From Prolixibacteraceae bacterium (GTDB lineage: Bacteria > Bacteroidota > Bacteroidia > Bacteroidales > Prolixibacteraceae): a stretch of DNA of 64,000 nucleotides. Shown here one piece after another: positions 1 to 64,000 of this stretch (positions are counted from its first letter, which is position 1; the number at the start of each line of letters is the position of its first letter). The DNA lies in the NCBI GenBank assembly GCA_019163175.1, contig JAFLKN010000056.1, forward strand, positions 1 to 64,000, read 5' to 3'. A model generated the notes under the pieces. That model ran no database searches and had not been told where the DNA came from. It saw nothing but the letters and a program-made list of their open reading frames with translations. The translations under genes and the position numbers were made by a program.

Positions 1-276
1 TCGTAATGTAAATCGTATGTCAGGGAAACCATTTTGTTTTTTCCTATTTTCATAGTTTTCTGTTTTAATTTTTAAAATTTTAATAATTGTACAAAGAAAT
101 AAAATTCGCCGGTAATACAAAAAGTATCGACCTTTTCATCCTAATTAGTTAAAGATAACATCAGAAACGGGGTTTGGTTTATTCCATAAGCTTTTTGATC
201 CAAAATAATTTAGTTTTTGCTTCTTTCCGGTAAACTAAGCAGAAGCTTCAACTACTTGAAAATGAATTTCAAAATT

Positions 277-1896
277 CTATTTCTTGATTAGCTTGGTCGT
301 TGACTGATTTTTTCCGTCAGCAATTTGTAAAAAATAAACGCCTGCCTTTAACTGATCCAGACCATAAATACTCTCGTTATTGACTACATTGGAATATTCA
401 GCAACAGTTTTACCCGAAACATCAGATAAGATAACTCTGGCTCCATTTTTAAGGCCTGAAATTACGATATGATCGTTAAATGGATTGGGAAAAACAGTTG
501 TCTCAGCTTGTTGTAGATCCTGTGTTGAAGTTAAAACCTCATGATTTAAATTGTCGACACAAAAATAGCCCGGCGTGTTCATTCCCCAATTGCCATTATC
601 GCTCGATCTCAATGAAAATTCAAGCTTTGAAATCCGGCCAAGTTTGGTCAGGTTTACCCATTTCCAGGTATCCAGAATGTAATCGTTTGAGTTTATACTA
701 TAACCGAAATCGGCCAGGAAGAACTCAACTTTGCCCGTAGATTTACTGTTTGAGTCAAATCCTTCAATGGTCAGGATAAGCCAATCTTCATCTTTTCCGC
801 TTTCACCGCCGAATTTTTTAGCAAAGTCATCGCCATTTTTCATTGAAAGGTAAGCGTAAGTGCTGTTCGTTACATATAATCCGGAGATAACCGTGTCTTT
901 AAAGAGTATAGTAGAAACCGGATTTGGGTAAACAACAGCATATGCAGGAGTTCCGGCAACACCCTTTCCGGTAATTGCACTGTACTGGTTAGCATATCCA
1001 GGAGTTGTTACATCTGTTTTTGTTGATGCAGCAAAGCCTGACCAGCTTACCCAGTCTGCATTGTAATCTGTCAAAAACCTGAAGTTCCCACTGGAAAAGC
1101 CTCCTTTTAGATCACTTCCACTGTAATACCCCTGTGTGCCAAGATTCAGATTTTCGAACCCTGCGGATGTAACTGGTTGATAGTTGTATGGTTTTTCACT
1201 ATTGAAATCATCTAAGCAAAAATATCCTGGGGTGTTCATATATCCAAAGCTGTTGTCGCTTGAACTCAGGCTGAAACGCAGTTTCTTCGCTTCCTTCAGT
1301 TCACTTAAATCAACCCAGGTCCATTTGTTCAGGATATAATCTTTCGTATTATCAGTGAAACGAAAATCGGCCAGATAAAAATACAAGGTATCAACAGGCT
1401 TTCCATCCTTATCTAGAGCCTCAATCATCAGCCTGAAATAATCAGGATCATTTCCGCTAATGCCCCCGAATTTCTTAGCATATTCATCGCCATTTTTCAT
1501 CGAAAGATAGGCGTAAGTTGAGTTGGTAACATACAAGCCGCTGGTTTTTGTGATGGTCTTATTTTCAGCAATAGCGGTAGGAAAGGGGTAACAAACCGAA
1601 TAATTGGCACTCCCTTCGTTGCCTGTTCCGGTTATTGCACTGTACTGATTTTCATAGCCTGAAGTGGTATTATCTTTGATATTGGAATAAGCAAAACCAT
1701 TCCAGTAATCTCCGAATGCACTTTTTGTGTATGTGTTATAAAAAGTTACATCCGCACTTTTAAAACTTCCGGATTGGTCGGAGCCATTCCAGAATTTTCC
1801 CTGCGATAAGTTTAAATCGTCGAATTTAGCAACTGATTGTGCATTTGACTGATAGAATAAAAATGCGGCAATTAATGCCATGTAAATTTGTTTCAT
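277..1896 (-). CDS. Secreted protein with two tandem DUF4465-like domains and a C-terminal T9SS type A sorting domain
   Basis: ORF track 277..1941; start refined to internal Met followed by signal peptide MKQIYMALIAAFLFYQSNAQ. Two near-parallel halves (SGLYVTNSTYAYLSMKNGD...KKFGG...GYFCLDDFN / SGLYVTNSTYAYLSMKNGD...KKFGG...GYFCVDNLN). CTD 'VFPNPFNDHIVISGL...GVYFLQIADGKNQSTTKLIKK'. Confidence 0.85.
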   Translation of the reverse strand: MKQIYMALIAAFLFYQSNAQSVAKFDDLNLSQGKFWNGSDQSGSFKSADVTFYNTYTKSAFGDYWNGFAYSNIKDNTTSGYENQYSAITGTGNEGSANYSVCYPFPTAIAENKTITKTSGLYVTNSTYAYLSMKNGDEYAKKFGGISGNDPDYFRLMIEALDKDGKPVDTLYFYLADFRFTDNTKDYILNKWTWVDLSELKEAKKLRFSLSSSDNSFGYMNTPGYFCLDDFNSEKPYNYQPVTSAGFENLNLGTQGYYSGSDLKGGFSSGNFRFLTDYNADWVSWSGFAASTKTDVTTPGYANQYSAITGKGVAGTPAYAVVYPNPVSTILFKDTVISGLYVTNSTYAYLSMKNGDDFAKKFGGESGKDEDWLILTIEGFDSNSKSTGKVEFFLADFGYSINSNDYILDTWKWVNLTKLGRISKLEFSLRSSDNGNWGMNTPGYFCVDNLNHEVLTSTQDLQQAETTVFPNPFNDHIVISGLKNGARVILSDVSGKTVAEYSNVVNNESIYGLDQLKAGVYFLQIADGKNQSTTKLIKK

Positions 1897-2014
1897 TATG
1901 TAATAATTTTGAATGGTTTTCAAAATAATTACAATACGCAAAACTGCTGAAATAACCTATAGGATCAAGTTTTGGTTACTCCAAGCTTTTTCTCCCGAAA
2001 GCTTTGAATATTGT

Positions 2015-2195
2015 ATCGCGAATGGCAGGTCTTCTGGCTCACTCCATTTTTGCGGCCTTCCCATCCCGATACAATCAGAACAGTGGCATGCGGTGCAAAA
2101 ATTATTCAGAGTTTACAGCTGCGGGTACAGCTCCGGATTTTAACCGGATTCCCTCTTGATACTCGTTAAGAGCATCACCAATTCGGCGGCTAAGG
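2015..2195 (-). ncRNA. Cobalamin riboswitch (AdoCbl/B12 element)
   Basis: Minus strand reads ...GGTGATGCTCTTAACGAG...GGGAATCCGGTTAAAATCCGGAGCTGTACCCGCAGCTGTAAAC...TGCCACTGTTCTGATTGTATCGGGATGGGAAGGCCGC...GAGCCAGAAGACCTGCC: the B12 box, the CCGCAGCTGTAA core and the GAGCCAGAAGACCTGCC end are all present. It lies upstream of the DUF4465 gene. Confidence 0.93.
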
Positions 2196-2284
2196 TATAG
2201 TAAAATTGATTTTCAGGACGAGGTTAGCAAAATAAAATTCCGAAAAATTATCAACAAGAAGCAGTTTGCGGTTAACAACTGAGA

Positions 2285-2791
2285 TTAAGATGCAGCCAAT
2301 CCGGATGTTTTAAACGTAAAGAATTTTTGGGCAAAATAGCTGTAAACGACAACAATACCAGTAGTAATTATTTTGGCAAGGGTGGGCCATAAACCACCAA
2401 ATTCGACCAAAACTTTCAGGAAAACATAGTTCAAAAAAATAGATCCGGAAACAGAAATAATGTATCGGATCAACTGAATTCGTCCACGAATTTCGGAATT
2501 GGTGAAGGTTATGTATTTGGCTAGCAAAAATCCGGTAAAAAAGGTAACCGGAAACACAATTAAAAAAGCAGCGATATGAGGACTAACGGAAACGAAATGT
2601 AAATCAACAATCCGTTTATCAAGAATATAATTGTAACAGATAAAATAAAGTAAAATATCGAGTACCGTATTAAACCCGCCTGTAGCCGCATATCTGAATG
2701 TTTCCTCAGGTATAAATCTCCGGAATGGAGTATGAAAAAAATCTATAATCTGAATGATTAGCAATCGTATGTTCTTTGCCAGATTCACCAT
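2285..2791 (-). CDS. GtrA-like family membrane protein
   Basis: 168 aa, four hydrophobic segments, 'FRYAATGGFNTVLDILLYFICYNYIL' typical of GtrA N-terminus. Confidence 0.8.
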   Translation of the reverse strand: MVNLAKNIRLLIIQIIDFFHTPFRRFIPEETFRYAATGGFNTVLDILLYFICYNYILDKRIVDLHFVSVSPHIAAFLIVFPVTFFTGFLLAKYITFTNSEIRGRIQLIRYIISVSGSIFLNYVFLKVLVEFGGLWPTLAKIITTGIVVVYSYFAQKFFTFKTSGLAAS

Positions 2792-2959
2792 AAATCAAAA
2801 TAAATTTCGATCAGATCGTTTGCTCAGTTGGCAAAAAAACATCTGCCAGTCGATCAAAAAGCTGCTATCAGTTATTATTCCACAAAATAAAGAGAAAAGA
2901 TTGAAAATAAATCACGAGTAGGTAAATATCAAAGAAAACTGATGGCATTTCAGGATTCT

Positions 2960-5896
2960 TTACGATTTTGGATTCGCCTGAAACGGCATTTTGGCCATCT
3001 TTTCCACTTCCAGACTCGGAAAACCGAATTCTTCGACCACTTTACCCAGCACCAGGTAAATTCCATCCCCACGGAAAGGATATCCCTTCAAGGATGGAGG
3101 AAAATGAACGGTATCGAAAAATTCTCCCTGGACATCGGTGAATGTTCCAAAGTGCATAATTTCTCCACGTATCGTCCGAACGTATTTAATAGTAACCAAA
3201 CGCCCCAGCATGCGCACATTCCGACCCAAATTATTCATCATTTCTTTTGCCGTAATTTCACCCCTGAACTTAGTTTCGAGCATGTCGAAAGTAGTCATCG
3301 AAACCGGAAACCCGATCAGTTCAATTTCGTCCCATGCATCACCTAAAACCGACTGATCAAGCTTGGGTAGCACGAATTGGCGTGGTTTAGATTCGAACAA
3401 AGCCTTTGTTTTGGCTACCGGAACAGTTTTGTTCAGAAGCATATGTGCATTCCACAAGAGCTCAGCTTTAGATGTTCCGGTAAAGCGAAAAGCACCTAAA
3501 CGGATAAGAATCACCAGTTGTTCTTTAGTAATGGCTGTTCGTTCAATAAAATCAGAAAGTGAACTGAAATAACCATGTTGTTGTCGTTCATTCACAATTT
3601 CAGAAATAACCGATTGTTCGAGGTTTTGCACATGCACAAAGCCGGTGTAAATGGTTTTACCAATAATCCGGGTCTCACTCCGGCTTCGGTTTACACAGGG
3701 CAATTCGATATGTGCTCCGCAGCGTTGAGCTTCGTTGAAATATACCCACGTGCGGTAAAATCCACCGAAATTATTGATTACGGCAACCATAAATTCGAGC
3801 GGGTAATGCGCCTTCAGGAACAAACTCTGGAAGCTTTCAACTGCATACGAAGCCGAATGCGCTTTCGAAAACGAATAACCGGCAAATGACTCGATTTGAC
3901 GCCATACTTCGTGCGTGATTTCTTCCGAATAGCCCCTTTCCCGGCAATTACTGAAATACTTGGCCACTATAAGCTGAAACTCTTCCTTTGAACGCGATTT
4001 ACCGCTCATGGCACGGCGCAGAACATCGGCTTCGGCCAGATCGAGTCCGGCAAAATGATGCGCTACTTTGATCACGTCTTCCTGATAAACCATCACACCG
4101 TAAGTTTCTTCAAGCTGTTCCTTCATTATTTTATGCAAATACTTGAAAGAATTTGGGTTATGAAACCGTTGAATGTACTGTTTCATCATACCCGATTTGG
4201 CTACACCGGGTCGAATAATGGAACTGGCAGCTACGAGTGACAGATAATTGTCGCAATGCAGTTTTGTCAACAACCCACGCATAGCCGGGCTTTCAATGTA
4301 AAAACAGCCATTGGTTTCGGCGGTTCGCAACTGAAGTTTGACCTGTTCATCCTGAAAAAACTGTTCCACTTGATGCACATCAACCACTTTACCCTGATTT
4401 TCGAGAATAATATCTACTGCTTCTTTGATGTGACCTATGCCACGTTGGCTCAAAATATCTAGTTTCTCAAAGCCCAAATCTTCGGCCATGTACATGTCCC
4501 ATTGCGTGGTTGGAAATCCTTTAGGCGGCAAATCGAGCGCGGTGTAGTAGGTGAGGGGTTCTTCCGAAATCAGTATTCCGCCGGCGTGAATACTCCGGAG
4601 ATTCGGAAAATCAACCATCTGGTCAGACATGGTTCGAATCAGCCGGGTGATCTCGTTTGAATTCCGCTCATCATTCGGATTGTCGACCAGCATATCAATT
4701 TCCTCTTTCGGAAGTCCGAACACTTTTCCCAACTCACGATAAATGGAACGGTCTTTAAATGTTGACGTTGCACCAAGTAAAGCCACATGATTGCGTCCGT
4801 AGCGCTTAAAGATATAGTCCTGAATTTGCTCCCGGTCGCGCCACGAATAATCGATGTCGAAATCAGGTGGACTGCTGCGTTTCGGATTCAGGAACCGTTC
4901 AAAGTAAAGGTTTAGTTTAATGGGGTCAACATCTGTGATTTTCAGGCAATAAGCCACAATGCTGTTTGCTCCGCTTCCTCGCCCGACATGGTAAAAACCG
5001 CAAGACATGCCGTAACGAACAATGTCCCATGCAATCAGAAAGTACGATGAAAAATTCAGCTTTTCAATGATTTCAAGTTCGTTACGAATTCTTTTATGAG
5101 CTTCGAAATTATCTATGCCATAGCGATAAACCATGCCATCAAGTGCCAGCCTTTCGAGCAAATGTTTGTCTTCGTAAGCCGAATGAGTGAATAATTTTTT
5201 ATTCTTCGTCACTTTGAATTCAAAGCTGATGTTGCAGGCATTCATTAATTTCTCAGTATTCCGGATAATTTCCGGATAATCCCTGAACTGTTGTGTCAGA
5301 CTGAGATAATCCATATTTTCCAGATCGCTGGCAAATTGGTTTTCCTGAAGTTTGCTGATCAGCACATTGTGATCGATAGCCCGAAGTATCTTGTGCAGAA
5401 ACTGTCCTTCCTTATTTTTAAAGTTAACCGGCTGCCAAACAACAAGTTTATCCTGATTTTTGCGGTATTCAGATCTCAGCAGTTTGTTGAGTTGTTTACC
5501 CTTGATGCCTGTAAATTCATTTTCGCGCAATTCGCCTACCGATTTCCTTCCGAAGGGATAAACCACAAACACATGCTTAAATTCCGGAGCATCTGCCGAA
5601 TAGGATTTTTCCTGAAGATTGTGTTCAGTTTGCCAGTCGTTCAGCTCTTTCAAACCTTCACGGTTTTTGGCCAGACCAAGATAAAGTAAGTCATCTTCGT
5701 TCCTGAATTCGCATCCGGCAATGGGTTTTATGCCTTTTTTCTGCGCTTCCATCACAAATTCGGGAATGCCCATGGTGGTATTGATATCGGTAAGGGCAAT
5801 TGTACTGAGATTGTTCAGGATAGCCAGATCGAGCAATTCACTGATGCTGAGTGTGCCGTAATGAAGACTGTAATATGAGTGACAATTGAGGTACAT
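2960..5896 (-). CDS. DNA polymerase III alpha subunit-like (short DnaE, error-prone-type)
   Basis: 978 aa; catalytic PPDFDIDYSWRDREQIQDYIFKRYG, 'VGRGSGANSIVAYCLKITDVDP', 'GMMVYQEDVIK'-type motifs (YGVMVYQEDVIKVAHHFAGLDLAEADVLRRAMSGK). Confidence 0.93.
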   Translation of the reverse strand: MYLNCHSYYSLHYGTLSISELLDLAILNNLSTIALTDINTTMGIPEFVMEAQKKGIKPIAGCEFRNEDDLLYLGLAKNREGLKELNDWQTEHNLQEKSYSADAPEFKHVFVVYPFGRKSVGELRENEFTGIKGKQLNKLLRSEYRKNQDKLVVWQPVNFKNKEGQFLHKILRAIDHNVLISKLQENQFASDLENMDYLSLTQQFRDYPEIIRNTEKLMNACNISFEFKVTKNKKLFTHSAYEDKHLLERLALDGMVYRYGIDNFEAHKRIRNELEIIEKLNFSSYFLIAWDIVRYGMSCGFYHVGRGSGANSIVAYCLKITDVDPIKLNLYFERFLNPKRSSPPDFDIDYSWRDREQIQDYIFKRYGRNHVALLGATSTFKDRSIYRELGKVFGLPKEEIDMLVDNPNDERNSNEITRLIRTMSDQMVDFPNLRSIHAGGILISEEPLTYYTALDLPPKGFPTTQWDMYMAEDLGFEKLDILSQRGIGHIKEAVDIILENQGKVVDVHQVEQFFQDEQVKLQLRTAETNGCFYIESPAMRGLLTKLHCDNYLSLVAASSIIRPGVAKSGMMKQYIQRFHNPNSFKYLHKIMKEQLEETYGVMVYQEDVIKVAHHFAGLDLAEADVLRRAMSGKSRSKEEFQLIVAKYFSNCRERGYSEEITHEVWRQIESFAGYSFSKAHSASYAVESFQSLFLKAHYPLEFMVAVINNFGGFYRTWVYFNEAQRCGAHIELPCVNRSRSETRIIGKTIYTGFVHVQNLEQSVISEIVNERQQHGYFSSLSDFIERTAITKEQLVILIRLGAFRFTGTSKAELLWNAHMLLNKTVPVAKTKALFESKPRQFVLPKLDQSVLGDAWDEIELIGFPVSMTTFDMLETKFRGEITAKEMMNNLGRNVRMLGRLVTIKYVRTIRGEIMHFGTFTDVQGEFFDTVHFPPSLKGYPFRGDGIYLVLGKVVEEFGFPSLEVEKMAKMPFQANPKS

Positions 5897-5992
5897 GTTC
5901 GGAATTATTGCGGATTTTGGAGTGTTTAATTGTTGAATGGTTCAATTGCCAAATTGTTATTCATATTTACCAAATAACCATTCATTTTCAAA

Positions 5993-7222
5993 TTATGTCA
6001 TCTGAGACTGAACACTGGGACTGGCAACTTTCTCTTTCTTTTCGCTTCTGCCTTCTGCCTGTTTTTCTTTCTTTTCCACTCCCGAAGCGCGGTGAATGGC
6101 GTCGGAGCCGTAACGCAGTCTGATTTTATCCATCGACAGGTAGAGTTTGATCATTTTGTCGTTGTTATCGAACAAATCGAGTTGCTGTACGCCGCCAATC
6201 AGTCCACCCAGTTTAACGCCAATCAGCCGGATCAACATGCGCCGTTCATACAATCGCCGAAACAGCTCGAGTGCCGTGTCCATCAGCGTATGATCGAACG
6301 AAGTGTAGGCGATCTTTTTTTGCAATGTATGCGTGTCGTAATTGGCATAGCGGATCTTAACGGTAATTACCGAGGCCAGCTTTTGCTTTTTGCGCATTTT
6401 GAAGGCTATCTTTTCAACCATGTGAATAAGTAAACGCTCCAGCATCTGAATATCAATGGTATCCGTTTCAAATGTACGTTCGGTGCTGATCGATTTTTCT
6501 TCCGAATAACAAACTACTGGAGAAAAATCAATGCCATTCGCTTTTCGCCAGATATCAATTCCTGATTTTCCAAGTACATTTTGAATCATTTCCGGAGGAA
6601 TATCGCTCAAGGTTTGAATGGTGTACACGCCCATCGAATGAAGCAGTTGGCGGGTTCTGTCGCCGACTCCCGGAATTTTCCGGATCGGAAGTGGGTTCAG
6701 AAATGGTTGTACAAAGTCGCGGGGAACTTCTTTTTCTCCGTTGGGTTTAGCTTCTCCTGTGGCAATTTTCGACACGGTTTTATTCACCGACAAGCCGAAC
6801 GAAATTGGCAGTCCGGTTTCGCTGATGATGCGGTTGCGCAACTCGTGCGTCCATTTGTAGCAGCCAATAAAGCGATCCATTCCTGAAATGTCAAGGTAAT
6901 GCTCGTCAATTGAGGCTTTTTCATAAACCGGGGCACTATCTGCAATCACATCTGTGACGAGCCGCGAATATTTGGTGTACTGATCCATATCGCCACGAAT
7001 TACAATTGCATCACCGCAAAGGTTTAATGCCATCCGCATGGGCATAGCCGAATGAACGCCAAATCGTCGCGCTTCATAGCTGCAACTGGCTACCACACCT
7101 CGATCGGACAGGCCACCAATAATAACGGGTTTGCCGATTAAAGCGGAGTTCCCCTTGCGTTCGACTGAGACAAAAAATGTGTCGAGATCAAGATGTACTA
7201 TCGTGTTGTTTTGGATGTTCAT
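5993..7222 (-). CDS. dinB: Y-family DNA polymerase IV (DinB-like)
   Basis: 409 aa; VHLDLDTFFVSVE, SIDEHYLD, 'KIPGVGDRTRQLLHSMGV', C-terminal clamp-binding-like motif QLDLF. Confidence 0.92.
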   Translation of the reverse strand: MNIQNNTIVHLDLDTFFVSVERKGNSALIGKPVIIGGLSDRGVVASCSYEARRFGVHSAMPMRMALNLCGDAIVIRGDMDQYTKYSRLVTDVIADSAPVYEKASIDEHYLDISGMDRFIGCYKWTHELRNRIISETGLPISFGLSVNKTVSKIATGEAKPNGEKEVPRDFVQPFLNPLPIRKIPGVGDRTRQLLHSMGVYTIQTLSDIPPEMIQNVLGKSGIDIWRKANGIDFSPVVCYSEEKSISTERTFETDTIDIQMLERLLIHMVEKIAFKMRKKQKLASVITVKIRYANYDTHTLQKKIAYTSFDHTLMDTALELFRRLYERRMLIRLIGVKLGGLIGGVQQLDLFDNNDKMIKLYLSMDKIRLRYGSDAIHRASGVEKKEKQAEGRSEKKEKVASPSVQSQMT

Positions 7223-7252
7223 TGTTTTATCGTTCTTTTTTATTTATCCATC

Positions 7253-7352
7253 ACAGGACTCCGTTTCACTGCGCCCTGTGCTTTTACATGTTGGGGCTTT
7301 GCCCCTTTACCATTAATAGAAGTCCTGAAAGGACGACCAGTAACAGCACTGG
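7253..7352. repeat. Cluster of short palindromes (candidate dispersed intergenic palindromic element)
   Basis: ACAGG..CCTGT, GGGGC-TTT-GCCCC (7293-7305), GTCCT-GAA-AGGAC (7322-7334), CCAGT-aacagc-ACTGG (7337-7352) in 100 bp between dinB and the S24 gene. Confidence 0.5.
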
Positions 7353-7401
7353 ATGATTAACCCGGTGAACTGAATTTCAACATTAAAAAATCGTTCAAAT
7401 T

Positions 7402-7432
7402 TTTGTTTTTCAGAACTAATTTTATATTTTTG
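7402..7432 (+). promoter_or_regulatory. Bacteroidetes-type promoter of the LexA-like gene
   Basis: TTTG (7402-7405) - N19 - TATTTTTG (7425-7432), matches TTTG / TAnnTTTG consensus. Confidence 0.6.
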
Positions 7433-7433
7433 G

Positions 7434-7472
7434 TTGTATTTTAATCAAAATTTACGATTGTAATTTAATCAA
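7434..7472 (+). promoter_or_regulatory. Tandem operator-like direct repeat
   Basis: TTGTATTTTAATCAA (7434-7448) and TTGTAATTTAATCAA (7458-7472), 14/15 identical, 24 bp start to start, immediately downstream of the promoter. Confidence 0.55.
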
Positions 7473-7492
7473 TAGGTTTTAAATTTCCAAGC

Positions 7493-8296
7493 ATGTATTT
7501 CGATTCAAACATTAAATTTTTGCGAACACGCAAGAAACTGACACAGGATCAGCTTTCTATCGCTTTGGATATTAAGCGTTCAACCCTGAATAATTACGAG
7601 AATGGAATTTCAGGGCCAAGCGTTCAGTCACTGGTTTTGTTGTCGGATTATTTTCATGTAGCCATCGACACATTATTGCGGGTTGATCTGGCTAAACTTC
7701 AGGAACGCCAGCTTTACGAACTGGAACACGGGCAGGATGTTTTTCTGAAAGGCAGCAATTTGCGTGTAATGGCAACCACGGTAGACCGAATGAACCGTGA
7801 TAACATTGAACTGGTTTCCGAAAAAGCCAAGGCTGGCTATACCAACGGATTTTCCGATCCGGAGTATATTTCGGAATTGCCGGTTTTTCAACTTCCGTTT
7901 TTGTCTTCGGAACGCAAATACCGGACTTTCCAGATTAGCGGCGACTCGATGTTACCCATTCCGGATGGAGCCTGGATTACCGGAGAATTTGTTCAGGACT
8001 GGAATGAAATAAAAACTGGCGAAATGTATGTGGTACTTACTTTAAATGAAGGCTTAGTCTTTAAACAACTAACTAATGAACTGCCCGAACGGGGATGCTT
8101 TCAGCTGATTTCGCTCAACAAAACGTATAAACCATATGAATTGGCTGCCACCGAAATTCGTGAAATCTGGAAATTTGTGCATTACATCAGTAGGGAAGTA
8201 GCTGACTCACAATTAACTGATAGTCATATAGCTCTCCAATTGAAAATATTGACTGAAGAAATTGGCGCACTGAAACGGAGGTTTGAAAACCGCTAA
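7493..8296 (+). CDS. XRE HTH / peptidase S24 LexA-like transcriptional regulator
   Basis: N-terminal HTH (KKLTQDQLSIALDIKRSTLNNYENG); S24 motif FQISGDSMLPIPDGAWITGEFV; candidate Ala-Gly cleavage site KAKAGYTNGF; VFKQL around Lys. Confidence 0.9.
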   Translation: MYFDSNIKFLRTRKKLTQDQLSIALDIKRSTLNNYENGISGPSVQSLVLLSDYFHVAIDTLLRVDLAKLQERQLYELEHGQDVFLKGSNLRVMATTVDRMNRDNIELVSEKAKAGYTNGFSDPEYISELPVFQLPFLSSERKYRTFQISGDSMLPIPDGAWITGEFVQDWNEIKTGEMYVVLTLNEGLVFKQLTNELPERGCFQLISLNKTYKPYELAATEIREIWKFVHYISREVADSQLTDSHIALQLKILTEEIGALKRRFENR

Positions 8297-8404
8297 TAAA
8301 ATAAAAGGATTAGGGAATCGTTGTTACTGAATGAAGGGTTTTGCAAGTTTCTATTGTTTTAGCCGCCATCATTTGTACTTTTGAGTCATAGAAAATCCAC
8401 CGTT

Positions 8405-9238
8405 ATGCCTTTTATCCAGCTCGAAAAATGTACACGCTGTTTGAAGTGTGTGAAAGATTGCCCTGCCAACGCAATCACGATCGAAACCGGCGAAATCGCT
8501 GATACTTGTATTCATTGCGGGCATTGCGTGGCTATTTGTCCTGAATTGGCTGTACGGCCTGATTTCGGCGATGTTTTCATGATTCAGCCTCATGCCGTAA
8601 CTCCAAAGGATTTCAGAAATTTAACTTCCGGAATCAGAACTTGCCGGAGCTTTTTGCAGAAAGATGTCCCAGATGCTGTTTTGCTTCAACTGGTTGATAA
8701 CATGAAGCATTATCCGTCAGCAAGTAACGCCCGTCCCATTCAAATTTCGATTGTTCGGTCGAAAGAGAAAGTTAAACTCCTGAACGACCTGACAGCAGAG
8801 ACTTTGATCCGCTTGTTTAGTTTGGTATGTTCTCCGTGGGTTAGTCCTTTTATCAGGATTTTTGCTCCATCAATGAATATCAGCAAACTTAAGCGATATA
8901 AAGCTTCTTTTATTGAAAAGCAAAAAACAAATGATTCACAGATCTGCCATAACGCCCCAGCAGTATTACTATTTCATGGCGAAGTTTCGAAAACCGGAAT
9001 GGCCGAAGCCGATGCCAATATCTGGGCAACTTATACCTCAATTTATGCCAATACACTTGGATTGGGAACCTGTTTCAATGGGTTTATAGTGAAAGCTATG
9101 GGGAAAAAGAGCAAATTGAATCCACTGTTTAAAGTTCCTGCCAACCATCGGGTTTATGCCTCATTATTGGTTGGTTACCCCAAAGTGAGATATAGAAACG
9201 AAGCTTCGCGGCAAAGTCCGATTGTAGTTTTGCTTTAG
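8405..9238 (+). CDS. Ferredoxin-nitroreductase fusion protein
   Basis: Two 4Fe-4S motifs (CTRCLKCVKDCP, CIHCGHCVAICP) followed by nitroreductase fold (SGIRTCRSFLQKDVP...YPSASNARPIQ). Start refined to MPFIQLEKC. Confidence 0.88.
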   Translation: MPFIQLEKCTRCLKCVKDCPANAITIETGEIADTCIHCGHCVAICPELAVRPDFGDVFMIQPHAVTPKDFRNLTSGIRTCRSFLQKDVPDAVLLQLVDNMKHYPSASNARPIQISIVRSKEKVKLLNDLTAETLIRLFSLVCSPWVSPFIRIFAPSMNISKLKRYKASFIEKQKTNDSQICHNAPAVLLFHGEVSKTGMAEADANIWATYTSIYANTLGLGTCFNGFIVKAMGKKSKLNPLFKVPANHRVYASLLVGYPKVRYRNEASRQSPIVVLL

Positions 9239-9258
9239 TTGAAATAACCAACTACACA

Positions 9259-10425
9259 TCAACTCAAAGTCATTGCTATTGTAACTCCAATAAAGGTTCC
9301 GATTACGTACCCAAGTATTCCAACTAAAATTCCGGGAGTAATCAGTTTTTTCTGACCAAGTGAAGCCGCCATTGGTGCTGCAACTGATGGCCCCATAATG
9401 TTGGCTGCCGAGGAGATAATGACCTCATACACGTCGAATTTGAATAGCTTGGACAGTGAAACAAGGAATATAAAATGGAAGAACATGATAATCAGGTAAA
9501 AGCCCAAAACGGCCGGTCCAACATGTAACATATCAGCTAGATTAGTTGATGCCCCAATTGCTGCCAGAAAAACGTACATCATCCATAAACCGATTGCAAA
9601 CGCGGTGTCTTCCAGCTTTTTTAGTCTCTTTGGAAAAAGGTTGGCCAGGATTACGGCAAGTACGGTAATCATCAAGATACTCATGCTCATCCGGGTCTCA
9701 TACACTTTCTGGATGAGATCAGAAAGTAAACTTCCGGCACCGGCTATTACAGCAGCAATCAGGAGCGAAATTGCAATACGTTCCATGGTAATCGGAAAGG
9801 TTTCGTCATTTGGATTCTTTTCGATGGCTTCCGTATTTTCAACTTTTGGCTTTACAAAAAAGCGAGCCAGAAATGTCATGGAAGGAACAGCAAACATCAG
9901 TAAAATATATGCATTTGCGGCGAAATTATCGACTGCGATAGTTGCCGAAAACAATGGATGTGTGCTGAAGTTCATGATTTCACCGGTAGCAATAAAATTC
10001 ATACTTCCACCAATAAGGGTTGCAGAAATAACTCCTGCTACATTCCCTGAATCTGGTCCCAAATCAATGATGTAAAATGCCAGAAAACTACCTAATATTA
10101 CGCCCAACGCACCAATCAGAAAAGCTACAAGTAATTTTCCACCTTCACGAATGATTCGGGTAATGTTTGAACCCATCAACATTAGCGGAATTGATAGAGG
10201 AATAAAATAGCTGAATATCAGTTCGTAAACATCGACCTTCAGTTTCGGATTTGAGGCTACCGGCACCACTCCTGACATGGATAAGATCGACATCACAATC
10301 ATAGTAACCAGAATTCCGGATACCTGCCCCAGCCACTTTTTGTGTTCTGACCATATCCCGAGAGCAGCTGCACCAACAATTATTGCAAAAAGAACCAAAT
10401 GACTTTCAGGAGATATAAATGACAT
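9259..10425 (-). CDS. DUF819 family membrane protein
   Basis: 388 aa polytopic, 'FIPLSIPLMLMGSNITRIIREGGKLLVAFLIGALGVILGSF', 'NIMGPSVAAPMAASLG'. Confidence 0.82.
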   Translation of the reverse strand: MSFISPESHLVLFAIIVGAAALGIWSEHKKWLGQVSGILVTMIVMSILSMSGVVPVASNPKLKVDVYELIFSYFIPLSIPLMLMGSNITRIIREGGKLLVAFLIGALGVILGSFLAFYIIDLGPDSGNVAGVISATLIGGSMNFIATGEIMNFSTHPLFSATIAVDNFAANAYILLMFAVPSMTFLARFFVKPKVENTEAIEKNPNDETFPITMERIAISLLIAAVIAGAGSLLSDLIQKVYETRMSMSILMITVLAVILANLFPKRLKKLEDTAFAIGLWMMYVFLAAIGASTNLADMLHVGPAVLGFYLIIMFFHFIFLVSLSKLFKFDVYEVIISSAANIMGPSVAAPMAASLGQKKLITPGILVGILGYVIGTFIGVTIAMTLS

Positions 10426-10543
10426 ATGAGTAAATATTAGGATCTATCTTAAGTTTTTAAATCAATTTCATGGAACTGTCAGAAATCGGAATAGGGTAAA
10501 AATAAAAAATTAGTTAGCGAAATGATTGATGAGTTAAAAAAAA

Positions 10544-10594
10544 ACTGCTTTTTTGAAATGCACTCTCTAAAGATTACATATTCAAAAAAGCAGT
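10544..10594 (-). terminator. Rho-independent terminator of the small ORF
   Basis: Perfect 14-bp arms ACTGCTTTTTTGAA / TTCAAAAAAGCAGT; minus strand is followed by a T9 run. Confidence 0.85.
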
Positions 10595-10618
10595 CAATAT
10601 ATGCTCTTGAAGTAAAAG

Positions 10619-10777
10619 TTACAGTTTTTTAACCTCAAGTCTTGAAAAATAGCGACTTCTTGCTTCTTTTGGATCAGCGCCAATTGGAATATAAATTCTT
10701 GTTTTCACATCAATAATTACTTCCTGTAACTTGGTCAAATCCGGTGTTTTAAAATCATGCGGTTTCTTTTCGAACAT
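10619..10777 (-). CDS. Un-annotated 52-aa small protein
   Basis: Minus-strand ORF MFEKKPHDFKTPDLTKLQEVIIDVKTRIYIPIGADPKEARSRYFSRLEVKKL*; upstream AATAAAGGAGAAACAAA-ATG Shine-Dalgarno; strong terminator 25 nt downstream. Confidence 0.75.
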   Translation of the reverse strand: MFEKKPHDFKTPDLTKLQEVIIDVKTRIYIPIGADPKEARSRYFSRLEVKKL

Positions 10778-11102
10778 TTTGTTTCTCCTTTATTGAACGT
10801 AAATATTAGTACAAATTATATTTCAAAAAACAGTTAAACCTGCCTCCATGTGAATCTAAAACAAATCAAAAAGATGGGTTTGTTAAGAAGTTATGTAATC
10901 GGATCGATGATTAGTGAAAATCACACCTTCAAAAGGAAGATTTGATTTATAAGTTTAATTTTACTAACGTATAAACTTCTTAAATGTTATAATATTTACA
11001 AGTTTAGTCTTTTATTATTTAATAATAGTACTTTTTAGTTATTCTGAACGATTAATTAACTTAAAGTCAACATGTAAAAAAATATAATTGAGAGAAGGGT
11101 AG

Positions 11103-12497
11103 CTATTTTCCGATGCAGAAGTTCTTGAAAATATGCCCTAAAATCTCATCATTTGATATCTCACCTGTGATCTCACCAAGGAAAATCAGGCACTCGCGGA
11201 TGTCTTGTGCCAGAAAGTCTCCTGAGATCAGATTTTCGAGTCCAAGTTGCACTCTTTCAATGGATTCATGTGCACGAACCAATGCTTCGAAGTGACGTAC
11301 ATTGGTTACAATCACGGCATCTTCGCTTATTGAATCGAGCGAAACAGCGTGTTGCATTTCTAATATAAGTTGATCGAGATTTGTTTTTTGTTTGGCGGCA
11401 ATAAACACCAGTTTTTCGTTGGGAAGTAAAGTCATTTCTTTCAATCCTGAGATTGTTTTGTCCAATCCACGGTCTACTTTATTGGCGGCAACAATCAGGT
11501 GCTGATCGTTAATTCTTTCCCTTATTTTTTCGATGCGCCCGAGGACAACTTCAAAATCATTTTGGGAGTCGACTACCAAAATTACGACAGTAGCCAAATC
11601 TAATTTGCTGTAACTGCGCTCAATACCAAGGGTTTCAATTTCGTCGGACGTTTCGCGGATTCCGGCAGTATCGAAAAAACGAAAAGCGGTTCCGTGAATG
11701 TTCACCACATCTTCAATCACATCGCGCGTGGTTCCGTGAATATCTGATACAATAGCTTTTTCCTCGTTCAATAAAGCGTTGAGTAGGGTAGACTTGCCCA
11801 CATTGGTATCACCTACAATAGCTACAGGAATTCCATTTTTGATCACATTTCCCAACTGAAACGAATCTTTTAACTTCCGGAGAATTGCTTCAATTCTGGA
11901 AACTAGCTTTTTAAGTTGATTCCGGTCGGCAAATTCTACATCTTCTTCGCTGAAATCAAGTTCCAGCTCAATCATGGCAATGAAATGCAGCAATTCGCCC
12001 CGTAAATTGGTTAATTCAGAAGAAAAACCACCACGCATTTGATTGATTGCTACTCTTTGTGCAGCACGATTGGTTGATGCGATCAAATCAGCTACAGCTT
12101 CAGCTTGCGATAAATCCATTTTCCCATTCAGGAATGCCCGTTGGGTAAATTCGCCTGGAAGCGCCATTCTTGCTCCTTTTGTAATAAGTAGTTGTAAAAT
12201 TCGTTGCTGAATATATACAGATCCATGGCAGGTAATTTCGATTACATCTTCGCCGGTAAACGAATGGGGTGCCCGAAAAATTGAAACAATAACTTCATCA
12301 ATCAGCTCATTTCCATCGGCAATGCTGCCAAAGTGCAGGGTATTTGGTTGTTGTTCGGCCAGTTTCTTTCCATATTTAGGTGATTGGAATACGATTTCAG
12401 CAATTTCAATCGCTTTTTCACCAGAAAGGCGAATGGTGGCAATAGCTCCCATTCCGGGAGAAGTTGCAATGGCGCAAATGGTTAACTGATCGAGCAT
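11103..12497 (-). CDS. mnmE: tRNA uridine-5-carboxymethylaminomethyl(34) synthesis GTPase MnmE
   Basis: 464 aa, MLDQLTICAIATSPGMGAIATIRLSG, GDTNVGKSTLLN, DIHGTTRDVIED, C-terminal FCIGK. Confidence 0.97.
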   Translation of the reverse strand: MLDQLTICAIATSPGMGAIATIRLSGEKAIEIAEIVFQSPKYGKKLAEQQPNTLHFGSIADGNELIDEVIVSIFRAPHSFTGEDVIEITCHGSVYIQQRILQLLITKGARMALPGEFTQRAFLNGKMDLSQAEAVADLIASTNRAAQRVAINQMRGGFSSELTNLRGELLHFIAMIELELDFSEEDVEFADRNQLKKLVSRIEAILRKLKDSFQLGNVIKNGIPVAIVGDTNVGKSTLLNALLNEEKAIVSDIHGTTRDVIEDVVNIHGTAFRFFDTAGIRETSDEIETLGIERSYSKLDLATVVILVVDSQNDFEVVLGRIEKIRERINDQHLIVAANKVDRGLDKTISGLKEMTLLPNEKLVFIAAKQKTNLDQLILEMQHAVSLDSISEDAVIVTNVRHFEALVRAHESIERVQLGLENLISGDFLAQDIRECLIFLGEITGEISNDEILGHIFKNFCIGK

Positions 12498-12596
12498 TTT
12501 TCTATTTCTTGCAGCAAAAATAGTAATTTCAAGAATATACCTAACCTTATTTTTCCTGGGTTCAGTTTTGGGAAAAGATAAGTTGTCAGAAATATA

Positions 12597-13535
12597 TTAT
12601 GTAAATTTTCTTTTTAGTAATTTGATCATATGCATAATTCTATCTGAAAATGAATTAACAACTGGCCGTTTAACAATGATTGAATAATCACAAGGTAAAA
12701 AGCGACAATGGGCATTGTCAAAAGATTCACCGTATCCATTTTCCATCAAACTCCAGGTATATGCTGAAAAAATAGAGGTTGCGGAAATTATTTCTTTGGT
12801 TGTCAGGTTAGCCGGAAGTTTTCGCGACCGGTATCCCATCCATGAGACAATACCAGTCCAGTTTAATTGAGTGGTGGCATCCAGAACTGCCAGAGCAGTA
12901 GAATAATGATCAGAATGATCGCCTTCATTATATTTTAAATCTGCACTATGTGTATTAATCCAAACCTGTTCGTCATTTCCTCTTTCACTTGTAAATAAGG
13001 TCTTTAAAGTCTGAGTAAGGTCAGTCCATCCATTATAAACAGCCGAGTTATCAACTGCTGTCAATGTGCTCAGTTTTCCTTCCTTAAGCTTCTGAAGGCT
13101 TTGATTTCCGGTTGAGGGTAACCCTTCACCTGATAATCCGTCAGGAAGTCTGAGAAAATAGTTAATTATGTGATCTTTGTACACATAACGGGCTATTTTA
13201 TGTCCATTTACCTGACATATTTGACAAGTTGGGACCACATTGACTTCGGTTGCCGAAATATCACAGGCAAATTTTGAAGAATAAACTGCACCTCTTTCTC
13301 TAGCCATATAATAAGGAATTTTTCCTTTTCCGTATGCAGAACTGCCATGACCTGCATCTCCGGCTGTAAGGGTTACAATCACAATTTTTGCAAATGAAAT
13401 GTCATCTTCTATATTTTTTGACATAAACAATTGCCAGTCATCGGCGTGAGCCTGAACAAAAAAGGCCACTTGATCTTGTGCCCATAAACTGATCGAAAAA
13501 GATAAGCTAATAAGCAGAGAAAATATTTGTTTCAT
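12597..13535 (-). CDS. Secreted PIG-L/LmbE-like deacetylase
   Basis: Signal peptide MKQIFSLLISLSFSISLWAQ; FVQAHADDWQLFM and EGDHSDHYSTA motifs. Confidence 0.75.
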   Translation of the reverse strand: MKQIFSLLISLSFSISLWAQDQVAFFVQAHADDWQLFMSKNIEDDISFAKIVIVTLTAGDAGHGSSAYGKGKIPYYMARERGAVYSSKFACDISATEVNVVPTCQICQVNGHKIARYVYKDHIINYFLRLPDGLSGEGLPSTGNQSLQKLKEGKLSTLTAVDNSAVYNGWTDLTQTLKTLFTSERGNDEQVWINTHSADLKYNEGDHSDHYSTALAVLDATTQLNWTGIVSWMGYRSRKLPANLTTKEIISATSIFSAYTWSLMENGYGESFDNAHCRFLPCDYSIIVKRPVVNSFSDRIMHMIKLLKRKFT

Positions 13536-13664
13536 AAAAAGTCGAACAGATTTAGTTTAATTCTCGATTGTTGATAATTTCAAGTTATCTCTATCTGGTG
13601 GAATTCAAATATAGTTATTTTTGAAGTAAGCTTTCAAATGGAGAGTTTCCAGTAACTTAATAAA

Positions 13665-14432
13665 ATGAATACAGGAAGTAATTTTGTAGAAACAAAAGTC
13701 CAATTAGCTCAAGTATCAGCAAATATGCCGTTTTCTTATGTAGTATGGTGTTTCTGGTATGATGGGTTCATGAATGAGAACAGAACGAGGAGTTTAGAGT
13801 TGATGAAAGCTAACCTTGGGGTTCCTCTTTGTTTAATCACCAAAGAAAATCTTAATGAATTTATTCTTCCTGATAATCCATTACATCCGACCTTTCAATG
13901 GTTGAGTGATGTACATAAATCGGATTACATGAGGATTTATTTGCTCCATCATTATGGAGGCGGTTGGCATGACATTAAACCTACCCAAGTCAATTTTAGC
14001 GGAGTATGGAAAGAATTCGATGATCCTGAAGTTTATCTTGTTGGAAGGCCCGAAATAAAAGGAGGGCCTGCAAAAATCTTTGATAAGGAAGGGGAGTGGA
14101 TGCCAGATTGTTGGCCTTTCCTCGTTGGTTGCGGCTGGTGGGTTGGAAGACCTGGTACACCTCTCTCGTTAGAAATGTATCAAAACATTAATCTATTTCT
14201 TGATTCTAATTATGAAGCCCTGAAAAAGTATCCAGCTAAAACGCCATTTGACAGAAGAAAGAAAAACCTATTTTCTAAAATACCATTGTTCCATCTTTTT
14301 CATAAAGGATATCCTTTACCTTGGACCGTATTTGGGAATATTTTTCATCCTTTAAATTACAAATACAGAGCAAATGTAAAAAATACACTTCCTTTTGATA
14401 GTCAGTACAATCTCGGACTTCCTTATCGTTAA
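13665..14432 (+). CDS. Glycosyltransferase, capsular polysaccharide/OCH1-like family
   Basis: 255 aa; 'WLSDVHKSDYMRIYLLHHYGGGWHDIKPTQ' resembles the DXD-sugar region of Gly_transf_sug/Caps_synth proteins. Confidence 0.65.
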   Translation: MNTGSNFVETKVQLAQVSANMPFSYVVWCFWYDGFMNENRTRSLELMKANLGVPLCLITKENLNEFILPDNPLHPTFQWLSDVHKSDYMRIYLLHHYGGGWHDIKPTQVNFSGVWKEFDDPEVYLVGRPEIKGGPAKIFDKEGEWMPDCWPFLVGCGWWVGRPGTPLSLEMYQNINLFLDSNYEALKKYPAKTPFDRRKKNLFSKIPLFHLFHKGYPLPWTVFGNIFHPLNYKYRANVKNTLPFDSQYNLGLPYR

Positions 14433-15262
14433 AAAAGCCTCACATTTGACTCTTCTGTAAAATGTTGCTGACGCAAATTACTTATATACAGGACAAATGT
14501 TGTACCTGTAATGAAATTTATAAATCGTGATAGTTTTTTCCTTCGGCGTAATGGTCCACCTAACTTTTTGTAAATAAATTCTTTATGTTTTTCATTAAAG
14601 TATGCTATAGTCAATTCCAGTCCACCGTTACGGGCACATTCTGTTCTTGAATTTTTGCGGATACGGTAATAAAAGCCAACAAAAGGTAGCCGATAAACTT
14701 CGCCACCATTCTTTAACAAAGAAATCCAAAAGTCCCAGTCCTCCAATGCCCAAGTCATATTTTCATCATAACCACCAATTCTGGTCCAATCTTGCTTTCG
14801 GAAAAGAGCAGTCGTAAAAATTAGATTTCGTCGTACAAGCTTATCAATTGAAAAATTAGGCAAACACCATTTACCCGTTTGATCTCCAAATTTTTCGGCT
14901 TCACAATAAACAACTTTTATATCAGGATTTTTTTCAAGAATTTTCACAGCTTCTTCGATATAATTTGAAGAAATTATATCATCCGAATCAAGAGGAAGTA
15001 TAATAGACCCTTGGGATTTAATGATTCCATGATTTCGAGCTGCCGATGGTCCACGATTTTCCTGGGAATAGTAGTGAACAAACGTATACTCGTTTTGAAG
15101 ACTCAATGCAATCTCTTCGGTTAAATCAGTCGATCCATCGTTTACTATGATTATTTCAAGATTTTTATAACTCGATTTTAAAACAGACCTGATACATTCT
15201 TCTAAATAACATGCCTGATTATAGCAGGGAACTATAACTGAAACCAGACTAACGGGGGACAT
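14429..15262 (-). CDS. Glycosyltransferase family 2
   Basis: VSVIVPCYNQACYLEECIRSVLKSSYKNLEIIIVNDGSTD, LPLDSDDII, ALEDWDFWISLL. Confidence 0.92.
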   Translation of the reverse strand: MSPVSLVSVIVPCYNQACYLEECIRSVLKSSYKNLEIIIVNDGSTDLTEEIALSLQNEYTFVHYYSQENRGPSAARNHGIIKSQGSIILPLDSDDIISSNYIEEAVKILEKNPDIKVVYCEAEKFGDQTGKWCLPNFSIDKLVRRNLIFTTALFRKQDWTRIGGYDENMTWALEDWDFWISLLKNGGEVYRLPFVGFYYRIRKNSRTECARNGGLELTIAYFNEKHKEFIYKKLGGPLRRRKKLSRFINFITGTTFVLYISNLRQQHFTEESNVRLF

Positions 15263-15309
15263 AAAACTTAGTTTAAGGTTGTGTTACTAAACTACAAAAA
15301 AAAGCCTAA

Positions 15310-16173
15310 TCATTCAAGCTTAAATCGTTTAAAATAAATTACAGGTAACTCAACTGTTTTTAATTGTTTCTTGGTGAACCAGATCGTCAATAACCTTTCA
15401 GCAATAAATCCGAAAATTCGTTTCTGATAATCGATGTAATTATTTAAGTCAATCCGGCTTTCAAATTCAAATAGCATATCAAACCACCAGTTCATAAATT
15501 CCTGATATTGTTCATCTTTCATGACGAACATGTTATTTGCATACAATCTTTTGCCATTCAAAACAATATGAAATGCGTCCAGAAATTCCGGATACTTTTC
15601 AGTTAAAATCGATTTGAGAATATCAAGGTCAATAGTATTGTGATAGCGATGGTAGTGCGTTTCAACAGTATATTTCAGTTTTCGCGCCTGTGGCAAAATA
15701 GCGTCATATTGACTAAGCAATTCATTAACTTCCTGATTATTCAAAATCCTTGGACGAAACAATTGAGTGTTCTCTGTGTAGATCAGTCCGAAACGTTTTT
15801 TGTATTGACCGGCCGGGAAATACAATAAACGTTTCAGTTTATACAAAAACGGTTCCGGTTTAGCTGTAAAGAAACGGCGGTAATGGCATGTGCCGACAAT
15901 TTTTTGCCTTGTATTTTTCCAAACCCAATAAGTTCCGGTTAATTCGCTGTAATACCTGTTTTTAGCTGATATATTATCGCCAGTATCATCACCAGTCAAA
16001 GTTTTCTCACCAGTCAATAAAGCATTTCCAGCCATGATTGGCTGATAAATAGGATCAGTCTTTAAAACTGTCCCATCTTTGTAATGGAATACATAAATTG
16101 CTGTACTTAAATTATCTGCCATCAGGAAATCGTATTTTGCACAAAAATAATGGTTTCCGATTGGTTTCGGCAT
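15310..16173 (-). CDS. DUF4422 domain-containing (capsule-associated glycosyltransferase-like) protein
   Basis: 287 aa; 'NRYYSELTGTYWVWKNTRQKIVGTCHYRRFF', 'NNMFVMKDEQYQEFMNWWFDMLFEFESRID'. Confidence 0.8.
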   Translation of the reverse strand: MPKPIGNHYFCAKYDFLMADNLSTAIYVFHYKDGTVLKTDPIYQPIMAGNALLTGEKTLTGDDTGDNISAKNRYYSELTGTYWVWKNTRQKIVGTCHYRRFFTAKPEPFLYKLKRLLYFPAGQYKKRFGLIYTENTQLFRPRILNNQEVNELLSQYDAILPQARKLKYTVETHYHRYHNTIDLDILKSILTEKYPEFLDAFHIVLNGKRLYANNMFVMKDEQYQEFMNWWFDMLFEFESRIDLNNYIDYQKRIFGFIAERLLTIWFTKKQLKTVELPVIYFKRFKLE

Positions 16174-16371
16174 CCAAATAATACAAATATAATGTGTCTG
16201 TTATTTTAATAAATATCACGGAAATCCATAATAGAAAAGACAGTTGCTTACATCAATTAAAAATCTTTTCCATAAATTGATACCTTTGCGCAACAAAATA
16301 GTAGGGTTGGGAAATCAGAAAATGAAATTTTTGTTGAGACATATTGAAAATGATTTTGAATAATTACAACT

Positions 16372-17265
16372 ATGAATAAACTTACTTCTCAGATTTACAG
16401 GGTTGTTGTACCTAAATTTATTCGTAAAAGAATTCTGGCCAAACAACTTCCAATCTCTATTCAAAACTATTACGCCAACCTTCCAGAAGCTCCTGCTGCG
16501 GAAATTCAAACTGTGTTGAACTACTTGAAAACGAATCCAATTGCAGTATTTCCCTATAAATTTCAGGATGAGTACATTGCCGAAAATATAGAGGTTTTTG
16601 TTGATCGGGAGAAAGGCTTGCCTTACGTTCTCCAGGATGGGAAAAAACTATATTTCAAAAAACGGTGGGGCAAAAATAAAATTCAAAATCTATACAATCT
16701 CTTGTCAAAAGAACAGGATTTGCGCAGTCCACACCGTTACCTTACCGAACAGTTTAAATTTGAAGATGGCGAAATTCTTATTGATGCCGGAGTTGCTGAA
16801 GGTAATTTTGCCTTGACAGTAGTCGAAAAAGCATCGAAACTCATTCTTTTTGAAGCTGATAAAGAATGGATTGAACCCTTGAGTGCGACTTTTGAACCAT
16901 GGAAAGATAAGGTAGTAATAGTAAATAAATTTGTAAGCGATATAACCGACTCAACCAATACAACTATTGATGATTTTATTTCACCAGGCAAAACTCCGAT
17001 ATTTATGAAAATTGATGTTGAAGGGGCTGAATCAAGATTATTAAAAGGATGTAACCGAATCATCACAGAACAAAATCCGCTTAAAGTAGCTATTTGTACC
17101 TACCATAAACAAGATGATGAGCAAAAATTCTCGTCGTTGCTAACTCAAAATAAATTTAAAGTAGAGCATTCTGATGGTTATATGCTTTTCTTCTACGACA
17201 AACAGATGAAAGCACCATACTTTAGGAGAGGTTTGCTTAGGGCAACACGAAACCAGAGCATGTAA
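16372..17265 (+). CDS. FkbM family methyltransferase
   Basis: 297 aa; ILIDAGVAEGNFAL, LFEADKEWIEPL, TTIDDFI...FMKIDVEGAESRLLKG. Confidence 0.87.
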   Translation: MNKLTSQIYRVVVPKFIRKRILAKQLPISIQNYYANLPEAPAAEIQTVLNYLKTNPIAVFPYKFQDEYIAENIEVFVDREKGLPYVLQDGKKLYFKKRWGKNKIQNLYNLLSKEQDLRSPHRYLTEQFKFEDGEILIDAGVAEGNFALTVVEKASKLILFEADKEWIEPLSATFEPWKDKVVIVNKFVSDITDSTNTTIDDFISPGKTPIFMKIDVEGAESRLLKGCNRIITEQNPLKVAICTYHKQDDEQKFSSLLTQNKFKVEHSDGYMLFFYDKQMKAPYFRRGLLRATRNQSM

Positions 17266-17362
17266 TTTACCGCTCTTTGGCGCATATTGTCTAAAAGACG
17301 CTCGGTTTCGCATATTTTATTACATTTGCGGCTAATTCAAAAACTCATAAACAAATATTAGC

Positions 17363-18109
17363 ATGAAACTTCTTGAAGGAAAAACGGCCATAATAACTGG
17401 CGCATCGAGAGGCATTGGAAAAGCAATTGCCATCAAATTTGCAGAGGAAGGTTGCAACATTGCCTTTACTGATCTTTTTGAAGATGAAAACATGAAAAAC
17501 ACAGAGGCTGAATTGATTGCACTTGGTGTAAAAGCTAAAGGATATGCATCGAACGCAGCTAACTTTGAAGATACCGACCGGGTAGTAAACCAAATTGTTG
17601 AAGATTTTGGCGCAGTTGACGCCTTGGTAAACAATGCTGGAATTACAAAAGACACCCTTTTAATGCGTATGACCGAAGAGCAATGGGATGCTGTGATTAA
17701 CGTGAATCTGAAATCAGTTTTCAACTTCACCAAAGCTGCTCAGAAGATTATGCTTAAGCAAAAATCGGGATCGATTGTAAATTTAAGTTCTGTAGTTGGC
17801 GTTAGCGGAAATGCAGGTCAATCAAATTATTCAGCTTCAAAAGCAGGAATTATTGGATTCACCAAATCAATCGCTAAAGAACTTGGTTCACGCGGAATTC
17901 GTTCCAACGCAATTGCGCCAGGTTTCATTATAACTGAAATGACTGCCCGTATTCCTGAAGATGCCCGCAAACAGTGGGAAGCAAGTATTCCATTGAAACG
18001 TGGAGGTTCGCCGGAAGAGGTTGCAAAAGTGGCTTTATTCCTTGCATCAGATTTGTCATCATATGTAAGCGGACAGGTTATTAACGTTTGCGGTGCAATG
18101 AACACCTAG
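17363..18109 (+). CDS. fabG: 3-oxoacyl-[acyl-carrier-protein] reductase
   Basis: TGASRGIGKAIA, NNAGITKDTLLMRM, SSVVGVSGNAGQSNYSASKAGIIGFTKS. Confidence 0.93.
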   Translation: MKLLEGKTAIITGASRGIGKAIAIKFAEEGCNIAFTDLFEDENMKNTEAELIALGVKAKGYASNAANFEDTDRVVNQIVEDFGAVDALVNNAGITKDTLLMRMTEEQWDAVINVNLKSVFNFTKAAQKIMLKQKSGSIVNLSSVVGVSGNAGQSNYSASKAGIIGFTKSIAKELGSRGIRSNAIAPGFIITEMTARIPEDARKQWEASIPLKRGGSPEEVAKVALFLASDLSSYVSGQVINVCGAMNT

Positions 18110-18133
18110 AATTTATTTGAAAAATTAGTTTAT

Positions 18134-18163
18134 AAGCCGGAAGCTTTTGCTCCGGCTTTTTTG
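18134..18163 (+). terminator. Rho-independent terminator after fabG
   Basis: AAGCCGGA-agcttttgc-TCCGGCTT followed by T-rich tract. Confidence 0.85.
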
Positions 18164-18269
18164 TTGTAAGAAAACTGAATCCAGGGTATTTAACTTTTTT
18201 TAATTGTTCAGAGTTAAAATCTACTTCCATTTTTATTATTTTTAGATAAGCCAAATATATCACTATAGG

Positions 18270-20153
18270 ATGAGCCAAAGAGGAATTTCATTTCGATTGA
18301 ATTCGCATGTAACTGCATTTGCCATACTTATTATCTCGGCTGTAGTTTACACCAACCACTATTTCAGCAATAAAATTCTGATTGAAAAAATAGAGGAAGG
18401 TGCAATCAATCAAAGTAGCCTCGTGATCTCGCGGATTTCAAGAATAACAGTAGGAACTGAAGAAATTGCAAGAAATGTATCCTATCAGGCCTTATATTAC
18501 GATAAGCATAAGGATTTGGATTTCTTTTTGCAGCAGGTAGTAGCTTCAAATAAGATTCTGGAAAGTATTCATGTTAAATGGTTGGATAAAGATCAAACTA
18601 ACTTTACGGCTAGTCATTCAACAGGCCTATGTCAGCAAAGATGCAATCCGGATGATGGTTTTTTCAATAAAAGTCTGGAATCATTGTCACTAGGGGTATG
18701 GTCAAAACCCTTTTATTGCAGCAATGATACGTCTCATTTGCTTGTGGAATACCGAGTTCCAATTTATCATCCGGAATCAACAACAATTGCAGGACTGGTC
18801 TATTGCGAGATTTCGCTGCAGAAAATGAAGCAAATGCTTTCTGAAATAAAAATTGGAGAAAAGGGTTACTCATTTATAATAAACAATGAGGGAAGTTTTA
18901 TCACTCATCCCAATGATGAATGGATACTTCACAAAAACCTTTACAAAAATCCTCCTGTAACATTTTATGATGATTTGGCTGAAATAGAATCAAAAATCAG
19001 AAGCGGTAGAATAGGCAGTGGTTATGGACTTTCCGAATATCTGAATAATCAGAAAGCCTGGTACTATTTTGCTCCTTTACCCAACTCCAAATGGACGGTA
19101 ATCATTGTAATTCCTGAAAAAGAATTGTTTCAGAAAATCGAACTTACTTTTCGGAAAATAATACTGGTGTCAGTAGTAGGGATATTGCTGCTTTTCGTTT
19201 TGAATATGCTAATATTCAGGAAAATACTTTCTCCACTTTCTCAAATAGCAAATGCTATTCATCACTTTACTTCTTTACCTGGAAAACAAAAGAAAACGAA
19301 AGACGAAATTTTGATTTTGGCCGAAAGTTTTGAGGACTGGCAGGCCAAATATGGACTATTAATTAAAGAGCAGAGCTCCACTGCAAACGAAAAACGCAAG
19401 TTTGAAAAGGATTTAAAATCAGCAAGAGAAATTCAGTTAAATATTATTCCTGAAGGGAAACCAATATTTCCAGAACATCCTGAAATTGATCTATCGGCTG
19501 TTTTAAAGCCTGCTGAAGCAATTGGTGGCGATTTATATGATTATTTTTTTATCGATAAAGATCACTTGCTGGTTACAATTGGAGACGTTTCGGGCAAAGG
19601 AATAGCAGCTTCATTATTTATGGCTATCGCAAGTACGCTTATAAAAACACACGCAAAAATATTATCAGCAAAAGATTTAGTAAGTCTGGTCAATCAAGAA
19701 TTAAGTGATCGAAATTCGAATCAATATTTTGTAACTCTGTTTGTTGGAATTCTGGATTTAAGATCAGGATCACTAGATTACTGTAATGCTGCCCATAATT
19801 ATCCTTACATTCTTCGCCCGGATGGAGCAGTGCAAATTTTATCTAAAAGTCATGGACTTCCACTTGGAATTTATAAAAACAAAACTTACAAGAATAGCAA
19901 TGTCGATTTGAAATTTGGTGATGTTTTACTTTTATATACCGATGGAGTAATCAATTCGCAAGACATTAATGATAAGCATTATGGTATCGAAAAGCTTGAA
20001 AATAATTTGCATAACCTGACTGATTTATCGGCAGTAGAAGTTGTCGAAAGACTTATGAAAAGTATTGCTATTTACGAAGGTGAAAACAAGCAAGCAGATG
20101 ATATTACATTGGTTGCTCTAAAATACTTACCAAAAACAGAAAACCAGGCTTAG
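18270..20153 (+). CDS. SpoIIE/PP2C-type serine phosphatase with N-terminal Cache-like sensor and TM segments
   Basis: 627 aa; sensor region with 'GEKGYSFIINNEGSFITHPN', TM, then IGGDLYDYF, IGDVSGKGIAASL, LLLYTDGVINS, ADDITLVAL. Confidence 0.9.
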   Translation: MSQRGISFRLNSHVTAFAILIISAVVYTNHYFSNKILIEKIEEGAINQSSLVISRISRITVGTEEIARNVSYQALYYDKHKDLDFFLQQVVASNKILESIHVKWLDKDQTNFTASHSTGLCQQRCNPDDGFFNKSLESLSLGVWSKPFYCSNDTSHLLVEYRVPIYHPESTTIAGLVYCEISLQKMKQMLSEIKIGEKGYSFIINNEGSFITHPNDEWILHKNLYKNPPVTFYDDLAEIESKIRSGRIGSGYGLSEYLNNQKAWYYFAPLPNSKWTVIIVIPEKELFQKIELTFRKIILVSVVGILLLFVLNMLIFRKILSPLSQIANAIHHFTSLPGKQKKTKDEILILAESFEDWQAKYGLLIKEQSSTANEKRKFEKDLKSAREIQLNIIPEGKPIFPEHPEIDLSAVLKPAEAIGGDLYDYFFIDKDHLLVTIGDVSGKGIAASLFMAIASTLIKTHAKILSAKDLVSLVNQELSDRNSNQYFVTLFVGILDLRSGSLDYCNAAHNYPYILRPDGAVQILSKSHGLPLGIYKNKTYKNSNVDLKFGDVLLLYTDGVINSQDINDKHYGIEKLENNLHNLTDLSAVEVVERLMKSIAIYEGENKQADDITLVALKYLPKTENQA

Positions 20154-20164
20154 CCTGGTTTTTG
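20142..20164 (+). terminator. Rho-independent terminator after SpoIIE-type phosphatase gene
   Basis: AACCAGGC-TTA-GCCTGGTT followed by TTTG; overlaps the end of the ORF. Confidence 0.75.
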
Positions 20165-20173
20165 TTATCTATT

Positions 20174-22696
20174 TCATTTTGTATTAGATGTTAATATCCT
20201 TATTTTTATTTTCTCGGTTTTCTTATCAAAACCTACAGAAATTGTATCTCCCTGAACAACAGAAGCCTTTATAATAACTTCAGCCATTTCGTCTTCCAGA
20301 TATTTCTGAATCGCACGCTTCAACGGCCTTGCACCAAATTGCGAATCATACCCCTTGTCAGCAATAAAATCTTTAGCTGCTGCTGATATTTTTAATTTAT
20401 AATTTAGTGAACTCACTCTATCATACAAGCCTTTCAGTTCAATGTCAATAATTTCGTGAATGTGTTCTTTGGTTAACGAATTGAACATGATAACATCGTC
20501 AATACGATTTAAGAATTCAGGAGCAAATGCTTTTTTTAGTGCTTTTTCTACAATGTATTTAGCATTTTCACCTTCATCAACACTGGCCTTTTGCGTTGAA
20601 AATCCAACCCCGCGTCCAAATTCTGACAACTGACGCGATCCAATATTAGATGTCATTATAATAATGGTATTCTTAAAATCAATACCTCGTCCCAAGCTAT
20701 CGGTTAAACGTCCTTCGTCAAGCACCTGAAGAAGCAAGTGGAAAACATCGGGATGAGCTTTTTCAATTTCATCCAATAAAACAACACAGTATGGTTTTCT
20801 ACGTACTTTTTCAGTCAATTGTCCGCCTTCTTCGTATCCAACATATCCGGGAGGAGCTCCAACTAATCTGGAAACAGAAAATTTCTCCATATACTCACTC
20901 ATATCCACCCGGATCAATGAGTCAATACTATCAAATAAATATTTAGCTAATACTTTTGCCAACTGTGTTTTACCAACTCCTGTTGGACCGAGGAAAATAA
21001 ATGAACCAATTGGCTTATTTGGATCTTTAAGGCCTGCCCGGTTTCGCTGAATGGACTTTACAATCTTTACGATTGCTTCATTCTGGCCAACTACACTTCC
21101 CATGAGTTGTTTACCCATGTCCATCAGGCGCTTGCCTTCAGCTTGCGCAATACGTTGAACTGGTACGCCTGACATCATGGCAACAACTTCAGCTACTTTT
21201 TCTTCGGTAACAGTTTCTCTGTGGCTAATGAGTTCTTTTTCCCATTCCTCCTTTTCCTGATCAAGAAGTTGAAGTAAGCTTTTTTCTTTATCTCGATGAT
21301 TTGCCGCAAGTTCAAAATTCTGGCTTTTTACTGCCTTAATTTTTTCTTCCTTGGTGCGTTCTATTTTCTCTTCCAGTTTCAGAATTCGTTCCGGAACATT
21401 AATATTTGAAATATGTACCCTCGAGCCTGACTCATCAAGTGCATCAATTGCTTTGTCGGGTAAGAAACGATCTGGTATATATCTGGCCGTAAGTTTAACA
21501 CAGGCGTCAATAGCTTCCGGGGTATAAATCACGTTGTGATGATCTTCATAGCGTTGTTTGATATTATTCAGAATTTCGATGGTTTCGTCAACAGAAGTTG
21601 GTTCAACCATGATCTTCTGAAACCTGCGTTCTAAAGCACCATCTTTTTCGATTTGCTGACGATATTCATCCAAAGTTGTTGCTCCGATACATTGTATTTC
21701 ACCTCTGGCCAAAGCTGGTTTTAGCATATTGGCGGCATCAAGTGAGCCTGTTGCGCCCCCTGCACCAACAATGGTGTGAATTTCATCGATAAACAAAATT
21801 ACATTGCTTACTTTGGATAATTCATTTAGAATTGCTTTCATGCGCTCTTCGAACTGCCCGCGATATTTTGTCCCTGCAACAATGGAAGCAATATCAAGGC
21901 TTACAACTCTTTTGTCGAATAAAACTCTTGAAACTTTCTTTTGAATAATGCGAAGTGCAAGTCCTTCAGCAATTGCCGATTTTCCCACACCAGGTTCACC
22001 AATCAATATTGGATTATTCTTTTTCCGGCGCGACAAGATTTGCGCTAAACGTTCAATTTCACGCTCCCGGCCCACAATCGGATCAAGGTTATTTTCTTCA
22101 GCAGCTTTAGTAATATCAACACCAAAATTGTCAAGTACGGGAGTGTCCGATTTCGCACTTCCAGGCTTCTTCGCCGATGAAGATGCTGCGCCACCTCCAG
22201 CGGGTTTCGAAAAACTATCATCAGCATCATCGTCTTCATCATCGAAATCTGATTTGGCTTCAGGATTTTTATAATCTTCAAGCCTTGATTTCAAAATGTA
22301 GTAATTGATGTGGTAGTCATTCAGGATATTACTGATCAAACTATCCTTATCTTTTATTAATGCCAATAGGAGATGACCTGTATTAATTGTAGGACTATTA
22401 AACGATCTGGCTTCAAGATAAACAAGCTTCAGTGCTTTTTCAGCAGACTTTAATAATTGTACAGATGCTTGTGAATCAACATCTTTTCCAGTTCTAAGTT
22501 TCTCTTCGATCGATTGTTTTATTTCACCCAGGTTTATTCCCAGATTAGTAAGAATCTCAATGGCTACACCTTCTCCGTCTCTAAGGATTCCGAGGAAAAT
22601 ATGTTCTAGACCAATACTTTCATTACCCAATCGGATGGCTTCCTCCCTACTGTATGAAAGTACGTCTTTAATTCGTGGTGAAAATTGTGAATCCAT
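20174..22696 (-). CDS. clpC: ATP-dependent Clp protease ATP-binding subunit ClpC
   Basis: 840 aa; Clp N domains, [18 protein letters not shown]-like region, [34 protein letters not shown]. Confidence 0.95.
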
Positions 22697-22882
22697 ATAA
22701 ATTGACAGATTTAAGAAATTACGATTTCAAAATAACAAAAAGTATTCCTAAAAGTTGGTATTGTTTTCAGGTATCAAAACTTCTTTCTTCAAAATTACGC
22801 AATAAAATTTAAGGTTTGAGTTTAAATTGCTGATTTTTTGAACATTGCATTGTTAAAATCTTATTGCATTTTTAACAATGAA

Positions 22883-22899
22883 AAGCGTTTAAAACGCTT
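22883..22899. promoter_or_regulatory. Perfect palindrome in the gyrA promoter region
   Basis: AAGCGTTT-A-AAACGCTT; overlaps candidate -33 TTG (22898-22900), 18 nt before TATTTTTG (22919-22926). Confidence 0.5.
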
Positions 22900-22969
22900 G
22901 ATTCAAGAAGTATTTTTGTATTTTTGTCAGTCATTTTTTTTAAGCAAAATTTATTTAAAGGAGGAGTAA

Positions 22970-25486
22970 ATGTCTGAAGGCGAAAAAATTATCAAAATAA
23001 ATATTGAAGAGCAAATGAAATCTGCTTACATTGATTATTCAATGTCGGTCATTGTTTCACGAGCACTTCCGGATGTGAGAGATGGTTTAAAGCCTGTCCA
23101 TCGTCGCGTATTATTTGGGATGAGTGAATTGGGTACACTTTCCAACAAGCCATACAAGAAATCGGCTAGAATTGTTGGGGAAGTTTTAGGTAAGTTCCAC
23201 CCTCACGGCGATTCATCCGTATATTTTACAATGGTTCGTATGGCTCAGGAATGGTCGTTGCGGTATCCATTAGTTGACGGACAAGGTAACTTTGGGTCAG
23301 TTGATGGTGACAGTCCAGCAGCAATGCGTTATACTGAGGCAAGGTTGTCCAAAATTGCTGAAGAAACACTTTCCGATTTAGAGAAAAATACGGTAGACTT
23401 TCAACCCAACTTTGACGAATCGTTGAAAGAACCAACCGTTCTTCCTACCCGAATCCCCAATCTATTGGTGAACGGAGCATCAGGTATTGCAGTTGGTATG
23501 GCAACCAATATGCCTCCCCATAACTTGTCCGATACTATTGATGCAATTGTTGCATATATTGAGAATAATGACATTGATATACAAGATCTTATAACTATAA
23601 TTAAGGCTCCTGATTTTCCAACAGGAGGTATTATTTATGGAACCCGTGGTGTACAGGAAGCCTTCGAAACCGGAAGGGGCCGTATTGTTGTTCGTGGAAA
23701 AGCACATATTGAAGTGACTCCAAACGGAAGAGAGAAGGTAGTTATCACCGAGATACCATACATGGTGAATAAAGCAGAACTTATTATTAAAGCTGCTGAA
23801 TTGATTAATGAAAAGAAGATTGAAGGTATTTCAAATGTCAATGATGAATCAGACCGTGACGGAATGCGTATCGTCTTTGATATCAAAAAGGATGAGATTT
23901 CTAATGTTGTTCTGAACAAGCTTTATAAATATACTCAGCTTCAAAATAGTTTCAGTGTAAATAATATTGCTTTGGTAAATGGTCGCCCCAGAATGCTGAA
24001 TCTAAAAGATCTGATTCATTATTTTGTGGAACATAGACATGATGTTGTTATCCGCAGAACACAATTTGAATTGGATCAGGCAGAGAAACGTGCTCACATT
24101 CTTGAAGGTTTAATCATAGCCAGTGATAATATTGAGGAAGTAATCGCCATCATTCGTGCTGCAAAAAATCCTGATGAAGCTAGAATTAACCTTATAGAAA
24201 GATTTAGTTTATCTGATATTCAATCACGGGCTATCGTTGAAATGCGTTTGCGTCAATTGACTGGTCTTGAGCAAGATAAATTACATCAGGAATACGAAGA
24301 CATTCTGAAACAAATTGAATATCTGAAGAGTATTTTGGCAGATGTGAGCCTCAGGATGGAAATCATTAAAAACGAACTTCTTGAGATTAAAGAAAAATAT
24401 GGTGATGGCCGTAGAACAGAAATAGTACCAAATGCTGAAGAGTTTAATCCGGAAGATTTTTATGCTGATGAAGAAATGGTAATAACTATTTCACATTTAG
24501 GATATCTCAAGCGGACACCTCTTACAGATTTCAAAACCCAGGGAAGGGGAGGAGTAGGATCAAAAGGCAGTACTACAAGAGATTCTGACTTCCTTGAACA
24601 TATGTTTAATGCGTCAATGCACAACACCCTACTTCTGTTTTCGGAGAAGGGTAAATGCTTCTGGTTGAAAGTGTATGAAATTCCTGAAGGTACAAAAACA
24701 TCAAAGGGAAGAGCAATTCAAAATGTAATTAACATTGAACAGGATGATAAAATTCTGGCTTATATAAATGTTAATAACCTGACTGATCCGGATTACATTA
24801 ATAATAACTTCATTATTCTTTGTACGAAGAAGGGCATTATTAAGAAAACTTCACTTGAAGCATATTCACGTCCACGCCAGAATGGTGTAAATGCGATTAC
24901 CATCCGCGAAGATGATCAGCTGTTTGAAGCAAGAATGACTAACGGAAATCACCATATCATGATGGCCGTTCGCTCAGGGAAAGCTGTTCGTTTCGAAGAT
25001 TGTAGTGTTCGACCAATAGGAAGAACGGCTTCAGGAGTTAGAGGAATTACTCTTGGAAATGATGCTGACGAAGTGGTTGGCATGGTTTGTGTTGAAAACG
25101 AAAACGAAGACATTTTGGTTGTTTCTGAAAATGGATACGGGAAACGATCTAAAATTGAAGATTACCGTTTGACAAACAGAGGTGGAAAGGGAGTTAAAAC
25201 AATAAATGTAACTGAAAAAACAGGACCACTAATCTCTATTAAAAGTGTTGACGAAAGTAATGATTTGATGATTATTACTCAATCAGGACTTACAATCAGG
25301 ATGTCGATTTCGGCACTTCGTATTATTGGAAGGACGGCTCAGGGTGTACGGTTAATTAATTTGAAAGAAGGTGATAAAATCGCCTCAATCACTATCGTTC
25401 CAACATCAGAAGACGAAATAGCAGAAAATCTGGATGAGATTATTGATTCATCGGAAGATAATGACGTGCAAGTTGATGAATCTTAG
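22970..25486 (+). CDS. gyrA: DNA gyrase subunit A
   Basis: 838 aa; [59 protein letters not shown] Shine-Dalgarno upstream. Confidence 0.97.
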
Positions 25487-25539
25487 AAATTTGAAACTAT
25501 TATTTAAATTCATAGCATAACAACAAACTTTTTAATAAA

Positions 25540-26721
25540 ATGAAGAGAACAACAATTTTATTTGCTTTACTTTTTGCCGTCACATGTGTATTTGCACAAA
25601 AAGGCAAAGTAACCAGTGCTTCAAGTTATAAAGAAACTGGCAAGCTCGACAAAGCGGTTGAAGCAATAGAAGAAACTATTGATGCAAGCAACCCAAAAAC
25701 TGAAAGTTCAATTACATGGCCCAGAACCTGGGAAGTCCGCGGTGAAATTTATCAAGCCGTATTTCAATCGAAAGATGAAAACTTCAAAAAACTGAATGCA
25801 GATCCATTAACAGTGGCTTTTGATTCTTATTTGAAAGCCTTGCAACTTGACGACAAAGATCGCTTTGGAAAAAGTGTAAAAATTAAACTTACACTTCTGA
25901 TCGGAGATCTTACCAATCAAGCAATTGCAGCTTTTAATGAAGAAAACTACGAAAAAGCACTCAAATCTTTTGAGCAGATTATGGCAATTGAGCAAACACC
26001 TGTATATAAAGCAGATGAACCAAATGCTGTAGATACAGTAATCATGTTCAATGCAGGTTTGGCTGCCTACAATGCTCAGAATTACGACAAAGCAATAGAG
26101 TACTATAAACAAGCTGCTAAATACAAATATAATGGAGCAAAAACCTATTCGTTGATTTCGAGTAGCTATATGCAGAAAAAAGATACCGTTGGAGCATTAC
26201 AAGTACTGCAAGATGGCTTGAAAGAATATGGTGAAAATGGTCCTTTGTTAGTCGAAGTTATTAATATCTATTTGAATGCTAATAAAGTTGATGATGCAAT
26301 GAAATATTTGGAAATTGCAATTTCAAAAGATCCAAAGAATTCATCTTATTATTTTGCTCAGGGAACTTTATATGACAAGCTTCTGAAAACAGACGAAGCA
26401 ACAAACAGCTACCTTAAAGCTATTGAATACAAAGAAGATTATTTTGATGCATATTATAACTTAGGTGCATTGTATTACAATAAAGGAGTTAAACAGGTTG
26501 ATGTAGCAAATGCAATTCCAAGCAATCAACCTGAAAAATACGAAGAGGAAAAAAATAAAGCTGATATCGAATTCAAGAAGGCAATTCCTTATATGGAAAA
26601 AGCACATGAAATTAATCCAACAGATAAGTTTACAATGGAATCATTAAAAACATTATACTATCGTTTAAAGATGTTGGATAAACATGCTGAGATAGTTGAA
26701 AAAATGAAAAACAACCAATAG
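25540..26721 (+). CDS. Secreted tetratricopeptide repeat protein
   Basis: Signal peptide MKRTTILFALLFAVTCVFAQ; multiple TPR-like helices (NYDKAIEYYKQAAKYKYNGAKTY, YFDAYYNLGALYYNKG). Confidence 0.88.
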   Translation: MKRTTILFALLFAVTCVFAQKGKVTSASSYKETGKLDKAVEAIEETIDASNPKTESSITWPRTWEVRGEIYQAVFQSKDENFKKLNADPLTVAFDSYLKALQLDDKDRFGKSVKIKLTLLIGDLTNQAIAAFNEENYEKALKSFEQIMAIEQTPVYKADEPNAVDTVIMFNAGLAAYNAQNYDKAIEYYKQAAKYKYNGAKTYSLISSSYMQKKDTVGALQVLQDGLKEYGENGPLLVEVINIYLNANKVDDAMKYLEIAISKDPKNSSYYFAQGTLYDKLLKTDEATNSYLKAIEYKEDYFDAYYNLGALYYNKGVKQVDVANAIPSNQPEKYEEEKNKADIEFKKAIPYMEKAHEINPTDKFTMESLKTLYYRLKMLDKHAEIVEKMKNNQ

Positions 26722-26731
26722 TACAAAGATT

Positions 26732-26760
26732 AAGAAGGAGTTTTTAACTCCTTCTTTTTT
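26732..26760 (+). terminator. Rho-independent terminator after TPR gene
   Basis: AAGAAGGAGTT-ttt-AACTCCTTCTTTTTT. Confidence 0.9.
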
Positions 26761-26923
26761 GCAGTATATAAATAACATAATATTAATTCTAAGACAAACA
26801 TATTAAAATTTTATTCTTGCATATATTATCATAATTAAGTCAAAATCCTGAGCTTCATTGGTATCAATCCAACGGTTGTACACAAATACTGAAATCTAAG
26901 AAATCAGCCTCAATTCAAAATAA

Positions 26924-28354
26924 TTAGTCAACAAGTAATTCCGGAATTGCTAATTTTTCTTTGATCTGTTTTAAATGCCATTTATAAAATGGATTTCCTC
27001 GAAGATCTAAATGTTTTAAGCTTTTCGCTTGATTAAAATTTAATGGTATAATTTGAAGTTTATTTTGACTTAAATCTAATTCTTCGAGAAAGTTGAGTTT
27101 ATAGAGATCTATGGGCAAAGTAATTATTTCATTTCCACTAAAAAGTAATTGCTTTAGTTTTTCAAGTTTTAATATTGCTTTTGGAATATCCGAAAGTTTA
27201 TTTTTATTTAAATTTAAGTACTCTAGGCTTGTTACATTTGTAATTAAATTGGGAAATAAATACAGATCATTTTGCTCAAAATCAATACTTTCCATTTGTT
27301 TACATTTGTCAATAGTACAATTGAATTGATTTATTTTATTCAAACTTAGATTAAGAATTCGTAGTGTTGGATTATTGAAACTCTCCCCAGTTAATATTGT
27401 AAGTTGATTGTTGTGCAAATACAATTCCTCGAGCTTCTCCATGTTTTTAAGTGATTCTGGTATGCCGTTGAGTTGATTTTGTGATGCATCAAGTATTTTA
27501 ACGTTTATCAACTCTCCTATCGACTCTGGCAGACCAATTAACTTGTTCTTTGTTATAAGTAATTCTTTCAACTCTATTAGCTTTCCAATGCTTTCAGGTA
27601 AATCAACTAGCTCATTACTAGCAATTAATAACTCACTAAGTCGAACTAAATTACCAAATTCAGCTGGTAACTGTTGAATTTTATTCTTTTCCAGGCGGAG
27701 TATTTCCAGCTTGTTTAAGTTGCAAATTTCATTGGGCAAACTACTTAACTGGTTCCAGTTTAAATCTAAAATTTTTATATTCCTGCAATTTCCAATAGAT
27801 GCCGGGAAAATTTCAAGCTTGTTATTAAATAAGTCGATAATTTGTAAAGCAGTACAGTTACCTATTGAATTTGGAATTTTGGTCAATTGATTTTCTCCAC
27901 ACAAAAATGTTTCCAAAGAAACGAGCCTTCCAAATTCATCAGAAATCTCAATCAACTTATTCTCCTGAAGTTTTAATTCCTTAAGCTTAGTTAAATTACC
28001 TATTCCGGCAGGAATAACAGTCAACTTATTGTTATTCAAATATAATTTCTGAAGATTTATCAGTTTAAAGACTGATTCAGGTATCTTTTCCAGCTGATTA
28101 TAGCCCAATTTAAGCTCTTGCAGATATTGTAATTTACCTATTTCTTCAGGAATAGTAGATAACTTCTTGTTTTCAAGATTTAAGATAGTGGCTGTTTTTT
28201 TATTTAATAGAGCTTCTTCAATTGAAGTATATTCTTTTTCTGGTTGACTAACTTGCTCAATTACTGGTTTTTTTTTAGATTTTTTCTGGCCATAACCATA
28301 CTGAAACGAAATTATAAATAGCAGTACAAAAATCAGTTTATATCTTCGACTCAT
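26924..28354 (-). CDS. Secreted leucine-rich repeat protein
   Basis: 476 aa with signal peptide and many ~23-aa LRRs (LPESIGKLIELKELLITKNKLIG...). Confidence 0.92.
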   Translation of the reverse strand: MSRRYKLIFVLLFIISFQYGYGQKKSKKKPVIEQVSQPEKEYTSIEEALLNKKTATILNLENKKLSTIPEEIGKLQYLQELKLGYNQLEKIPESVFKLINLQKLYLNNNKLTVIPAGIGNLTKLKELKLQENKLIEISDEFGRLVSLETFLCGENQLTKIPNSIGNCTALQIIDLFNNKLEIFPASIGNCRNIKILDLNWNQLSSLPNEICNLNKLEILRLEKNKIQQLPAEFGNLVRLSELLIASNELVDLPESIGKLIELKELLITKNKLIGLPESIGELINVKILDASQNQLNGIPESLKNMEKLEELYLHNNQLTILTGESFNNPTLRILNLSLNKINQFNCTIDKCKQMESIDFEQNDLYLFPNLITNVTSLEYLNLNKNKLSDIPKAILKLEKLKQLLFSGNEIITLPIDLYKLNFLEELDLSQNKLQIIPLNFNQAKSLKHLDLRGNPFYKWHLKQIKEKLAIPELLVD

Positions 28355-28472
28355 TATTTTAACTAATTAATTAGTAAGTATATATGCAATAGAATTTATA
28401 TTTTTAATTTTACGCGCAAAATTAAATTGATGGATAAAAAATAAAAGTATCAAAAAACAATAAACAAAGAAA

Positions 28473-28512
28473 AACGATAATACACTTGATTTTCACAAAG
28501 TATATTATCGTT
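28473..28512 (-). terminator. Terminator after small ORF 28560..28739
   Basis: 15-bp stem with one mismatch AACGATAATACACTT / AAGTATATTATCGTT; minus strand continues TTTTTCTTTG. Confidence 0.75.
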
Positions 28513-28559
28513 CAAATGTAAACAGTCCACGATGTTGATATGTGAACCAGTTCAATTAC

Positions 28560-28739
28560 TTAGCTAACTCTCAATGAATAAAACTCTTCCAAGCTTCTGT
28601 CAATAATTTCATCTACTTCAGTCAGCACTTTGTTCTTTGGCTTAAATTTAAAAGCTCTGTCATCTTCTTGTTTCTGTCTTAAAACTTCGCGAAGAAGATA
28701 CATTGTTTTGATCATTTTTTTCAATCTGTCTTCTTTCAT
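28560..28739 (-). CDS. Small basic/acidic hypothetical protein
   Basis: MKEDRLKKMIKTMYLLREVLRQKQEDDRAFKFKPKNKVLTEVDEIIDRSLEEFYSLRVS (start refined from 28793); followed by a terminator. Confidence 0.6.
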   Translation of the reverse strand: MKEDRLKKMIKTMYLLREVLRQKQEDDRAFKFKPKNKVLTEVDEIIDRSLEEFYSLRVS

Positions 28740-28827
28740 GGCTTCATTGTTTGTTTTTTCAAAGCTAAAAAGACAAATTGCCAAACCCAACATAAATAGT
28801 TTACATTTTTGTTAATAAACAGTAAAA

Positions 28828-29304
28828 TTATTGGTTGAAATCTAGGTTTCTAGTAATATAACTGCCATAATCCTTCAAAATTGGCTCATATTCCTGATGA
28901 AACAGTTTTGAGGAGATTAAAAAGTCGGCAGTGGAACGATTTGTTGCTGTTGGAATGTTGTACATTGTTGAGATACGAAGCAATGCTTTCACATCAACAT
29001 CATGCGGTTGGGGTTGCATCGGATCCCAAAAGAAAATCAGCATATCAACCTTGCCTTCGCAAATTAATGCACCTAATTGTTGGTCACCTCCAAGCGGTCC
29101 AGATTTCAATCGTGTTACATCTGGCGGAATAACGTCATTTTCCTCGCATTTTTCAATTAATTTAGCTTGTACCAGGCTTCCGGTGGTTCCCGTGCAAATA
29201 AGGCTATGAGCGATGAATTCTTTCCAATTCCAAGAAACCCATTCAATCATATCCTTTTTGCGGTTATCATGTGCCACAATTGCAATTACTTTCTTCTTCT
29301 TCAT
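28828..29304 (-). CDS. mgsA: Methylglyoxal synthase
   Basis: KKKKVIAIVAHDNRKKDMIEWV, TGTTGSLV, GPLGGDQQLGALI, WDPMQPQPHDVDVKALLR; start refined from 29388. Confidence 0.95.
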   Translation of the reverse strand: MKKKKVIAIVAHDNRKKDMIEWVSWNWKEFIAHSLICTGTTGSLVQAKLIEKCEENDVIPPDVTRLKSGPLGGDQQLGALICEGKVDMLIFFWDPMQPQPHDVDVKALLRISTMYNIPTATNRSTADFLISSKLFHQEYEPILKDYGSYITRNLDFNQ

Positions 29305-29393
29305 AATTTCGATTTTATTCCTAACAAAGATATACTTTATATGATTTTCGGGCTCTGAATTCTTTGAAATGCATTTAGTCAGGTGCAAAAAAT

Positions 29394-29422
29394 AAGGGCA
29401 TGATTTTGATAACCATGCCCTT
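29394..29422 (-). terminator. Rho-independent terminator after flavodoxin
   Basis: AAGGGCATG / CATGCCCTT 9-bp arms; minus strand followed by ATTTTTTG. Confidence 0.85.
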
Positions 29423-29443
29423 AACCTATCATTAAATTTTTAA

Positions 29444-29953
29444 TTAAGAAAACTGAGCTTTCAAATCTTTAACCCAATTTGAAATTCTTTCTTTGGAAAG
29501 TCGCGGTTGAGTTTCCTGGTCAAGCACTAATCCCATGAACTTATCACCTATTTCAGCGCGTGAAGATTCATACGTGTAACCTTCAGTTGAAGTTAAACCT
29601 ACTAATTTTGCTCCTCTTTCCTTTACCAATTCTGCCATTATACCAACTGCATCCCCAAAATTTTCCGGGTATTCAACCTGATTTCCCAACCCATAAATCG
29701 CAATCGTTTTGCCTTTTAAATCCAGATCTTCGATGGCTGGTACAAATTCATCCCAATAAATGGGTAATTCACCATCAAACCATGTTGGCACTCCCAGAAT
29801 CAAATTAGTAAATGAAAGAAACAACTCCTCTGTTAATTCTTCTGCATTTACTTTCTGAATCTTGAATTCCGGTTCAAATTCTTCACATATTTTCTCAGCG
29901 GCTTTGGCTGTTTTAGTTGAACTAAAACTGTAAAATATTCCTGTTTTATTCAT
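29444..29953 (-). CDS. fldA: Flavodoxin
   Basis: TGIFYSFSSTKTAKAAEKI, LILGVPTWFDGELPIYWDEF, IYGLGNQVEYPENFGDAVG; start refined to MNKTG. Confidence 0.88.
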   Translation of the reverse strand: MNKTGIFYSFSSTKTAKAAEKICEEFEPEFKIQKVNAEELTEELFLSFTNLILGVPTWFDGELPIYWDEFVPAIEDLDLKGKTIAIYGLGNQVEYPENFGDAVGIMAELVKERGAKLVGLTSTEGYTYESSRAEIGDKFMGLVLDQETQPRLSKERISNWVKDLKAQFS

Positions 29954-29966
29954 GACATTCAAGTAT

Positions 29967-32009
29967 TTAATAAGCCAAAACTTCTTTGGCGGCAATGTAA
30001 ATTTTTTCTGTATTTGGTAATATCATTCGTTCGAATGAGCGATGAAATCCAACTGGTGTAAACGACGATCCTACGCGTTTTATTGGTCCGTCAAGATACT
30101 CAAAAGCTTCTTCCATGATTACCGATGTAACTTCTGAACCAAACCCAGAATGTACTTTATCCTCGTGAACAATCATTACTTTCCCAATTCGTTTTACGGA
30201 ATTCAGAATTGTTTCTTTATCAAGTGGAATTAATGAACGGAGGTCGATTACTTCTACAGATGCGCCTTCTTTCGACAGTTTTTCAGCTGCTTCGAGACAC
30301 ATATGTGTGGTATTTCCGTAGGTAATCATGACCAAATCTTCACCATCACGACGAATTCTGGCTTTTCCGAACGGAACTTCAAAATCATCTGGAATAACTG
30401 TGGCCGCTTTGGGGTCATTATAGAGCGCTTTGGGCTCCATAAACATGGTTAAACCTCTTGATCTCATGGCAGTTCTTAATAATCCGGCAGCATCATCGGC
30501 GAACGATGGATATACAATACGAACTCCGGGAATAGATGTTAATGCACCTTCAATGTTCTGCGAATGGTATATTCCTCCACCGATATAGCCGCCCGACGCA
30601 AGTCTGATGGTTACATTTGGAGTGAATTGACCATTAGAACGCCAGTAGTCATGACTCGAATCGACATATTGCTCCATTGCTGGCCAGAAATAATCTGCAA
30701 ACTCAGCACCTTCAATTACAATCCTGATCTTTTCGTCGTATCTCGACATTCCGTTTGCAGTACCAACAATGAAGTCTTCAGCAATAGGAGCATTGAATAC
30801 ACGTTTGGGACCAAATTCTTTCTGTAATCCCTTGGAAACATTAAATATGCCGCCTTTATCTTTATTGGCCATATCCTGTCCCCAAATGAACGTATCCGGA
30901 TTATGCCTGAACTCTGCTTTCAAGGTTTCGTTCAGCGCGGTAATCAGTTTTTTCTTTTCTCCGGTTTCGTTATGAAGTCCGTCGGGATATTTTTCCGGAT
31001 GGTGAGGCTCAGGTAATACAAAATCCAAATAAGTTGAAGGATCAGGATCCGGAGCTTTCAAAGCCAGCTTATGCGCTTCTTTTAGCTCAGTTTTAGCCTG
31101 ATTTTCGATTGTTTCAAGTTCTTCCTGGGTAAACCGTTCGTAACGAAGCAACATGCGTTTATACTTCGTTAAAGGATCATAATCCAATACGTAGCCACGT
31201 TCATCTTCCGAGCGGTACAATTCGTGTCTGTCGGAATTGGAATGCGAGTGCATACGAACGCAATTGGCCTGAACCATAACGGGCATACCAGTTTCCAAAG
31301 CATGTCGTTTAGCTTCGTACATGGCATTCATCGATTCAAAAACATCTTTTCCATTACAATGAATAATCCGGAGATTCTTAAAACCAGTAAAATTATTGGC
31401 TACTTTTCGGTTAGCGGTTTGGTCTTTTTTAGGTACCGAAATTCCGTAGCCGTTATCCTGAATGGCAAATATTACAGGAAGTTTCTCTTTCGAAGCTCCA
31501 TTAATAGCCTCATAAACATATCCTTCGGATAAAGAAGATTCGCCCTGAACACTAATTGCAACTGCTTTTTCGCCATAATATTTTATAGCCCTGGCCACGC
31601 CAACTGCATGGAGTGTATGGTTTCCCGTTAAAGAAGAAACATTGTGCATATTCCAGGCGATTTTTGCAAAATGGTTCGACATGTGTCGCCCGCCACTTGT
31701 CAGATCAGTTGCCTTTGAAATTCCATTGAGAATAATTTCTTCGGCAGTCATTCCGCACGATAATGCTGTTAGCATGTCGCGGTAATATAAAAAAATGTGG
31801 TCAACTTCTTTTTCAAATGTCTGCCCTATTGCGAGCTGAATTCCATCATGTCCGGCATAAGGAGCATGATAAGACCAACCAATGGCCTGTTTCAGGTAGT
31901 TTGGAGCTTTTTCATCAATTGCCCGACCTAAAGTCATTAAATGGTACCATTTTTCAAGTATTTCTTTTGGTGTTGTTTTAATCGAAAATACTTTTGGAAC
32001 TGTTGTCAT
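29967..32009 (-). CDS. Branched-chain/2-oxoacid dehydrogenase E1, fused alpha and beta subunits
   Basis: Alpha half (GGRHMSNHFAKIAWNMHNVSSLTGNHTLHAVGVARA, QGESSLSEG) and beta half (IWGQDMANKDKGGIFNVSKGLQKEFGPKRVFNAPIAEDFIVGTANGMS). Start refined to MTTVPK. Confidence 0.92.
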   Translation of the reverse strand: MTTVPKVFSIKTTPKEILEKWYHLMTLGRAIDEKAPNYLKQAIGWSYHAPYAGHDGIQLAIGQTFEKEVDHIFLYYRDMLTALSCGMTAEEIILNGISKATDLTSGGRHMSNHFAKIAWNMHNVSSLTGNHTLHAVGVARAIKYYGEKAVAISVQGESSLSEGYVYEAINGASKEKLPVIFAIQDNGYGISVPKKDQTANRKVANNFTGFKNLRIIHCNGKDVFESMNAMYEAKRHALETGMPVMVQANCVRMHSHSNSDRHELYRSEDERGYVLDYDPLTKYKRMLLRYERFTQEELETIENQAKTELKEAHKLALKAPDPDPSTYLDFVLPEPHHPEKYPDGLHNETGEKKKLITALNETLKAEFRHNPDTFIWGQDMANKDKGGIFNVSKGLQKEFGPKRVFNAPIAEDFIVGTANGMSRYDEKIRIVIEGAEFADYFWPAMEQYVDSSHDYWRSNGQFTPNVTIRLASGGYIGGGIYHSQNIEGALTSIPGVRIVYPSFADDAAGLLRTAMRSRGLTMFMEPKALYNDPKAATVIPDDFEVPFGKARIRRDGEDLVMITYGNTTHMCLEAAEKLSKEGASVEVIDLRSLIPLDKETILNSVKRIGKVMIVHEDKVHSGFGSEVTSVIMEEAFEYLDGPIKRVGSSFTPVGFHRSFERMILPNTEKIYIAAKEVLAY

Positions 32010-32034
32010 AGATCTATTTTTAATTTTTATTGAT

Positions 32035-33378
32035 TTAAACTTCGCGATCAATGCTGAATTCTTCAAGAATATCTGCTATTCGCCTCAGGAAAGCCCCACC
32101 CAATGCACCATCAATGATTCTATGATCATATGATAAAGAAAGGAACATTTTGTGTCGAACAACAATGGCATCACCCGTTGGAGTCTCCATTACAGCAGGT
32201 TTTTTCTCGATACTACCAGTTGCTAAAATCGCAACTTGAGGTTGATTAATTATTGGAGTACCAATCAAATTCCTAAAAGAACCAAAATTGGTAATCGTAA
32301 ATGTTCCGCCCTGGTAATCTTCAACTGTAAGTTTATTTTTGCGTGCAGCTTCGGCCAGTTGATTCAGGTTTTTGGTCAAACCTACCAGATTTTTCTGTTC
32401 TGCATTTTTGATAACCGGAACAACAAGATTTCCATCAGGTTTGGCAACAGCTATTGCAATATTTACATCTTTGTGCATGATGATTTTGTAACCATCAACC
32501 GACGAATTCAACAATGGATATTCGGTAATGGCACGAGCCACAGCTTCAGTAAATACTGGCATATAGGTAATTTTCTCGCCATATTTGGCAAGATATTCAT
32601 CTTTAACCCTGGTTCTCCACAATACCAAATTAGTCACATCAGCTTCAACAACTGCAGTAACATGAGGTGAAACCTGCTTCGACATCACCATGTGATCGGA
32701 AATTATCTTACGAACCCGATCCATTTCAATAATCTGATCGTTTAATCCGGCTGAAACTGAAACCTTTGCAAGTGATGAAATTTCTTTTACCTGAACTTGA
32801 GCAGATTGCGCTGGCTTGGAGATGTTTCCCTTTTTACGATTTTCAACATAGTCAAGTATATCTTTTTTCTGAACCCGATTGTTTAAACCTGAACCCTTTA
32901 TGGTTTCCAATTCAGCCATACTTACCTGCTCAGAATTGGAAATTGACAGAACTAAAGGTGAATAAAATCGTGTTGATTTTGTTTCGGAAATTTCAACTGC
33001 AGATTTTTGCTCAGCAACTTTTACCGGTTCACTTATCTGAACTGTTTCTTTTGAAACCTTTTGTTCAAGAGCTGCTGGTTTTTCGGGCTCATTATCAGCA
33101 ACCTTCAGTTCCTTTTCTATCTGCGGTTCATCTTCTCCATCGACTGTTATTATAACAACTATTTCGCCCACCGGAACCAAAGCGTTTAACGGATGAACTA
33201 TTTTTTTTATGATGCCATCAACAGGAGATGGAATTTCAGAATCGACCTTATCAGTTGCAACCTCAAAAAGTGGTTCATCTTCTTCAATTCGATCGCCTTC
33301 TTTTACAAACCATTTGGTAATGGTAGCTTCCTGAACGCTTTCGCCCAATTTTGGCATCTGGATTTTAAATTCTGACAT
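32035..33378 (-). CDS. 2-oxoacid dehydrogenase E2 (dihydrolipoamide acyltransferase)
   Basis: Lipoyl domain FEVATDKVDSEIPSP, E3-binding region, catalytic SLSYDHRIIDGALGGAFL. Confidence 0.93.
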   Translation of the reverse strand: MSEFKIQMPKLGESVQEATITKWFVKEGDRIEEDEPLFEVATDKVDSEIPSPVDGIIKKIVHPLNALVPVGEIVVIITVDGEDEPQIEKELKVADNEPEKPAALEQKVSKETVQISEPVKVAEQKSAVEISETKSTRFYSPLVLSISNSEQVSMAELETIKGSGLNNRVQKKDILDYVENRKKGNISKPAQSAQVQVKEISSLAKVSVSAGLNDQIIEMDRVRKIISDHMVMSKQVSPHVTAVVEADVTNLVLWRTRVKDEYLAKYGEKITYMPVFTEAVARAITEYPLLNSSVDGYKIIMHKDVNIAIAVAKPDGNLVVPVIKNAEQKNLVGLTKNLNQLAEAARKNKLTVEDYQGGTFTITNFGSFRNLIGTPIINQPQVAILATGSIEKKPAVMETPTGDAIVVRHKMFLSLSYDHRIIDGALGGAFLRRIADILEEFSIDREV

Positions 33379-33481
33379 ACTTTCAAATATATATTTAACA
33401 TTAAGAACTTCATGTTTTCACACAAACTAACAAGATACAGATTGAAAAGTTCAACAATGCCGGTGAAGTATGGCGCAAAAC

Positions 33482-33517
33482 AAAAAAGATGAACCATTTA
33501 TTGGTTCATCTTTTTTG
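33482..33517. terminator. Bidirectional Rho-independent terminator
   Basis: AAAAAAGATGAACCA-ttta-TTGGTTCATCTTTTTT. Confidence 0.9.
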
Positions 33518-33545
33518 CTAATTTTAATAAATTAAGAAGATCAGT

Positions 33546-34862
33546 TTATATTTTCTTTGGAACGTACTTAAACAAATCGTTGCCAGGCCATTTTGTAATA
33601 TTTTTCTCAATTTTTCCCATCATATAATTCACATAGGCCGGCAATCTGGGGCCTTTCCAACTGCTTGAATTCAAAACTACTACCCATGAAAAACCATTAC
33701 TCTGCCTTTTCAATATGGCTGAAGTTCCTGCCATACTGCCAGTTCGGATCCAATCTCCATTATCTTTTACGGTTTTCCAACCAAGTGGTCCTCTGAAGTC
33801 AGTATCATCAACCATTTGATTAATAAGGTTATTGGAGATCATGTCAGGAACATTTCTAAAACCATCAACCAAAACCATCAATTTGGCCAATTCTACTGAA
33901 GATGCAATCCATCCGCCTGCTGGGCCAAGCAACTCTATCGGGTTACCCCCATACGGTTTAGGCACCATCCTACCCGACCCATCGTAAGCCGGAATTGGCT
34001 GACTAGCTTCCGATTCGTAATATTTAACCTCGTTAACACGGCGGTCAGAAAGATAACTTCGACCAATATGCATATCGGTAATTCCTACAGGTTTTAAAAC
34101 TTCGTTGCATACAAATCGTTCGTATGACTGGCCAGTAATTGCTTCTATAACTTTTCCCAAAAACATATAGCCCATATTTGAGTATGAAGAACGGGTACCC
34201 GGAGCAAAATGTAATTTCCGTGAGGCAACAAAACGACAGTAAGAATCAATAGAAGCTGCACCTTTTTCGCCAGTTCGCTCGAGAACAACCAATGAATTAA
34301 AAGCAGGGTCGCCATAATGCTGCGACCAACCGCCTGAATGGGCTAAAAGCTGACGTATCGTGATATCATACAAACGTTTATCAACAACCGTATTAAATAC
34401 AGGATCTTTCAAAATAGCTTTGGCGCCAAATACTTTTGAGTCGAGAGTGATCGTCTTCTTTTCGACGAGTTTCATGATAGCAACTGCTGTTATTAGCTTG
34501 CTAACACTGGCTACACGAAATAAATTCCCCGGATTAACCGGCAGTTTAGCTTCAACATCTGAATAACCGAAACCATGGGCATAAACAAGTTTCCCATCCT
34601 TTATAATAGACATTGTCATGCCTGCCAAATTCCATTGCCTAAGGAAGTCATCAGCTTCTTTTGCAATAAATTTACTCCCGCTAAACTCCGAAAGATCATT
34701 GGTTATCCTGAAGTTCAAACCATTTGTATCTAACTCATATTCAGGATTTAGCAATTTATTTTGCTCATGATGCAAAGTGCAGGTTGACACAATAAGCAGA
34801 ATGAGTAATGTAAACTTAAAAATTCTCAAAGTGAAGATATGTGTCTTTATGAAATTCAACAT
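33546..34862 (-). CDS. Serine hydrolase (beta-lactamase class C-like), lipoprotein/exported
   Basis: [15 protein letters not shown] (SxxK), [10 protein letters not shown] (YxN), hydrophobic N-terminus [10 protein letters not shown]. Confidence 0.88.
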
Positions 34863-35767
34863 TGTAAACTTCCAATTATTTCGTTAACAGATTGAATTTT
34901 ATGACGTTCCATGTATTCTGAAATGCCATCGATAATTTTGACTGGAATTGTAGGATCAATAAAAAGTGCAGTACCCACCTGAATTGCCGAGGCACCGGCA
35001 ATCATAAATTCGATTGCATCCGAGGCATTCATTATTCCACCCATTCCAATTACCGGAATTTTAACCGCATTATACACCTGCCAAACCATTCTGAGGGCAA
35101 TTGGCTTTATAGCCGGACCTGACAAACCTCCAGTAATGGTTGATAAAACAGGTTTCCGAGTTTCAGCATTAACCGCCATTCCAAGCAAAGTATTAATCAA
35201 TGAAACACTGTCAGCACCTTGCCCTTCAACTGCTTTGGCAATTTCTGCAATACTGGTTACATTAGGCGAAAGTTTGACAATTAGCGTTTTACTGTAAACC
35301 TTCCTGACAGCCTTAACCACAGCCTCGGCTGAAGGACAGCTGATTCCGAAAGCCATGCCACCTTCTTTTACGTTTGGACAGCTAATGTTTAATTCAATAG
35401 CCGGAACTTTATCTAATTCATTTAATCGTTCAGTTAATGCAACGTAATCTTCAATTGTAGAACCATTTACATTTACAACAATATGAGTATCCAAATCTTT
35501 AATACGCGGATAAATGTTGGTAATAAAATTGTCAACCCCTTTGTTTTGTAATCCGACCGCATTCAACATTCCTGAAGGTGTTTCAGCCATTCTTGGATAA
35601 GCATTTCCTTCACGGTGCTTCAAGGTAGTTCCTTTTACAACAATACCGCCAAGGAGAGATAAATCAATAAAATCAGCAATTTCTTCGCCAAAACCACAAG
35701 TTCCTGAAGCAGTTAGAACCGGATTTTTAAAATCCAGTTCATGAATTTTTATACCAAGATTTACCAT
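34856..35767 (-). CDS. pyrD: Dihydroorotate dehydrogenase catalytic subunit (PyrD type B)
   Basis: [75 protein letters not shown]. Confidence 0.95.
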
Positions 35768-36540
35768 TTGAGATCATTTACATTAAATACAGGTCCATCA
35801 GTACACACACATTTATGACCTGCTTTGGTATCTTCAACACAACACAAACACACACCAAAACCGCAAGCCATCATATTTTCAAGTGATACTTCACAAAAAA
35901 TGTTCTCTTCAATTGCTTTTCGGCCAATTGCTTTCATCATCAAGTCTGGACCGCAGGTATATATTTTGGTGTAATGATTGAGATTTTCGGCAAAAACAGG
36001 ATGATTGGTTACATAACCCTTTTCACCTAAAGACCCATCTTCAGTTGTAAAATAAAACTGACCAAATGATTTGTAGGCCGATATATCCACATGATCAGAA
36101 GCAGATCGGGCTCCAATTAATATAGTAACATTTGTGGGTTCTAAGCCAGCTATTTTAGCCAAAAATAACATTGGGGCGACACCGCTACCGCCACCTATAA
36201 GAATAACATTGTCAGTTTTTTCAGGCAATGTAAACGATTTCCCAAGAGGAAAAATGCCATTTATTTTTTGACCAGAGCGAGCTTCTGTGAGCTTTTTTGA
36301 GCCTCTTCCTAAAATCTTGACCAGCAATGATATTGTTTGCTTTTCGTAATCGACATCCAGAATTGAAAAAGGCCTCCGAAGAAAAATCTCAGTTGACTCT
36401 TTAATTTCAATATTTATAAATTGACCTGGAAAAATACCAGAAACAGGAAGTGGAGACTGAAGGATAAGAAGAAAATTATCTTTATTAAGTTGCTTATTTT
36501 CAAGCAGAAGAAAATCGATTACCGTTTTTTTCATACACAT
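35761..36540 (-). CDS. pyrK: Dihydroorotate dehydrogenase electron transfer subunit
   Basis: FAD/NAD domain, [12 protein letters not shown]-terminal 2Fe-2S cysteines [29 protein letters not shown]; overlaps pyrD. Confidence 0.95.
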
Positions 36541-36570
36541 GAATTTGCCGGCAAAGATAATTTAAAAAGC

Positions 36571-37044
36571 TTATCGGGAAGGATTATAAATTTTAAATGT
36601 TGAGTCAGAAAAGAAAACTATGATGCGTTCTATCGATTTCTCAGAATTAAAAAATTGATCCTTAAGCTCATCCTGTGGTTGCTTTTTTTCTGCACCAATG
36701 GGATTGTATATTTCTTTTGTTTCAGTTTGCAACGGTTCTTCGATGACCCGCTTTTCTTCAATTTTTTCAGCTTTCAAAACAGGAGAAGTTGACTTTTCAG
36801 CTATTTGATCAAATAAAGTCCTTGTTTTTAAGGGAGTATCAACCATTGATCCGGTTCCAAGCAACAACCATTTAGCGTTTAGGTCAGGATATATCTGCAA
36901 CATTTTTTCAATAAACTGAAAACTCGGCTTATTCCTACCTTTTAAAACATGTGTCACATTCGATCTCTGCACACCGATTGTATCCGCAAGTTCAGAAGGA
37001 GTAATCCCTTTATATTCCATGAATTTTCTGATTCTATCTTCCAT
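36571..37044 (-). CDS. XRE-family HTH transcriptional regulator
   Basis: MEDRIRKFMEYKGITPSELADTIGVQRSNVTHVLKGRNKPSFQFIEKML. Confidence 0.9.
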   Translation of the reverse strand: MEDRIRKFMEYKGITPSELADTIGVQRSNVTHVLKGRNKPSFQFIEKMLQIYPDLNAKWLLLGTGSMVDTPLKTRTLFDQIAEKSTSPVLKAEKIEEKRVIEEPLQTETKEIYNPIGAEKKQPQDELKDQFFNSEKSIERIIVFFSDSTFKIYNPSR

Positions 37045-37116
37045 CTAAATGTAAATTAATCAATGCACAAATGTAATAAACAAAAATCAATACCTGAATC
37101 TGATTTGTAAATTTAA

Positions 37117-37138
37117 ATTAATTACATTTGTAATTAAT
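37117..37138. promoter_or_regulatory. Inverted repeat, candidate operator of the XRE regulator
   Basis: ATTAATTACA-tt-TGTAATTAAT perfect 10-bp arms upstream of the divergent start at 37044; related TGTAAATTAAT at 37050 and again near 37265. Confidence 0.5.
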
Positions 37139-37970
37139 CTGACATATACTAATTTAATACCATTCCAAATTGATTAATAATATACTTCATATAAATACAT
37201 TAAATAACTGATTTACTTATATTTAAAAAATATAAATATCAATAAATACCGCTAAATTAATAACTGTAAATTAATTAGTAAATTAATGTTTCATATAAAT
37301 ACTACTAAATACCTAATAATAAATACTTTATTGCATTACAATACGTGCATTTTATTACTGTTGTAATGCCTGGTATTTTGTCAATTATCAACATCGTATT
37401 ATTTAAATTAATTCAAAAGATTTTTTTCCATATATTAATTAATAATGTAAATCATTTATATATGAAACTTAATTTTATTTGCGAACGATTGTTCCCATTT
37501 GTAAATACAGAAACATCTTACTTTCCGTGTTTCGTTAATTACAGAAAAATGGTTGTTGAGTGATTGTGTTAATATTATGGGTGTACACTAAAATTTAGAT
37601 ATGCTGTAATTCGTACACAAATCTTGAAAAGCATGATCTTAATATAGCTACCCTACTCCCTGCGTTCCATCCAATAATTTTTTGAGGCCAAAAATAATTT
37701 TTGATGTACTTAAACTGAATTTTGATTGAGTCTTTCGATCCCTTTTATAGTCATTAATAAAATATTAAAGTCTCAGGACTTCAAATCATTCTAAATCTAG
37801 CTATATTCAGTTCATTATTAGTCATATAAAAGACTTTTCCGGGGTAGTGAATCAGAAGTGATCTGTGCGAAAACACGAAAAATAACAACAAAAAGTATGA
37901 AAATCGGGTTTTAGTGAGTAACGTAGCTGCAAATTGTGTATTTTTCTTCATTCCGTAAATTTTTGAGTTT

Positions 37971-39191
37971 ATGCGAGGTATCCCTTCATCTTTCTTAGTT
38001 TTCTTTTTTGCTTTTGTTTTCCTACTGGAATTTATTTCCTATTGTGGATTTCGAATGCTCATTAATCAGCTTCGTCCAAAGCTTAAAACTTATATTTCAA
38101 TAATCTATATTTCTTTGAGTATTTCTGCAACAGCATTATTACTCTATTCATTTGCAAATCCTGAAATTATTCGGCAAAGCAGAAACTATACATTTTTTAT
38201 TGTAGTTATTTCGGTAGCTTTTATAAATCTGTTTCCAAAAGGCTACTTTGCTCTGGCGACCCTTATCTCCTATCCTTTTCGCCCGCTAGGCAATCTCAAG
38301 GGACAACTTATTTGGTTATATGGGTCTTTCCTCATTAGCTTAGGAATTTTTCTCGTTATTCTCCATGGTATTTTTGTTGGTCGCTATAATCTGGATATAA
38401 AGGAACATGAGCTGTACTTTTCGGATTTACCAATTCAGCTTGACGGACTTAAGGTTGTTCAACTTTCCGATTTTCATTTGGGAAGCTTTGCTAAAAATGT
38501 TCACAACTTAGACCGGTCGGTCAAAATTATTCAGCAGATTGAACCGGATGTCTTATTGTTTACAGGTGATTTAGTAAATAATTTCAGTGATGAATTAGCT
38601 GGATATGAACCGTATTTGAAAAAGCTTACAGCGCGATATGGAAAATTAGCTATACAGGGAAATCATGACTATGGCGACTACTCACAATGGCGCGATTCTA
38701 CAAGCAAACTGCAAAATCTGGAATTAATTCGAAACGGATTAACCAACGCTGGCTTTGATTTACTTCTTAACCGCTGGACCAAAGTACAAATTCGGGATAC
38801 TTCTATTTGTATTATCGGGGTTGAAAACTGGGGACATAAACCATTCCCTCAGTATGCACGACTGGATATGGCCCTTGACAGCATACCCATAAATTACTTC
38901 AAAATACTAATGACGCATGATCCGGAACATTGGAAAGCTAAGGTTGTTCCTGAAACCGATATTCCGTTGACTCTTTCAGGACATACGCATGGTGGGCAAT
39001 TTGCACTTAAAATCGCGGGAGTAGAATTTAGCCCGATCTACTTTTATCAGAAACTATGGGGTGGACTTTATCAGTCTGACAATCAGTATTTATATGTGAA
39101 CAGAGGACTGGGGACAATTGGATTTCCAGGTCGAATAGAAATGCGACCCGAAATAACAATTTTGACCTTGCGTAGAGCTAAAAGCCATTAA
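37971..39191 (+). CDS. Membrane-anchored metallophosphoesterase
   Basis: N-terminal TM helices; QLSDFHLGSF, FTGDLVNN, GNHDYG, LSGHTHGGQF. Confidence 0.93.
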   Translation: MRGIPSSFLVFFFAFVFLLEFISYCGFRMLINQLRPKLKTYISIIYISLSISATALLLYSFANPEIIRQSRNYTFFIVVISVAFINLFPKGYFALATLISYPFRPLGNLKGQLIWLYGSFLISLGIFLVILHGIFVGRYNLDIKEHELYFSDLPIQLDGLKVVQLSDFHLGSFAKNVHNLDRSVKIIQQIEPDVLLFTGDLVNNFSDELAGYEPYLKKLTARYGKLAIQGNHDYGDYSQWRDSTSKLQNLELIRNGLTNAGFDLLLNRWTKVQIRDTSICIIGVENWGHKPFPQYARLDMALDSIPINYFKILMTHDPEHWKAKVVPETDIPLTLSGHTHGGQFALKIAGVEFSPIYFYQKLWGGLYQSDNQYLYVNRGLGTIGFPGRIEMRPEITILTLRRAKSH

Positions 39192-42084
39192 AATCTACTG
39201 AGATTAAAAAATCAAATGTGAAATCTTTATTATCAGGCCGGTAAATACTTCTAAAACCTATTTCAAACGGGGCAAAGAATCTCAGAATGTGTAGATCTGA
39301 AGTTATTTCAAGTCCCAAAGATTTTAGTTCAATTTCGTGATCATTAGGGAAAATGGTTCCATTCTTATCTACAACAGGTACTGATAACCATGCATAATCA
39401 TAAAATAATGAGGATTTTATACGCTTTATGTAAGTAAACTTGCCAAAACTAATATCAGGATAGCATATCGGGAATTTGTAATCGCCAGCTATGGAATAAG
39501 CTTTATTGTTTTGGTATCCACCAAAACCACGTGGCATGCGTACAAAATTGGAGAAATTAATACTCTTGGTGAAGTTTTTTTCTTGGTAACCCTGATAAAT
39601 CTTCAGACCTGAATTTTTGGTTAACCCTGGAAAATACAGATTAGACTGAATTCCTGAAAGAGTTCCTAAATCATTACCAATGAATGGAGTATGACGGAAT
39701 AAAATATCGAATTGCTGACCCCATCGGGGCATCAGGTTTTGGGAAGATTGCTGTAGTAAGTTATATAGGTAGATTCGGTATGTCAAAGCATGATATTTAC
39801 CTGAATAAAATTTTGCTGGTGTTGATGCATTGTGCTGAACATCGTTAAAAGTATATTTCAGCTCCGGATAAATTATTCTCGAGAATTTTCCCTTCGACAA
39901 ATTAAGTGGCAATCGAAGATCAACATCGGCAGTTAGTTCTTTCCAGGTATATCGTTGAATTGTTGTATCACTTTGAATTACCTGATTTAATTTATTAACT
40001 GTATTCTTTATCAGAAAGTAATTTGAAGCTTGGTTACCAAACGATAATTCAGTATTGATCTCCGGAAATAAGCCTGAATAATTAAATCCTATTTTATAAC
40101 GACCTGTTTTATCGGCAACATTGTAATCGTACCCCAATCGGGTTTCAGCGGTGCCTAGTTTATTCTGAGAGAAAAGCGAAATCCCTGGTCGTATTTCGTA
40201 GCTGTTAACATCGATGTAAGCTGGTGCCCAACTATGAAAATTAAACAAATGACTAAGCTTCGAGTATTTGGTTGATTTATATGACACCGAGTCTGGATTC
40301 GAGAAATTCGGAATTCCATTTTCCTGGCTTGCAAGCTTTTGCGCAAGCGAGTCGGTTGTTAATTGAATAGTATGAACATTCCTGCTTTCGGAAATATTGC
40401 TTAATGGAATTGAAGCTAGTCTGTAACCTTTAGAAGTATAATTACTAAACAGCACTTTTTCTCCCGAATCTGATACTGAAGGATAGTCAGCGCCAAATTG
40501 AACTTTAGCAAGTTCAACTATATTTTTACTCTGCAAATCAAATGCATACAGATTATCAGTTCCAGAAAAATCGGACGAGAAAAGGACTTTTCCATGCGAA
40601 TAAACAGGATTTTTTAGATTGGCAAATGTAACTGTTGTAAGTGGCTGAATTTGTTTACTTTTTATATCTATTGAAGTCAGGTATTTACCTTTCGCCGACA
40701 AGCAGACAACATACAGTTTATCGCCTGTATCATTCCAGGTTGGAGTAAAAAAATATTCATTATCATTGGTTTTAAAACGTTCCATTAATTTGCCTGTTGC
40801 CAGATTAAAAACAGACAATGAAAAATTATTTGCCGGATCAACTTCAACAGCAGCAAAGGATTGTAAGTCAGGCGAAATAACCGGACTGAATAATTTGTTC
40901 TTGTTTCTTATTTCTCTCTTTACTTTATTCTCGATGTTATAAATCTGAATTACAGAACGATCGGAATGAGTCCATCGGAGATCGGCACGTCTTTCAGCCC
41001 AAATAATCAAATTATTTTGCAGCGAAACTGATTCTTCGAAGATTATACCGGGAGTATATATTACCTGTTCGGTTTTATCCGGACTGATCAATACAAATCT
41101 TCCAATATCATTCAAAGAGGTTCGGTAGGCAAAGATTAATGAGTCACGGTAAAATGCAGGATATAGATATTCGGTAAAGTGATTTCGTTGTGGTGAGACA
41201 GTTGAAATTGAATCGATAGAGCTAGAGTTCATTTTTTGTTTCCAGTCATGTCCCAAATCATCAAATATTTGAGAATACAATTGTTTGGTTGATAAGCCAG
41301 TGGCTTTCTTTACCGACGAATTTAGAGGTGTGATTGAGAATGGCCGCCTTCCAATTTTTTTCACTGCATTGGCCCAAATGTCTGATCCAAACTTTTCTCG
41401 AGTTTTACCAACCATCCAATAGCCTAATTTATAATGATCGGGTACAAAATCTTTATAGGAACCCAGATAAGCCTTATCAAACGAATATTTTCCTTTCTCA
41501 ATAAGTTGAGCGCGGTATTCCATGCTAAAAGAGGCCATTCGTCCACGACCTGCTTTTGAAAGGGCAGTTTCTGTAACCACGGCATCACCTTCCAAAAACC
41601 AAAATGGCAAATAAGCACCAACAATAATGGCAGCAGCCTGTTCCCCCAATATGACTTTCACCAATCCTGGTAATTCACTTTGCATTTTATCAACCTGTAC
41701 CAAATGTCTGAATTCGTGTATTGCAAGCTGTTCGAGCCAGTCCTGGGCATAAATTTGTTGGTGAGGTGTAGTGAAAAGTTCAATTCTTTTGGGTGCCCAA
41801 GCCATTAATCCGTTTGATTTTACGGTTCGCGTATGCAAAACTACAGAAATCTTATGGGGTCGAAAATTCAATGATTTGGAGCCATAATCATAGACTTTAT
41901 CCAGAACAAATAACATTCTTTGTGCCTCTTTTTCAAACTCTTCCGGATATATAACCTGAAAATATATAGTATTTATCTGTCTCCATTTGATTTGCGAAGG
42001 GTCTTGTCCTGTTTGAAAATATTGCGACTTCGCAATTGTCGCCTGAAAAAAAATCAATATGAAAACAATGAATGATTTTCTCAT
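39178..42084 (-). CDS. Secreted TolB/WD40-like beta-propeller protein with metalloprotease-like N-terminal region
   Basis: 968 aa; signal peptide; 'LEQLAIHEFRHLVQVDKM' (HExxH-like HEFRH), PD40-like repeats. Confidence 0.7.
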   Translation of the reverse strand: MRKSFIVFILIFFQATIAKSQYFQTGQDPSQIKWRQINTIYFQVIYPEEFEKEAQRMLFVLDKVYDYGSKSLNFRPHKISVVLHTRTVKSNGLMAWAPKRIELFTTPHQQIYAQDWLEQLAIHEFRHLVQVDKMQSELPGLVKVILGEQAAAIIVGAYLPFWFLEGDAVVTETALSKAGRGRMASFSMEYRAQLIEKGKYSFDKAYLGSYKDFVPDHYKLGYWMVGKTREKFGSDIWANAVKKIGRRPFSITPLNSSVKKATGLSTKQLYSQIFDDLGHDWKQKMNSSSIDSISTVSPQRNHFTEYLYPAFYRDSLIFAYRTSLNDIGRFVLISPDKTEQVIYTPGIIFEESVSLQNNLIIWAERRADLRWTHSDRSVIQIYNIENKVKREIRNKNKLFSPVISPDLQSFAAVEVDPANNFSLSVFNLATGKLMERFKTNDNEYFFTPTWNDTGDKLYVVCLSAKGKYLTSIDIKSKQIQPLTTVTFANLKNPVYSHGKVLFSSDFSGTDNLYAFDLQSKNIVELAKVQFGADYPSVSDSGEKVLFSNYTSKGYRLASIPLSNISESRNVHTIQLTTDSLAQKLASQENGIPNFSNPDSVSYKSTKYSKLSHLFNFHSWAPAYIDVNSYEIRPGISLFSQNKLGTAETRLGYDYNVADKTGRYKIGFNYSGLFPEINTELSFGNQASNYFLIKNTVNKLNQVIQSDTTIQRYTWKELTADVDLRLPLNLSKGKFSRIIYPELKYTFNDVQHNASTPAKFYSGKYHALTYRIYLYNLLQQSSQNLMPRWGQQFDILFRHTPFIGNDLGTLSGIQSNLYFPGLTKNSGLKIYQGYQEKNFTKSINFSNFVRMPRGFGGYQNNKAYSIAGDYKFPICYPDISFGKFTYIKRIKSSLFYDYAWLSVPVVDKNGTIFPNDHEIELKSLGLEITSDLHILRFFAPFEIGFRSIYRPDNKDFTFDFLISVDFNGF

Positions 42085-42246
42085 TTCTGAATTTTAGTTT
42101 TTAGCCCAAATTTACTTTGGCTACTGCCCTATTGACGCCATTCATCTTGTGAAAGCGAAGATTTAAAACTAATGAAATTATTTTAACCTGAATACGTTGA
42201 TTTATTGAACAGAAACTTGACTGGATAATGCCCTATTTAGCCAAGT

Positions 42247-44352
42247 TTGTTAATTTTGACTCTTTCTAAAATTTCGAGCAAATTGGAAATTAGTTTCGAT
42301 CATAGCTTTGCCGGACTCTTTATTTTGTTGTCCGTTCTTTTTGCAGCAGGTATCAGTTACCTGCTCTATTTCAGGAATCCCGAAAACACCAGCCTGAGCA
42401 GATTTCAGAAATTATTTCTGGTTTCCTTGCGCTTTATTTCACTATTCCTTGTATTCCTATTTTTGCTTTCGCCACTAATTGAGCGGACAAAAAAAATTAA
42501 ACAGTTGCCTATACTTGCTGTGGCTTTCGACAATTCGCAATCCGTTCATGCCTATAATTCTTCATTTAACCAATTCCAACAAAGCCTGAAAGATCGGTTT
42601 GCTAAGGATTACCAACTTGAATTCTGGTCGTTTGGAGAAAAGACTGAAAGCAAAGAAAAATTCGATGGAACTGATCGTCGTTCAAATTACGGTCAATTGA
42701 TTAAAACATTAAAAAACAACTATATAAACAAAAACATAGGTGCTTTAATCTTGTTTGGCGATGGCATTTATAACCAGGGACAGAACCCTGGAAATTTAGC
42801 ATCAAGCTTAAAATTTCCGGTTTACACACTTGGAGTTGGTGACACCACCAGAAGAACTGATGCTTTGATCAGGAATGTTAAAACCAATAAGGTTGCCTTC
42901 CTGAAAAATAAATTTCCGGTTGAGATTGAGTTAAAATTCTCAAAACTAAAGAATCAGATTGCATATATTGATATCGAAAACAATCAGCAACAAGTCTATT
43001 CAAGCACTGTCCCGATTGTTTCTGATGACGATTTCAAGCTCGAATTTATCAATCTGGAAGCTAAAAATCCGGGATTACAGCATTATAAGATTAAGATCAG
43101 AACATTTGATGGTGAAGTTAATCTGAAGAACAATGAATACGAATTTGTAATTCAGATTTTGGAAAATAAGCAAAGAATCTTGATACTCAGTGATGGTCCT
43201 CACCCTGATTTAGGAGCCGTCAGAAATAGCATTTCAGAACTACAAAACTATGAAGTAAAGCTGGTTACCGGAAATCCGTCACCTGATAGTATTTCTGCGT
43301 ACAGTTTAATCATTCTGAATCAATTGCCATCAGTGAAAAATTCGGCAAGCAGCTTATTGAGTCAGATTAAGGCAAGTCGAGTTCCTGTTTTGTTTCTAAT
43401 TGGGCCCAATTCTTTACTCGACCAATTGAATTCGCTTGACGTAGGCCTGAAAATCTCTGACAGTAAAAATACCGAAGAGGTTCAGGCTTTGTTCGAAACC
43501 AATTTCTCACTTTTTGTGCTGTCGGATGAAACAAAGAAAACACTAACTATAGCTCCGCCATTGGTTGCCCCTTTCGGAAGCACAGAACTGTCTCCTCTGC
43601 TGCAAAATCTGGCCAAACAAAATATCCGGAATATCCCAACCAGCAAAACCCTGATGGCTTTCGGATCAGAAAAAGGTAGAAAATTTGGGTTTATAGTAGG
43701 TGAAGGTCTATGGCGTTGGAGATTAAATGACTACCAGTCGAACGGAAATCATGAAGCTTTTGACGAATTTATTCAGAAAACGATTCAGTATCTGGCTCTA
43801 AAACAGAATGAAGACAATTTCAATGTTTATTATCCAGCACTTTTTCAGGAAACTGACCAGATAGAACTGACTGCCGAATTGTATAACGACAGTTATGAAT
43901 TAATTAATGAGCCAGATGTAACAATCCGGATTAAAAATGATAGCCTTCGAGAATTTAGTTACCAATTTGACCGGACAAATGATTTTTACCGATTGAATGC
44001 CGGGAATATGGAACCAGGCGATTATACTTTTGAAGCTGAAACACAGCTTGGGAATCAGCATTTTACTGAAAAAGGAAATTTCAGTATTGTGAAGAACGAT
44101 ATTGAAATACAAAACACAAGTGCCGATTTTGGTGTTTTATACCAGTTATCACAACAAACTGGTGGGCAATTTTACCCTTTTGAAAATTATGGCACATTAC
44201 TTGATGCAATTAGCCAGAATAACCAAATTGCGGTCAAACAACACCAACAGACCATACAGACCGAATGGATTAATCTGAAAATGTTGTTTTTCATGCTCAT
44301 TGTTTTGTTGGGTATTGAATGGTTTTTCAGAAAATATTGGGGCATTTATTAA
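42247..44352 (+). CDS. vWA/BatA-like membrane protein
   Basis: 701 aa, TM segments at both ends, 'LAVAFDNSQSVHAY', 'ILFGDGIYNQGQNP', 'VYTLGVGDT'. Listed start is a TTG codon; true start may be downstream. Confidence 0.65.
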   Translation: MLILTLSKISSKLEISFDHSFAGLFILLSVLFAAGISYLLYFRNPENTSLSRFQKLFLVSLRFISLFLVFLFLLSPLIERTKKIKQLPILAVAFDNSQSVHAYNSSFNQFQQSLKDRFAKDYQLEFWSFGEKTESKEKFDGTDRRSNYGQLIKTLKNNYINKNIGALILFGDGIYNQGQNPGNLASSLKFPVYTLGVGDTTRRTDALIRNVKTNKVAFLKNKFPVEIELKFSKLKNQIAYIDIENNQQQVYSSTVPIVSDDDFKLEFINLEAKNPGLQHYKIKIRTFDGEVNLKNNEYEFVIQILENKQRILILSDGPHPDLGAVRNSISELQNYEVKLVTGNPSPDSISAYSLIILNQLPSVKNSASSLLSQIKASRVPVLFLIGPNSLLDQLNSLDVGLKISDSKNTEEVQALFETNFSLFVLSDETKKTLTIAPPLVAPFGSTELSPLLQNLAKQNIRNIPTSKTLMAFGSEKGRKFGFIVGEGLWRWRLNDYQSNGNHEAFDEFIQKTIQYLALKQNEDNFNVYYPALFQETDQIELTAELYNDSYELINEPDVTIRIKNDSLREFSYQFDRTNDFYRLNAGNMEPGDYTFEAETQLGNQHFTEKGNFSIVKNDIEIQNTSADFGVLYQLSQQTGGQFYPFENYGTLLDAISQNNQIAVKQHQQTIQTEWINLKMLFFMLIVLLGIEWFFRKYWGIY

Positions 44353-44364
44353 TCCGATCATAAG

Positions 44365-45465
44365 ATGATGCTATTCAAAAAGATCATAAGTTTAAAAATA
44401 ATCATATTCTTCCTTGCCGGAATTACTCTTGTTTCGTGCAAAAGCAATTTTGCTCTGCTTACTATTGAAAATTCCAGACCTGCACCCGAAGACCTTCCTG
44501 CTGATATTCAGAGCATAACGCTATTGAACCGAAGTATGAGTACCCAGTTCCAAAATTATCAGGAAGATTCGCTTCAATTGTATTTTTACCGGAAGGGATT
44601 TCAGCTTTCGAAAATAGTATTGGACAGCCTTGCTTCTGATACAACAATCCGCGCATTGGCAGAATTACTTTATGAATCAGGGAGGTATGATGTTGTAGTT
44701 CCAGTTGAGCGAAACTTAAAACGTAAAGCCCAGAAAACTGGATCAATTGGAATACTCGATTCGGTAGTTCGCCTTTTGCCAGATGAATTGTCGTATGAGC
44801 AACTTCCGGATACTTTAAACCCATATATCATCACCAAATTATGCAACGATTTTAATACTGATGCATTGATGGTTCTGGAAAGATTCTCGAATAAAGTAAT
44901 GGTAGATTATAGCAAAGAAAAGTCAGGAGTAAATGAATATCATTACGCTTCAATAGATCTTAAATACAATGCATTTTTCAGAATTTACAAGCCTGGAAAA
45001 AAAACTCTAATTAAAGAAATTGAATTGACAGATACCATTTACTGGGAAAATTCGGATTACACACAAATGCGACTTTTCAGCAGATTGCCATCTATAAAAC
45101 AGACACTCATTAATGCAGGAATAAAAGTTGCTCTTGAAGTTGATGAAAAGCTCTCTCCTACCTGGTCTTCAGAAAAAAGAGGGTACTTCCTTTTCAACAG
45201 AAAAAATGACTTGGGGCAGCAACTTATGAATGAAAATAAATATGATGAGGCCGAAAAATACTGGACTGAAATGGCTCAATCGAAAAATAAAAACACAAGA
45301 AGTAAAGCTGAATTTAACCTTGCTCTGATCAGTGAATTGAATGGGGACCTTGACGGCGCATTGGAATGGGGTTTAAAGTCTTTTTATTCGTATTACAGGT
45401 ATCAAACCGAAGCTTACCTTAAGAAGCTGAAAACGAGAAAAGAAACCATACAAATAACCAAATAA
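44365..45465 (+). CDS. DUF6340-like lipoprotein, paralog 1
   Basis: Lipobox LVSCKS; PAPEDLPADIQSITLLNRS; C-terminal YDEAEKYWTEMAQSKNKNTRSKAEFNLALISELNGDLDGALEWGLKS. Confidence 0.8.
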   Translation: MMLFKKIISLKIIIFFLAGITLVSCKSNFALLTIENSRPAPEDLPADIQSITLLNRSMSTQFQNYQEDSLQLYFYRKGFQLSKIVLDSLASDTTIRALAELLYESGRYDVVVPVERNLKRKAQKTGSIGILDSVVRLLPDELSYEQLPDTLNPYIITKLCNDFNTDALMVLERFSNKVMVDYSKEKSGVNEYHYASIDLKYNAFFRIYKPGKKTLIKEIELTDTIYWENSDYTQMRLFSRLPSIKQTLINAGIKVALEVDEKLSPTWSSEKRGYFLFNRKNDLGQQLMNENKYDEAEKYWTEMAQSKNKNTRSKAEFNLALISELNGDLDGALEWGLKSFYSYYRYQTEAYLKKLKTRKETIQITK

Positions 45466-45466
45466 A

Positions 45467-46486
45467 ATGTCAACAAAGTCAGGATTACTCTGGATTATCT
45501 TGTTGCTTAACCTTAGTTCGTGTATTAGTTATGAAAAATATTCAATGGAAGTTTTTAAGCCTGGAGCGAAAGACCTTCCGGCAGATATGCGAAAAATAGC
45601 GCTGATCGCCCGAAACCTGAAATACAATACAGATACCCTTCAAAATTATAATGCCAAAGATTACCGGCTATACAAGGATAAGGTGAAGTTTAATGTTGAC
45701 AGTTTAACTATCTCAACCTGCCTTGACAGTCTTGCTGCACAATTGCTCAATCAGCCCCGATTCGACAGTATTTTGATTTTACCATTTCAGACATTTCCGG
45801 TTAACCGGGTAAAAGAAATCAGGCCAGCCAAAGCCGAATGGTATAAAAAACTGGCAACACAAACCGGTGCTGATGGTCTTATTCTGCTCGATATGTTTTC
45901 CTGCTTTTACAGCTCTAACCTTCAGGAAGCCAGTGCCAATGTTGTTACATCGAACATTTGGTCGGTTTACAACAAATCGGGCGAAATAATTGACCGTTAT
46001 ACCCAAATTGATACCCTTTACTGGGCCGAGTCTGACGAAAATAGTTCGTATAAAAAATATCAGATTCCCGATAAAAAATCAGCTGTTTTACTTGCCTCGG
46101 GGGTAATTGGCGAAAACTATGCCAAACGCTTTCTTCCGGCCTGGACCTTAGTTTACCGCGATATAATGACTTGCAGTAATCCTGATTATAATAAAGCAAC
46201 AAAATTAGCTTTGAAAAATAAATGGGATGAAGCTTCTGTAATCTGGCAAAAATACACTTCCAGTCCTCAAAAACGGAATAGGATTATGGCTGCATATAAC
46301 CTCGCTTTAGCAAAAGAAATCAAAGGAGATATTGACGGGGCGTTGCAATTAACAGCTGCGGCAGCTCAATTGAGTTCCGGGACCTTTCGTTCTTCAGAAA
46401 ATGAATCGGTAAAGAAATATGCCACAATTCTTGAACGAAGAAAAAATGAAATCAAAAAGCTTGACCAACAGCATGATCTCCGCTAA
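45467..46486 (+). CDS. DUF6340-like lipoprotein, paralog 2
   Basis: Lipobox LSSCIS; PGAKDLPADMRKIALIARN; WDEASVIWQKYTSSPQKRNRIMAAYNLALAKEIKGDIDGALQL. Confidence 0.8.
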   Translation: MSTKSGLLWIILLLNLSSCISYEKYSMEVFKPGAKDLPADMRKIALIARNLKYNTDTLQNYNAKDYRLYKDKVKFNVDSLTISTCLDSLAAQLLNQPRFDSILILPFQTFPVNRVKEIRPAKAEWYKKLATQTGADGLILLDMFSCFYSSNLQEASANVVTSNIWSVYNKSGEIIDRYTQIDTLYWAESDENSSYKKYQIPDKKSAVLLASGVIGENYAKRFLPAWTLVYRDIMTCSNPDYNKATKLALKNKWDEASVIWQKYTSSPQKRNRIMAAYNLALAKEIKGDIDGALQLTAAAAQLSSGTFRSSENESVKKYATILERRKNEIKKLDQQHDLR

Positions 46487-47483
46487 AACCTTGCTACTGC
46501 TTTTGGTAGTTATCTTTGGGCTAACTTCCTGTTTAATAACCGATCAGGCACGCACCATGCAAGTTGAAGTTATGAAACCTGCAATTTTTACTTTTCCTGA
46601 TGATATAAATAAAGTAGCTATATTTAAACGAGATTTATACAAATCGGACACAGCACTTTTCAGGTACATGAGTATTTACGGTGAGAAAATAGATTCGACT
46701 ATAAAATATGCTGACCTATCCAATAAATGTGTTGATGCACTAACCAACCATCTTAAAACCGAAAATTATTTTAACCAGGTTGTCAATTACAGCGACAGCC
46801 TAAAGCAGCAGGATGACAAAAGCTGGCTGATGGATAAAGACCAACAAATCAGCAAAACAAATGCTGACATGTTTATCTTTCTTGACTTCTTCAGACTGCA
46901 GGGTACCTTGGTTAGCAGCACATTTGACAGTGTTAATACATTGGCTCAATTATCCTGGCTAATTGTCTTCAAAACAGATACAACAGCGTACATTTACAAT
47001 CAAACTGACACCTTAACTTTTGAAGGAGAGCAGGCCAACATAGAGGTTCCAAATGTCAACTTTCTTAGTCCGATAATGAATAACACTTCGGAATATCTCG
47101 GAAAATCGTTCGGTACAAAAATAATTCCCAGCTGGATCACAGTTGAGCGAATGTATTACAAATCAAGCAATTCGGACATGGTAAAAGCTGAAAATCTTGC
47201 ACAACAAAACAACTGGCTAAAAGCAGCCGAAATCTGGAACAAAAAGACAAAAAACAAGAATGCAAAGATTGTTGCTAAAGCCTGCTTCAATATGGCCTTG
47301 GCTGCCGAAATGGAAGGAGAGCATGATGTTGCTATCGATTGGCTGATCAAATCTTATACTGCATTACCAAAAAATAACGAAGATCACAAGATAAATTGCC
47401 AGCGGTATATTGGTGTGCTGGCCTTACGCAAGAAGGAAATTGAGCGATTGGATAGACAGGTCAGATACGTGGGGCTAAATTAA
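46473..47483 (+). CDS. DUF6340-like lipoprotein, paralog 3
   Basis: Start refined to MISAKTLLLLLVVIFGLTSCLI; TDQARTMQVEVMKPAIFTFPDDINKVAIFKRDLY; C-terminal WLKAAEIWNKKTKNKNAKIVAKACFNMALAAEMEGEHD. Confidence 0.82.
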   Translation: MISAKTLLLLLVVIFGLTSCLITDQARTMQVEVMKPAIFTFPDDINKVAIFKRDLYKSDTALFRYMSIYGEKIDSTIKYADLSNKCVDALTNHLKTENYFNQVVNYSDSLKQQDDKSWLMDKDQQISKTNADMFIFLDFFRLQGTLVSSTFDSVNTLAQLSWLIVFKTDTTAYIYNQTDTLTFEGEQANIEVPNVNFLSPIMNNTSEYLGKSFGTKIIPSWITVERMYYKSSNSDMVKAENLAQQNNWLKAAEIWNKKTKNKNAKIVAKACFNMALAAEMEGEHDVAIDWLIKSYTALPKNNEDHKINCQRYIGVLALRKKEIERLDRQVRYVGLN

Positions 47484-47516
47484 AACCAGAAAATCAACGT
47501 TTAAATCGTTATATCC

Positions 47517-48566
47517 ATGTTTTCAATTCGTAAATACCTAGGATTAGTTGCAGTTACATTCGGGCTAACATCCTGTATTATAACTGATCAGATTAGAGTT
47601 ATGCAAGTTGAGGTTATGAAACCTGGAGCGCTTATTTTTCCGGAAAATGCAAATAAACTTGCGGTTTTTAAGCGCGACATTTACGACTCTGACAATGAGA
47701 CATTTAACTATTCCTATAAATACTACAATAAGTATGGGCCAAAACGAGACTCAACGATTAATTATTCAAAACTATCGAATCATTGTGTTGATGCGCTGAC
47801 TGATTTTCTCAGGAAAGAAGCATATTTTAAAGACGTAAGAAACTACCGCGACAGCCTGAATGGATTTTGGCGTGTTAGCAAAGTTCTTCAAATCTATGAT
47901 GAAATGTACGCTGAGACTGATGCCGATGTCTATATTTTTTTGGACTATTTTAACTTTCAAAAGGCCACAGTTTTTAAATATGAAAACGTGATGAATATTA
48001 GCCCAATGCTTAAATGGACTATAATTCTAAAAGGTGATACCTCTATTTATGTTTCGACCCAGATCGATACCTTGTCGTATGACAAATTACAATTTCCTCA
48101 ATTTTTCACCCCAAAAACGATAAAAACAGAAGATATTCTGCTTAATTCTTCTGAATATATGGCAAAGTCGTTTGGCGCAAAATTAATTCCTTCGTGGCTA
48201 ACAGTATCCCGTATGTATTATGGATCAAACAATCAGGATATGATTAAAGCTGAAGAGTTGGCGCTTAAAAATGAATGGTTAAAAGCAGCAGAAATATGGA
48301 ATCTCAAGGCAAAAAGTAAGAACACATTAATTGCAGCAAAAGCTTGTTTCAACATGGCCATTGCCTGCGAAATGGAAGGAAAACCAGACCTGTCTATTCA
48401 TTGGCTTATTAAATCATACGCTTCATTACCCAAAAATAATGAGGACCACAAATACAATTGCCAACGATATATCAATATTCTGGCAATTCGCAAGAAGGAA
48501 ATTGAAACTTTGGATAAACAAGTAAGGAAACAAGAAAACCTCATTGAGCAGACAACAATCCAATAA
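47517..48566 (+). CDS. DUF6340-like lipoprotein, paralog 4
   Basis: Lipobox LTSCII; TDQIRVMQVEVMKPGALIFPENANKLAVFKRDIY; WLKAAEIWNLKAKSKNTLIAAKACFNMAIACEMEGKPDLS. Confidence 0.82.
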   Translation: MFSIRKYLGLVAVTFGLTSCIITDQIRVMQVEVMKPGALIFPENANKLAVFKRDIYDSDNETFNYSYKYYNKYGPKRDSTINYSKLSNHCVDALTDFLRKEAYFKDVRNYRDSLNGFWRVSKVLQIYDEMYAETDADVYIFLDYFNFQKATVFKYENVMNISPMLKWTIILKGDTSIYVSTQIDTLSYDKLQFPQFFTPKTIKTEDILLNSSEYMAKSFGAKLIPSWLTVSRMYYGSNNQDMIKAEELALKNEWLKAAEIWNLKAKSKNTLIAAKACFNMAIACEMEGKPDLSIHWLIKSYASLPKNNEDHKYNCQRYINILAIRKKEIETLDKQVRKQENLIEQTTIQ

Positions 48567-48579
48567 AACCTATTCTTTC

Positions 48580-49593
48580 ATGATTTCTCTTCACCGATTA
48601 TTGCTTACGGTATTGCTTTTGGGGAGTCTGAGTTCCTGTATCATCAGCAGAAAATTCAATTCTATTCAGTTTGAAGTATTAACCCCTTCAGAGATAACCC
48701 TTCCCGAAAATATAAAAACGGTAGCCTTGATAAACAGAGATCTTCATTGCAAGGATACAAGTCTGGCATCGTACAATTATATGAACAATTGGTATAAGAT
48801 GGATACCATCAAAAATTTAAAGCTGACCAATGAATGTATATATTCATTAGCCAAAATTTTACAAAAGGATGGAAAATTCGAACAAATCGTGAATTATTAT
48901 GATACAACCCTTCAAACCAGGCAGTTACTGAAAAATAGGAATCAAAATGATATTTACGACAGCATTAAGACTGATCTCTGCATTTTTTTCGATTCTCTAA
49001 GATTTAGTGGGATTCCCTTGTCCGGATATCCAAATTTATATCGGACAAAAGTCAGTTTAAATTGGTCATATACCTATCGGTCAGATTCCGCTTACCATAC
49101 CTTTCACCGGAACGACAGCATTGTTTATGATGACGTTACTCGTATGATTTCTTATCGGGGGATAAAATTGTATCAGATTGGTTATCTTAATTTGTCATGT
49201 AAGGATATTGGAAATTTAATGGGTCCATTGATCAAACCAACCTGGAATTCGGTACAACAAATCTATTACCATTCGAAAAATCCAGATATGCTGAAAGCAG
49301 AGAAATTTATAAGTCAAAGGGAATGGTTAAAAGCTGCTGAAATACTGAATGAAAAAACAAAAAGCAAAAACAGAAAACTGGCAGCCAAAGCTTGTTACAA
49401 TATGGCTGTAGTCTGCGAAATGGAAGGCAGACTTGATTTAGCTATCGACTGGTTGAAAAAATCGAAGAATGGTATGGGAAAATACAATGAGGAGCATAAT
49501 TCTATCTGCAAGCAATACCTCGAAGTGCTGGCCTTGCGCAAGAAGGAAATTGAACAGTTGGATAGACAGGTCAGGAAACAGGAGGCAAAATAA
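48580..49593 (+). CDS. DUF6340-like lipoprotein, paralog 5
   Basis: Start refined to MISLHRLLLTVLLLGSLSSCII; FEVLTPSEITLPENIKTVALINRDLH; WLKAAEILNEKTKSKNRKLAAKACYNMAVVCEMEGRLDLAIDWLKKS. Confidence 0.82.
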   Translation: MISLHRLLLTVLLLGSLSSCIISRKFNSIQFEVLTPSEITLPENIKTVALINRDLHCKDTSLASYNYMNNWYKMDTIKNLKLTNECIYSLAKILQKDGKFEQIVNYYDTTLQTRQLLKNRNQNDIYDSIKTDLCIFFDSLRFSGIPLSGYPNLYRTKVSLNWSYTYRSDSAYHTFHRNDSIVYDDVTRMISYRGIKLYQIGYLNLSCKDIGNLMGPLIKPTWNSVQQIYYHSKNPDMLKAEKFISQREWLKAAEILNEKTKSKNRKLAAKACYNMAVVCEMEGRLDLAIDWLKKSKNGMGKYNEEHNSICKQYLEVLALRKKEIEQLDRQVRKQEAK

Positions 49594-49613
49594 AATACAA
49601 TTAAATTATCGTT

Positions 49614-50627
49614 ATGAGCACCTTTCGAATTTTACTCGTCGTTGTGTTTTTAGGTTTATGTTTGACTTCATGCACCATTACCAACCAGGTAAGGATAATT
49701 CAGCTGGAAGTACTGAAGCCCGGGATATTCGAACTTCCGAAAAATCTCCGTACAGTAGCGATTTTCAACAGGGATATTTACCATACCGACACCTGCATTT
49801 TCCGCTATCAGAGTTCGGCTGAAATCACCACCGATACGACCATTAAAGTTCGCGATCTGGCCAACAGTTGTGTTGACCGACTGGCTAAAGAGTTTGAAAA
49901 ACAGAAATTTTTTCAAAAAGTAATTAATTTCAGAGATAGCCTTACCTATCCGTCAAATGCTGTTCACGACATCCACCAACCGGACGAATTCTTTGAAAAA
50001 TCGGGCGCCGATGCCTGTATCTTCCTAAATTATGTAAATTTGAATGCCAACCTGTTGTACCTTTTTCCTTTCAGGGGAAACCTTTGGTGGTCAATTGTAT
50101 TTCGGGATGATTCAACCTCCTACCTGTATAACCAAAACGAAACAATTACCTTAAGTGAATTCGGATATTTTTCCGGAAAAGTGAATTTTAATCCTAAAAC
50201 AGCTTTCCGGAATGTCGCAGGTGAATTGGGGAAATCTATGGCTGCAAAGCTTATTCCGGAATGGCAGCCGGTTGAAAGGATCTATTACAGATCAAAGAAT
50301 CTGCAAATGCTTGCGGCCGAAAAGTTTGCTCTGGAATACCATTGGCTCGAAGCTGCTGAAATCTGGAACCCTCTTACAAAAAACAAAAATCAGGAATTAG
50401 CCGGCAAGGCTTGCTTTAATATGGCTCTGGCCTGTGAAATGCTTGACAAACATAGCCTGGCTATTGAATGGCTTTCAAAATCAAAGACGATGAAGATCAC
50501 TAGTAATGAAACACATGTTAAGGATTGTAACAGGTATACAAAAGATCTGCAGGAACGACTTAAAGAAATTGATAATCTGAAAAAACTGTACAGAATTCCC
50601 GGTAAAAGCGAAAATACAGAACCTTGA
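49614..50627 (+). CDS. DUF6340-like lipoprotein, paralog 6
   Basis: Lipobox LTSCTI; TNQVRIIQLEVLKPGIFELPKNLRTVAIFNRDIY; WLEAAEIWNPLTKNKNQELAGKACFNMALACEMLDKHSLAIEWLSKS. Confidence 0.82.
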   Translation: MSTFRILLVVVFLGLCLTSCTITNQVRIIQLEVLKPGIFELPKNLRTVAIFNRDIYHTDTCIFRYQSSAEITTDTTIKVRDLANSCVDRLAKEFEKQKFFQKVINFRDSLTYPSNAVHDIHQPDEFFEKSGADACIFLNYVNLNANLLYLFPFRGNLWWSIVFRDDSTSYLYNQNETITLSEFGYFSGKVNFNPKTAFRNVAGELGKSMAAKLIPEWQPVERIYYRSKNLQMLAAEKFALEYHWLEAAEIWNPLTKNKNQELAGKACFNMALACEMLDKHSLAIEWLSKSKTMKITSNETHVKDCNRYTKDLQERLKEIDNLKKLYRIPGKSENTEP

Positions 50628-50647
50628 TTTAGCGCTTTTTAGGAAAT

Positions 50648-51478
50648 TTATTTCTTTACCGGACTTATCTTATTTTGATAGAATACAGGTCCTTTACGGA
50701 TGGAAAAGATGATCAAAGCAATTCCAGTCAGGATAAACGGAATGCTTAACCATTGGCCCATATTCAGGCTCATAGTAGCTTCAAAAGCTTCCTGATCTTC
50801 CTTAATAAATTCGACTAAGAAACGGGCAGTAAATACCATGATGAAGAATACACCAACCAACATTCCCTGGTAATCTTTAGCCTTGGTTTTCCAATACATG
50901 TAGAGCAAAACACCAAAAGTAAGCAAGTAACTTAGCGACTCATAAATTTGTGTCGGGTGTTTGGCCACAGTTTCATGGTTCCGTTCAAAGATAACACCCC
51001 AAGGTAATGAAGTCTGAACACCATAAATTTCTGAATTCATTAAATTCCCAAACCGGATTAAAGCGCCAACAAGAATACTTGGCACAACAATTCGGTCTAA
51101 AACCCATAAAATGGAACGCTTGGAAACCTTAATGCTCCATATGATCATGGCAATTATAATTCCCAGAACCCCACCGTGACTGGCCAGTCCACCTTGCCAA
51201 ACGTACAGAATTTCAATCGGGTGCTGCGAATAGTAGTCCCAACCGTAAAAGAGAACATGACCCAAACGGGCACCAACAATAGTGGCTACAATAAGGTAAA
51301 TAAACAGACTTTCGAGCCATTTCGGATCATCATTTTCATGTTTAAACATGTTCTCAACATGATTGTAGCCAAAAAGAAATCCCACTGCAAACATCAGTCC
51401 GTACCAACGAACATGCAACGGTCCTAACGAAAAAATTTCAGGGCTAACGTTCCAATGTATAAATGCCAGAATGTCCAT
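50648..51478 (-). CDS. lgt: Prolipoprotein diacylglyceryl transferase
   Basis: 276 aa; LHVRWYGLMFAVGFLFGY, 'LGHVLFYGWDYY', 'RFGNLMNSEIYG', 'HPTQIYES'. Confidence 0.95.
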   Translation of the reverse strand: MDILAFIHWNVSPEIFSLGPLHVRWYGLMFAVGFLFGYNHVENMFKHENDDPKWLESLFIYLIVATIVGARLGHVLFYGWDYYSQHPIEILYVWQGGLASHGGVLGIIIAMIIWSIKVSKRSILWVLDRIVVPSILVGALIRFGNLMNSEIYGVQTSLPWGVIFERNHETVAKHPTQIYESLSYLLTFGVLLYMYWKTKAKDYQGMLVGVFFIMVFTARFLVEFIKEDQEAFEATMSLNMGQWLSIPFILTGIALIIFSIRKGPVFYQNKISPVKK

Positions 51479-51511
51479 ATTATCGTTTGTTGGAGTTGTT
51501 TATATAAAGCT

Positions 51512-51546
51512 AAAGCCTGCCAGCATCTTAAGCACTGACAGGCTTC
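51512..51546 (-). terminator. Candidate terminator after secA
   Basis: AAGCCTGCCAG ... CTGACAGGCTT, one mismatch; weak U-tract on minus strand. Confidence 0.55.
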
Positions 51547-51557
51547 AATAAATTTTC

Positions 51558-54500
51558 TTATTCGGCCAAATCTTTACCGTGGCACGATTTGTATTTTTTT
51601 CCACTTCCGCAAGGACAAGGATCATTGCGCCCTACCCTCTTCTCAACTCTCATAGGTTGAATTTGTTTGGGCTCCTGCGGCGCTTCCGGACGACTTGAAC
51701 TGCTCGGCACTTCTGATTTTGAAGTTGATAATTTACTCATATCAAGCCCTCTGCGCTCGTGTCCTTCACGTACCTGTTCCGGTTCGCTGATCGGAATATG
51801 TCCTTTCGCCAGAATGGATACAATCTGTTTGTTCACCTTACTAATCATGATTTTAAACAAATTGAACGACTCGAATTTGTAAATCAAAAGCGGGTCTTTT
51901 TGTTCGTATGTAGCATTCTGAACCGACTGTTTTAAATCGTCCATTTCGCGAAGTTGCTCTTTCCAGGCTTCGTCGATTGTTGACAAAACAGTTTGTTTCT
52001 GGTACGATTTCACCAATTCTTTACCCTGATTTTTATAGGCTTTTTCAAGGTTGGTAATAATTTGGAAAACATGTTTTCCATCAGAAATTGGTACTACAAT
52101 ATTGGTGTACAAATGTGATTTTTGCTCATACACGTCGCGGATCACCGGATATGCCTGCTTGGCAATTATTTCAGTGCGGCGGGCATACGTTGCAACCATT
52201 TCGTGATATACTTTCTCAACCAGATCATCAGCGTTCATTCTGGAAAATTCCTGTTCAGAAACCGGAGATTCCATCGACATTAACCGAATCAATTCCAGAT
52301 TAAACTCGTCGAACATACCATTGGCCTGATATTCGGTTACCAGATTCTCGATCATATCGTACATGGTATTCAGGATATCTACTTCCAAACGGTCGCCGAA
52401 CAAAGCATGACGACGTTTTTTGTAGATAACTTCACGCTGCGAGTTCATCACATCATCGTATTCGAGCAAACGTTTACGAATACCAAAGTTGTTTTCTTCC
52501 ACTTTTTTCTGAGCCCGTTCAATTGACTTGGTAATCATAGAGTGCTGAATCATTTCGCCCTCTTTCAAGCCAATTTTATCCATGATTCCTGTAATACGGT
52601 CGGAACCGAATAAGCGCATCAAATCGTCTTCCAGCGAAACAAAGAACTGAGAAGAACCCGGGTCTCCCTGACGACCGGAACGTCCGCGCAACTGGCGGTC
52701 AACACGACGTGACTCATGGCGTTCGGTACCAATAATAGCCAAACCACCTAAAGCTTTTACTTCAGGAGTCAGTTTAATGTCGGTACCACGACCGGCCATG
52801 TTGGTAGCGATGGTTACCATACCACTTACCCCTGCATCAGCTACAATCTCGGCTTCACGGGCATGAAGTTTCGCATTCAGTACGTTATGCCTGATTCCCC
52901 GCATTTTTAAATAGCGGCTTAACAGCTCGGAGATTTCAACCGAAGTTGTACCCACCAAAACTGGTCTTCCTATTTTATTCAGCGCTACAATGTCTTCAAC
53001 AACAGCATTGTATTTTTCGCGTTTCGTTTTATATACCAAATCCTCACGGTCATCACGGATCACTTTCCGGTTGGTTGGAATCACAACTACGTCCAATTTG
53101 TAGATGTCCCACAACTCACCAGCTTCAGTCTCAGCAGTACCGGTCATACCGGCCAACTTGTGATACATCCTGAAATAATTCTGAAGGGTAATGGTAGCAA
53201 AAGTTTGCGTGGCTGCTTCCACTTTTACATTTTCCTTGGCCTCGATAGCCTGATGCAAACCATCGGAATAACGACGGCCTTCCATAATACGGCCAGTCTG
53301 TTCGTCAACAATCTTCACCTTATTCTCAATCACCACATATTCCACATCTTTTTCAAACATGGCATAAGCTTTCAGCAACTGGTTTATCGTATGAACACGT
53401 TCCGATTTAATCGCATAGCTAGTCAATAAATCATCTTTTTTCTCCAGAATCTGCTCTTTGGTTAGCGATTTATTGCTTTCAATTTCAGCAATTTCAGAGC
53501 CAACATCAGGCAAAATAAAGAATGACGGATCGTCAACATCACCCGAAATCAGGTCGATACCTTTATCAGTCATTTCCACTGAATTCTGTTTCTCTTCAAT
53601 TACAAAAAACAGAGGATCGGTAATAATATGCATGAGTTTATTATTATCCTGCATATGATAATTCTCTGTTTTAGTCATCATGGCCTTAATTCCTTCTTCA
53701 CTCAGGAATTTAATAAGTGCCTTATTTTTTGGCAAACCTTTATGAGCACGAAGAAGCAAAATAGAACCAGCTTCTTTCTCCTCTTTGGTTGCATTCGGAT
53801 TGTTCAGAATACGTTTGGCATCAGATAAGCACTGATTAACAAGGTTTCTTTGTGCTGAATTAAGTTTCTCAACTTTGGGTTTCAGTTCTTCAAACTTCTG
53901 AATTTCGCCTTTGGGAATTGGTCCTGAAATAATCAAAGGAGTACGGGCATCATCAATCAACACCGAGTCAACCTCGTCGACAATTGAATAATGATGTTTG
54001 CGTTGAACCAAATCGCGGGGGCTGATAGCCATATTATCGCGCAGGTAGTCGAAACCGAATTCGTTGTTGGTCCCGTAGGTAATATCGGCTAAGTATGCTT
54101 TGCGGCGACCATCAGAATTAGGCTGGTGCTTGTCAATACAATCAACACTCAAACCATGAAATTCGAAGATGGGTCCCATCCATTCCGAGTCACGTTTCGA
54201 CAGGTAATCGTTTACGGTTACCAAATGAACTCCACGGCCTGTAAGGGCATTCAGGAATACGGCCAAAGTTGCAACGAGTGTTTTTCCTTCACCGGTTCCC
54301 ATTTCAGCAACTTTTCCCTGATGCAGCACAATACCTCCGATCAACTGAACATCGTAGTGAACCATTTCCCAGGTAATCTGGCTTCCGCCTGCCATCCATT
54401 TGTTCATCCAGACAGCATTTTCACCTTCAATTACGATGCTGTTACGTACAGCAGCTAAATCGCGGTCAAAATCACTTGCTTTTACAACAACCCGTTCGTT

Positions 54501-54872
54501 TTCGGTAAACAGTTTTGCTGTTGCTTTAACTATCGAGAAAGCAACTGGAAGTATCTCATTCAGAACTGCTTCAAGTTTATCATTAATCTTTTCCTCAAGC
54601 TTATCAATTTCCTGATAGAGCTTTTCACTTTCCTGAATATCAACAGACTCAACCAGTTCATTTAGCTCTTTGATACGATCCTCTTCAGGCTTAATACGTT
54701 CCTGAATAATGGACTTTAAACGAGCGGACTCGGCTCTCAGTTCATCATTCGACAACAATTTAACTCGTTCGTATTCTTTTATTATGGTATCAAGAATTGG
54801 CTTAATTTCAGCCATGTCTTTATCAGCTTTTGAGCCTAGAAATTTTCCTAAAATTTTGTTTATAAATGCCAT
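51558..54872 (-). CDS. secA: Preprotein translocase subunit SecA
   Basis: 1104 aa; [50 protein letters not shown]-terminal zinc motif [14 protein letters not shown]. Confidence 0.98.
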
Positions 54873-55187
54873 TATCTGGGTTTTAATTGATCAAAAAATG
54901 AAAGTCACAAATGTAGTTATAATGTTTAAATCTTGAATTGGTTTTTACGATTATCATGCCACCCCATAAAACGTGAAAAGATCGGTCATAATTGCCTTTT
55001 CAATAGCAAATAACTGCCAATAAATCAGTAAAAAGTAAAATCCTGTGTTTTATAAAATGACAGAAGTGGAATAAAAATAGAGTCAGAATCCTGAAATATT
55101 GATTTATTTTTGAGCACAAAATTGTTGGATATCTGATTTTGCAGTCCATTGTTTTGTATGCGAATGTATTTAAAATGATTAGCAACT

Positions 55188-55709
55188 ATGGAATTTGACA
55201 AACTTATAGCAAGCAGGTTCTCAGTACGGTCGTACACCAGGCAAAAAGTTGAACGAAACCTGGTTCTGGAAATTCTGGAAAGTGCCCGTCTGGCTCCATC
55301 AGCGGTGAATTTTCAACCCTGGCATTTTGTTGTAATTACTGATCCTGAAAATATTGCTGATTTTCAGGAGGTGTACCCAAGAGCCTGGTTTCAGGAAGTA
55401 CCTGTATGTATTGTTGTTTGTGCCGACCATTCACAATCGTGGAAACGGAAATCGGACGGAAAAGATTTCGCCGATGTTGACATTGCCATTGTTACCGACC
55501 ATTTGGTACTTAAAGCCACAGAACTCGGACTTGGCACATGTTGGGTTTGTAATTTTAATGTACAACTTGCGCAACAAAAACTACAATTACCCAAACACAT
55601 TGAACCTATGGTAATTGTGCCAATTGGTTACACAACAGCCGAAGCCCCGCTCAAGTCAAGAAAACCAATTTCGGAAATAGTTCATTGGGGAAAATTTTCG
55701 AAATATTAA
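55188..55709 (+). CDS. Nitroreductase family protein
   Basis: SRFSVRSYTRQKVE, ESARLAPSAVNFQPWHFVVI, LGLGTCWVCNF. Confidence 0.92.
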   Translation: MEFDKLIASRFSVRSYTRQKVERNLVLEILESARLAPSAVNFQPWHFVVITDPENIADFQEVYPRAWFQEVPVCIVVCADHSQSWKRKSDGKDFADVDIAIVTDHLVLKATELGLGTCWVCNFNVQLAQQKLQLPKHIEPMVIVPIGYTTAEAPLKSRKPISEIVHWGKFSKY

Positions 55710-55816
55710 ATTCTTTGGTAGCCGAGGGAAAAAATAGGGTCAAAAAAAAGAATGACACATCCCGCTTTTAGAAATTTAAAACACTAATTTTACTTAGTGT
55801 CAAAGAAATATAAAGA

Positions 55817-56620
55817 TTGATAGCTATGAAAAAGGCTTTATTCATTGGTGTTTTAGTCGTATTGATGACTTCTGTGTTTGCTCAAAATAAGCTGAAACCG
55901 GTCATTTCATCACATAACTTCAGTTCCAAAGCAGAATTGTGGGAATCAATTGGCAATGGTATTGTAAATTACCAGGCCGATGTGATGTATATATATGGAA
56001 AACTTTTTGCTACAGCTTTGATGCCCGACAGCGCCAATCATAAGTTACCAACCCTTACAGATGCTTACCTCTACCCTCTTTATAACCAGTTTAAAAAGAA
56101 CAATGGCGAAATTCTTCCAGCTTATTCTGGAGATATTTATCTTATACTAAACTTTACTAATCAGCCAGTTCAGATTTATAAGCAGCTTGCTGTTGAAATG
56201 AGACCATTTTCGGACATGCTTAGTTATACAATTGATGGAACGGAGCACAAGGGAAAGCTTCGGATTTTAATTAACAACAAGGAATATCTGGAAAAAATCA
56301 ATAACGTTAAGCCTAGTTTCCTTGGACTGGTGGGCAACATGGGTGATATTGAAAAAAATGTTGATTCGGGTAAAATGCCGCTGATTGAAATTGATTTTAA
56401 CGAAATAACCAAATGGAAGGGCACTGGCAATATTCCTTTTGAGGATTTTAATGCCATTAAAGCAATTGTGGCAAAAGTACATGCCCAGAATAAGAAGATC
56501 AGTATAACCAATTGTCCATCGACCAAAACAGTTGCCGACCTGATTCAAAGTTCAAAAGCTGACTTTGTCAGTACTCCCGAAGCTACCCGAATGGCGGCTT
56601 TTTTCGATTCAGCGAAATAA
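55817..56620 (+). CDS. Secreted PLC-like phosphodiesterase fold protein (AIM6-like), probably catalytically degenerate
   Basis: Signal peptide; pattern SSHNFSSKAELWESIGNGIVNYQADVMYIYGKLFA resembles the HxHND...AL..G...iEaDV...dG.L start of PLC-like TIM barrels. Confidence 0.55.
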   Translation: MIAMKKALFIGVLVVLMTSVFAQNKLKPVISSHNFSSKAELWESIGNGIVNYQADVMYIYGKLFATALMPDSANHKLPTLTDAYLYPLYNQFKKNNGEILPAYSGDIYLILNFTNQPVQIYKQLAVEMRPFSDMLSYTIDGTEHKGKLRILINNKEYLEKINNVKPSFLGLVGNMGDIEKNVDSGKMPLIEIDFNEITKWKGTGNIPFEDFNAIKAIVAKVHAQNKKISITNCPSTKTVADLIQSSKADFVSTPEATRMAAFFDSAK

Positions 56621-56623
56621 ATT

Positions 56624-58822
56624 TCAGGGAATATAGGCAATTTTACCGACCACGGTATGCCCTCCCGATTCCATGTGAACCATATAGATTCCTGGTCTTT
56701 TTCCGGCAAAATTCAAAGTCAGACTATTTGATCCTGTTTGGATAACAGGCACTTGAATCTGTTTTCCGACCAAATCGAAAACTACAATCTCCTCAGGACA
56801 ATCAATCTCATTGGTAGTTTGAACGTTAAGCAACGAATTACCTGAAAGTGGATTTGGATAAAAGCGAGCAGAAGTTAATTCAGTACCAAAATCATTAATT
56901 CCATTAGTATCGTCAACATTACAGGCAATCAATTCCATAAGCAAAGCTGATCCATTTCCTGCGGTGTTGGTTGAATTATACTTAGTCCACCCCGATTGAT
57001 TTTTCAGGTAAAAACTATTGGTTACATCGGCACTGCGGTTAGCCATATACACAGCCAGCGTATCGCCACTGTGCATTTGTGTAATGTTGTAAGAAATAAA
57101 AAAAGTTCCAACCGTTTTAACGGGGGTCTTAAATGGCAGATAATTCATACCATCAGCCATAAATTTCCTAGTATCAAATTTTTCCGTGTACAATAGCGTT
57201 GTTGGCTCGTTAATTCCTCCATACACCTGAACATCAATATATGAAGTCGGGAAAGCAGCATTGGTTTTAATTTTGGCAATACCCAATGTTACTCCCTGTA
57301 TCTCACAGTTTTTAGCGAATGTAAATTTTTCAGCAAAGTCCGTATACCCAATCAAATTTGATCCACTCCAGTAGCCTTTCTTTGTCAATCCGGTGGAAAT
57401 CTGAATAGCTGCATGTGTATCATTATCCTTGAAATTGGTTGCTGGTTTACAAAGTAATTTTCCTGAATAGAGCGACATTCCCGATAACGTTTCAGCGCCG
57501 GAGTTCAGCGGATCAAGCCAATACTTAAGCTGTCGGCTTATTGAATCCGTGCGGTGATTCCAGCTCAATGCAAATTTCTCAAAATAATCATTGGTCGGAA
57601 GTGTACAATTTGCACCACCACCTGTGAGAGTCCCTACCAGAAGCTTGTTCGGATCGAACAAAGGCCCTCCAGAAGATCCAACCTCAGTTACTCCCTTTTC
57701 CCATTGGCCAATTCGCCAGAAACCGTTGGTTAAGTATGTTCCACTATAACTTGCTGTTGTAGATGGATTGTTATCAATCGCAATTTTCTTTATATCACCA
57801 TAAGGTTGATGAATACATATTGTCGAGGTAGGTGGTGTAGTTTTGCGGTTCCATCCAACCAAATAAGGTCGATAATAATATGGTGGCGTTGTATTTAATT
57901 GAACCAGCGAAAAGTCAAGAACGTTCAATGAAGCTTTTAATGAACTTCCTGACAACGAGCGTGAAACATCACCAATTATTGATCCGCAATAAGGAGATTC
58001 GAAGTTGAAGAGAAAAACCGATGATTGTGCTTTTTTTGCAGTACTAATACAGTGATAAGCTGTTAAAACATATGGAGTTCCATCCATTGCTGTATTGTTT
58101 ATTAAAGCGCCCGAACAGATTTCTGCTCCTTCAATAATTATCCGGCAAACGGCATCACGGATATTTTCAGTACCATTTGCTAAATCACAGTTAACATTTA
58201 TGTTGCAGGCTCCTGATAGTCCCAGGGGAATCCGGGGATCGTAAGTTAAAATTCCGACAAAATCATGAGCAACCTTCGAAATCCGGATTTGGCCGGGAAA
58301 GGAAACATTTACAGGTTCCTCATATTGAACCATCAATTCGTCACCTTCAACAGGTTCAATAGCCAGAATATTATTTTCAGAATTATTGGCTGAAGTAAAT
58401 GCTCCTTTAACATCGCCGGTTTTAGCGCTTATCAGATACAAACGTGCATTTTCGGGTAAATGGAATTGATCCAGAATAAGGTTTAGAGAATACGCATCGG
58501 TTGACCGAATACGCAACTGCCAAACATTCACCTCTGTTGTATTGTACCATTTCCCGGAGTTTTTGGGAGTAAGCGACACATCAAAAGAATGTGCAAAGCG
58601 AAAAGATTTCAGTAAATCGGTGTTCTGCCTGCTATACTTCGACCGCATTTTCAGGTTATCTACCGTGGGCATTACAACCAAATCTGAATTTTGGGAAACA
58701 GACTTTTGCTTTATTACTTGTATCGGAACTCCATATTGAGAAATCTGTCCATCTGCCAGAAAAGGCAAAAAAACAGTCAGGATAAAAAGTGTTATAGATA
58801 TCTCCTTCAATTTCATACTCAT
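56624..58822 (-). CDS. T9SS-secreted trypsin-like (lysyl endopeptidase-like) serine protease
   Basis: VLTAYHCIS (His), LNVLDFSLVQL (Asp), TEVGSSGGPLFD (Ser), C-terminal T9SS type A domain (FYPNPLSGNS...GIYMVHMESGGHTVVGKIAYIP). Start refined to MSMKLKEISI. Confidence 0.88.
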   Translation of the reverse strand: MSMKLKEISITLFILTVFLPFLADGQISQYGVPIQVIKQKSVSQNSDLVVMPTVDNLKMRSKYSRQNTDLLKSFRFAHSFDVSLTPKNSGKWYNTTEVNVWQLRIRSTDAYSLNLILDQFHLPENARLYLISAKTGDVKGAFTSANNSENNILAIEPVEGDELMVQYEEPVNVSFPGQIRISKVAHDFVGILTYDPRIPLGLSGACNINVNCDLANGTENIRDAVCRIIIEGAEICSGALINNTAMDGTPYVLTAYHCISTAKKAQSSVFLFNFESPYCGSIIGDVSRSLSGSSLKASLNVLDFSLVQLNTTPPYYYRPYLVGWNRKTTPPTSTICIHQPYGDIKKIAIDNNPSTTASYSGTYLTNGFWRIGQWEKGVTEVGSSGGPLFDPNKLLVGTLTGGGANCTLPTNDYFEKFALSWNHRTDSISRQLKYWLDPLNSGAETLSGMSLYSGKLLCKPATNFKDNDTHAAIQISTGLTKKGYWSGSNLIGYTDFAEKFTFAKNCEIQGVTLGIAKIKTNAAFPTSYIDVQVYGGINEPTTLLYTEKFDTRKFMADGMNYLPFKTPVKTVGTFFISYNITQMHSGDTLAVYMANRSADVTNSFYLKNQSGWTKYNSTNTAGNGSALLMELIACNVDDTNGINDFGTELTSARFYPNPLSGNSLLNVQTTNEIDCPEEIVVFDLVGKQIQVPVIQTGSNSLTLNFAGKRPGIYMVHMESGGHTVVGKIAYIP

Positions 58823-58969
58823 GCATCTATAGAGATCAAAAATAAGATAAAATACCATATTCTCGGTTAAAGCGATTAATTTTGATTGGTCCAATGAAAT
58901 AGGATACTTGCATCAAATATATCTGAAAGAAAATTTTCATTTTCAATGAATTGTTTTGCAGAATAGTAA

Positions 58970-59638
58970 ATGAAGAAAATAGATTTACACACACATCAAA
59001 TAACTGAAGAAGAGTACATTCAGGTTTTGAATGTATTTGCGCAGGATTTGCCGTTTAGTGAAAACGGTCAGCTTTTTTCGACGGGACTTCATCCCTGGCA
59101 CATTAAAAATGTGAAGCACCAGGAATCCTTGCAGGCGATTGAAACTGCCATGAGGCAAAAAAATATGATCGCATTGGGCGAATGTGGGCTCGATCGTTCA
59201 ATTGCCAAAGACATCTCAAACCAATTAAGCTATTTTGAAGAACAAATCCGATTGGCTGAGAACTATTCCAAACCCTTAATCATCCACTGTGTACGTGCCT
59301 ATCCTGATTTGATAAAACTAAAAAGAGATTTAAAATCTGACCTTCCCTGGATTATTCATGGCTATTGTGGAAATCTGGAAACGACCCGAAGCCTTATCAG
59401 GCATGGATTCTATTTTTCGGTTGGCGAATCCTTCCTGAAAGATGAACGAAAACGTGCATCATTTCAGGAAATTCCGATCGATCGACTATTTCTTGAAACC
59501 GATGATAAAGAAGTTTCGATCCAATACATTTATTCTACTGCAGCACAAATATTAACTGCTGATGAAGAGATGATCACAGAAGCAATTTACTCGAATTTCA
59601 AAACTATTTTCGGAAATGACAAGCTAATTTGTTTCTGA
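58970..59638 (+). CDS. TatD family hydrolase
   Basis: 222 aa; IDLHTHQ, GLHPWHI, ALGECGLDRS, PLIIHCVRAYPDLI, IHGYCGN, LFLETDD. Confidence 0.88.
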   Translation: MKKIDLHTHQITEEEYIQVLNVFAQDLPFSENGQLFSTGLHPWHIKNVKHQESLQAIETAMRQKNMIALGECGLDRSIAKDISNQLSYFEEQIRLAENYSKPLIIHCVRAYPDLIKLKRDLKSDLPWIIHGYCGNLETTRSLIRHGFYFSVGESFLKDERKRASFQEIPIDRLFLETDDKEVSIQYIYSTAAQILTADEEMITEAIYSNFKTIFGNDKLICF

Positions 59639-59805
59639 TTGGATAAGTCCTTATTAAATGTATGAAGGACTTGTAGCAAAATAGTTTCATTAATTTTCTA
59701 TCTAAATTTTCACTTTCAATACTCAATAATTCAATAAGTTAAAAGCAAAAAATTGGCTATTAACAATTATTTAACCTGAATTTTCTTAAACAAATTGGGT
59801 ATAGC

Positions 59806-59836
59806 TTTGTCTATTTTGAAAAACTATTTATGTTTG
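59806..59836 (+). promoter_or_regulatory. Bacteroidetes-type promoter of the methionine operon leader
   Basis: TTTG (59806-59809) - N19 - TATGTTTG (59829-59836). Confidence 0.65.
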
Positions 59837-59862
59837 CACTCAATTGCATCAGACAAATACAA

Positions 59863-59958
59863 ATGAATCATTCAGCAAAAAATATTACTCTTCCTGCTTC
59901 CCTACCAATGGGTTGTTGCAATGATTCTATGATGTCCATGTATATGATAATGCGCTAG
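59863..59958 (+). CDS. Un-annotated Met-rich leader peptide MNHSAKNITLPASLPMGCCNDSMMSMYMIMR*
   Basis: 31-codon ORF; 7 Met overall, 5 of the last 9 residues Met, plus Cys-Cys; starts about 26 nt after the -7 element; directly upstream of met genes. Confidence 0.7.
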   Translation: MNHSAKNITLPASLPMGCCNDSMMSMYMIMR

Positions 59959-59997
59959 CCTTCAAGCGGTGTGTTACTCATGTTGTTTTGAAGGCTA
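59956..59997 (+). promoter_or_regulatory. Leader hairpin overlapping the leader stop codon (candidate attenuator)
   Basis: TAGCCTTCAA (59956-59965) / TTGAAGGCTA (59988-59997), perfect 10 bp, 22-nt loop; the UAG stop is the first three nt of the 5' arm. Confidence 0.7.
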
Positions 59998-60043
59998 AAA
60001 CCAATCTGATTTTATTTCCAAATTAACTTTTTAAAATTTCATC

Positions 60044-61387
60044 ATGTCAAATTGTGTCGTACGATTTGGCGGAAACAGTTTGTCCAAATTTCCAATTCTC
60101 GAAGCTTTCGCCAATCTTTTGGCCGAATCAGGAAATAACGTGACCGTAGTAGTTTCTGCCATTCCAGAATTACAACAAACCATAGAACAAGGAATTGATC
60201 TGCTAATAAGCAATGCTGCAACTTCTGATCTGATCATTAGTAAGATAAACGAAATTTTGGCTCAAAAACTACTTGTATTTCAGCAGTCTGAGCTGGATGA
60301 AAACCTGAAGGCAGAGCGCGATAATCTACAAAACCTATTAAAAGGAATTGAGTTTACCGGCGACTTTTCATCAGCACTTAAAGATCAGGTAATCAGCTTT
60401 TCTGAACGTATTACAACTGCTATTCTGTATTTCTTTCTGAAGAAAAACCAGATTGACTCCAAACTTATATTTCCTGAAAACATCGACTTTTACGTGACCG
60501 AAGAATACGGAAATGCGACTTTTCTATATGAAGAATCAAACCGCTTAATCGATTTAATACCGGGTGGGATCACTCTGCTACCAGGCTCGTATGGAATTAC
60601 GTCGGGAGGAAAAATTGCCCGGCTCGGAAAACGTTCAGCCGATTATTCTGCTGCAGCCATAACACGGCTAACCGGCGCTGATAAACTGGAATTGTGGGAA
60701 CTTGATAAAGAATTTCGGACTTCCGATTCAGATTTCATCGCTGAATCCAAGCTTATTCCAAGGCTGACTTACGCTGAAGCATCAGAATTATCATATTTCA
60801 GCGAACTTTCCATACATCCGCGTATTGTTGAACCGCTTATCAGCAACCACATACCAATTCACGTTTTTCGGCTGAAAAACAAAGGGAAAGAATTGACTAC
60901 CATTATCAATTCCGAGTCGTTCGTTTCGCCAAACGTGGTCAAAAGCGTCGTACATACCGAAGAAATTGCCGTTCTAAAGCTTAATGGCCCAGGAGTTGGT
61001 TTTAAACCAGGTATTCTGGCTAAAGTAACCACGGCATTTCACCATTCGGCTATCAACATACGTTCGGTTATTACATCTCAGGTAAGCATCAACATTATCC
61101 TGAATAAAAATGAGATTGCGAAAGCGCGTGAAATCTGCAGTCAATTACCGCTAAGCTCTGTTAATGAAATTATTATTGAAGATCAGGTATCACTTATCGC
61201 AATTGTGGGGCACGGAATGCAGCAATATCATGGTGTTTCAGCCAAGCTGTTTACCGCAGTTGCTCAGCACAAAATCAATGTTTTACTAAGTGGTTCAGGC
61301 GCTTCAGACCTGGTAAGTTATCTTATCATTGATCAAAAGGACACCCGAAAAGCTATTACCGAAATACATCGGATATTTTTTAATTGA
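60044..61387 (+). CDS. Aspartate kinase-like protein with C-terminal ACT domains
   Basis: 447 aa; VVRFGGNSLSKF, VVVSAIPELQQ, LGKRSADYSAAAITRLTGADKLELW; ACT-like GFKPGILAKVTTAFHHSAINI. Confidence 0.85.
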   Translation: MSNCVVRFGGNSLSKFPILEAFANLLAESGNNVTVVVSAIPELQQTIEQGIDLLISNAATSDLIISKINEILAQKLLVFQQSELDENLKAERDNLQNLLKGIEFTGDFSSALKDQVISFSERITTAILYFFLKKNQIDSKLIFPENIDFYVTEEYGNATFLYEESNRLIDLIPGGITLLPGSYGITSGGKIARLGKRSADYSAAAITRLTGADKLELWELDKEFRTSDSDFIAESKLIPRLTYAEASELSYFSELSIHPRIVEPLISNHIPIHVFRLKNKGKELTTIINSESFVSPNVVKSVVHTEEIAVLKLNGPGVGFKPGILAKVTTAFHHSAINIRSVITSQVSINIILNKNEIAKAREICSQLPLSSVNEIIIEDQVSLIAIVGHGMQQYHGVSAKLFTAVAQHKINVLLSGSGASDLVSYLIIDQKDTRKAITEIHRIFFN

Positions 61388-61409
61388 ATTATACAAACCC
61401 TAAAAATAA

Positions 61410-62720
<1,311 letters not shown>

Positions 62721-62789
62721 TTTTACTAAACAATATTCCGGGATTTCAGGTTATACTGAAGTTCCGGATTTTAATTAAAAATTGAAATC

Positions 62790-63722
62790 ATGCCAATTAA
62801 TGTTCCTGATCAGCTGCCAGCTATTGAATTGCTGCAAAAAGAAAACATCTTCATTATGGACGAATCGCGGGCGTCGCACCAAGATATCCGTCCACTTAAG
62901 ATCATCATAGTCAATTTAATGCCTATTAAGATCACCACAGAAACCGATTTAATTCGCCTGCTGTCGAATTCACCGCTTCAGGTCGAAATTGATTTTCTTA
63001 GGATGAAAGGTCATGAGTCGAAGAATACGCCAGATGTTCACATGAAGGCATTCTATAAAACTTTCGATCAGCTGAAATCAAGAAATTATGATGGAATGAT
63101 TTTTACCGGAGCACCCGTGGAAATGCTTCCTTTCGATGAAGTTACATACTGGAAGGAATTGACAGAAATATTTGACTGGTCAAAGCGTCATGTTACATCT
63201 TCTCTCTTTATTTGTTGGGCAGCCCAGGCTGGTATGTATCATTTTTATGGCGTTCCAAAATATTTACTCAGTAAAAAAATGTTTGGGGTTTTCAAACACA
63301 GGAATTTAGACAATTCCCTACCGATCTTCAGGGGATTTGACGATGAATATTTTGTACCTCACTCCCGTCATACCGAGGTTTTGGAAGAGGATATTCTAAA
63401 AGCTCCTGAATTGAATATTGTATCTAAATCTGAAGAATCGGGTGTAAATATGGTAATGACCGAAGATGGCCGTCAGTTTTTTGTTACTGGTCATTCCGAA
63501 TATTCGAGGTATACGTTGGACACAGAGTATAAGCGGGATGTAAAGAAAAGCCTTCCGATTGAAATTCCGGACAATTATTACCCGGACAATAATCCGGAAA
63601 AAGAACCTTTAATGAGGTGGCGAGGACATGCCAATTTGTTTATATCCAACTGGTTGAACTATTACGTTTATCAAGCTACACCTTATAATCTGGATAATCT
63701 GTATCTGAATTTCGAAATTTGA
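62790..63722 (+). CDS. metA: Homoserine O-acyltransferase MetA (predicted acetyl-specific)
   Basis: 310 aa; MPINVPDQLPAIELLQKENIFIM, LNLMP-type IVNLMPIKITTETDLIRLL, TGAPVEMLPFDEVTYW, LFICWAAQAGMYHFYG. Confidence 0.95.
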   Translation: MPINVPDQLPAIELLQKENIFIMDESRASHQDIRPLKIIIVNLMPIKITTETDLIRLLSNSPLQVEIDFLRMKGHESKNTPDVHMKAFYKTFDQLKSRNYDGMIFTGAPVEMLPFDEVTYWKELTEIFDWSKRHVTSSLFICWAAQAGMYHFYGVPKYLLSKKMFGVFKHRNLDNSLPIFRGFDDEYFVPHSRHTEVLEEDILKAPELNIVSKSEESGVNMVMTEDGRQFFVTGHSEYSRYTLDTEYKRDVKKSLPIEIPDNYYPDNNPEKEPLMRWRGHANLFISNWLNYYVYQATPYNLDNLYLNFEI

Positions 63723-63800
63723 TCAGATTTTTGCAAATTGAATTTTGCAGCTGTGTTTAGTAACCGATGTTTAAATTTTACGAACTAAAAAATAGAAGTA

Positions 63801-64000
63801 ATGTTTCAATGGGAAGAAAAATACAGTGTTGGAATTCAATCTATCGATAATCAACACAAAGAAATATTCAAACATTTGAATAGCTTGCTCGAGGCAATGA
63901 AACAGGGAAAGGCTGAAAATGTGACATTTCAGATTATTATTGATCTGGAAAAATATGCAGTAGTCCATTTTCAAAAAGAGGAGTTCTTTTTTCACCGGTT
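63801..64000 (+). CDS. Bacteriohemerythrin (truncated by window end)
   Basis: MFQWEEKYSVGIQSIDNQHKEIFKHLNSLLEAMKQGK...IIDLEKYAVVHFQKEEFFFHR; absent from the ORF track because no stop codon occurs in the window. Confidence 0.9.
   Translation, partial: MFQWEEKYSVGIQSIDNQHKEIFKHLNSLLEAMKQGKAENVTFQIIIDLEKYAVVHFQKEEFFFHR

Follow-up and report, generated by a model that had tools for sequence, protein, structure and literature searches.

A conserved leader peptide that ends in methionine codons and is followed by a covarying hairpin precedes a methionine-pathway operon in the window, by which we mean the whole 64,000-nucleotide stretch of Prolixibacteraceae DNA that was analysed. We read this element as a ribosome-mediated attenuator that senses charged Met-tRNA, a reading to which sequence comparison leads us to give a probability of roughly 75%. 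In the proposed mechanism, a ribosome would translate the 31-codon leader. If methionine is plentiful, the ribosome would finish and depart, the hairpin (outer helix P1 and inner helix P2) would fold behind RNA polymerase and the operon would be off. If methionine is scarce, a ribosome stalled at the last Met codons would cover the 5' arm of P1, no hairpin would form and the aspartokinase-metY-metA operon would be on. The leader frame, Met codons, hairpin, spacing, promoter and operon are supported by comparison between relatives; the direction of the response, in which stalling means on, and the physical OFF step are what we infer.

The amino acids sensed by textbook attenuators are His, Trp, Thr, Leu, Ile, Val and Phe, and methionine genes are said to be controlled by SAM riboswitches, T-boxes or MetJ. 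If our interpretation is true, a conserved leader that reads methionine would fill the methionine gap among attenuators and provide a further regulatory layer for Bacteroidota. It would also pose a puzzle, namely a leader that senses the very amino acid needed for its own translation start. Methionine starvation lowers initiation too, which is a point against a Met-reading leader.

Direct reading of the sequence reproduced the promoter, the 31-codon ORF and the hairpin at the positions given in the initial annotation (Table 1). The -33 TTTG box lies at 59806-59809 and is separated by a 19-nt spacer from the -7 box TATGTTTG at 59829-59836; transcription probably starts at about 59841-59844. Among 65 distinct sequences from relatives, 60 carry a TAnnTTTG box immediately 5' of the leader. 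The leader itself runs from an ATG at 59863 to a UAG at 59956-59958 and translates as MNHSAKNITLPASLPMGCCNDSMMSMYMIMR. An in-frame upstream ATG at 59830 was rejected as the leader start because it overlaps the promoter. The ATG of the aspartokinase at 60044 lies 85 nt past the leader stop, and the TIGR00657 score of this protein is barely above the cut-off. Aspartokinase, MetY and an acetyl-type MetA together provide flux through the homoserine pathway and homocysteine synthesis by direct sulfhydrylation. In 12 of 12 relatives checked, the aspartokinase orthologue is likewise followed by metY. Met leaders were also looked for at the two other aspartokinases of the source genome, and none was seen there. 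Elsewhere in the window, a cobalamin riboswitch is found at 2007-2197 on the minus strand (RF00174, 102.5 bits).

Table 1. Features of the methionine leader and its operon in the window.
Feature	Position	Strand	Basis
Promoter, Bacteroidota-type, TTTG-N19-TATGTTTG	59806..59836	+	Direct reading
Leader peptide ORF, 31 codons + UAG	59863..59958	+	Frame conservation
Putative regulatory Met codons, MMSMYMIMR	59929..59955	+	5 Met among last 9 codons
Hairpin, outer helix P1 + inner helix P2 + 5-nt loop	59956..59997	+	Pairing, covariation
Spacer, G-poor, C/U-rich, candidate Rho-loading stretch	59998..60043	+	Inferred from composition
Aspartokinase, first gene of the operon	60044..61387	+	Pfam AA_kinase + ACT domains; TIGR00657
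metY, O-acetylhomoserine sulfhydrylase	61416..62720	+	TIGR01326, 662.7 bits vs cut-off 495.1
metA, homoserine O-acetyltransferase type	62790..63722	+	NF047918, 488.4 bits vs cut-off 460.5

Most named relatives of the source genome in its family are Prolixibacteraceae. The comparison was made on the upstream regions of 70 orthologous aspartokinase genes from 16 genera of this family, whose proteins range in identity from 87% down to about 36%. The leader-hairpin element was present in 70/70 of the regions read, and the Met-rich ORF and covarying hairpin that the initial annotation suggested looking for in relatives were both recovered across the 65 distinct sequences. Across its final 29 codons, the leader frame is uninterrupted in 61/65 sequences, against 10 and 16 for the other two frames, and among the 60 relatives with a placeable start the leader is 28-37 codons long in 58. 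The last Met codon, at position -2 from the stop, is invariant (65/65), and the Met codon two before it, at -4, is kept in 63/65. Whereas these codons are conserved, the position separating them accepts almost any residue (I, C, F, S, T, R, A, D or Y), and the last leader residue also differs among relatives (R, Q, H, C or L). The combination of a conserved frame and Met codons with free neighbouring residues therefore argues for selection on the leader codons and not on the peptide. Within the genus of the source genome, leader indels comprise whole codons only and the mid-peptide sequence drifts, a pattern that fits a leader with a dispensable peptide product. Leader substitutions are 25% synonymous compared with 18% expected, a weakly informative difference. 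A special role for the Cys-Cys pair of the leader was not borne out, as the pair is not conserved.

These patterns also bear on an arrest peptide, in which the nascent chain would stall at the stop codon on a ligand, free Met or SAM, in the manner of TnaC and tryptophan. Such a peptide would account for the conserved C-terminus adjoining the stop, and its approximately 31 residues would fill the exit tunnel. We nevertheless consider an arrest peptide unlikely: the residues that separate or flank the Met codons are free to vary, those further upstream drift, and six lineages have lost the stop. The only conserved residue is Met, in keeping with codon reading.

The hairpin contains a perfect 10-bp inverted repeat (59956-59965 and 59988-59997), the first three bases of which are the leader UAG, and extends inward as an inner helix, with an MFE of -17.8 kcal/mol. 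P1, which consists of the G of the UAG plus CCUUC paired with GAAGGC, is paired in 65/65 distinct sequences. Its changes comprise one C-G to U-A at the second pair (L063), two C-G to U-A at the last pair and some wobble pairs. The sequence of P2 is highly variable, and 85% of its cells keep the pairing. Taken over the entire structure, covariation scored 0.262, against 0.146 ± 0.010 when shuffled (0 of 500 shuffles scored as high) and 0.128 for the best slid control. The structure was picked by eye on the same alignment, which biases the percentage paired in its favour. The safer figure is the number of cells with two-sided changes, 43 compared with 14.9 ± 2.9 in shuffles, though kinship alone can lift sequences above shuffles. 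Across families, the picture is one of a near-invariant P1 (UAGCCUUC/GAAGGC) and a covarying P2 within this family, and of unrelated stems in the others.

A covariance model built from the relatives (R1) gave one match in the source genome, with an E-value of 1.5e-16, the next having 0.26. Searching Rfam at gathering and relaxed thresholds yielded no credible match in the leader, the SAM families and T-box included. The leader ORF and hairpin are not a product of chance. AT-rich 5' regions often contain short ORFs and hairpins, though no result here favours chance; the conserved frame, Met codons, pairing and covariation, together with the single strong genomic match, refute it and leave its probability close to nil.

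P1 is near-invariant although pairing alone needs less, so that an additional constraint must exist. This near-invariance would suit a hairpin that serves as the binding site of some protein, or as a small aptamer, with an incidental ORF. That explanation appears very improbable. Conservation of the hairpin goes along with that of the leader frame and Met codons; in other families the Met codons stay while the hairpin sequence is unrelated, and Rfam contains no match.

The initial annotation had also observed that the UAG opens the hairpin. This holds in the window and in 58/65 sequences, and in the others the UAG is absent at that position. In one of the 65 distinct sequences the leader stops at a TGA one codon earlier, and six (L012, L015, L023, L067, L070 and L079) have lost the hairpin UAG, so that the frame enters the hairpin by a few codons and ends in the loop or the 3' arm. 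The proposal that the exact stop-codon position acts as a coupling device is thus not supported, the stop being lost in 6/65 sequences in which the Met codons are retained.

The spacing between the Met codons and the hairpin can be related to the footprint of a ribosome. In the alignment, the last Met codon occupies columns 25-27, beginning 6 nt before the stop, which lies at columns 31-33; the 5' arm of P1 spans columns 33-38. A stalled ribosome covers approximately 12 nt of mRNA downstream (PMC4833913). With the last Met codon in the A site, its front edge would reach columns 37-38, the end of the P1 5' arm, whereas with the preceding Met codon in that place the front edge falls short of the P1 5' arm. 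The invariant codon would thus be the position at which a stalled ribosome blocks P1. This geometry would explain both the fixed last Met codon and the fixed spacing.

For the OFF step, the observation that the hairpin lacks an immediate U-tract extends to the relatives: the first T4 run occurs a median of 21 nt past the stem and falls within 8 nt in only 5/65. An intrinsic terminator was rejected for want of an adjacent U-tract. Ordinary terminators, such as GCTCTTCTGACTTGTTGGAAGAGCTTT, do occur at some SAM switches of the order. RNAalifold and single-sequence folds revealed one conserved hairpin only and no alternative antiterminator pairing, and an antiterminator is not needed in Rho-linked or translational attenuators. 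Over the 45 nt past P1, C exceeds G in 59/65 sequences (mean 8.4 C and 2.8 G; p 2e-11), compared with 13% C and 14% G in the 60-nt stretches upstream of 31 other ORFs of the window. Since the RNA past the hairpin is C-rich and G-poor and a Rho gene is present in the source genome, Rho-dependent termination in this stretch is our first guess for the OFF step, a tentative one with a little less than an even chance of being right. Alternatives to Rho are hairpin-assisted pausing, other termination, and mRNA decay or translation control. In the last of these, the hairpin would act on translation of the operon or on decay of its message and not on transcription, and the stalled ribosome would protect or open the message. 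The lack of a U-tract and of a second terminator structure is in accordance with such control, but the hairpin is clear of the aspartokinase start, with a median gap of 54 nt, and we regard this explanation as rather doubtful.

The interpretation in the initial annotation is largely supported by the conserved promoter, frame and Met codons, the covarying hairpin and the position of the invariant last Met codon; the stop-position coupling and a special role of the Cys-Cys pair are not supported. It gains further weight from like Met-rich endings before other methionine genes. A search of 393 Bacteroidales genomes with R1 returned leaders ending in M-x-M-[RC]-stop before metY (L107, L108 and L112), metX (L116) and metH (L110), and a leader before metY that ends in M-S-M-stop (L111). 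The metY calls at these matches have tblastn support, and the names metX and metH are readings of translated starts. Most of these Met leaders outside the family have a hairpin of unrelated sequence directly past the stop, for example GUCUUCAGACGG..CCGUUUGAAGAC in L110 and UCGGAGAG..CUUUCCGA in L112. Some weaker R1 matches fall at unrelated loci and appear fortuitous. A DNA pattern for M-C-M-x-stop was uninformative, with scattered matches in 66/395 genomes of the class and few in the reversed control; we take these matches to be mostly background.

Other endings were seen as well. Several leaders before metY (L176, L178, L161/L268 and L221) carry the motif H..(T)AWC(M) and not a Met run, for example SVHHHTAWCMDMHGEA-stop, and represent a second kind of sulfur leader. 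Endings in Cys runs (MCCCC, CCCCCCC) occur before metY or behind SAM aptamers (L159, L175, L253 and L271), and such leaders possibly read cysteine.

In two genera of the family, a SAM-I riboswitch precedes the same leader and hairpin (L084, L086, L089, L091 and L109). The aspartokinase leader of genus g8 (L089, L091 and L109) is short and rich in Thr, Ile or Asn, with one Met near its end, for example MITNNNTIRTNTSML-stop and MITMTTITRTSISML-stop; it may read threonine as well. The source genome itself holds a SAM-I aptamer at C22:54278-54453 on the minus strand (L095), followed 9 nt later by the leader ORF MKKQANLYFLSFMYFSNMCMC-stop, then by the hairpin GGAGAACAAA..TTGTTTTCTCC and a homocysteine-biosynthesis-like gene (MGIQKTYEEINEK...).

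We examined 88 Bacteroidales SAM-I aptamers (L222-L308 and L095) for their downstream content only. The ATG of a short ORF follows 55 of them at 4-17 nt (mode 12-13) with no terminator detected. In 6/88, the ATG at a like distance is that of metH or metY itself, again with no terminator detected, and 13/88 have an intrinsic terminator. Fifty ORFs of 14-79 codons, picked solely by their position behind a SAM aptamer, contain 18.4% Met in their last ten codons compared with 1.3% before. Met occurs 92 times in these last ten codons, compared with 7.8 ± 2.8 times in shuffles and 3 times in each of the other two frames. Hairpins past the stop are less regular in this set (mean z -1.0; 21/50 below -1). 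Arg is also enriched in the last ten codons of SAM-aptamer leaders (13.2% against 3.7%), and the endings MRMR, RMR and MRGMR recur. In the wider class, 30 of the best-scoring aptamers were examined; a terminator follows 20 of them, and 3 precede a short ORF that shows no Met enrichment. Being a best-scoring set, their rates are not strictly comparable with those of the 88 from Bacteroidales.

These layouts may reflect a Bacteroidales-wide two-input switch, in which a terminator-less SAM-I aptamer would gate a Met-ending leader whose ribosome reads Met-tRNA, a proposal that we see as evenly poised between right and wrong. At the same even balance, the operon would be on only if SAM and charged Met-tRNA are both low, and the element in the window could equally be a version of the switch without the aptamer or not. 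Where an aptamer precedes the leader, SAM would additionally block leader translation; we suppose that it acts on the leader AUG because the distance from aptamer to AUG is the same as in the genes that the aptamer appears to control directly. If true, the aptamer-then-leader layout would be a natural logic gate built from a riboswitch and a ribosome sensor.

Comparing the element with known systems reveals a likeness to the trpL, hisL, thrL and ilv leaders of Proteobacteria, which also have a 5'-proximal short leader ORF, codons for the amino acid of the pathway towards the end of that ORF and a hairpin whose folding is set by ribosome position. In contrast to these, the element here concerns methionine, has a single hairpin, occurs in Bacteroidota and showed neither a U-tract terminator nor an antiterminator. 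With the alternative antiterminator and the intrinsic terminator both missing, we do not assign it to the trp/his type; it fits the wider class of leader-peptide controls. The SAM-I riboswitch (RF00162) controls genes of the same pathway and lies directly upstream of like leaders in many Bacteroidales, whereas the leader in the window has no SAM-I match. The Bacteroid-trp motif (RF01692; Weinberg et al. 2010, PMC2864571) is likewise a candidate cis-regulatory RNA of Bacteroidetes named for an amino-acid operon, but its name refers to tryptophan and it has no match in the leader of the window.

Leader-peptide attenuation has been suspected in Flavobacterium psychrophilum (PMC9723704) and Bacteroides thetaiotaomicron (PMC7366714), and the passages found of the two main texts describe no methionine leaders. 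In the open-licence literature, we found no description of a methionine leader attenuator or of a SAM-aptamer-gated leader. Closest in idea are the cysteine-responsive poly-Cys short-ORF attenuators of mycobacteria (Canestrari et al. 2020, PMC8764745, cited in PMC13236596). In these, as is proposed here, codons for a sulfur amino acid within a short upstream ORF bring about attenuation of the downstream operon; they differ in reading Cys and not Met, in having leaderless ORFs and in belonging to Actinobacteria. Two of the Bacteroidales leaders behind SAM aptamers (L253 and L271) do end in Cys runs.
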